Positions 1 through 32,669 of a stretch of DNA of 32,669 bases are shown here, one piece after another. This stretch comes from Nitrosomonadales bacterium (lineage in GTDB: Bacteria > Pseudomonadota > Gammaproteobacteria > Burkholderiales > Methylophilaceae). The stretch spans positions 1 to 32,669 of the forward strand of contig JAOMCC010000009.1 in the NCBI GenBank assembly GCA_028344855.1, written 5' to 3'. The position numbers were made by a program, and so were the translations under genes. How positions within the stretch are numbered: the stretch's first letter is position 1; the number at the start of each line of letters is the position of its first letter. A model generated the notes under the pieces. The model did not search any database, was not told the DNA's origin, and was given only the letters and a program-made list of their open reading frames with translations.

Positions 1-788
1 AATATAGATATATTATTAGCAATTTTAGATTTATTTCTATTGCATAAACCTTCTAGTAAATTAAAATTAATTGGATCTGGTTCTATTGCAACTAAGCTGT
101 TAATTTTTCCAATATTATTACTTAAAGATAATATTGAGTCCCCTGTATATGCCCCACAATTTATATAATTCCTATAATCTGTTTTTTTGAATATTGATAA
201 GTCAAAATATTGTTCACCTATTGGTCTTGATTCAATTTTTTGTGGTGCATGCGTTATATATATTTCTAATAGACTAAGAAAAGTGGTTTTACTGATGCTA
301 TCTTCTAATAATTGGTAGGCTTGGCTTATATCATTTGCATCTAAAAATATTAGATATGGATTGGTATCATAATCATGATCGTGATGATGAATATTAAATT
401 CAAATATATTTGGAGCCCAAACAATTTTTATGAAACCTAAATCTAGGAGGCATTTTGATATTTCATTGAAGGTATCAATACTGCCAATTGAAACAATTAT
501 ACAAAAATTATTTTTATTTTTTATATTAATAGCATTATTTAACCCTATCAATAATTCACCATTACCCTCACCTACTTCTGGAATTTCTTCATTATATTTT
601 TTATCTATTATATATTTTGGAATTATATTAAATCTAGATAAGACAGAATTATACAAAGGCAAATATCCTTCGCCATGGCCATAAACTATTACGTCATAAC
701 CTTTTGTAATTTCTAAAGCATGGAATTTATTTTTAAATCTTTTAGATTTAGCTTTATTAAGTAAGCTACGTAAGTTTGAATTTGTCAC
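1..788 (-). CDS. FkbM-like SAM methyltransferase, partial (3' end beyond window)
   Basis: This is an open minus-strand frame that starts at a GTG at 788 and runs off the left edge, so the C-terminus is missing. An in-frame TAA lies directly upstream of the GTG, and no early ATG exists in the frame, so GTG is the likely start. No clear Shine-Dalgarno is visible. The N-terminal part (KGYDVIVYGHGEGYLPL) looks like a nucleotide- or sugar-binding Rossmann segment. Near residue 215 the frame reads YINCGAYTGDSILSL and then AIEPDPINFNLL, the SAM-binding motif I and the acidic strand-2 signature of FkbM-type methyltransferases, which often methylate sugars. The gene follows the radical SAM gene on the same strand after 25 bases, so they are probably co-transcribed. 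The family call is fairly secure; the substrate is unknown. Confidence 0.7.
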   Translation of the reverse strand, partial: MTNSNLRSLLNKAKSKRFKNKFHALEITKGYDVIVYGHGEGYLPLYNSVLSRFNIIPKYIIDKKYNEEIPEVGEGNGELLIGLNNAINIKNKNNFCIIVSIGSIDTFNEISKCLLDLGFIKIVWAPNIFEFNIHHHDHDYDTNPYLIFLDANDISQAYQLLEDSISKTTFLSLLEIYITHAPQKIESRPIGEQYFDLSIFKKTDYRNYINCGAYTGDSILSLSNNIGKINSLVAIEPDPINFNLLEGLCNRNKSKIANNISI

Positions 789-813
789 TTATTTGAAAGT
801 TAATAAAAGGTTA

Positions 814-2001
814 TTATGAAACTATTCCATCAACAAAGTCTTCAGAATCAAAAACTTTTTGATAGGGAATAGTTCCTTCATACAAGCCATCTTTATTAAC
901 TTTTCCTCTAATTTTAGGCATATATTCTTTAACAAAATAATGATCTTTATTTCCTGATAAACAAGTTCTTACCTCACCATATGAAAAATGTTTAATCCTT
1001 AGCCCTCTATTCAAAATTGCGGAAAGTTTTTCCACAAAAATATTTCCAATAGATAAATGAATATAAGGGCAGGGCATTACATCCCCATATTTTGTAATTG
1101 TAATATTTCTTTTAACAGCAATACAACCAATATCAAGACCATGCCCCCCAGAAGTTCTTGTAAAGACATCATATTTTTCTGAATATTTTTTTACTTGTAC
1201 AAATTCCTTATTGCCACACATTTCTGATGTATCGCCTTCCCATGCTCCTACTGGTTTAGCATAAGTGACATATATACCCACATTCACTTTTTTACCCCAT
1301 TCGAGCATATTTTTAAATTCCTGTGAATATGTCCTATCTTTTGTAAGGCAAGTCATTATTATCACTTTAAGATTGGCATTTTTGGCATTAACAATACCTT
1401 CCATTATTTTTTTGTAAGAACCTTTTTTCTTTCTGAACATATCATGTTCTTTTTCAATAAAGCTATCTAGGCTTATCTGAATCTTATCAAGCCCTTGTTT
1501 TTTTAAATGCTGCGCTTTTTCTTTAGATAAAAACCATGCATTAGTGTCAGTTGCAATATAAAATCGTTCTGGCCCTATAGCTTTGAGAACGTCATCAAAA
1601 GCTTTATATGTTAATGGCTCACCACCAGATAAGGTAAATTGACCAATACCAATTTCATCAGCTTGATCTGCAATCATTTTAACGTCTTGCGGAGTTAATT
1701 TTCTTCTAGTGTCAGCTTTTTCTGCTGCAGCTGTTTTATTCATAAATAAATCTGCACAACAGTGATCACACTGAAAGTTACAAAGGTAGTCATAATTGAG
1801 TGTAATTAGAGGAATTGGCTCACCATTTTGAGCTTTTTTTATATAGTTCTTAGATTTTTCATAAACTATTGGCTTTTCTTTTGCTGATTTTTCTCTATCT
1901 GCAAGCTCTCTTTCTTTAACCCATTGTTTCTGGGGCGCAACTTCCCAACTAACTTTTTCTGGTTCGTTTTCTTTTATTGAATGAATTGGTATAGTTTTCA
2001 T
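814..2001 (-). CDS. Radical SAM protein with SPASM-like C-terminus
   Basis: This 395-residue protein carries the radical SAM signature CNFQCDHC, with the three 4Fe-4S-binding cysteines at C74, C78 and C81, and the SAM-binding GGEP motif at 126-129 (LSGGEPLTYKAF). Later cysteines (GCIAVKRNITITKYG, MPCPY, RTCLSG) resemble a SPASM or twitch region that could bind a further cluster. About 65 charged residues precede the radical SAM core, longer than usual. Family members make sugar, peptide or cofactor modifications by radical chemistry. Its position among polysaccharide genes suggests a sugar or lipid-carrier modification, but no substrate can be read from sequence. It lies 147 bases downstream of the membrane glycosyltransferase-like gene, on the same strand. 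Confidence 0.85.
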   Translation of the reverse strand: MKTIPIHSIKENEPEKVSWEVAPQKQWVKERELADREKSAKEKPIVYEKSKNYIKKAQNGEPIPLITLNYDYLCNFQCDHCCADLFMNKTAAAEKADTRRKLTPQDVKMIADQADEIGIGQFTLSGGEPLTYKAFDDVLKAIGPERFYIATDTNAWFLSKEKAQHLKKQGLDKIQISLDSFIEKEHDMFRKKKGSYKKIMEGIVNAKNANLKVIIMTCLTKDRTYSQEFKNMLEWGKKVNVGIYVTYAKPVGAWEGDTSEMCGNKEFVQVKKYSEKYDVFTRTSGGHGLDIGCIAVKRNITITKYGDVMPCPYIHLSIGNIFVEKLSAILNRGLRIKHFSYGEVRTCLSGNKDHYFVKEYMPKIRGKVNKDGLYEGTIPYQKVFDSEDFVDGIVS

Positions 2002-2148
2002 AAGCTTTGTTTAATTACATTTGTTACTTATTATATCAAGCACAAGTTACTGAGTCTATCTTCAATTAATGAAGTATCTATTCAGTAAATTATGGGTTAA
2101 AGCGTAATTGAAAAAATTCTGTAAAAAAAAGTTAATTTCTAAACAGAG

Positions 2149-3753
2149 CTATTTACTTTTAAAGCTCTTAAGTCTGTAAATATCTCCGTGAATACTTTTA
2201 TAATAAACGTTGGGACTATAGGAAAGAATAGCTACTCTTTCATATAGATTAGTTCTTGCAATAGCTCGGGTTAAATTTTTTATTCCTGGTAAAACCTGAT
2301 TCGTTGGAAAAATTATTGTAGGCCTTTCTTTCTTTAGTAAACTTACAAATTCATCTTCGTTCCAATCCAGTTGAAGATAAGCGCTTCTTAAATCATATAT
2401 TTTTAATGATGTTGGGAGAAGTCCGGTTAGTGGAAATAGCACTTGAGCAAAACCAGCTACAGCTAGTGTCGAGTCTTTTTTTGATAATTTTTTAATCATA
2501 TCAGCAGCAATTAAAAAATTTGATTTTTTAATTGTTTCTATTTCACTGTAATTATTTTTCCATAGCTGATGGTATGCATCCCTTATTGAGTTTTCCTTAC
2601 GGTACACATCCATACTTAGCGTTTTAGCAGTATTTCCATAAATCCCAGAAACACATAAGATAATGATAGCGATCATTAAATATTTTTTTACAATTTTAGG
2701 TTCATTTAAAGTGACGTATCGCCAACCCATTGCCGACATTCCAGCAAGGCCTGGAATACAGTTCGCAAAATGATAACTAACCCCAATTTTATAAGTAGCC
2801 TCTAAAATTGGAACTAACGATAAGGCGAGCCAGAAATAGACTCGATTAATAGTACCCAATTTTTTATCTAAAAAATATAATTTGAATAAATATATAGTAG
2901 AAATAGCTGAAAGGACAATCCCAAACCAATATCCCTTAATCATAATTAAACTAAATTTAGAAAAGTAAGGGATTACAAGGTTAGCATTAAGGTCTGACTG
3001 ACTGCGAATTATACCTATGTAAGAATCAAGTATCATCCATGGGCTTCCTCCACCACGAAGCATAATGAGAATAAATAGAGTAGTTAATCCAAATACCAGT
3101 GAGCCAATAAGATATTTAACAAACATTTTCCAGCCATAAGCAAATAAAATTGCAACCCCTCCGACAATATAGAAAGGCAAAAAAGTCTCCCTCAATAACA
3201 CACCAAATGTGGCAAGAACCCCTATGAGGTAAAATAGGTTTTTATTTCCCTCATTAGTATTTTGTGAAATAAGAAGTGCTAAGAAAAGAGGGAGATATGC
3301 AGCCCAAATACTATTTCTGAATCCATAATTGATTAATGAGTAGTCATGCATCACTAATAACAGGGCAGCAACTGTGACGACACTGAATAAAATACTACCA
3401 CTTTCTTTCTCAATAACTTTAAAAAAAACTATGGAGGCAATAACTGCAAGACACAAATCAATCCAGCGTAAAGCTATAAACTGATTAATTTCTAAACCAT
3501 AAACCCATGAAGTTATAAGCGAATACAAAATTACTGGAGAAATGGGATCGATATTTTCACCATTGGAGAGGACTGTGTAAAAGTATTGAGAATAAAATGA
3601 GTATATACCGCCATCAGTTTCTGGTAAGAAGGAAACCCAATGAATTCTTAAATAGCCAGTAGTTAAAATTGCAACAAAGATTGCAATTAAAGTACCTAAA
3701 GTTTTATAATTTATATTAGTAATTCTACTTGCCTCACTAAAATGTTTAACCAA
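2149..3753 (-). CDS. Multi-pass membrane protein, GT-C glycosyltransferase-like
   Basis: This 534-residue protein has roughly ten hydrophobic segments and a soluble C-terminal tail of about 130 residues. The first membrane segment (around 20-38) is followed by a loop reading LPETDGGIYSFYSQYF. An acidic residue in the first periplasmic loop is characteristic of GT-C enzymes such as ArnT/PMT-type transferases, which use polyprenyl-phosphate sugars as donors. A GT-C role would fit the ArnC/GtrB-like transferase and SMR-type flippase in the same region. Overall similarity to a named family is not strong by eye, so this could also be an uncharacterised O-antigen membrane protein. It precedes the radical SAM gene and follows the aminotransferase gene by 25 bases, all on the minus strand. 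Confidence 0.55.
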   Translation of the reverse strand: MVKHFSEASRITNINYKTLGTLIAIFVAILTTGYLRIHWVSFLPETDGGIYSFYSQYFYTVLSNGENIDPISPVILYSLITSWVYGLEINQFIALRWIDLCLAVIASIVFFKVIEKESGSILFSVVTVAALLLVMHDYSLINYGFRNSIWAAYLPLFLALLISQNTNEGNKNLFYLIGVLATFGVLLRETFLPFYIVGGVAILFAYGWKMFVKYLIGSLVFGLTTLFILIMLRGGGSPWMILDSYIGIIRSQSDLNANLVIPYFSKFSLIMIKGYWFGIVLSAISTIYLFKLYFLDKKLGTINRVYFWLALSLVPILEATYKIGVSYHFANCIPGLAGMSAMGWRYVTLNEPKIVKKYLMIAIIILCVSGIYGNTAKTLSMDVYRKENSIRDAYHQLWKNNYSEIETIKKSNFLIAADMIKKLSKKDSTLAVAGFAQVLFPLTGLLPTSLKIYDLRSAYLQLDWNEDEFVSLLKKERPTIIFPTNQVLPGIKNLTRAIARTNLYERVAILSYSPNVYYKSIHGDIYRLKSFKSK

Positions 3754-3778
3754 AATTTTTTCATATTTAAATTTGTAA

Positions 3779-4903
3779 CTATAAAATTTTGTAAAAGTTT
3801 AAAATATTTTCACAAATATCGTCAATATTATTCATTTTTAAATATGGATGTAGGGGAAGCCTTAAAAGACGTTTTGAAAATAAATCGGCATTTTTACAAG
3901 AATCTACAATATGTTTTTCTTTATAAAACTTACTGTTATGTAATGGAACATAGTGACTAACAGCCTGAATATTTTTCATATCTAAATATTCAATAAGAGA
4001 ACTTCTTTCTTTGCTTGATTTTAAAATAATATAGAACATATGACCATTATATTTTTTTCCTATGAAACTTTCTGGGATTTTAAAATATTTACTAAAGTTA
4101 TTTAAATTAGCTGAATAACGATTAAAAATTTTTATTCTTTTAGATTGGATTGTTTTTATGGAGGTTAATTGTCCGTACAAATAAGCGGCAGATAAATCTG
4201 ATAGTAAATATGAAGACCCTATATCAATCCAGCTATATTTTTTAATTTCACCTCTAAAGAAAGCAGCTCTATCGGTGCCTTTTTCTCTAATAATTTCTGC
4301 CCTTTTTACATATTTTTTATTATTCACAACTAACAAGCCTCCTTCACCACAGGTAATATTTTTAGTATCATGGAAGGAAAAAGTAGAGAAATCACCAAAA
4401 GAGCCTAAGGGTTTATTCTTATAATAAGAATCAATTGCATGCGCACAATCCTCTATTAATACGAGTGAGTATTTTTTTTTAATTCTTATTAATTCATCTA
4501 TATCACATGGAATTCCTGCGTAATGAACAGCTATAATAGCTTTTGTGTTTTTATTCACTAATGCTTCAATTTTAGATACATCAATATTCGGTTCATTGCA
4601 ATTTGAATCTATAAATCTAATGGTTGCCCCACGAAGAACAAAGGCATTTGCACATGACACAAAGGTAAATGATGGCATTATTACTTCATCACCTGGTTTA
4701 ATATTCATTAAAAGAGCAGTCATTTCCAATGCTGCCGTGCAAGATGGGGTTAAAAAATTATTTTTAAATTTATAATTATATTTAAAAAAATCATTGCATT
4801 TTTGTGAATATAATCCATCGCCTGAAATACGAAAATGTTTTACGGCTTCATACATATTTGAGAAGCTCTTTTCAACAATGAATGGTTTATTAAATTTAAA
4901 CAC
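3779..4903 (-). CDS. wecE: WecE-type sugar-4-aminotransferase (DegT/DnrJ/EryC1/StrS family)
   Basis: This PLP-dependent enzyme very probably transfers an amino group to dTDP-4-keto-6-deoxyglucose, giving dTDP-4-amino-4,6-dideoxygalactose for surface glycans. Recognisable landmarks shared with E. coli WecE (RffA) are LTPSCTAALEMTALL (51-65), PGDEVIMPSFTFVS (70-83), HYAGIPCDID (127-136) and SFHDTKNITCGEGG (176-189). K181 of the last motif is the expected PLP lysine. IREKGTDRAAFFRG and DIGSSYLLSDL follow as in WecE. Length (374) matches the family. The gene lies upstream of the membrane glycosyltransferase-like and radical SAM genes on the same strand. Orthology to WecE rests on recall of the E. 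coli sequence; a related 4-aminotransferase of other stereochemistry is possible. Confidence 0.85.
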   Translation of the reverse strand: MFKFNKPFIVEKSFSNMYEAVKHFRISGDGLYSQKCNDFFKYNYKFKNNFLTPSCTAALEMTALLMNIKPGDEVIMPSFTFVSCANAFVLRGATIRFIDSNCNEPNIDVSKIEALVNKNTKAIIAVHYAGIPCDIDELIRIKKKYSLVLIEDCAHAIDSYYKNKPLGSFGDFSTFSFHDTKNITCGEGGLLVVNNKKYVKRAEIIREKGTDRAAFFRGEIKKYSWIDIGSSYLLSDLSAAYLYGQLTSIKTIQSKRIKIFNRYSANLNNFSKYFKIPESFIGKKYNGHMFYIILKSSKERSSLIEYLDMKNIQAVSHYVPLHNSKFYKEKHIVDSCKNADLFSKRLLRLPLHPYLKMNNIDDICENILNFYKIL

Positions 4904-5019
4904 AGGTATATGGGAGTATCATTGAGATAAAGTTATTAGATTTAACCATTTGATATATCATTACAATTCAATTTTAATTTTTTTTCACTCATTTATTTTC
5001 CATTATTTATTTATTCAAA

Positions 5020-5853
5020 TTATTTTATTTGCTCAACACGACGAACTTCTAATTTCATATAAGGCAAAATAGTTGGGAATAATTTTAAAATTTTCAATAA
5101 TCCAATTTTTTGAACAAATACAGCAATTGCTCCCATCAACCTTTGACGCTCTCTAAACTCTCTATTATTCATGAATCGTTTGATAATAATATCGATGATG
5201 GAAATATCGTCGAACAGTTCTAAAGAGGGTTTAGATTTAATGAAATGAAGAACCTCCTTCTTCTTCACCAAATTCAATGATTTCCATGTACCTTCAATCC
5301 TCATATCTTTTTCTTGCTTAATAATAGATTTTTTAAATATACTAAAAGTTAATGACTTATTTATTATTACTGGAATATTGAAATGAGATTCATAAGGAAA
5401 TCCATAATTTGGGCACAATATTACGATCTTCCCATCTTTACTAAGCCACTCAGTAGCTAACAATAAAAACTTGCGCCAGTCATTTAAATGCTCAAAAACA
5501 TTAACACAATAAATTAAATCATACTTTATTCTTGGATTAAATTTTTCATAACTAACGTTTTTTATTGATACATTATTATCTTTTACAATCATATTAAGTT
5601 CTTTAAGCTCCAACAATGAATTAAACCCACTACCAAATGGCTCAATACCTTCAAACATTAAGCCATCAAATTTTTGAGTAAGCATAGCAAGCAATATTCC
5701 GCTCCCGCATCCTACTTCTAAAACTTTACTGTTTTTACGAATCTTTTTGCAGTACTCGCTCAAACAACCAAACCCGAACTTTGCCTCATTAATCCATAGC
5801 TCTGATCTGCGAACATTTAAAGCTCGAATTTGATTAATGATTGTATTTTTCAT
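5020..5853 (-). CDS. Class I SAM-dependent methyltransferase
   Basis: This 277-residue protein has a standard class I fold. Motif I is VLEVGCGSGILLAML (44-58), followed by an acidic strand-2 segment (FEGIEPFGSG), then YDLIYCVNVFEHLNDW and LSKDGKIVILCPNYG, which are motifs typical of Methyltransf_11/UbiG-like enzymes. A C-terminal extension of about 90 basic residues may bind the substrate or membrane. Its start faces the small transporter gene at 6023 across a 169-base divergent region that carries a perfect inverted repeat. The aminotransferase lies 116 bases downstream on the same strand. A role in glycan or lipid-carrier methylation is inferred from context only. Confidence 0.75.
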   Translation of the reverse strand: MKNTIINQIRALNVRRSELWINEAKFGFGCLSEYCKKIRKNSKVLEVGCGSGILLAMLTQKFDGLMFEGIEPFGSGFNSLLELKELNMIVKDNNVSIKNVSYEKFNPRIKYDLIYCVNVFEHLNDWRKFLLLATEWLSKDGKIVILCPNYGFPYESHFNIPVIINKSLTFSIFKKSIIKQEKDMRIEGTWKSLNLVKKKEVLHFIKSKPSLELFDDISIIDIIIKRFMNNREFRERQRLMGAIAVFVQKIGLLKILKLFPTILPYMKLEVRRVEQIK

Positions 5854-6022
5854 AGGAACATTTTACCTTCAGATAATTCATGGAACAAATATTAATTTTT
5901 TATGGAGTTTAACTTTGTTCACTCTTTTATTCTAAGTAGTTCTTAGAATAATTATTTAATATAACTTTGAAATAATAAATTTAATGATAAGCTAGGCATT
6001 TAATGAATAATTTATTGTCAAG
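5854..6022. promoter_or_regulatory. Divergent intergenic region with a 10-base perfect inverted repeat (5927-5951)
   Basis: Between the divergently transcribed methyltransferase and SMR-like transporter lies TTATTCTAAG, five bases, then CTTAGAATAA: perfect 10-base arms at 5927-5936 and 5942-5951. No U-run follows directly on either strand in the manner of a terminator, and both flanking genes start here rather than end here. A regulator-binding operator or an RNA hairpin in a 5' leader is therefore more plausible. The repeat is about 74 bases upstream of the methyltransferase start and 72 bases upstream of the transporter start. The function is inferred. Confidence 0.45.
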
Positions 6023-6406
6023 ATGATAAATTTTTTAAACCAACACATTTATATTTTCTTATCACTAGCATTTGCTGTGAGTAGTCAGTTAATAATCAAA
6101 TGGAAAATGTTAGATAATTCCTACAATGATTTTTCTTCATGGCAAGATAGGTATTTATTTGCATTTTCAATGCTCATAAATCCTTATATTATCTCGGCTC
6201 TTATTTTTTCAGTATTAGCTGGAGTGACATGGATGATTGCAATGACAAAATTCGAATTAAGCTACGCATATCCTTTTACAGTGTTTTCCCTTATTTTTAT
6301 TACTCTGTTTTCTATCATTTTCTTTGAAGAGCAGGTAAATGCCCACAAAATTATAGGCATTATTTTAATAGTCATAGGAATTTTTAGCATTAGCAGAGGG
6401 TCGTAA
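6023..6406 (+). CDS. Small four-helix DMT/SMR-family transporter (ArnE/EmrE-like)
   Basis: This 127-residue protein has four predicted membrane helices (around 8-22, 51-72, 78-98 and 106-124), the size and layout of SMR transporters and of the undecaprenyl-phosphate-aminoarabinose flippase subunits ArnE/ArnF. Recognisable family text includes FELSYAYPFTVFSLIF and EQVNAHKIIGIILIVIGIF, the latter like the last two helices of EamA/SMR proteins. There is no conserved N-terminal Glu in the EmrE position (first helix LSLAFAVSSQLIIK), which argues against a drug exporter and for a lipid-linked sugar flippase. It is the only plus-strand gene in the polysaccharide region and is convergent with the oxygenase gene 12 bases away. 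Confidence 0.65.
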   Translation: MINFLNQHIYIFLSLAFAVSSQLIIKWKMLDNSYNDFSSWQDRYLFAFSMLINPYIISALIFSVLAGVTWMIAMTKFELSYAYPFTVFSLIFITLFSIIFFEEQVNAHKIIGIILIVIGIFSISRGS

Positions 6407-6418
6407 AATTTGCTTTTT

Positions 6419-7153
6419 TTATAATTTAGAAATATCAATAACTTCATAAAGACCAGCAAAAAGGGCAATTCGACCTAATTTATTTGTCCAGTCAAGAACT
6501 TTGTTTTTGTCAATATCATCTACCCCGTGATCAATTGAACCATCAAAAATAACGAGTGAGCCCATTGAATTACTATTTTCAACATAAATTTTATTACCTG
6601 ATTTATTTATAATAAATCCACCGCCTTCTTGAAAATGCTCCCCTTTATTTGTTAGGCAAATTGATAATTGAACAAAGGGTATATTTGAATTAGTTAATAT
6701 TTTAGGGAAATGCATGTCATGGTGCTGTGACATATGGCCACCACCAGGTGGATAATGATGGAATCTGATAGCATTCCAATAACCATCTTTATTTGGATTA
6801 GATCCGAAATTAAGATTCATTTTTGTTAAATTATTTCTTAGCTCTATAGTTTTTTTAATGGTTTTAAAAATAGTACTATTTTGCTTAAAGAAGGATTCTC
6901 CAATATAAGATGTTTGTAAAATTTGAGAAATATTTTCACCTAATCCATTTGAAGAACCCACGGTAGTTTTTCTCCAAGGATGGTTACTTAATTCTTCATA
7001 ATGAAATTTTTCGGTTTGTGAATGTAGGGTGTAATTTTTTTGAATTTTAAAATATTCATCTCTAATTTCCATAGCTGAATTTTTACTTATAAAGTTAGGT
7101 AATATGTAATATCCATTTTTTTTAACTTCTTGTTTAATTTTAATTATTTCCAT
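6419..7153 (-). CDS. 2OG-Fe(II) oxygenase, stand-alone
   Basis: This 244-residue protein carries a plausible 2-oxoglutarate dioxygenase facial triad. The HxD motif is H144-x-D146 in GGHMSQHHDMHFPK, the distal histidine is H209 in FDGSIDHGVDD, and R228 in TNKLGRIALFAG is a candidate 2OG-binding arginine. The order and spacing fit a double-stranded beta-helix of the phytanoyl-CoA-dioxygenase or prolyl-hydroxylase type. The fragment RFHHYPPGGGHMSQHHD resembles small-molecule hydroxylases found in sugar and antibiotic clusters. It is unlike the second oxygenase at 9554-10387. It sits at the AT-rich edge of the polysaccharide region, convergent with the small transporter, and the substrate is unknown. 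Confidence 0.7.
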   Translation of the reverse strand: MEIIKIKQEVKKNGYYILPNFISKNSAMEIRDEYFKIQKNYTLHSQTEKFHYEELSNHPWRKTTVGSSNGLGENISQILQTSYIGESFFKQNSTIFKTIKKTIELRNNLTKMNLNFGSNPNKDGYWNAIRFHHYPPGGGHMSQHHDMHFPKILTNSNIPFVQLSICLTNKGEHFQEGGGFIINKSGNKIYVENSNSMGSLVIFDGSIDHGVDDIDKNKVLDWTNKLGRIALFAGLYEVIDISKL

Positions 7154-7318
7154 AAAAATATCTCATTAAAGTTTTAGGCATATATTGAAAATAAATTTTA
7201 AAATCTATGTTATTGCATACTAAATGGCTAAAACTTATTAACTCATCCTAGAGTAAAACCTGAAGCACCCTGCTCTCTCGAGAATAATATATCATTTATT
7301 TGGCCATATTTATTTTAA

Positions 7319-8242
7319 TTATCCATCTGATAAAACTGCTAATCCAAAACCTGTCTTACCATAACCATTGCCATTGTAAAGCATGTAACGTTGTCCAGCA
7401 TGGTCGAAAACAAATGGGTACTCAATCATTTCAGAATCCCAACCAACTGACGAGATGTCAAGGCATTTATTTCTTAAGTCTAGTTTCCATGATTTACCGT
7501 CCACGCTAGTTGCGTATCCGATACGATATTTTTGTCTTGAACCGCTACGAAATGAAAACCACATCTCATATTCACCGGATCTACTCCTCACGACCGTAGG
7601 ATGGGAAAAAGCCTGAATGACACCAATCTCATAAGGCACAGCTAAACCGTGTCGAATCCAGGTATGTCCATCATCAGATGAAGCGTAGTTTATTGTATGA
7701 ATCATCTCCCCATTTCCAGCATCCCATGTGCTCGTTGACCCATACCACATTAAATAGTTTGAATCATCCCTGTTAAGCACCCAAGGGTATGAAAGACTTA
7801 TTGGATCTGTTTTGTCAGAACTCATTAATGGTGAGTTGTCATCAAGGTGCAAAGTAGCTAGGTTCGGTGAAACGATGAGCCGGCCTATATCACCACGCCA
7901 ATGTTCATTGTGTGGTGCCTGCCAACCCATGAAGAGCATGTAGTGCAAGCCATTTACCGAGTAGCAATTTCCTATACTAACTCCATCAGCGAAGAAGCTG
8001 CCTTCCGGGCCATGTTCAAAAAATGGGTGTTGATGCTCGATTATTACTTTACGTTGAACAATGTCAATATCCACCGCGCCAATAGATGAACGGTTTTGAT
8101 CGTCTCGACCAGAGAAGAACACACGATATACATCGCCATCAAAATGAATAGGCAATGGATTCGCTGCATATGAAGCTAACTTAGGGTGTCGTATAGTTCC
8201 AGGCGTATATATTTGACCTAGCTTTTCCCATCGTTGCTTCAT
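7319..8242 (-). CDS. Beta-propeller glycosidase-like protein (GH43/GH130-type fold), cytoplasmic
   Basis: This 307-residue protein shows repeated blade-like segments typical of five-bladed glycoside hydrolase propellers: YRVFFSGRDDQNRSSIG, SNYLMWYGSTSTWDAG, INYASSDDGHTWIRHG, YEMWFSFRSGS, IGYATSVDGKSW and RYMLYNGNGYGKTGFGLAV. The S.DG..W blade signature appears twice. No signal peptide or membrane segment is seen, so it probably acts in the cytoplasm, unlike extracellular glycosidases. Related proteins occur inside nucleotide-sugar and O-antigen clusters, where the role is unclear. It is the last gene of a six-gene operon, and its start overlaps the acyltransferase stop by four bases (8239-8242). 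Catalytic acids cannot be assigned by eye. Confidence 0.6.
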   Translation of the reverse strand: MKQRWEKLGQIYTPGTIRHPKLASYAANPLPIHFDGDVYRVFFSGRDDQNRSSIGAVDIDIVQRKVIIEHQHPFFEHGPEGSFFADGVSIGNCYSVNGLHYMLFMGWQAPHNEHWRGDIGRLIVSPNLATLHLDDNSPLMSSDKTDPISLSYPWVLNRDDSNYLMWYGSTSTWDAGNGEMIHTINYASSDDGHTWIRHGLAVPYEIGVIQAFSHPTVVRSRSGEYEMWFSFRSGSRQKYRIGYATSVDGKSWKLDLRNKCLDISSVGWDSEMIEYPFVFDHAGQRYMLYNGNGYGKTGFGLAVLSDG

Positions 8243-8907
8243 ATTCCCTTCAACTTATTACTGGGCACCTTAGATCGCTCAGTGGCTGTGCCGATATATA
8301 CACCCTCTGGCTCTGCGTCCTTGAGTAGCAGTGCTCCAGCACCGATAACACATTTATCTCCAATTTTAATATGATCGCGAAGTGTAGCATTAACCCCAAT
8401 AAAACATTGCTCACCAATCTCTACACCACCAGAAATTACAACTTGAGAAGCGATAAAAGTGTGATCCTTAATCACCGAGTGATGACCAATGTGATTGCCA
8501 CTCCATAAGGTGACATTGTTACCTATCGATACAAAAGGCTGGATCGTATTGTCCTCAAAAATGAAGCAGTTTTCTCCGATTTTCCCCTCATTCATTACTG
8601 TTGCGCTTGAGCTCACAAAACTAGCAAACCGGTAACCCAATAATTTTGCAGCTAAATATTTTTCTTTTCGGACGGCATTAAGTTTTGAATAACTCAGTGC
8701 TACAAAAATTTCATATTCTTCAGGTGGGTATTGGATAGTCATATCTTCAAATGCAACAACAGGCAACCTACAGAATTTATCATCCCGAATAAAACTTGCA
8801 TTAACAGTAAAAGCTACGACCTCATAATCTGAATCGTTACTAAAATAAAAGTGCGCAAGTTGAGCAATTTCGCCTGAGCCAAATATTACTAGTTTCTTTT
8901 TTTTCAT
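8239..8907 (-). CDS. NeuD/PglD-like sugar O- or N-acyltransferase
   Basis: This 222-residue protein begins with a Rossmann-like nucleotide-sugar segment (KLVIFGSGEIAQLAHF, with GSGEIAQ at 10-16) and continues from about residue 95 into a left-handed beta-helix of hexapeptide repeats (IGENCFIFEDN, VSIGNNVTLWSG, VEIGEQCFIGVNATL, IKIGDKCVIGAGALLL). This is the architecture of NeuD and PglD, which acetylate sialic acid or UDP-4-amino sugars. H137 or H138 in NHIGHHSVIKDH is a candidate catalytic base. In the operon it could acylate an amino sugar made by the WecE-like enzyme, but that is inference. Four-base overlaps join it to both neighbours (8239-8242 and 8904-8907). Confidence 0.8.
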   Translation of the reverse strand: MKKKKLVIFGSGEIAQLAHFYFSNDSDYEVVAFTVNASFIRDDKFCRLPVVAFEDMTIQYPPEEYEIFVALSYSKLNAVRKEKYLAAKLLGYRFASFVSSSATVMNEGKIGENCFIFEDNTIQPFVSIGNNVTLWSGNHIGHHSVIKDHTFIASQVVISGGVEIGEQCFIGVNATLRDHIKIGDKCVIGAGALLLKDAEPEGVYIGTATERSKVPSNKLKGI

Positions 8908-9557
8908 AATTTTCTAACCAAAATAGTGAACTCGTAAAGGTCATAGTCATGTAGAAGTGCAACCTGACGTGAATACCGCCGCTCGCACAGATCGAATATC
9001 TTGCATGGATCTGCATAGTAAAGATAGTCGCGCTTTTTATCTTCATCAGAGTATGAAGTTAAACAATTAAAAGCAAAGCCAAAACGGCTAGTTCTATCTA
9101 GTTCGTCGAGCGTATCCTGAAGATAGCCATACCATTCGTTATCTTTTCGGCCCTGACGCACATTAAAAATTCCACTTGCCACACCGTAATCCGCCTCAAT
9201 ATCGGGTTGTGCTGCAGTGAGGAATCTCACTAATCCGCTTGACGCATGACGAGACTTAACATGACGAGACTCAGCTGAGAGGATCATATTTTTAGACACA
9301 TCTATGCCAAGATATGAAGATATCGAGTACTTATTATGAAGATACTCCAGTAGAGCGCCGTACCCACAACCAAGATCATTTAATGAGAAATCCTTTTTTT
9401 CGATGTCGATAATTTTGCATAACTGCTCAAAGCGAAGAGACTGGCTTTCTAAACTATTCCAATCAACCCCATGAGGTGATTCGCCGTGTACTTTTAACTT
9501 TTCCGTGTAATAAGTCGCGACTTCGGATAGTAAAGATGATTTATTTTCTTTCGTCAC
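8904..9557 (-). CDS. Class I SAM-dependent methyltransferase in polysaccharide operon
   Basis: This 217-residue enzyme has motif I as LNDLGCGYGALLEYL (59-73), then YLGIDVSKNMILSA and ADYGVASGIFN, consistent with a class I methyltransferase. The start codon is GTG at 9557 and overlaps the oxygenase stop by four bases (9554-9557), which supports this start by translational coupling. The C-terminus (RQVALLHDYDLYEFTILVRKL) ends in the usual antiparallel strands of the fold. It is distinct from the methyltransferase at 5020-5853. Operon context points to methylation of a sugar or polyprenyl-linked intermediate; no substrate can be deduced. Confidence 0.75.
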   Translation of the reverse strand: MTKENKSSLLSEVATYYTEKLKVHGESPHGVDWNSLESQSLRFEQLCKIIDIEKKDFSLNDLGCGYGALLEYLHNKYSISSYLGIDVSKNMILSAESRHVKSRHASSGLVRFLTAAQPDIEADYGVASGIFNVRQGRKDNEWYGYLQDTLDELDRTSRFGFAFNCLTSYSDEDKKRDYLYYADPCKIFDLCERRYSRQVALLHDYDLYEFTILVRKL

Positions 9558-10387
9558 TCGTCGCCCTTTTTTTCGCGAGAAGTAAGAAATTGATTTATTG
9601 AACCAGGCTCCTCGTAATTGAATCCAAAAAGATCCATTTCCTCCTCTGAAAGTCCTGCTGCAGAGATATTTTTAGGAATATTAATCTGTTGCTTAAAATA
9701 AGGTATCGTGAAGACGTGATTAACAGCCCGTCTCTCCTGATCCGTTCTGTTGAGGCCGCCGCTATGAAAAAGCATACAATCCATTAAAATATATTGTCCC
9801 GCCTTAGCTTCGATCTGGATAGCATTCCTATTGATAAATCCGGTAGATGGAAAATTTACCTCCTTATGGGTTGCTGGAAGTACAAAAGTTGAGCCATTTT
9901 CCAATGTAAAATCATCTATGCAAAATAAAGCATTCAAAGCCAAAGGGCTACTTGAAACATAATGCTGGTATGGTAAATCTCTGTGCCAGGATATTGGGTT
10001 GTTTGATTCTCCAGGTGGGTTAATAATACCATTTTGTTGATTTAGGATATATTTGCCCATAATCAACGTACTTAATACTGACGATAAATTAAGATTCTTG
10101 GCGAGTTGTATAAATTCTGATCCACCGTGGGTCAATGGTGCGCGTATCGTGTGAAGTTCTTTAGCACTTCTTAGCCTGTCTTCACCATAAGTGATTAGAT
10201 AATTTTTACGAGTTGAATTAAACTCATTTGAAATATCTTGCAATTCTTTATTTGTAAAATCAGAATCTAGAATTGCGAAGCCGAGTCGCCTCACTTGGTC
10301 AGCAACCTCTTCGATTTCTGATTTATATTGATCTTGATTTATTACGCCATAGAAAGCCTCAGGGATATTATTAAACTTAGAAGACAT
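9554..10387 (-). CDS. Phytanoyl-CoA dioxygenase (PhyH) family 2OG-Fe(II) oxygenase
   Basis: This 277-residue protein has the PhyH triad: H135-x-D137 in PISWHRDLPYQHY, H208 in YILMDCMLFHSGG, and a downstream arginine (R219 or nearby in RTDQERRAVNHVF) for 2-oxoglutarate. ENGSTFVLPATHK (163-175) is the classic PhyH loop. Members hydroxylate or halogenate small molecules, and several act in natural-product and sugar pathways. It abuts the glycosyltransferase stop with no gap (10387/10388) and overlaps the methyltransferase start, so it is central in the operon. Two unrelated 2OG enzymes within 4 kb suggest oxidative tailoring of the surface glycan or its precursor. Confidence 0.85.
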   Translation of the reverse strand: MSSKFNNIPEAFYGVINQDQYKSEIEEVADQVRRLGFAILDSDFTNKELQDISNEFNSTRKNYLITYGEDRLRSAKELHTIRAPLTHGGSEFIQLAKNLNLSSVLSTLIMGKYILNQQNGIINPPGESNNPISWHRDLPYQHYVSSSPLALNALFCIDDFTLENGSTFVLPATHKEVNFPSTGFINRNAIQIEAKAGQYILMDCMLFHSGGLNRTDQERRAVNHVFTIPYFKQQINIPKNISAAGLSEEEMDLFGFNYEEPGSINQFLTSREKKGDE

Positions 10388-11332
10388 TTATTTGATTTCC
10401 TTTTTTACGTAATTTTTATAATAGATTTGTCGAACTATCGTATAAGGTCGCTGCTTGACCTCTGCGAATATTTTGGAGATATAGATTCCCTGCATTCCGA
10501 TAAATAATATTATAAGTCCAGAAAACATCCATACCGAAGCAATCACTGATAAATATCCCTCGGGCGGAGTTGCAATAAAAAAATAAAGAGCTGCCAAATA
10601 AAGAATGAAGATTGCTGCTGAAAGTGACATCATCAAACCAGCATAAAAGATGAATATTAAAGGTAAGCTGCTAAAAGATGTCACCGCGTTAACCAAATGG
10701 CTAAATTTCTTTTTTAGTGAGTAAGTAGTCGAGCCTTTCCAGTTCTTGTCGACAAACTGCATTGATTGGCGGAATCCTGTCGTGATCCATAACCCACCGA
10801 TATTTAATTCCCGCTCCTGATGAGCTACAAGTGCCTGCACATATCGCCTAGTCATCAAGCGCGCTGTTGCAATATTGTCAGGCTGTTCAGTGCCTGTAAG
10901 CAATCTAAAAATTCTATAGAAAAACCATCCCGTTAATTTTTCAACCCAACCACCATTTCTTTTAGCCAAGACACCATAAACCATATCGCTATCTTCTTCG
11001 TGCATCTGTTGTTCAAAAGATGCTAGCCACTCTGGTGCTTCTTCAAGGTCACTGTCAATTAAAAAAATACGTTCTCCTTGGGCTTGTGCCAACCCAGTCA
11101 TAATGGCTTTATGGTGACCGAAATTGCGGGACAGGTCGACGACAACTATGTGTGAATCTTGCTCTGTGAGCTTGATGGCTAGTTCTAGACTATTATCTGG
11201 AGATCCATCGTTTACAAAGACTATTTCAAAATCATCTCCAGCCATTTCTCTGGCAGCAGCGCTTAAACGTTGGTATAACTCTTCAATATATGGTGCCGAA
11301 TGGTAAAGCGTTGTAACAACGGAAAGTTTCAT
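10388..11332 (-). CDS. Family 2 glycosyltransferase, polyprenyl-phosphate sugar synthase type (ArnC/GtrB-like)
   Basis: This 314-residue enzyme has a GT-A domain followed by two C-terminal membrane helices (about 222-252 and 262-285), the layout of ArnC, GtrB and DPM-like proteins that load a sugar onto undecaprenyl phosphate at the inner membrane. Motifs are [14 protein letters not shown] (37-50), [18 protein letters not shown] (67-84), the metal-binding DSD at 93-95 in [14 protein letters not shown], and the helical region [15 protein letters not shown] (154-168). Its start overlaps the WbqC-family stop by four bases (11329-11332). With the SMR-type flippase and GT-C-like protein to the left it could form a three-step lipid-linked sugar pathway; that link is inferred. 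Confidence 0.85.
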
Positions 11333-12021
11333 GTGACATACCTCATATAGCGCGGAGAGTCCTTACCGCAATTGAACAGAAGGTCTAGGATGGTGACCCC
11401 ATGAGTAAACTCGCCCCAAAGTTGAGGGTAGTCAAGATAGCCAGCGTAGTCGAACCAGGTGAGCTTAATCCCCATATCCGCAAAAGCCACCTCATCCATA
11501 TAACCCTTGGCCGCCGGACCTGAAATGTATTCAGTAGCCCCAGCCTGTATGCATAGTTCTCCGAGACGTTGAGTCTTTTCATCATGTAAGGTGTAGTCGC
11601 TTGATTTAGAAATGGTAGTTTTGATACCCAAGTAATTGCAGATGGATTCAATAAATCGGCGATTAAGTTGTGAGACATGGCTATAAGACTCTTTTAAGTA
11701 GAGGGGCTCAAGCCATGTAGCAATTTCAGAAAAGTGTGGTGTGTTGCTATAGTTTTGCACCAACGCTTTCCAATGTAATGCCGCCCAGTCAATGCCGTCG
11801 ATCTCAGTTTCATATATCTTCTGGTGGTATTTGTCTTTCACCAGCACAGGAACTGTAAGCCACTGGATACCTTGAGGTGTCTTTATTTGGTTGCGATTGC
11901 GCCAGTCGCGCCGAGTGTATTGCACGTCGTCAAGCAGGATGAACTCATCCACAGCTGAGATCATGTCAAAGTACCCCTTCCATGGAATATAGTTAGATTG
12001 GATGATTGCTATTTTTTTCAT
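11329..12021 (-). CDS. WbqC-family protein
   Basis: The protein (230 residues from the chosen start) opens with [20 protein letters not shown] and continues [19 protein letters not shown] and WLTVPV, the hallmark text of the WbqC family found in O-antigen and capsule clusters. The biochemical role of the family is not firmly established. A frame seven codons longer (to 12042) exists, but GGAAGG lies six bases before the ATG at 12021, so I choose 12021. It is the first gene of the six-gene operon ending at 7319. Its GC is clearly above the window background (for example 32 of 60 bases in 11881-11940), which marks it as part of an acquired block. Confidence 0.85.
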
Positions 12022-12441
12022 TGTAGGCCTTCCCACAGGCAAATGGAGGCTAGGAAAATAACTGAAGCTACATTCATCAGTCTTTTTAACACCTCGATAT
12101 CACTCCTTTTGAAATATCAACTCCAATTTATATAATTATACTGTATCCGCAACTTGAAACTTTTTAAAAATTAAAGAAATAATTTAAATTGACGAACAAA
12201 TATTACTTGAAATTTTTTAGTCTATCAATTATTTTTGGTAGTATAAATTTACAACCATAGCTAATAATTTGTTTAGTCCTTAGGAATTGAAAATTTCCCT
12301 GTGATTTGGAGAGATCTCGGATGCTTTTTAAATATATTTATATTTATTATAATCTCATATTTTGATAGAATTAACAGAAGGATTAAATTAAATAGTTTTT
12401 AATTTAAATTTTTTATTTTTTATTATTAGGAGTAATATAAA
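12022..12441. other. 420-base AT-rich intergenic region between divergent polysaccharide operon and rubrerythrin
   Basis: This gap separates two operons that read away from each other, so it should hold both promoters. No convincing ORF, tRNA or transposon remnant is visible. An AT-rich stretch precedes the rubrerythrin gene; TTGATA at 12362-12367 is a possible -35 element but no clear -10 lies at the right distance. A short palindrome GAGATCTC is present near 12312. The rubrerythrin Shine-Dalgarno is AGGAG at 12428-12432, nine bases before its ATG. GC falls sharply on entering this gap from the left. Confidence 0.5.
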
Positions 12442-12864
12442 ATGGCTTTAAAAGGAAGCAAAACAGAACAAAATTTAAAAGACGCCTTCGCGGGTGAATC
12501 TCAAGCAAATCGTAGGTATTTATATTTTGCAGCAAAGGCAGATGTAGAAGGTTATAACGATGTTGCTGCTTTGTTTCGTTCTACTGCAGAAGGTGAAACA
12601 GGCCATGCTCATGGCCATTTAGAGCACCTTGAAGAATGCGGAGATCCTGCAACAGGCTTACCAATTGGTACCACAGAAGAAAATCTAAGGGCTGCTGTAG
12701 CAGGTGAAACTCACGAATATACTGATATGTATCCTGGTATGGCAAAGACTGCAAGAGATGAAGGATTCGATGAAGTTGCAGATTGGTTTGAAACTCTCGC
12801 AAAGGCAGAACGCTCTCATGCAAATAGATATGAAAAAGCATTAGGTGAATTAGTAGCTATGTAA
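12442..12864 (+). CDS. rbr: Rubrerythrin without rubredoxin domain
   Basis: This 140-residue four-helix diiron protein probably reduces hydrogen peroxide in the cytoplasm. Candidate diiron ligands are E19 ([10 protein letters not shown]), E52 and H55 (ETGH), E89 and E92 (AGETHEY), and E123 and H126 (ERSH), the two-fold ExxH pattern of rubrerythrins. The CxxC pairs of the usual C-terminal rubredoxin domain are absent, so electrons must come from a separate donor; the Fe-S protein encoded just downstream is one candidate. AGGAG lies nine bases upstream of the ATG. A strong hairpin terminator follows the stop immediately, so downstream expression would need read-through or another promoter. Confidence 0.92.
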
Positions 12865-12896
12865 TAAAACCCGGGGTTTCCCCGGTTTTATTTTTT
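12863..12896 (+). terminator. Intrinsic terminator after rubrerythrin
   Basis: The arms AATAAAACCCGGGG and CCCCGGTTTTATT pair with a single bulged C and a three-base TTT loop, followed by a T-run. The left arm starts inside the stop codon. The hairpin separates rubrerythrin from the Fe-S gene that begins 41 bases after the stop, so it may be a partial terminator that sets the rubrerythrin excess over the rest of the cluster. Confidence 0.85.
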
Positions 12897-12904
12897 AAAT
12901 ATCT

Positions 12905-14236
12905 ATGAATACTCCAAAAGAAGGTAATTTAGAGGCGCCTACCAGACATCCTATTGATTGGAAAAACCCAGATTATTTTAAAGAGGAATTACTCAATCAA
13001 GAATTAGAAAGAGTGTTTGATATATGTCACGGATGTAGAAGGTGCGTAAGCCTATGTCAATCGTTTCCAGTTTTGTTTGATTTGGTAGACGAATCAACTA
13101 CGATGGAAGTTGATGGAGTTAAAAAAGAAGATTACACAAAAGTTGTTGATCAATGTTACATGTGTGATTTATGTTACATGACAAAATGTCCTTATGTTCC
13201 ACCTCACGAATGGAATGTAGATTTTCCTCATTTAATGTTGAGAGCTAAGGCTATTAAATATAAAAAAGGGGAAGTAAAAATTAGAGATAAAGTACTTACA
13301 AGTACAGATAATGTAGGAAAATTTGCAGGAATACCAATTATCGCTCCAACTATAAATACTATTAATAAGGTAGGTATCGTAAGAAAAGGTTTAGAAATTG
13401 TTGCTGGAATTCATTCAAAAGCTTGGCTTCCTAAATTTGAGAGCAATACTCTAAGAAAGAAACTTAAAAATTATAAAAGTAATTTGATTGCAGAACCTGC
13501 AGGAAAGACTTCTGGAAAAGTTGCTTTATTTGCTACTTGTTTTATGAATAGAAATGAACCAGGCCCCGGCGTAGATTTAATTAAAGTTTTTGAACACAAT
13601 AAAATTCCAGTTATGTTGACCGAAAAAGAAACTTGCTGCGCTATTCCAAAACTTGAGCTTGGAAATCTCGAGGCTGTAGAACAAGCTAAAGAAATTAATA
13701 TTCCTATTTTAGCAAAGCTTGTTGATCAGGGATGGGATCTGACAGCTTTAATTCCCTCATGTATTTTAATGTTTAAACAAGAACTTCCTTTAATGTTTCC
13801 CGATGATCAGGATGTTATGAAAGTTAAAAATGCATTTTATGATCCTTTTGAATATTTAATGCTTAGAAATAAGGAGGATAAATTTTTAACTAATTTTAAA
13901 GAAGGTTTAGGTAAAATTTCATATCATGCAGCATGTCATCAAAGAGTTCAAAATATTGGACCAAAGACTAAAGAGACGCTATCTTTAATTCCTGAAACTC
14001 AGGTTGAAATTATTGAAAGATGTTCAGGTCATGATGGAACTTATGCGGTTAAAAAAGAAAGTCACGATTTTGCAGTTAAGCTTGTTAAACCTATAGTAAA
14101 AAAAATAAATGATGCGGACGCTGATCATTACGGAAGTGATTGCGCAATGGCTGGGCATCATATCGGGCATATTATGAAAAATGGAAAAGAACCCGAACAT
14201 CCAATTACATTACTTAGAAAAGCATATCAAATTTAA
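12905..14236 (+). CDS. GlpC/HdrD-like Fe-S oxidoreductase with two CCG domains
   Basis: This 443-residue protein has two ferredoxin-type 4Fe-4S sites: C41, C44, C47, C51 (CHGCRRCVSLC) and C84, C87, C90, C95 (CYMCDLCYMTKCP). They are followed by cysteine-rich CCG-like regions (ATCFMN, ETCCAIPKLELGN, ACHQRVQN, ERCSGHDG, SDCAMAGHH) as in GlpC and heterodisulfide reductase D subunits. No flavin or membrane domain is present, so it acts as a soluble electron-transfer subunit. It lies between rubrerythrin and a DUF3501 gene, 14 bases upstream of the latter. This trio recurs in proteobacteria, from my knowledge of such clusters; supply of electrons to rubrerythrin is a reasonable but untested inference. 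No good Shine-Dalgarno is seen. Confidence 0.85.
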   Translation: MNTPKEGNLEAPTRHPIDWKNPDYFKEELLNQELERVFDICHGCRRCVSLCQSFPVLFDLVDESTTMEVDGVKKEDYTKVVDQCYMCDLCYMTKCPYVPPHEWNVDFPHLMLRAKAIKYKKGEVKIRDKVLTSTDNVGKFAGIPIIAPTINTINKVGIVRKGLEIVAGIHSKAWLPKFESNTLRKKLKNYKSNLIAEPAGKTSGKVALFATCFMNRNEPGPGVDLIKVFEHNKIPVMLTEKETCCAIPKLELGNLEAVEQAKEINIPILAKLVDQGWDLTALIPSCILMFKQELPLMFPDDQDVMKVKNAFYDPFEYLMLRNKEDKFLTNFKEGLGKISYHAACHQRVQNIGPKTKETLSLIPETQVEIIERCSGHDGTYAVKKESHDFAVKLVKPIVKKINDADADHYGSDCAMAGHHIGHIMKNGKEPEHPITLLRKAYQI

Positions 14237-14250
14237 AATTAGGCTAAAAA

Positions 14251-14832
14251 ATGTCACTCTTAAGTAAAAAAGATTTATTTAGTTTAGAAAAATATTCAGA
14301 AATTAGAAATGAGTTTCGAGCTAAAGTTATGAAACATAAAAAAAATAGACGTTTAGCTTTTAATGATCACGCAGTTCTTTATTTTGAAGATTCTCTTACA
14401 ATGCAGTATCAAGTTCAAGAAATGTTGAGAATAGAAAAGATATTTGAAGCAGAGGGAATACAGCAAGAATTAGACGTTTATAATGAACTTGTTCCAGACG
14501 GGACAAATTGGAAAGCAACTTTTATGATTGAGTATACAAATGTTGGTGAAAGAAAAAAAGCTTTATCAAAACTCATTGGAGTAGAGAAGTCGATTTGGGT
14601 CCAAGTTGAGGACAGTGAAAAAGTATATGCAATTGCTAATGAAGATATGGATCGTGAAACTGAAGATAAAACTTCTGCTGTTCATTTTACTCGATTTGAA
14701 TTAACTAAAGATATGATAACTAATATTAAAGTTGGATTACCAATAATATTTGGTATCGACCATGATGAATATAAAACTGAAATAATAGTCCCACCCAAAG
14801 TTCAAAGATCTTTAATTGTTGACCTCAATTAA
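14251..14832 (+). CDS. DUF3501 family protein
   Basis: This 193-residue soluble protein matches the DUF3501 pattern: an N-terminal LEKYSEIRNEFRAKVMKHKKNRRL, then DHAVLYFEDSLTMQYQVQEML with an acidic helix, and VPDGTNWKATFMIEY. No catalytic motif is known to me. It contains no cysteines, so it does not bind a conventional Fe-S cluster. It starts 14 bases after the Fe-S gene, with AGG eight bases before its ATG, and is probably co-transcribed. The association with rubrerythrin suggests a role in peroxide or redox defence, which is inference. Confidence 0.8.
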   Translation: MSLLSKKDLFSLEKYSEIRNEFRAKVMKHKKNRRLAFNDHAVLYFEDSLTMQYQVQEMLRIEKIFEAEGIQQELDVYNELVPDGTNWKATFMIEYTNVGERKKALSKLIGVEKSIWVQVEDSEKVYAIANEDMDRETEDKTSAVHFTRFELTKDMITNIKVGLPIIFGIDHDEYKTEIIVPPKVQRSLIVDLN

Positions 14833-14840
14833 ATAATGAT

Positions 14841-14874
14841 AATAAAAAAGCCACTTTTAGGTAGCTTTTTTATT
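14841..14874. terminator. Bidirectional terminator between DUF3501 and AlkA-like gene
   Basis: AATAAAAAAGCCAC and GTAGCTTTTTTATT pair with one C/A mismatch around a TTTTAG loop. A-rich and T-rich ends on either side let it serve both converging transcripts. It overlaps the stop codon of the AlkA-like gene at 14870. Confidence 0.75.
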
Positions 14875-15502
14875 CAAGATGCCACAAATACCATGCAGCA
14901 ATTGAACGATAAGGCCTCCAAACTTTAGAAATATCTATAATATCTTTAGGAGAGAGGATCGTATTTAATTGTTTAAATTTTTGATAATTTTTTCTAATAG
15001 CCAAGTCATTTTGAGGAATAATATCTAATCTACCAAGATTAAAAATTAGAATCATTTGTACTGTCCATTCCCCAACCCCTTTTATAGACGAAAATAATTT
15101 AATTATTTCATTATCAGTCATTTTAGTTATTTCGTTTGAAGTCGGTAATTTTTTATTAATATTCAATGATGCAATTAGTAAAATTGTAGATAATTTATTT
15201 TTTGATAACCCACATGATTTTATTTTAATTGGGGATTCTTTTAAAATAAATTTATCTGTTGGAAACTTATCATTAAATATTTCTAAAAAACGCTCAAGAA
15301 TAGCATTTCCAGCTTTTGGATGTAATTGCTGAAAAATAACTGATTTTATTAATGATTGATAGGGCTCTAAATTGCTACTAATTTTTATATTACATGGCCC
15401 TTTTCTTTTTACTAAATTTTTCCAGTCAGAATCTATTTTTGAAAGAAAGTCTGATGCTTCTTCATATATATGTTTATTACCAGTTAATAGATTTTCCTGC
15501 AT
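14870..15502 (-). CDS. alkA: DNA-3-methyladenine glycosylase II-like (AlkA/HhH-GPD)
   Basis: This 210-residue base-excision repair enzyme removes alkylated bases from DNA. It carries the helix-hairpin-helix SIKGVGEWTVQMIL (139-152) and the downstream catalytic aspartate D166 in RLDIIPQNDLAIRK, matching the AlkA arrangement. SVIFQQLHPKAGNAI (54-68) is the usual helix before the HhH core. The N-terminal domain of E. coli AlkA is missing, as in many short bacterial family members. Its start lies within the last 26 bases of the SDR gene upstream, so the two are co-transcribed. The specificity is unverified. Confidence 0.85.
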   Translation of the reverse strand: MQENLLTGNKHIYEEASDFLSKIDSDWKNLVKRKGPCNIKISSNLEPYQSLIKSVIFQQLHPKAGNAILERFLEIFNDKFPTDKFILKESPIKIKSCGLSKNKLSTILLIASLNINKKLPTSNEITKMTDNEIIKLFSSIKGVGEWTVQMILIFNLGRLDIIPQNDLAIRKNYQKFKQLNTILSPKDIIDISKVWRPYRSIAAWYLWHLE

Positions 15503-16163
15503 AATCTACATATTTCCCTGAATTATCCAATGTTAATTTTTTAATTTGTTTAATCATTCCTTCAACACTTTCGTATGCATCAATCCATCCACCCATTCCA
15601 CCCATATCTGTTCTTACCCAACCAGGATGTAAAGTGAGAGTTGCTATACCATGATGTTTAATATCATGACTTAAGCTTTGCATCATACTATTTAGAGCAG
15701 TTTTACTACTTCGATAAATATATGACCCCCCGCTAGTATTGTCGTCAATACTCCCCATTTTACTAGTTATAGAAATAACTTTTTTTAAAACACTATTTGA
15801 TATTTGATTTAGAAAAGCTTCAGTAATTTGGTATGGCGCTATAGTATTAATCTTAAAACTTTCCAACCATTCATCGTAGTTTATATTACCAACTGTGCTT
15901 GACCTATAAATTCCAGCGTTATTTATTAATATATCAATTTCCTTATCTTGTAATTGTTTTGATAAATTCTTAATGTTTTCTAAATTACCTACATCTAATT
16001 CATAGATCTCAATATTTTCTGATTCATCTGTTAATGTTTTGAGATTTTTAGCTTGGCTTATGTCTCTGCAACAAGCTAGAACATTAAAATTGCCTTCACT
16101 ATATTGTTTAACAAACTCATATCCTAATCCTCTGTTTGCACCAGTTACTAATACAGTATTCAT
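15477..16163 (-). CDS. Short-chain dehydrogenase/reductase (classical SDR)
   Basis: This 228-residue enzyme has the dinucleotide-binding TGANRGLGYE (7-16), NNAG at 81-84, a probable catalytic serine at S134 (SITSKMG) and the Y150-x3-K154 pair (YIYRSSKTAL). HPGWVRTDMGG is typical of C-factor-like SDRs. AAGGAG lies nine bases before the ATG. It shares 26 bases with the AlkA-like gene downstream. The substrate cannot be told; the acidic residue after the second strand is not obvious, so NAD versus NADP preference is open. Confidence 0.85.
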   Translation of the reverse strand: MNTVLVTGANRGLGYEFVKQYSEGNFNVLACCRDISQAKNLKTLTDESENIEIYELDVGNLENIKNLSKQLQDKEIDILINNAGIYRSSTVGNINYDEWLESFKINTIAPYQITEAFLNQISNSVLKKVISITSKMGSIDDNTSGGSYIYRSSKTALNSMMQSLSHDIKHHGIATLTLHPGWVRTDMGGMGGWIDAYESVEGMIKQIKKLTLDNSGKYVDYAGKSINW

Positions 16164-16213
16164 ATGAAATCACTCCTTAATTTAAATATAAACTTTATTT
16201 TTTTAATTGGGTC

Positions 16214-16219
16214 TATAAT
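16214..16219 (+). promoter_or_regulatory. Candidate -10 element for the pentapeptide-repeat gene
   Basis: A perfect TATAAT lies 30 bases before the chosen start at 16250. No good -35 element is found 16-18 bases upstream, so the assignment rests mainly on the -10 hexamer and position, in an AT-rich context where chance matches are common. Confidence 0.35.
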
Positions 16220-16249
16220 TAATATTTAATAAATAGTATAGGTATGCTT

Positions 16250-17191
16250 ATGAAAAACAAATATTTTTTATTTATTTTCTTTTTTTTAGCTTTTTCACTT
16301 AATGCTGAAGAATTAGATAAATATTGTACTACAAGCTTAGCTGGTGGAAATTTTCATAAAACAGATTGCTCTGTTAATACTACTTTTGATGGAAAAAAGT
16401 ATTGTTTTGGTGATAATGATTCGAAATCAGTTTTTTTAAAAAATCCAAAAATAACATTATCTAAAGCAACATCTTTTTATAATAAAAATAATAGTGATAC
16501 TCGAAAAAAAATCTCTCAAAAGATGGCTGATGAATTATTAGAGGATCCAGATTGTGATTTATCTAATATAGATCTTGGATATCTAGATTTTAAGGGTAAA
16601 GATTTAACTCATTGTGTAATGATAAATGCTAGTTTTTTTGGTTCAGATTTAAGAGGGGCCAATTTATCAGGAGGAAATTTACAAAGAGCATATTTAAATT
16701 TAGCTCGCCTTGAAAATGCAGATTTTACTGGGGCCAACTTAGCTGCAGCTACAATATTCCAACCAATTTTTGGCAAGACAATTTTTAAAAGCGCTAATTT
16801 AAGCAATGCTCGTTTAATTGGCACCCTTGGAAATGTTGATATGTCAGGTGCTATTATTAAACAAGGTAGGCTAGGTTTAGATGTGGGTAATCAGCCTATG
16901 GGCCAAATGAAATTTGATTCTTCTGGTGGTAATTTTGCAAAAGCTGATTTTGAGGGTGCTGATCTTAATATTGCAAGTTTTATTTTTGGAGATTTACGAG
17001 AAGCTAATTTAAGAAATACCAATATGAACCGAGCAGAGTTAGTCAATGCTGATCTCAGAGGTGCTGATTTAACCGATGCTGATTTAACCGATGCTGATGT
17101 TGATGGTGCTGATTTTGAAGGTGTGATTGGCTTATCTACAATTAAAGGATTTTCAACCGTTAAAGGTAAATGTCATAATTGTGGCATGTAA
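16250..17191 (+). CDS. Exported pentapeptide-repeat protein
   Basis: The protein (313 residues from this start) begins with MKNKYFLFIFFFLAFSLNA, a signal peptide with probable cleavage after LNA, so it is periplasmic or secreted. The N-terminal third is cysteine-bearing (YCTTS, KTDCS, KYCFG). From about residue 100 it is a right-handed pentapeptide-repeat helix (A(D/N)LxG type: GSDLRGANLSGGNLQRAYL, ADLRGADLTDADLTDADV). It ends in GKCHNCGM. A start two codons earlier (16244) is possible, but AGG sits seven bases before 16250 and only one base before 16244. Exported pentapeptide proteins have no general known function; gyrase-mimic roles apply to cytoplasmic members. Confidence 0.8.
   Translation: MKNKYFLFIFFFLAFSLNAEELDKYCTTSLAGGNFHKTDCSVNTTFDGKKYCFGDNDSKSVFLKNPKITLSKATSFYNKNNSDTRKKISQKMADELLEDPDCDLSNIDLGYLDFKGKDLTHCVMINASFFGSDLRGANLSGGNLQRAYLNLARLENADFTGANLAAATIFQPIFGKTIFKSANLSNARLIGTLGNVDMSGAIIKQGRLGLDVGNQPMGQMKFDSSGGNFAKADFEGADLNIASFIFGDLREANLRNTNMNRAELVNADLRGADLTDADLTDADVDGADFEGVIGLSTIKGFSTVKGKCHNCGM
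17063..17098 (+). repeat. Tandem 15-base repeat within the pentapeptide gene
   Basis: The unit GCTGATTTAACCGAT occurs twice in exact tandem (17063-17077 and 17078-17092) followed by GCTGAT. It is in codon phase and encodes one pentapeptide unit (ADLTD) per copy, indicating a recent duplication of one helical turn edge. Confidence 0.9.
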
Positions 17192-17206
17192 TTTAAAATG
17201 TTAAAC

Positions 17207-17236
17207 AAAAAAAACACCCTGTTGGGTGTTTTTTTT
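17207..17236. terminator. Bidirectional terminator between pentapeptide gene and HU
   Basis: The arms AAAAAAAACACCC and GGGTGTTTTTTTT flank a four-base TGTT loop. A-tract and T-tract on opposite sides allow use from both converging genes. Confidence 0.85.
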
Positions 17237-17248
17237 GTATTAAAGCTT

Positions 17249-17521
17249 TTAATTAACGGCTGATTTAAGTGCAGCACCTGCTTTAAATGATGGTACGGTA
17301 CGTGCTGGGATATTAAGTGCAGCACCTGTTTGTGGATTTCGACCAGTTCTAGCTGCTCTTTTAGCAGTTTTGAATGTACCAAAACCAATTAATGTTACAG
17401 TATCACCTTTCTTTAATGCGCCAGTGATTGAGTCTACTGTTGCATCTATTGCTCGACCTGCATCTGCTTTTGTTGATCCTGTTGCATTAGCAACTGCTTC
17501 AATTAGTTCACCTTTATTCAT
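17249..17521 (-). CDS. hupB: HU-family DNA-binding protein
   Basis: This 90-residue nucleoid protein has the standard HU length and the DNA-arm signature RTGRNPQTGAALNIPARTVP (58-77), preceded by GFGTFKTAKRAA. GGAGG lies six bases before the ATG, a strong ribosome site fitting an abundant protein. It binds and bends DNA non-specifically as a dimer. It converges on the pentapeptide gene across the shared terminator. Confidence 0.95.
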   Translation of the reverse strand: MNKGELIEAVANATGSTKADAGRAIDATVDSITGALKKGDTVTLIGFGTFKTAKRAARTGRNPQTGAALNIPARTVPSFKAGAALKSAVN

Positions 17522-17728
17522 GCCGTTCCTCCAAAATTGAAATTTAATATTTTATTAGTACGCTACCTAAATAGTGCTGTTAATTCCCTATTTACTAGGT
17601 TGTCATTAACTTTGCCTTTTTTTATTTTTGTTGTCAACAATAAATTTGACTTTATTTCCTATACATTTTATTCAGACTGTAGTAGCTGACTTTAATAATT
17701 TTACTTGATTAATGTTACAATATTCAAA
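17522..17728. promoter_or_regulatory. Divergent HU/umuD intergenic region with a weak SOS-like half site
   Basis: CTGT at 17677-17680 followed after eight bases by ACTT (17689-17692) resembles the proteobacterial LexA box CTGT-N8-ACAG only in its left half. A perfect odd palindrome TTGTTG-T-CAACAA spans 17628-17640 and provides a TTGACA hexamer on the minus strand that could be a -35 element for HU. Neither element is decisive without comparison to other SOS promoters of this genome. Confidence 0.3.
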
Positions 17729-18310
17729 ATGATTAAAAATAAAAAACAACACGGTGGGTTAAGAATAGGTGCAGGACGAAAATTACATAGTGGTCTTTAT
17801 GGAGAGTCTACGAAGGTAATAAGAGTTCCTACAAGTAAAGTATCTGATATTCAAAAATATATTATTCAATTTCAAGTGAACAATGTTATTGATGTTAGTA
17901 AGAGCAATTTCTTATTGACTCACCAACCTTTAGATCTATTTGAGTATAAAGTTCCAGCTGGTTTTCCATCGCCAGCTGAAGATTATAAAGAAAAAAAATT
18001 AGATTTAAATGAATATTTGATTAAGCAAAAGGAAGCAACATTTTTTGTTAGGATTAAAGGTGATTCAATGATTGATGCAGGTATCCATGATAATGACATT
18101 GTGATTGTAGATAAATCTCAGACAGCCTCTACGGGAGATATTATTCTAGCTTCTATTGATGGCGATTTTACTGTTAAATTATTATCTAGAAATAAATCTA
18201 AATATCAATTATTACCAGCTAATGAGAAATATAAACCAATTGAAATTAACGAGTCAATGCAATTTGAGGTATGGGGAGTTGTAACTGGGGCGGTTAGGAA
18301 ATTTAAATAA
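17729..18310 (+). CDS. umuD: UmuD-like S24 peptidase, DNA polymerase V subunit
   Basis: This protein (193 residues from this ATG) is a LexA/UmuD-type self-cleaving serine protease. The predicted cleavage site is A77-G78 in VPAGFPSPAEDY, where E. coli UmuD has Cys-Gly before FPSPAADY. The catalytic pair is S113 (IKGDSMIDAG) and K150 (DGDFTVKLLS). It has about 75 residues before the cleavage site against 24 in E. coli, beginning with HGGLRIGAGRK, a basic glycine-rich motif found in DNA-associated proteins. A TTG at 17705 in the same frame is a possible longer start, but ATG is preferred. umuC follows after four bases. Confidence 0.9.
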   Translation: MIKNKKQHGGLRIGAGRKLHSGLYGESTKVIRVPTSKVSDIQKYIIQFQVNNVIDVSKSNFLLTHQPLDLFEYKVPAGFPSPAEDYKEKKLDLNEYLIKQKEATFFVRIKGDSMIDAGIHDNDIVIVDKSQTASTGDIILASIDGDFTVKLLSRNKSKYQLLPANEKYKPIEINESMQFEVWGVVTGAVRKFK

Positions 18311-18314
18311 GGCA

Positions 18315-19571
18315 ATGATTGCACTAGTGGATGTAAATAACTTTTATGTAAGTTGTGAGAGATTATTTAATCTAAAATTATTAAATAAACCAATCATAGT
18401 TTTAAGTAACAATGATGGATGTGTTATTTCAAGAAGTAATGAAGCTAAATTATTAGGTATTAAAATGGGGGCACCATTATTTAAAGTAAGAAATATAATT
18501 AAGCTATCCAATATTATTGTTTTATCATCAAACTATTCACTATATGAAGATATAAGTAGCCGCACAATGAAATTATTATCGTCTTTTTCAAATCAACAAG
18601 AAATTTATTCGATTGATGAATGCTTTTTGGGTTTATCGGGTGATCAAAATATTTATGCGACAGGGCAAAAAATAAAAAAGCAATTATGGAAATACTTAGA
18701 TATGCCAGTATGTGTGGGTATAGCTTCAACAAAAACACTAGCAAAATTAGCAAATTATTGTGCGAAAAAACAGCCTCAATGGTCTGGAGTCTGTGATTTA
18801 TCTAAATTATCTGATATTAGAATTAATAATATTATGTCTAAAATTAACGTTGGTGAAGTATGGGGAATCGGTATTAAAACAGCAAATAAACTTAAAGCTA
18901 TAGGAATAGATTCAGTATTAGATTTAAAAAAATCTAATGCAATATATATAAAAAAGAAATTTAGTATAAGTATAGAAAAGATTATTTATGAGCTTAATAA
19001 TATTATTTGCTTCCCTATTAATTTAAATAAACAGTTAAAAAAACAGATTATTGCTTCAAGAAGTTTTGGTTGTCCAATTCAAAATTATGAATTATTAGTT
19101 GAGGCTGTTACAACATTCACTTCTAGAGCTGCTTTAAAATCAAGACAGCAAAATACACTTGCAGAATATGTTACTGTATTTATTGGTAGTAGTCCTTTTC
19201 AAAAAAAATCGAATTACTATCGGAACAACATTACATTAAAACTTTCTTATCCAACAAATGATACAAATTTAATTTTATCTATAGCATTGAAAGCATTAAA
19301 ATTAATTTATAAATCTAATATTAATTACATTAAATGTGGAATTATTTTGTCAGGCTTAATAGATAAAAGTAGAACTCAAGATTATTTGTGGCCAATTAAA
19401 ATTATTGAGCAATCTCGATTAACTCAAACTATCGATAATATTAATATTAAATTTGAAAAAAATAGTCTTCGATTTGCAACACAACCAATTGATCCAATTT
19501 GGAGAATGAAACAATCAAGAAAGAGTCAGTCGTTTACGACATCATGGGAAGAGCTTTTAATAGTTAATTAG
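18315..19571 (+). CDS. umuC: Y-family DNA polymerase V catalytic subunit UmuC
   Basis: This 418-residue translesion polymerase has D6 in IALVDVNNFYVSCERLF and the catalytic pair D101-E102 in YSIDECFLGL. It also has SNNDGCVISRSNEAK (31-45), the thumb segment CVGIASTKTLAKLANYCAKK, and the little-finger text ASRSFGCPIQN. The C-terminal IDPIWRMKQSRKSQSFTT resembles the UmuC tail. Length is close to E. coli UmuC (422). It follows umuD after four bases and the two form the pol V operon. Its last eight bases overlap the convergent rodZ 3' end, and no terminator hairpin is visible between them. Confidence 0.95.
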   Translation: MIALVDVNNFYVSCERLFNLKLLNKPIIVLSNNDGCVISRSNEAKLLGIKMGAPLFKVRNIIKLSNIIVLSSNYSLYEDISSRTMKLLSSFSNQQEIYSIDECFLGLSGDQNIYATGQKIKKQLWKYLDMPVCVGIASTKTLAKLANYCAKKQPQWSGVCDLSKLSDIRINNIMSKINVGEVWGIGIKTANKLKAIGIDSVLDLKKSNAIYIKKKFSISIEKIIYELNNIICFPINLNKQLKKQIIASRSFGCPIQNYELLVEAVTTFTSRAALKSRQQNTLAEYVTVFIGSSPFQKKSNYYRNNITLKLSYPTNDTNLILSIALKALKLIYKSNINYIKCGIILSGLIDKSRTQDYLWPIKIIEQSRLTQTIDNINIKFEKNSLRFATQPIDPIWRMKQSRKSQSFTTSWEELLIVN

Positions 19572-20445
19572 ATTCTGTAGTCATCTGGACAGGATTGAGC
19601 TGAACAAAAGTATCATTTTCTTTCAAAATAACTTTCCAGCCTTGGAAGTACAGCTCACTAATGGAAGGATTCAATTGAATTTTAAAAGGGGCTTCACCTC
19701 GGTGAGTTAGTCTTTGGCCTTCATTTAGGTTATATTGCTTAAATTGACCTTGATTATCTATAGTACAAATAGATTGTTTTTTTAGAGAAATAATATGAAA
19801 ATAGGTCGGAGGTCTTTCTGGATTTATTCTTTTCCAAATTTTATCCATAGGAGCAGACTTAATTGAGCATAAGAATTCTATTGGTGTAATTTTGGATTTG
19901 GTTTCAATTTTTTGAATATTCTCTTTAAGAATAAATACTTTCTTCTCTTGTTTAAAATTCTTAGATACGGGTGCTGATAAGTCATTATTCGTTATATTTT
20001 TTTCTTCAGACATATTAGATTTAGGAATAACAATTTCTAAATCAGTATCTTTAGTATTGGAATTTTGAAGAATTATAAAGATTAATATTAAGCACAATAA
20101 TATTAAGATGATGTGACTAGGAATTTTTTTAAGTGTTGATAAGAAAGAGGATTTATTATTATCTGTAGATATTTCTTCACTTTCTTCTTCATTTATTTCC
20201 TCTTTCGTTGGAATTTCTTCTGGAATAATTTTTTCAAAATCAATTGCTAAAAAATTGCAGTATCGTTTTAAAGCAAGATTTCTAAAATGCGGAGTAGCAA
20301 ATCCGTATTGAAGATTATTTTCTAGTGATTTAACTTGATCAATATTTAGGGTTAGTTCTGACGCAATATTTTCAAGTGAAATTTTTTGTTTTTTTCTTTC
20401 CTGCGCGAGAACCTTATAATTATATTTAAAATTATTATTATTCAT
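19564..20445 (-). CDS. rodZ: RodZ-like cell-shape protein (HTH, one membrane helix, DUF4115)
   Basis: This 293-residue protein has the RodZ layout: a cytoplasmic helix-turn-helix (about 10-70, LAQERKKQKISLENIASELT and NIDQVKSLENN), an acidic linker, one membrane helix (about 110-127) and a periplasmic domain ending in a DUF4115-like beta segment (LNEGQRLTHRGEAPFKIQLN, LYFQGWKVIL). RodZ links MreB to the cell wall machinery. The usual ispG neighbour is not here; instead the gene sits five bases downstream of an antiporter gene. The periplasmic part is longer and more divergent than usual, so an HTH-DUF4115 paralogue is possible. Confidence 0.75.
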   Translation of the reverse strand: MNNNNFKYNYKVLAQERKKQKISLENIASELTLNIDQVKSLENNLQYGFATPHFRNLALKRYCNFLAIDFEKIIPEEIPTKEEINEEESEEISTDNNKSSFLSTLKKIPSHIILILLCLILIFIILQNSNTKDTDLEIVIPKSNMSEEKNITNNDLSAPVSKNFKQEKKVFILKENIQKIETKSKITPIEFLCSIKSAPMDKIWKRINPERPPTYFHIISLKKQSICTIDNQGQFKQYNLNEGQRLTHRGEAPFKIQLNPSISELYFQGWKVILKENDTFVQLNPVQMTTESN

Positions 20446-20450
20446 TTTAT

Positions 20451-21710
20451 TTAAAATAATCTAAACATAATTATTGCTACAAAAGTGGGAGGAAGAGCTC
20501 CTAAAAGTAATCCTAATGGATTAACACTCTTTTCAGAAAAATTGTTTCTTAATATTGCAATACCTGCAGGATTTGGTGCATTAGCAATTACAGTTAAACC
20601 ACCACCAGTTACTGCACCTGCTACAAGTGCTATTTTAAATTCTTCTGTTAAACCTTCTACTAGAGAACCTAAATAAGTTAGCGCAGCATTATCAGTAAAT
20701 GCTGTTAGGATTGTAGCGCCAAAATAAACTGTTGTAGAGTCCATTGTCATTAAAGTTGGTTCTAACCACCATTGTTGAGCTCCTCCTAAAACAACTAAAC
20801 CAGCAAGAAAAAAAGCAACTAATAAAGCTTCATTTAATATTAAGTCGTTTTGATAATCTTTGTAAGCTGTGACGTATCCTAAGAAAAAGAGGAAAAGAGC
20901 CATAAATATTGCTGAATGATGAGCGAAAAATACAACATTTATAAGGAAAAATAAATGAACTAAAGTAACTAATAAAGGAACAGGATTTTCACTTTTATTT
21001 TCTTTAAAAACTATATTATTGAAGCTTTCTTTAAAGAGAAAAATTATTCCAATTGTATTAATTAAAACTGCTATTCCAGAACGCCATCCGAAGTTTGATA
21101 GCATAAACCAAATATCCCAGTTCCATGTATTGCTAACCATTAGGACTGGAGGAGCAGCATAAGGCGTAAGCGTCCCTCCAATTGAAATATTTACGAATAG
21201 CACACCTAGAGTTGCATATTTAAACTTTGTAGAAACCTCATTTCCAAAATAATTTCTACTTAATAGCATTGCAGCTAATGTCATTGCAGCTGGTTCAGTT
21301 ATAAAAGAACCAAGAATAGGTACGAAGCTTAATAAAAGAAAGTAAATAGAAATTTCTTTTTTGAAAGGTATAACACTAGCAAAATTAAGAACCACTTTTT
21401 CAACAAACTCAAGAATAGGTCTTGTTGCAGCTATTACCATAATGACAAATACAAACATCGGTTCAGTAAAATTTCTTGATTCGACATAATTAACTGCAGA
21501 GTCCTTTCCATCAATACCAAACATAAATAAAACTAGAACCATTGCCCAAAAACCAAATACAATTTCTACTTCGCCTAGCATATGAAGTATTCCTGAATAT
21601 TTTGGATTAGTTAATGCAAGATGTTGAAAATATTTAGTTGAAAAAGTATGAATAATTGCCACCGCAAATAAAATTGCAGCTATAAGGTTTATAAAATTTG
21701 GATTCAACAT
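20451..21710 (-). CDS. Putative Na+/H+ antiporter (Na_H_antiport_3-like)
   Basis: This 419-residue inner-membrane protein has about eleven hydrophobic segments. It matches the putative Na+/H+ antiporter family from recall: HMLGEVEIVFGFWAMVLV, FITEPAAMTLAAMLLSRNYF, VNISIGGTLTPYAAPPVLMV, TAFTDNAALTYLGSLVEGL and AVTGGGLTVIANAPNPAGIA. Paired half-repeats with TEPAAMTLAA and TDNAALTYLG are typical of ion-transporter-superfamily folds, and the acidic residues could carry cations. Sodium/proton exchange would suit an aquatic methylotroph. It ends five bases before rodZ on the same strand, and I see no Shine-Dalgarno. Confidence 0.75.
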   Translation of the reverse strand: MLNPNFINLIAAILFAVAIIHTFSTKYFQHLALTNPKYSGILHMLGEVEIVFGFWAMVLVLFMFGIDGKDSAVNYVESRNFTEPMFVFVIMVIAATRPILEFVEKVVLNFASVIPFKKEISIYFLLLSFVPILGSFITEPAAMTLAAMLLSRNYFGNEVSTKFKYATLGVLFVNISIGGTLTPYAAPPVLMVSNTWNWDIWFMLSNFGWRSGIAVLINTIGIIFLFKESFNNIVFKENKSENPVPLLVTLVHLFFLINVVFFAHHSAIFMALFLFFLGYVTAYKDYQNDLILNEALLVAFFLAGLVVLGGAQQWWLEPTLMTMDSTTVYFGATILTAFTDNAALTYLGSLVEGLTEEFKIALVAGAVTGGGLTVIANAPNPAGIAILRNNFSEKSVNPLGLLLGALPPTFVAIIMFRLF

Positions 21711-21826
21711 AAAAAGTTGTGAGTTAAAAATTAGTTAATTAATCACTTATTTTAACATTTATGATTAAAACCTTGTTCTTTTATTTGGAGGAATATGGTT
21801 TAATTCTTAGATAGTTAATTTATAAA

Positions 21827-23422
21827 ATGGTTAGAATGAAACAACTTCCTTCCCAGAAAACTCAAGAACTAATGATTTTGCATCAGCAGGGTAATATTAA
21901 AGCAGCTGGTGAAATGGCAATACAGTTACTTAAAGATTATCCTAAAGAATTGTTACTTCATAATATTTTAGGTGTTTATGAAGAAAATCAAGGGAATTTG
22001 AAAGCAGCAGCAAATTCATATCAAAATGCACTTAACATTAATCAAAATATACCTGAATTACAATTTAATTTAGGTGCTATTTTACATGCATTAAATAATA
22101 ACGAAGGCGCGATAGATCATTACCAAAAAGCAATTAAACTAAATCCAAGTTTTACAGAAGCCTTTTTTAATTTAGGAATTACGTACCAAAGATTATCTCA
22201 GTATGAATTAGCTATTGAGTCATATGAAAAAGCAGTTAACATTCAACCTGGATTTTATGAAGCAATTGCAAACATTGGTACAATTCAACAAATTCAGGGA
22301 AATTTAGAAGAAGCAATTACTTTTTTTAAGAAGTCTTTAGCAATTTTTGAAGATGGAAGAGGGCATTATAATATTGCAGGAGCTTACAGGAATTTAGGTA
22401 ATTTATCTCTATCTATAAAACATTATAAAAAAGCAATTGAAATTGGTCCGGCTGAAGCTGAATTTTACTCTGATTTGGGAGATTCTTTATGGCATGATGG
22501 CAATATTCAAGAGGCTAATCGTTTTTTGAGAATGGCTGTTGAAGTTGATTCCTCCAATGCAAAGTCAAATTATCAATTAGGCATTTTCTTATATGACAAT
22601 AAAGCTTTTATAGAGGCGATAAAATATTTTGAGTCCGCTCAAATTGGAGATTCGGAGGAGAGAATTTTATATTGTTTGTACAAGCTTAAGGAATTTGATC
22701 AATTTAAAGAGAAATTAGAAGGTTTAATTACAAAAAAAAATTGCTCTCCTTTTTTGGCTACACTCTCAGCTCATTATGCTCAGAACTTTAAAATAGAAGA
22801 TTTTTATAATTTTTGTCCCTCACCACTAGATTTCGTTTGTCATGAACAAATTCCAGAATTAGTAAAAAATAATCAGCAACTTATAAAAGATTTGATAAAT
22901 GACATTGATAATGCTGATATTGGACAAAGAAAACAATCAAGATTAACAGCTGGTATTCAATCTTCTGGTAATTTATTTAAGAGAGATGAAGTCTCTTTTA
23001 ATAAGTTAGCAGAGGCTTTAAAGAAAATAATCAAGAAATATTTTTTAAAATATAAAAATGAAGATAACGAATTTATTAAGTCATTTCCAAAAAATATTCT
23101 TTTTAGCAGTGCATGGTATGTAAGGATGCAATCAGGGGGACATTTAACTTCCCATATCCATGAGGAAGGTTGGGTTAGTGGCGCAGTTTATTTAGTGGTT
23201 CCAAAAGATTCTGGACCAGACAAACAAGAAGGCGCTATTGAGTTAAGTAGTGATGGAGATGAATATCCTCGATTACATAATGAGTTTGAAAAAAAAGTAA
23301 TTTTACCAAATGTAGGAGATGTTATTTTTTTCCCTTCTTCTGTGTTTCACAGAACAATCCCTTTTATTTCAAAAGAAGAAAGAATTTGTATTGCATTTGA
23401 TGTAAAACCTAAATTTAGGTAA
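21827..23422 (+). CDS. TPR array fused to putative 2OG-Fe(II) oxygenase, paralogue 1
   Basis: This 531-residue protein has about seven TPR units (roughly 15-275; for example ELQFNLGAILHALNNNEGAI and EAFFNLGITYQRLSQYELAI), a linker with NFCPSPLDFVCHE (328-340), and a C-terminal oxygenase-like domain (about 385-528). The latter shows HIHEEGWVSGAVYL with H443 and H445, H508 in FFPSSVFHRTIPF and R519 in EERICIAFDV, the order of 2OG-FeII_Oxy_5-like domains. The usual HxD/E is HxH here. No signal peptide is present, so it is cytoplasmic. It has about two more TPR units than its two neighbours, which follow on the same strand after 11 bases. An alternative start is the ATG at 21836. Substrate unknown. 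Confidence 0.75.
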   Translation: MVRMKQLPSQKTQELMILHQQGNIKAAGEMAIQLLKDYPKELLLHNILGVYEENQGNLKAAANSYQNALNINQNIPELQFNLGAILHALNNNEGAIDHYQKAIKLNPSFTEAFFNLGITYQRLSQYELAIESYEKAVNIQPGFYEAIANIGTIQQIQGNLEEAITFFKKSLAIFEDGRGHYNIAGAYRNLGNLSLSIKHYKKAIEIGPAEAEFYSDLGDSLWHDGNIQEANRFLRMAVEVDSSNAKSNYQLGIFLYDNKAFIEAIKYFESAQIGDSEERILYCLYKLKEFDQFKEKLEGLITKKNCSPFLATLSAHYAQNFKIEDFYNFCPSPLDFVCHEQIPELVKNNQQLIKDLINDIDNADIGQRKQSRLTAGIQSSGNLFKRDEVSFNKLAEALKKIIKKYFLKYKNEDNEFIKSFPKNILFSSAWYVRMQSGGHLTSHIHEEGWVSGAVYLVVPKDSGPDKQEGAIELSSDGDEYPRLHNEFEKKVILPNVGDVIFFPSSVFHRTIPFISKEERICIAFDVKPKFR

Positions 23423-23433
23423 TAATAGACTTT

Positions 23434-24933
23434 ATGACTGGCCAAAAAGAAATCAAAATAAGTGATATAGACAATCTTATCTCTAAAGGGCAATTCAAAG
23501 AAGCCTTAACTATTCTTAATAACTTATCTCAAAGCAAACCAAATAATCCAGATCTTTTTCTAATGGGTGGAAATTGTTATGGAGCAATGCAATCTTATGA
23601 ACAAGCTATTTTATGTTATCAAGAAGCAATTAAACTTAAACCTGATTTTTCGGAGGCGCACAATAATATTTCGGTTTATCTTAAAGAAATAGGTGAACTT
23701 GAAAAGGCACTTTTACACGCTAAAAAGGCAGTTAAATTTAAACCTAATTTTGCTCCGGCGCATAATAATCTTGGTGTTTGTTTGTATGAATTAGGAAGAC
23801 CAAAAGAAGCAGAAATATCTTATAAAAGAGCAATTGCACTTAAATCTAATTATGCAGATGCACATAATAATATAGGTAATATTTATAAAGATTCTGGCCA
23901 GGTTGATGAGGCCATTTTAAGTTATAAAAAAGCAATTAAAATTAATCCTAATTGTTCTGGGGCATATGATAGTCTTGGCGCAACTTACAGTGAGCTAGGA
24001 AAAAATGAGGAGGCTACCGCATTTTATGGAAAGGCGAGAGGTTCTAATAAAGATTTCGAGCAAGGTTTATCTTTATTTGAAAATGGGAATTTTACTGAAG
24101 CCACTAAATTTTTTGAAAAATCTCAACATGCAGATTGGAAATCAAAAACCCTAGAAAGTCATTACAGAGCTGAAGAATATGATTTATTTAAAGAAAAATT
24201 AATTAATTTTACAAAGAATGAACCACATATTTTCAGAACTATAGCAGCATTATCTGCGCATTATGCTCAAAATTTAAAAACAGATGACCCGTATAATTTT
24301 TGTCCAAATCCATTAAATTTTGTTTGTCATGAAAAAATATCAGAATTGACAGAAAACAATAATCAACTTACTAATGAACTTATAAAAGATATAAAGACTG
24401 CTGGTGTTTTAAAAAGAGAATATCAATATTTGTCTCATGGAACTGCTTTGGAACAGTCAGGCGGTCATTTATTTAAAAGATCAGAAAAATCTTTTAAAAA
24501 ATTATCTACGGCAATTATAAAAACAATTAAAAGATATTATTTACGCTATCAAAATGAAAAAAATGAATTTATTCTTTCATTCCCAAAAAAAATTACTTTC
24601 AGTAGTGCATGGTCTATCGAAATGAAAACAGGTGGTCATTTAAGTGCCCACAATCACCAAGAGGGTTGGATAAGTGGAGCCCTTTATTTGGCAGTTCCTA
24701 AAGAAAATGGTGAAGATGGTCAAGAAGGTGCAATTGAGTTAACTTCAGATTTTCACCAATATCCAAAGCTTCATAATGAATTTGATAAAAAATTAATTTT
24801 ACCTGAAGTAGGCGATGTTGTTTTCTTTCCATCTCCTCTTTATCATCGAACAGTTCCGTTTAAATCAAACGAAGAACGTATTTGTATAGCATTTGATGTT
24901 AAGCATGATGTCAAAAATTTTGGTACTTATTAA
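23434..24933 (+). CDS. TPR array fused to putative 2OG-Fe(II) oxygenase, paralogue 2
   Basis: This 499-residue protein has about five TPR units (10-205; FSEAHNNISVYLKEIGELEK, FAPAHNNLGVCLYELGRPKE, YADAHNNIGNIYKDSGQVDE), the shared motif NFCPNPLNFVCHE (288-300) and a C-terminal domain with H406 and H408 (AHNHQEGWISGALYL), H471 (SPLYHRTVPF) and R482 (ERICIAFDV). The residue after the second histidine is Gln here but Glu in the other paralogues, so that position is not a strict metal ligand. It is closer to paralogue 3 than to paralogue 1 (shared REYQYL/RKYQYL and HLF(K/R)RSEKSFKKLS). It begins 11 bases after paralogue 1 and no signal peptide is seen. Confidence 0.75.
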   Translation: MTGQKEIKISDIDNLISKGQFKEALTILNNLSQSKPNNPDLFLMGGNCYGAMQSYEQAILCYQEAIKLKPDFSEAHNNISVYLKEIGELEKALLHAKKAVKFKPNFAPAHNNLGVCLYELGRPKEAEISYKRAIALKSNYADAHNNIGNIYKDSGQVDEAILSYKKAIKINPNCSGAYDSLGATYSELGKNEEATAFYGKARGSNKDFEQGLSLFENGNFTEATKFFEKSQHADWKSKTLESHYRAEEYDLFKEKLINFTKNEPHIFRTIAALSAHYAQNLKTDDPYNFCPNPLNFVCHEKISELTENNNQLTNELIKDIKTAGVLKREYQYLSHGTALEQSGGHLFKRSEKSFKKLSTAIIKTIKRYYLRYQNEKNEFILSFPKKITFSSAWSIEMKTGGHLSAHNHQEGWISGALYLAVPKENGEDGQEGAIELTSDFHQYPKLHNEFDKKLILPEVGDVVFFPSPLYHRTVPFKSNEERICIAFDVKHDVKNFGTY

Positions 24934-24964
24934 GTTTTTTTAAAAGTTTTTAGGCAAAGTATTT

Positions 24965-26455
24965 ATGGTTAATTATATTCAAGCAGCACAATCGGAGTTA
25001 AATAATTTTAATAATCTTTTTTCGAAAAAAGATCATAAAGAAGCTCTAGCTGAACTTGATTTACTAACTCAAAAATATCCAAATGATCCTAATCTTTTCT
25101 TACTTGGTGGGAATTGTTATGTTGAAATGGGGCATTTTAACCAAGCTATTTTATGCTACGAAGAAGCAATAAAATTAAAACCAGATCTTGTTGATGCTCA
25201 TAATAATATGGGTATATGTTTAAAAGAGACTGGTGAAATTGACAAGGCTGTAGTAAGTTTTCAAAAGGCGCTAAAACTTAAACCAGATTATGCAGTGGTG
25301 CACAATAATCTTGGGATATGTTTATATGACTTATCTCAATCAAAAGAGGCTCAATTATGCTTTAAGCGAGCTATTAAGTTAAAACGAGATTATGCTGAAC
25401 CTCATAGCAATCTTGGAAATATTCTAAAAGATTTGGGTAATGTAGATGAAGCTATTTTAAGTTATCAAAAAGCAATTAAATTAAACCCAGACTTTATTGA
25501 TGCTTACAATAATCTCGGGTCAATTTTCAACGAACTTGGACGAAACGAAGAAGCGATTAAATGCTGGGGTATTGCAAGAGGTGGTAACAAGGGCTATGAA
25601 AAAGGACTTGAAATGCTTGAAAAGAAAAATTTTTCAGAAGCAATCAAAAATTTTGAAACCTCCAACTTTGGAGATTGGCAAGAAAAAGTTTTAGAATGTC
25701 ACTACAGAGCAAAAGAATTCGAAAAGTTTAAAGAAAAATTACCAAAAACTTTTAATGGTCGAAGACATAATATTAGACGTTTAGCTTCTATTTCAGCAAA
25801 TTATGCGCAAAATTTTAAAATAAAAGATCCTTATAATTTTTGTCCCTCCCCGTTAGATTTTGTGTGTCATGAAGAAATACCAGAGCTTTTGGAAAATAAA
25901 GGAGAACTAATAAAAGAATTAATTCATGACATTAATACTGCCGGCATTTTAAAAAGAAAATATCAATATTTATTTAATGACTCACCTGTAGAACAATCTG
26001 CTGGACATTTATTTAGAAGATCAGAAAAATCATTTAAAAAATTATCAGATGCTTTAATTAAAGCAATCGAAAAATATTTTCTGCGTTACAAAGATGTAGA
26101 AAATGAATTTATTCTTTCTTTTCCAAAAAAAATTAATTTTATAAGTGCTTGGTATATTAAAATGCAATCGAGCGGACATTTAACAGCGCATATTCATGAG
26201 GATGGATGGATTAGTGGTGCTGTTTATTTAAAAATCCCTAAAAATTCTAGCTCAGAAGATTATGAGGGGGCTATTGAATTAAGTGCAGATGGAGATAATT
26301 TACCCCGATTACATGATGAATTTAAAAGAATAACTATAATTCCTAAAGCTGGGGAGGTTATTTTTTTCCCTTCTTCAGTTTTCCATCGAACAATTCCTTT
26401 TAATTCTGAAGATGAACGGATTTGCATAGCATTTGATGTTAAGCCTAGTTTTTGA
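24965..26455 (+). CDS. TPR array fused to putative 2OG-Fe(II) oxygenase, paralogue 3
   Basis: This 496-residue protein has about five TPR units (10-205; LVDAHNNMGICLKETGEIDK, YAVVHNNLGICLYDLSQSKE, FIDAYNNLGSIFNELGRNEE), the shared NFCPSPLDFVCHE (291-303), and a C-terminal oxygenase-like domain with H409 and H411 (AHIHEDGWISGAVYL), H474 (SSVFHRTIPF) and R485 (ERICIAFDV). It starts 31 bases after paralogue 2, so the three genes are probably one transcript that arose by tandem duplication. It is convergent with the BrkB-fusion gene, 16 bases away, without a visible terminator. Related TPR-oxygenases may hydroxylate proteins or glycans, but no substrate is known for this group to me. Confidence 0.75.
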   Translation: MVNYIQAAQSELNNFNNLFSKKDHKEALAELDLLTQKYPNDPNLFLLGGNCYVEMGHFNQAILCYEEAIKLKPDLVDAHNNMGICLKETGEIDKAVVSFQKALKLKPDYAVVHNNLGICLYDLSQSKEAQLCFKRAIKLKRDYAEPHSNLGNILKDLGNVDEAILSYQKAIKLNPDFIDAYNNLGSIFNELGRNEEAIKCWGIARGGNKGYEKGLEMLEKKNFSEAIKNFETSNFGDWQEKVLECHYRAKEFEKFKEKLPKTFNGRRHNIRRLASISANYAQNFKIKDPYNFCPSPLDFVCHEEIPELLENKGELIKELIHDINTAGILKRKYQYLFNDSPVEQSAGHLFRRSEKSFKKLSDALIKAIEKYFLRYKDVENEFILSFPKKINFISAWYIKMQSSGHLTAHIHEDGWISGAVYLKIPKNSSSEDYEGAIELSADGDNLPRLHDEFKRITIIPKAGEVIFFPSSVFHRTIPFNSEDERICIAFDVKPSF

Positions 26456-26471
26456 TTTTTTTTGAATTAAA

Positions 26472-27695
26472 TTAATTGATTTGAAGTTTTCTGGCCATAT
26501 TAGATAAAAAATACATAGCAACTTTATTATCTTCAGCTAAAATCTTTTTCATTTGCACTTCAGAAATAATTATTATTCTTGCCCAATCTGATACTACTTC
26601 TGCTGAAGTATCTCTTGGAATCTTATTTAATAAAGATAATTCTCCAAAGTAATTTCCTGAACTAACAATTTCTATTTCCTTTGTTTTGTTAGTAATACCT
26701 ATTTCACCTTCAATAACAAAAAAAAGTCTATGGTCATTATCACCTTCTTTATAAATCACCATATTTTTTTTATATTTTTGTCCAAATAATTTCATTAATT
26801 CATTTAAGATCTGATGACGATGAATATTCTTGATGATAAAAAGTTGTTTAAGTAATAAAATTTCTTTTTTGTGTAATGCTGAAATAAGTTCAGCACTGAT
26901 TAAAAGTGATGCTATATTAAGATATAACCAAATTAAAGAAATAAATAGACCTCTCATGCCTCCAAAGAAAGTGCCATAGAAAGCACTTATATTAATGAAA
27001 AAATCAAATAAATAACTTAAAGAGTACCAAGAAATACTCGTTAATATTGCCCCTAAGAGTAAATATCTTTTTTTTATCTTTATTGGAAAATAAAAATTGA
27101 AAAAAATCATTAGGATTGAAGTTAATAAAAGTAATGACATAATTGAAGAGAAATAAATTTTTCTCAAAATTGGAATGTATTCAGCAAATATATAAGATGC
27201 TTCTAATAAAAATAAATCTAAAAAAATATACATAAAAAATAAAAGCATAATGGGGATGACAGCAAATATATCTCTGATTTTATTTTTAAAAAAAGTATTT
27301 TTATTAGGTAGACCTAAAATATTGGCGAAACTATTTCTGAGTGAGGCAGTAAGTGGAGTAGCTGCTAAAAAGAGAACCATTATCCATAAAACACCCCAGC
27401 TGGCTTTTGTGGCAGATACTTTATAGACTTCACTCATAATTCTTTCGTTTATTTCAGGGAGTAAATGAGAAGTAAGAATTGCTAAATGGGATAAGGCAAA
27501 TGATGAGTTTGCAAGCCATTGACTTAAAAAAAAGAAAATAAGTAAAACTAGGGGAATTAGGGCGAATAAAGTAAAAAAAGAAATAGATGCATTGTGAGCT
27601 AAAAAATTATGCCTACGACAACCAGATAAAACTTCCTTTGTTATAAAATATCCAATACCTCTGGAGTTTGAAATTTTTTTTGCGATATGTAACAT
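26472..27695 (-). CDS. YihY/BrkB-family membrane protein fused to a cyclic-nucleotide-binding-like domain
   Basis: This 407-residue protein has an N-terminal YihY/BrkB domain (about 15-275) with six hydrophobic segments and family text HNASISFFTLFALIPLVLL, SWGVLWIMVLFLAATPL and FFGGMRGLFISLIWLYLNI. A cytoplasmic CRP/CNMP-like beta-barrel follows (about 300-405): MVIYKEGDNDHRLFFVIEGE, then YFGELSLLNKIPRDTSAEV with G351-E352-L353 and R361 in the phosphate-binding-cassette position. Most YihY proteins end shortly after the membrane domain. The tail may sense a nucleotide or only serve structure; no DNA-binding helix is present. Proline iminopeptidase lies 15 bases upstream on the same strand. 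What YihY proteins do is unsettled. Confidence 0.85.
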   Translation of the reverse strand: MLHIAKKISNSRGIGYFITKEVLSGCRRHNFLAHNASISFFTLFALIPLVLLIFFFLSQWLANSSFALSHLAILTSHLLPEINERIMSEVYKVSATKASWGVLWIMVLFLAATPLTASLRNSFANILGLPNKNTFFKNKIRDIFAVIPIMLLFFMYIFLDLFLLEASYIFAEYIPILRKIYFSSIMSLLLLTSILMIFFNFYFPIKIKKRYLLLGAILTSISWYSLSYLFDFFINISAFYGTFFGGMRGLFISLIWLYLNIASLLISAELISALHKKEILLLKQLFIIKNIHRHQILNELMKLFGQKYKKNMVIYKEGDNDHRLFFVIEGEIGITNKTKEIEIVSSGNYFGELSLLNKIPRDTSAEVVSDWARIIIISEVQMKKILAEDNKVAMYFLSNMARKLQIN

Positions 27696-27710
27696 TTAAA
27701 AATTATTTAA

Positions 27711-28673
27711 TCAAAGGGATTTAAATTTTTCAGTTGCTGAAATTAATGACGATAAAATTCCTGACTCTGATGCAGAATGACCTGCGTCAGGGACAATAAC
27801 TAACTCACTATGAGGTAATTGTTTTTTTAGATCATATGCTGTTTTGGGTGGGCAGACCATATCATACCTTCCTTGAATAATTGTAATAGGTATATTTTTG
27901 AGAACCTTAGTTTTACTAAGTATTTCATCACCATCAATAAAGCAAAAATTATTAATATAGTGAAGCTGGACTTTAGCCCGAGCAAGCTCAAATTCATAGT
28001 TGATTTCTCTTCCCTCAAAGTCATCAGAGATTGAAGGAAGTAATTTCAATATACTGCCTTCAAATCTATTCCATGCTATAGCTGCTTTTTTGGCAACATC
28101 AAAATTACTTCCAAATACTAAATTTGTATATTCTTTTACAAGATTATTTTTTTTAATATTATCTTTATGATTAAGAAGTAATTCATGATTCTCAGGAAAA
28201 AATTGATCTACATCTTTAAGAAACCATTCAAGTTCTTTTTTCCGACTCAAAAAAATGCCGCGCAAAATTAATCCTTTTAAATTTTGTGAATACTTAATAC
28301 CATAAGCAAGAGCTAGAGAGCTTCCCCATGAGCCTCCAAATATAATCCACTTTTCAATCTTTAAATGTTTCCGAATTGTTTCAATATCATTAATTAAATA
28401 GTCTGTAGTATTTTCAAGAGTTTCTCCAAGTGGCTCACTTTTTCCACATCCTCTTTGGTCAAAAAGAATTATTCTGTAATAGGTTGGATCAAAGAAACGT
28501 CTTTGTTTAGAACCACATCCTCCACCAGGCCCACCATGTAAAAATATTATAGGTTGTCCATTTGGATTTCCAGACTCTTCTACATATATTTTATGTATAT
28601 CCCCACAAGGTATCTGATACTCTTTATTTGGTTCAATTTCGGGAAAAAATTCATAGGATTTTGTTTCTGACAT
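27711..28673 (-). CDS. pip: Proline iminopeptidase (alpha/beta hydrolase, S33)
   Basis: This 320-residue enzyme removes N-terminal proline from peptides in the cytoplasm. It has the oxyanion motif FLHGGPGGGCG (44-54), FDQRGCGKSEP (71-81), the nucleophile elbow GGSWGS with S115, D271 in GRYDMVCPP and H299 in PDAGHS, a complete Ser-Asp-His triad. The length is typical for bacterial PIP. It lies 15 bases upstream of the BrkB-fusion gene on the same strand and diverges from xoxF across about 300 bases. Confidence 0.93.
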   Translation of the reverse strand: MSETKSYEFFPEIEPNKEYQIPCGDIHKIYVEESGNPNGQPIIFLHGGPGGGCGSKQRRFFDPTYYRIILFDQRGCGKSEPLGETLENTTDYLINDIETIRKHLKIEKWIIFGGSWGSSLALAYGIKYSQNLKGLILRGIFLSRKKELEWFLKDVDQFFPENHELLLNHKDNIKKNNLVKEYTNLVFGSNFDVAKKAAIAWNRFEGSILKLLPSISDDFEGREINYEFELARAKVQLHYINNFCFIDGDEILSKTKVLKNIPITIIQGRYDMVCPPKTAYDLKKQLPHSELVIVPDAGHSASESGILSSLISATEKFKSL

Positions 28674-28977
28674 ATTAGTTCATTCCTCGGATTTTCATAC
28701 ATTTTAATAGTTTTAAAATTCATTCTAACAAAATTATTAATGCTAATCTTTAACTGTGATAATTAAGCTGATTTTTTAATAAGTAAAATTAATCATTAAA
28801 TGTAAGGAAATTGTAACAAAACTGTTGCAAAAGAAAATTTAGAGGTATAAAGTGTTTTTCAAGCACGGGAAATTTGGTGCTACAAGTAAATAAATCACTT
28901 ATATTTTAGTCATTCCAAAATGTAGGAGAAGTATTTGCTTCTTTTTAAACCCTTAGTTAAAACTATGGAGATTTATA
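28674..28977. promoter_or_regulatory. 304-base upstream region of xoxF (divergent from pip)
   Basis: The region is AT-rich. TTGCAA at 28825-28830 and TATAAA at 28846-28851 form a weak promoter pair with 15-base spacing. An interrupted palindrome AGCAC-N10-GTGCT spans 28862-28881, placed where an operator could be. A small hairpin follows (GGAGAAG 28925-28931, CTTCTTT 28938-28944). GGAG at 28967-28970 lies seven bases before the xoxF ATG. No ORF or RNA gene is recognised. Confidence 0.4.
28925..28946 (+). promoter_or_regulatory. Candidate leader hairpin with U-run upstream of xoxF
   Basis: GGAGAAG pairs with CTTCTTT (five Watson-Crick pairs plus two G-U pairs) around a TATTTG loop, and TT follows. 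It resembles a weak attenuator or a 5'-stabilising hairpin in the xoxF leader, 32 bases before the ATG. Stability is modest, so it may be chance. Confidence 0.3.
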
Positions 28978-30855
28978 ATGCAATTAAATAAAATCAAACT
29001 AGCTCTCGGTTTTGTAACTGCTGCTGCTATGGCTATGCCAATGGTTGCTTCAGCTGCAGCTGACCAAGAAAGAGCTATGAAAGATCCTTCAAATTGGGCT
29101 CACCCACGTGGTCAGCACGACAACCAAGGATATTCTAAGTTAACTCAAGTTAACAAAGGTAATGTTAAAAATCTTAAAGCAGCATGGACACTTTCTACTG
29201 GTGTAAACCGTGGTCATGAAGGTTCTCCTCTTGTTATTGGTAATATGCTATATGTACATACAGCATTCCCAAATAACGTTTATGCTTTAGATCTTAACAA
29301 CAACCAAAAAGTTGTATGGTCTTACTTCCCTAAACAAGATCCAAGCGTTCAAGCAGTATTATGTTGCGATAACGTTAACCGTGGTCTTGGTTATGGTGAT
29401 GGTAAAATCTTACTTCAACAAAACGATGGTATGTTAGTAGCGCTTGACGCTAAAACTGGTGCTAAAGTTTGGGATGCTAAAAATACAGATCCTAAAGTTG
29501 GTGCTACAAATACTAACGCTCCACACGTAATTAAAGATAAGATTATTACAGGTTGTTCAGGTGCTGAATTTGGTGTTCGTTGCTTTATTGCTGCGTATAA
29601 CCTTAAAGACGGTAGCCTAGCTTGGAAAGCTTATTCTACAGGTTCAGATGCTGAAGCATTAATCGGCGCTGACTTTAACAAAGAAAACCCACTTTATTCA
29701 GCTCTATCAGTTTACGAAGATGTAAACGGTGGTAACAAACAAGGTGGATCTTTCAAAAAAATTCCAACTTCACAACTTAAGGGTGGTGTAGCAGACCTAG
29801 GTATTAAAACATGGTTGAAACCTCAAGCTGTTAAAGATGGTTGGCAACATGGTGGTGGCTCTACTTGGGGCTGGTGGCCATATGATGCAAAAACTAACCT
29901 TATCTTTTACGGTACAGGTAACCCATCAGTTTGGAACCCAGACGTACGTCCAGGTGACAACAAATGGTCTATGACAGTTTTTGCTCGTGACCTAGATACA
30001 GGTATGGCACGTTGGGGCATGCAAATGACTCCACATGACGAGTGGGATTATGACGGTATTAACGAAGTTATCCTATTTGACAAAGGTGGTAAAACATATG
30101 CATGGCACCATGATAGAAATGGTTTTGCATACACATGGGTTGCAAACACTGGTACATTAGTGGCTGCTGAAAAAGTTCACCCATTTGTTAACTGGGCTTC
30201 AGACGTTGATCTGAAATCTGGTGTGCCTAACAAACTTGCTGAGCACTCTACTCACCAAGACTACAACACTAAAGGTACATGTCCAGCTGCTCTTGGTACT
30301 AAAGACCAACAGCCTGCTGCATATTCACCTAAAACTGGTTTAGTTTACTCACCAATGAATCACGTGTGTATGACATATGAGCCAGTTGAGTCTAAATATG
30401 TTGCTGGTCAACCTTGGGTTGGTGCTACTTTAACTATGTTTGCTGGTCCTGATGGCGTAATGGGCGGTTTTGCTGCTTATGATCCAATGACTAACAAAAA
30501 AGTTTGGTACAACAAAGAGAAATTCTCTGCTTGGGGTGGTGCTTTAACAACTGCTTCAGACTTAGTTTTTTACGGTACTTTAGATCGTTGGTTCAAAGCT
30601 CTTGACGCGAAAAGCGGTAAAGAACTTTGGAAATTCCAAGTTGGTTCAGGTGTGATTGGTAATGCATTCACATATGCACACAAAGGTAAACAACACGTTG
30701 GTGTCCTATCAGGCATCGGTGGTTGGGCTGGCGTTGCAATGAACCTTGGTCTTACAAATGACACAGACGCACTTGGTGCTGCTGGTGGTTATAAAGAACT
30801 AACAAAATACAACGCTGCTCCTGGTGGCGGTGCATTAACAGTATTTAGCCTATAA
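28978..30855 (+). CDS. xoxF: Lanthanide-dependent PQQ methanol dehydrogenase XoxF
   Basis: This 625-residue periplasmic quinoprotein oxidises methanol and passes electrons to cytochrome c. A signal peptide ends near ASA (about 25-28). The vicinal disulfide C129-C130 (VLCCDN) is present. Candidate metal and active-site residues are E197 (SGAEFGV), N315 (YGTGNPS), catalytic D357 and the lanthanide-marker D359 in HDEWDYDG; calcium-type MxaF has Ala at the last position. W-motif text such as YDAKTNLIFYGTGNPSVWN and LDAKSGKELWKFQVGSG marks the eight-bladed propeller. GGAG lies seven bases upstream. The gene is visibly richer in C- and G-ending codons than its neighbours, fitting very high expression. 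XoxF4 assignment, usual in Methylophilaceae, is inference. Confidence 0.97.
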   Translation: MQLNKIKLALGFVTAAAMAMPMVASAAADQERAMKDPSNWAHPRGQHDNQGYSKLTQVNKGNVKNLKAAWTLSTGVNRGHEGSPLVIGNMLYVHTAFPNNVYALDLNNNQKVVWSYFPKQDPSVQAVLCCDNVNRGLGYGDGKILLQQNDGMLVALDAKTGAKVWDAKNTDPKVGATNTNAPHVIKDKIITGCSGAEFGVRCFIAAYNLKDGSLAWKAYSTGSDAEALIGADFNKENPLYSALSVYEDVNGGNKQGGSFKKIPTSQLKGGVADLGIKTWLKPQAVKDGWQHGGGSTWGWWPYDAKTNLIFYGTGNPSVWNPDVRPGDNKWSMTVFARDLDTGMARWGMQMTPHDEWDYDGINEVILFDKGGKTYAWHHDRNGFAYTWVANTGTLVAAEKVHPFVNWASDVDLKSGVPNKLAEHSTHQDYNTKGTCPAALGTKDQQPAAYSPKTGLVYSPMNHVCMTYEPVESKYVAGQPWVGATLTMFAGPDGVMGGFAAYDPMTNKKVWYNKEKFSAWGGALTTASDLVFYGTLDRWFKALDAKSGKELWKFQVGSGVIGNAFTYAHKGKQHVGVLSGIGGWAGVAMNLGLTNDTDALGAAGGYKELTKYNAAPGGGALTVFSL

Positions 30856-30898
30856 TCCCTAACGGATTTATAGAACTAATTACAGTTTAGTTAGTCTT

Positions 30899-30933
30899 AA
30901 AAACACCCTACTTCGGTAGGGTGTTTTTTTTTA
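30899..30933 (+). terminator. Strong intrinsic terminator after xoxF
   Basis: AAAAACACCCTAC and GTAGGGTGTTTTT form a 13-base stem closed by a TTCG tetraloop (C-TTCG-G), then a run of T. It separates xoxF from xoxJ and would let xoxF transcript greatly exceed xoxJG. Confidence 0.93.
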
Positions 30934-30996
30934 CCTTAATTGAATTAAATAATTGATATTAGGGATTATCATTAGATAAAGATTAAGAGTTAAATG

Positions 30997-31002
30997 TATA
31001 AT
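30997..31002 (+). promoter_or_regulatory. Candidate -10 element of xoxJ promoter
   Basis: A perfect TATAAT directly preceded by TG lies 26 bases before the xoxJ ATG and downstream of the xoxF terminator. No good -35 hexamer sits at 16-18 bases. GAGG at 31018-31021 is the xoxJ ribosome site. It implies that xoxJ can be transcribed on its own. Confidence 0.45.
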
Positions 31003-31028
31003 GGGGCAAAATAAATCGAGGAAAGATT

Positions 31029-31910
31029 ATGTTTAAAAATATATTAAAAGTTCTGATATTAATAGCAATTGGTGCAATTAGTTTTGTATCTTATGCAGGG
31101 GGTCCAGATCGATGGTCTAGTGATGGTCGTCCAGGACAAACTGCAAGGGTCCCAAAAGATCATGAATTTAAAGTGTGTGCAGATCCAAATAACTTACCTT
31201 TTTCAAATGAAAAACAAGAAGGATTCGAGAATAAAATAGCTGCAGTTTTAGCTGAGGATCTAAATAAAGAGTTAAGTTTTCAGTTTTGGCCTGATCGATT
31301 TGGTTTTATTAGAAATACTTTGAAATCTAAAAGATGTGATGTACTAATTGGTACTGGCTCAGCTGTTGATATGGTTAAAACATCAAAACCATATTATCGC
31401 TCAGGACATGTTTGGATTTACAGAAAAGATAGTGGCTATAATATTAAGGATTGGGATTCGCCAGATTTAAGAAAAGGTATTATAGGTATTGTGGATAAAA
31501 GCCCTGTTGCACAATCTCTTAATGCAAATGATTTGATGGCAAATGCTAAACCATATAGATTAATGCGAGATTTAACTAAAGATCCAGGACAACTTGTAAC
31601 TCATCTAGCAGAGAAAAAAATTGATATAGCAATTATGTGGGGGCCAATAGGTGGTTATTTCGCTAAAAAATCCTCAGTACCGATGGAGGTAGTTTTAATT
31701 CCTGAGTTTGAAGATGTTAAACTTTCTGGTAAAACTTATTGGAATATTTCAGCAGCAGTGCGACACGGTGATAAAGATCGTTTAAAGATGATTGAGGGTG
31801 CGTTAGATAGAAAAAAAGATGAAATTTTGAAGATTTTAGATGACTTCGGAATTCCTCATACAGAACCAGTATTTAGAAATAAATTAGATGGAAGACAATA
31901 CAAAAAATAA
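31029..31910 (+). CDS. xoxJ: XoxJ, periplasmic solute-binding-like methanol oxidation protein
   Basis: This 293-residue protein has a signal peptide (KNILKVLILIAIGAISFVSYA, cleavage near YAG) and a family 3 solute-binding fold. FKVCADPNNLPFSNEKQEGF and FWPDRFGFIRNTLKSKRCDVLIG are the conserved MxaJ/XoxJ/PedF-associated text. XoxJ is thought to help activate or stabilise XoxF rather than import a solute. GAGG sits seven bases upstream of the ATG. It lies between xoxF and xoxG in the usual xox order, but separated from xoxF by a strong terminator. Confidence 0.9.
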   Translation: MFKNILKVLILIAIGAISFVSYAGGPDRWSSDGRPGQTARVPKDHEFKVCADPNNLPFSNEKQEGFENKIAAVLAEDLNKELSFQFWPDRFGFIRNTLKSKRCDVLIGTGSAVDMVKTSKPYYRSGHVWIYRKDSGYNIKDWDSPDLRKGIIGIVDKSPVAQSLNANDLMANAKPYRLMRDLTKDPGQLVTHLAEKKIDIAIMWGPIGGYFAKKSSVPMEVVLIPEFEDVKLSGKTYWNISAAVRHGDKDRLKMIEGALDRKKDEILKILDDFGIPHTEPVFRNKLDGRQYKK

Positions 31911-31945
31911 GTCAAATAATTAGTAAAAATAGATGACATAAATTT

Positions 31946-31976
31946 AAAAAATGAGTAAAATAAGACTCAGTTTTTA
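31946..31976 (+). terminator. Hairpin between xoxJ and xoxG, possible weak terminator
   Basis: AAAAA-A-TGAGT and ACTCA-G-TTTTT pair with one internal A/G mismatch around an eight-base loop and end in T's. It could terminate xoxJ or attenuate read-through into xoxG, which starts about 100 bases later with its own AGGAG site. Confidence 0.5.
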
Positions 31977-32076
31977 TTGTATACCAGCAATTTATTTAAT
32001 CCCTTTTTAAGGAAACTTTTAGTAAATTTATTGTCCAAACACGTATATGGATATTAAATATAGATTAGGAGAAGAT

Positions 32077-32622
32077 ATGTTTAAAATGAAACAATTATTA
32101 TTAATCTTATTCACTGGAATTTTAAGTTTCAGTTTTGGTGCTCATGCAGAGATTAAATTAACGAAAACAACTGATGGGTCAGAATTTAAAATAACAGATC
32201 CAAAAGCATTTGGTGATACTAAGAAAAAAGATAATGTTAAAACAAAAGCTGAGATAGAGTTTCTAAAGACAGGTAAGAATATTTACGTTGGAGATGCTAA
32301 AGCTGAAAAACGTGGCAAAAAAAGATTTGGTTATTGGTCATGTACCCAATGTCATGGTCCAACAGCGAAAGGTCAAGTTGGCCCTGGATTAGTTGGCCCT
32401 ACTTTTAAATACCCAAAAGACATTACTAACCAAGGTATGATAGAAACTATCTGGTTTGGAACTAATGGTGGTATGGGTGGAAAAGGATACGGCGTTATGG
32501 CTGCTGACGATGGTATGACTTTAGACGAGTTATTAAAAACCATTGCTTGGGTTCGTACACAAGGTAGTCAGGGAGTTACTGGTAATGAAGAAGAAAATAT
32601 GAAAAAATTCTTAAAAAATTAA
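32077..32622 (+). CDS. xoxG: XoxG, cytochrome c electron acceptor of XoxF
   Basis: This 181-residue periplasmic c-type cytochrome accepts electrons from XoxF. Its signal peptide is MFKMKQLLLILFTGILSFSF followed by GAHA. The haem motif is C89-x-x-C92-H93 (SCTQCHGP), and a methionine in GTNGGMGGKGYGVMAADDGM (for example M133 or M141) is the likely sixth ligand. GPGLVGPTF and IWFGTNGGMGG are typical of c_L/XoxG proteins. A frame ten codons longer (from 32047) exists, but AGGAG lies five bases before 32077 and the shorter form gives a normal signal peptide. About 100 bases of leader separate it from the hairpin after xoxJ. Confidence 0.92.
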   Translation: MFKMKQLLLILFTGILSFSFGAHAEIKLTKTTDGSEFKITDPKAFGDTKKKDNVKTKAEIEFLKTGKNIYVGDAKAEKRGKKRFGYWSCTQCHGPTAKGQVGPGLVGPTFKYPKDITNQGMIETIWFGTNGGMGGKGYGVMAADDGMTLDELLKTIAWVRTQGSQGVTGNEEENMKKFLKN

Positions 32623-32669
32623 CACATCGTTACAAAGTAGTAATATTAAATAAGAACGGCTAAGGTATA

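Follow-up and report, generated by a model that had tools for sequence, protein, structure and literature searches.

The window analysed here, a 32,669-nucleotide stretch of a Methylophilaceae contig, carries three adjacent genes on the same strand, separated by gaps of 11 and 31 bases, whose products all combine an N-terminal TPR array with a C-terminal oxygenase-like domain. The host is a small ocean bacterium feeding on methanol. This arrangement raises the question of what the three proteins do, and of whether they do it to the same client. The reading we favour, with a probability of roughly 0.6, is that they are tandem cytoplasmic Fe(II)/2-oxoglutarate (2OG) oxygenases, probably protein-hydroxylating, that were retargeted by TPR exchange.

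Domain architecture and predicted fold

The sequence-only reading had assigned to each gene a TPR array, a linker of the form NFCPxPLxFVCHE and a C-terminal 2OG-FeII_Oxy_5 domain, and all three elements were recovered in every copy (Table 1). Each product presented a single PF13759 (2OG-FeII_Oxy_5) domain, scoring 92.0, 88.6 and 92.7 bits in copies 1, 2 and 3 against a gathering score of 27, together with many TPR matches (TPR_1, 124-143 bits across the copies; Pfam cut-off 27.8). Copy 1 does carry more TPRs, by one, but the view that it is the more divergent member has to be reversed: it is the conserved orthologue, and copies 2 and 3 are derived. The genome's own 815-kb assembly (61% complete) yielded no PF13759 genes beyond these three. 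An assembly artefact is unlikely, since a second genome (G028) also carries a triplet at this locus. No N-terminal hydrophobic stretch was seen by eye, consistent with a cytoplasmic location of the proteins, and a promoter and terminator scan returned sites no more numerous than in shuffles.

Table 1. Features of the triplet and its conserved neighbours, in window coordinates
Feature	Position	Strand	Basis or remark
Copy 1, TPR-2OG oxygenase, 531 aa, family-wide orthologue	21827..23422	+	ORF, profiles, trees
Copy 1 TPR solenoid, nine predicted helix pairs, residues 9-300	21851..22726	+	predicted secondary structure, TPR matches
Copy 1 linker YNFCPSPLDFVCHE, residues 327-340	22805..22846	+	C330 invariant in subfamily, C338 not
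Copy 1 PF13759 2OG-FeII_Oxy_5 match	23111..23401	+	profile search
H443-x-H445, presumed first and second Fe ligands; His replaces canonical Asp/Glu	23153..23161	+	alignments
H508, presumed third Fe ligand	23348..23350	+	alignments
R519, presumed 2OG-binding Arg, last predicted strand	23381..23383	+	alignments, predicted secondary structure
Copy 2, TPR-2OG oxygenase, 499 aa	23434..24933	+	ORF, profiles
Copy 2 TPR part thought replaced, residues 1-204, border approximate	23434..24045	+	identities, matches, AU test
Copy 2 PF13759 match	24607..24897	+	profile search
Copy 3, TPR-2OG oxygenase, 496 aa	24965..26455	+	ORF, profiles
Copy 3 TPR part thought replaced, residues 1-207, border approximate	24965..25585	+	identities, matches, AU test
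Copy 3 PF13759 match	26147..26437	+	profile search
YihY-like membrane protein, conserved neighbour	26472..27695	-	below TIGR00765 cut-off
PQQ methanol/ethanol-family dehydrogenase, conserved neighbour, xoxF by inference	28978..30855	+	TIGR03075, 607.9 bits against 480.05

A double-stranded beta-helix, on which the sequence-only reading had staked its assignment beforehand, is predicted with high confidence (pLDDT 92.8 for the copy 1 model, 92.9 for the catalytic domain folded alone) and matches 2OG oxygenases. TPR proteins filled the VIA-align results obtained with the full-length model, and the oxygenase domain was therefore folded and searched alone. The nearest solved structures to this domain were 3bvc (Z 16.7) and 2rg4 (Z 15.9, tied with the rows directly below it), both assigned to PF13759/TIGR02466, sharing the H-x-H motif of the copies and aligning to the predicted copy 1 model over 181-185 residues with an rmsd of 3.3-3.5. 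These are short chains called uncharacterised (212 residues in 3bvc and 216 in 2rg4), whereas the copies described here carry a TPR arm, and copy 1 falls below the TIGR02466 cut-off (48.4 against 62.5). The next structures were the Pseudomonas putida prolyl hydroxylase 4j25 (Z 15.4), its EF-Tu complex 4iw3 (Z 14.9), and PHD2 and OGFOD1 (Z 14.9-15.2); HygX with bound hygromycin B is also listed.

The catalytic fold of the prolyl hydroxylases (P. putida P4H, PHD2 and OGFOD1/Tpa1; Z 14.9-15.4) is alike, at 9-20% identity to copy 1, but these enzymes use H-x-D...H ligands and, to our knowledge, are devoid of a TPR array of this kind; the likeness of the copy 1 model to them is one of predicted fold only. 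AspH shares with copy 1 the layout of N-terminal TPRs and C-terminal oxygenase. Foldseek aligned AspH entries over 490-498 columns, nearly the whole chain, but loosely, at 13-14% identity and a TM score below 0.5 (0.35-0.39 by query), and AspH was absent from the best 50 rows of the domain structure alignment. The profile of its oxygenase family, which we take to be PF05118, was not among the best 25 of the 29, 26 and 29 families matched by copies 1, 2 and 3 at E 0.1. Furthermore, AspH binds iron through two His, whereas the PF13759 family seemingly uses three.

The linker had been described as Cys-rich, with invariant cysteines, and proposed as a functional element in its own right. The segment is not Cys-rich: it contains two Cys, and only C330 is invariant in the family (46/46 subfamily rows and 82/82 rows of a wider alignment), C338 being kept in 16/46 and 23/82. 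A metal-binding Cys cluster is ruled out because just one linker Cys is conserved. In the predicted model of copy 1 the region forms a helix (333-336) and a strand (338-341), and the segment looks like a part of the oxygenase module; the proposal of a separate element finds no support. In eight distant bacterial PF13759 rows, the match stops short of the C330 linker.

Discordant TPR arms and catalytic halves

In their C-terminal parts, copies 2 and 3 share 63% and 66% identity with copy 1 and 54% and 59% with a single-copy orthologue (G007), and their TPR parts show only 32% and 30% identity to copy 1; rows G043 and G027 of the pairwise table were left unsplit and are excluded. In the catalytic-half tree, copies 2 and 3 are nested inside the small clade of copy 1 (support 100/98): the catalytic part was duplicated within the sublineage. 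For residues 1-240, by contrast, uniting copies 2 and 3 with this clade is rejected (p-AU 5.6e-5), in a test whose clade was named only after the full-length tree had been seen and which involves long branches. Over their first 100 residues, copies 2 and 3 are closer to a different TPR protein encoded in the genome (E 1e-22 and 3e-24) than to copy 1 (E 3e-11 and 1e-7). Such discordance between the halves points to duplication of the catalytic part, with TPR arms in copies 2 and 3 that were probably replaced. Acquisition of both copies as whole genes from elsewhere, hinted at by the full-length tree, is not favoured, since the catalytic halves nest within the sublineage.

Related TPR parts occur in other proteins of these genomes. 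Across 11 genomes, the best outside TPR match of copy 3 was a TPR-methyltransferase (39% over 189 aa), and the closest ones include TPR proteins fused to a methyltransferase or a sulfotransferase (G017 and G027, respectively), as well as a G025 protein with a weak, sub-cut-off 2OG-oxygenase match. TPR-methyltransferase, TPR-sulfotransferase and TPR-GT41 proteins of the same and related genomes have related TPR parts and different catalytic domains.

The divergence of the arms could also have arisen in place. Because TPR arrays change fast by turnover of their internal repeats, a strongly diverged array could look like a replaced one, and the triplet would then be a plain gene-dosage duplication serving one common client. 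In keeping with this, TPR parts outpace C-terminal parts in single-copy orthologues too (50% against 67% between copy 1 and G007), the TPR part of G007 finds copy 3 at E 2.6e-28 (38% over 147 aa), at least as well as several unrelated TPR proteins do, and identity to copy 1 climbs gradually over residues 240-330, with no sharp border. Nevertheless, the gap between 30-32% identity over the TPR part and 63-66% over the C-terminal part is wider than that of the copy 1-G007 pair, the first 100 residues, cap included, lie closer to a different TPR protein than to copy 1, and the copy 1 clade is rejected for residues 1-240. We regard dosage duplication as unlikely.

The selection acting on the triplet is purifying: NG86 dN/dS was 0.12 in copy 1, against 0.20-0.23 in copies 2 and 3, with dS close to saturation and the G012-G014 pair giving no dS value. 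YN00 returned values for 3/11 pairs, with 0.115 for the copy 2 pair. The combination of the same catalytic part with a different TPR part in copies 2 and 3 lends indirect support to the earlier suggestion that TPR arrays may select the clients.

Distribution, neighbourhood and candidate substrates

An orthologue is present in 56/60 Methylophilaceae relatives, streamlined OM43 ocean bacteria among them, and is nearly always single-copy; the triplet itself recurs in one of the 60 (G028) and so is not absent from relatives. The gene adjoins YihY-pip-xoxF in 27 of the 40 loci examined. In the 20 loci of the first batch, YihY was adjacent in all 20, and an antiporter-like gene lay within the stretch in 17. 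Another search recovered 290 relatives, of which 80 were retained. Outside the family close orthologues are rare, and all six found in the outside genomes drawn carry the C1 enzyme Fae. The TIGR03075 PQQ dehydrogenase is a less clean marker of methylotrophy than Fae: among the four orthologue genomes of the class sample, two score above its cut-off, one reaches 441.6 against 480.05 and the fourth (64% complete) has a trace match only. OM43 strains are described in PMC6794327 as devoid of the H4MPT pathway, with pelagic forms having XoxF4-1 only. This distribution suggests that the oxygenase may be linked to methylotrophy.

No operon partner naming a client was found among the loci examined. 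In part of the Methylophaga loci the gene is followed by a protein of the Wzy_C/O-antigen-ligase type and by a type IV pilin, the remainder having other neighbours, and in four marine loci, whose titles name alphaproteobacteria or Pelagibacteraceae, the orthologue is followed by a pair of genes, one for a Polyketide_cyc2-domain protein and one for a beta-propeller. We do not take these neighbours as functional evidence. They do bear on the possibility that the substrate is a small molecule, a surface glycan or a glycoprotein, with the TPR part docking into a biosynthetic complex, for which the ligase-type and pilin neighbours, the methyltransferase, sulfotransferase and G025 proteins among the near TPR matches, and the presence of HygX among the structure matches could be adduced. 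Such neighbours were, however, not seen in Methylophilaceae loci or in the other Methylophaga loci, and protein hydroxylases make up most of the nearest characterised folds. This alternative is improbable to much the same degree as simple dosage.

The presumed iron site and its implications

The canonical H-x-D/E...H facial triad is absent from these proteins. All 46 subfamily rows, and nearly all other PF13759 rows examined, have H-x-H...H instead, so that PF13759 proteins retain the predicted 2OG-oxygenase fold without the canonical triad. His in place of Asp/Glu as a ligand is unusual within the superfamily, and for this reason catalytic activity is not to be assumed. Residues H443, H445, H508 and R519 are invariant in the subfamily (46/46), and are likewise kept in 82/82 genome-locus rows, 8/8 distant rows and 80/89 distinct complete viral rows. 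R519 sits on predicted strand 519-526 of the copy 1 model, the strand after the last His; the His-triad geometry suggested here follows residue order and predicted secondary structure. Two other candidate ligand pairs were rejected: H443-x-x-E446, as E446 is lost in distant rows, and H445-x-D/E447, as position 447 is D/E in 33/46. One JmjC subgroup is reported with HxHxH in PMC2453528.

A phage origin was considered and rejected; a scan with a single protein as query found no relatives. A profile search identified at least 118 relatives, 80 of which were kept (21-35% identity), and six phage records match at 29-32%. PF13759 is noted in Phycodnaviridae, algal viruses, in PMC10598087.

That the domain is a dead or non-2OG scaffold, a binding module unable to sustain normal 2OG turnover in the absence of Asp/Glu, agrees with the near-universal H-x-H in place of H-x-D/E among the family rows examined, but the invariance of the three His and R519, nearly complete even in viral relatives, favours a working metal and 2OG site and makes it the least probable alternative.

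Under the oxygenase reading, the N-terminal TPR superhelix would capture a client and hand it to the C-terminal double-stranded beta-helix, where iron would most likely be held by H443, H445 and H508, and 2OG anchored by R519. The likely reaction would be side-chain hydroxylation on a protein or peptide, as suggested by the prolyl hydroxylases, structurally the nearest characterised enzymes, and by the AspH layout. Iron and 2OG use, hydroxylation, a protein client and its selection by the TPR array are each putative steps. Copy 1 would be a housekeeping enzyme of methylotrophic Methylophilaceae, duplicated in tandem in one OM43-like sublineage, and the new copies would have taken a different TPR array, probably out of the TPR-protein pool of these genomes, so that the three enzymes would share one chemistry and presumably act on different clients. 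The stricter proposition of a TPR oxygenase that is restricted to methylotrophs, linked to xoxF and equipped with a three-His iron site, and whose chemistry was retargeted by exchange of whole TPR adaptors between tandem copies, is doubtful, if slightly less so than the alternatives of dosage and of a small-molecule, glycan or glycoprotein substrate.

Literature searches on PF13759, 2RG4, TPR-2OG proteins and three-His sites returned no title on this protein, although an in-text mention is possible, and no assigned function for PF13759; main-text term searches of PMC10872708 and PMC8262872 gave no matches. If the iron site is truly three-His, the usual carboxylate ligand would be missing from an entire branch of the 2OG-oxygenase fold. 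An overlooked modification step could be connected with methylotrophy, because 56/60 relatives keep the gene and most of the close orthologues tested outside the family come from genomes carrying a C1-metabolism marker. The tandem copies offer a natural test of whether the choice of client rests with the TPR array and, if the adaptor-exchange reading is true, would represent the natural retargeting of a protein-modifying oxygenase within a streamlined genome.

Architecture and predicted active site

The three genes of the triplet (531, 499 and 496 aa) lie on the same strand, separated by gaps of 11 and 31 bases, and the sequence-only reading of each as a TPR array joined to an oxygenase domain is borne out by the domain matches. 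All three carry an NFCPxPLxFVCHE linker, and they are the only PF13759 (2OG-FeII_Oxy_5) genes found in their own genome, which is 61% complete. The triplet is shared with a relative, as a second genome (G028) presented three copies at the same locus.

Features of the window and their coordinates
Feature	Position	Strand	Content
Copy 1 ORF	21827-23422	+	TPR array and one PF13759 domain
Copy 2 ORF	23434-24933	+	TPR array and one PF13759 domain
Copy 3 ORF	24965-26455	+	TPR array and one PF13759 domain
Dehydrogenase genes	28978-32622		Downstream of the triplet; encode a PQQ methanol/ethanol-family dehydrogenase, a MoxJ-like protein and a cytochrome cL-like protein
Pentapeptide-repeat-like protein	16244-17191		Listed matches all under cut-offs
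umuDC-like pair	17705-19571		UmuD-type protein above its subfamily cut-off, UmuC-like protein below cut-off

The model of copy 1, folded together with 36 other rows, reached a pLDDT of 92.8 and comprises nine TPR-like helix pairs (residues 9-300), one more helix and a beta-rich domain. Folded alone (pLDDT 92.9), the last 240 residues matched the solved structures 3bvc (Z 16.7) and 2rg4 (Z 15.9) best, followed by a Pseudomonas putida prolyl hydroxylase (4j25, Z 15.4) and by PHD2 and OGFOD1 (Z 14.9-15.2), rows differing by 1 or less being treated as tied. These matches agree with the oxygenase-type fold proposed from sequence.

The canonical triad of the 2OG-oxygenase superfamily is H-x-D/E...H. 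The presumed iron ligands H443, H445 and H508 and the presumed 2OG-binding R519 (copy 1 numbering) do not vary across an alignment of 46 sequences (one fragmentary). The same four residues are kept in all 82 rows from the 80 nearest genome loci, which partly overlap with the 46 sequences, in all eight distant bacterial rows and in 80 of the 89 viral rows that were both complete and distinct; 8 partial viral rows and 20 identical ones were left out. Among the remaining nine, five have K instead of R, and the other four are shifted in register, the printed rows showing an H-x-H one column off. The aligned sequences and nearly all fetched-locus rows therefore present H-x-H...H instead of the canonical triad, and the simplest reading of this pattern is putative iron binding by three histidines. 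Both 2rg4 and 3bvc have an H-x-H of their own that aligns with H443-x-H445.

Both linker cysteines had been proposed to be invariant, which holds for C330 (46/46 aligned sequences, 82/82 genome-locus rows) and fails for C338 (Cys in 16/46 and 23/82, respectively). Since the copy 1 model gives this segment a short helix followed by a strand, it seems to belong to the oxygenase module; a Cys-rich functional element of its own is not supported. A 642-aa relative on a viral contig (L162:3392-5320), 33% identical, has an FC linker motif and H-x-H...H, and is the sole printed viral row whose match covers the linker.

Origin of the copies

A tree of the full-length proteins places copy 1 with its G028 counterpart and the sequences from genomes G003 and G017 (100/100), and copies 2 and 3 on a long separate branch with theirs. 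When the tree is built from the last 240 residues only, copies 2 and 3 of both genomes nest within the clade that holds copy 1, its G028 counterpart, G003 and G017 (100/98). The two trees disagree on how copies 2 and 3 pair between genomes. For residues 1-240, forcing these eight sequences into one group worsens the fit by 38 log units (p-AU 5.6e-5, a generous value for a clade named after the trees were known). When proteins are split near residue 311, the C-terminal part of copy 1 is 63% and 66% identical to those of copies 2 and 3 (which are 54% and 59% identical to that of the single-copy G007 orthologue), and its TPR part is 32% and 30% identical to theirs and 50% to that of G007. We conclude from these comparisons that the oxygenase unit was duplicated within one small sublineage. 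Because identity to copy 1 climbs from about residue 240 and is high past about 300, the common unit takes in the linker and the oxygenase together with the final repeats, although where it begins is imprecise.

The TPR parts of copies 2 and 3 could merely have diverged, and the G007 orthologue does match the copy 3 TPR part at E 2.6e-28. Over their N-terminal 100 residues, however, copies 2 and 3 resemble a TPR protein of the own genome (contig 36; E 1e-22 and 3e-24) more than they do copy 1 (3e-11 and 1e-7); for that protein, the Pfam matches listed with E up to 1e-4 comprise only TPR-type or similar helical repeats. When 11 chosen genomes were compared, the outside TPR protein matching copy 3 best was a G017 TPR-methyltransferase (39% over 189 aa, E 1e-41). 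Next came G025 and G017 TPR proteins, one of which also has a 2OG-oxygenase match under the cut-off. On balance, we consider exchange of the array likelier than divergence alone. In OM43-like relatives, three TPR proteins (L260:697-2166, L270:706-2166 and L272) have a C-terminus resembling, by eye, another 2OG-oxygenase type; PF13640 is under cut-off in L260, L270 has no such Pfam match, and G025 carries two adjoining genes of this kind.

NG86 dN/dS between the window and G028 was 0.12, 0.23 and 0.20 for copies 1, 2 and 3 (the copy 3 pairing being uncertain), 0.39 (1-2) and 0.22 (2-3) between paralogues, and 0.055-0.09 for single-copy pairs, including copy 1 with G003 and G017. As estimated with dS near saturation, selection is purifying throughout, if somewhat weaker in the new copies.

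Distribution, neighbourhood and link to methylotrophy

The C-terminal 240 residues of copy 2, used as query, found matches in 64 of 101 genomes: the own genome, 29/30 other genus members, 27/30 from the rest of the family and 7/40 from the order. Of these seven, two are strong (G061 at E 2.5e-57, G089 at E 3.7e-64), and the other five are weak, with E between 1e-13 and 2e-4. A PF13759 search also found none in the four unmatched family genomes. Besides the window genome, only G028 (three) and G038 (two) had more than one full copy, and two genomes (G009, G029) gave two partial matches each. Among 14 chosen genomes, PF13759 occurred once in each of eight genus genomes of at least 94% completeness. 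The adjoining G038 copies (L072:8698-12032) are not mutual nearest relatives in trees and are perhaps an old duplication. Across 368 other class genomes, four held strong orthologues (E < 1e-90) and six weaker matches (E <= 1e-20); in 378 phylum genomes at E 1e-40, the positives were the own genome and another family member. A pattern-based scan of named genomes returned 290 relatives, the best 80 labelled mostly Methylophilaceae or Methylophaga, with Methyloversatilis, marine alphaproteobacterial and some others.

The window triplet is followed by genes for a YihY-like protein, a prolyl aminopeptidase and the dehydrogenase group, whose cytochrome cL-like protein scores under its own cut-off. 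Because YihY is convergent, the triplet is not in an operon with these genes. YihY adjoins the gene, with pip and xoxF homologues in the fetched stretch, at 20/20 first-batch loci (19 genus loci and G043) and 7/20 second-batch loci (19 other family members and G061), the other 13 being without this linkage; conserved as it is, it may reflect simple inheritance of gene order. In L114, L117, L123, L125, L139 and some other Methylophaga loci, the orthologue precedes a Wzy_C-type membrane protein and a type IV pilin, identified by cluster and annotated on L117. In the marine loci L132 (5821-7324), L143, L148 and L156, Polyketide_cyc2-domain and beta-propeller genes follow on the same strand.

The C1-metabolism marker Fae (PF08714) was present in 48/369 genomes of the same class set; all four orthologue genomes have it, as against none of the six weakly matching ones (Fisher p 2.6e-4; about 2e-3 counting the four as three families, kinship being allowed for only roughly). 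Both strong order-level positives also have it, as do 16 of 18 hand-chosen handles, the six class and order orthologue genomes included. The two exceptions are the L148 genome (800 kb; three PF13759 genes), whose close relative L143 is positive, and the L157 genome (one PF13759 gene), whose copy falls among Methylophilaceae in the tree and may be misassigned. The coupling is not tight: the gene is absent from 44/48 Fae-positive class genomes, and no Fae was found in the own genome, which fits the absence of the H4MPT pathway from OM43 strains described in PMC6794327. Fae is hence at most a lifestyle marker, not one of a shared pathway.

Proposed function

Most likely, by analogy with AspH, whose TPR-plus-oxygenase layout copy 1 loosely matches, the TPR groove would capture a client that would then be hydroxylated at the iron site; activity, cofactor use and clients are all putative. 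If clients are chosen by the array, a TPR array that changes while the catalytic unit stays constant is the pattern to be expected. The TPR-oxygenase architecture and PF13759 itself were already known, and a literature search found no treatment of the H-x-H...H motif in this family. As far as we could find, what is new is this family-wide motif, the tandem triplet with unlike TPR parts, and the way close orthologues cluster in Methylophilaceae and a few further groups, which mostly carry a C1 marker.
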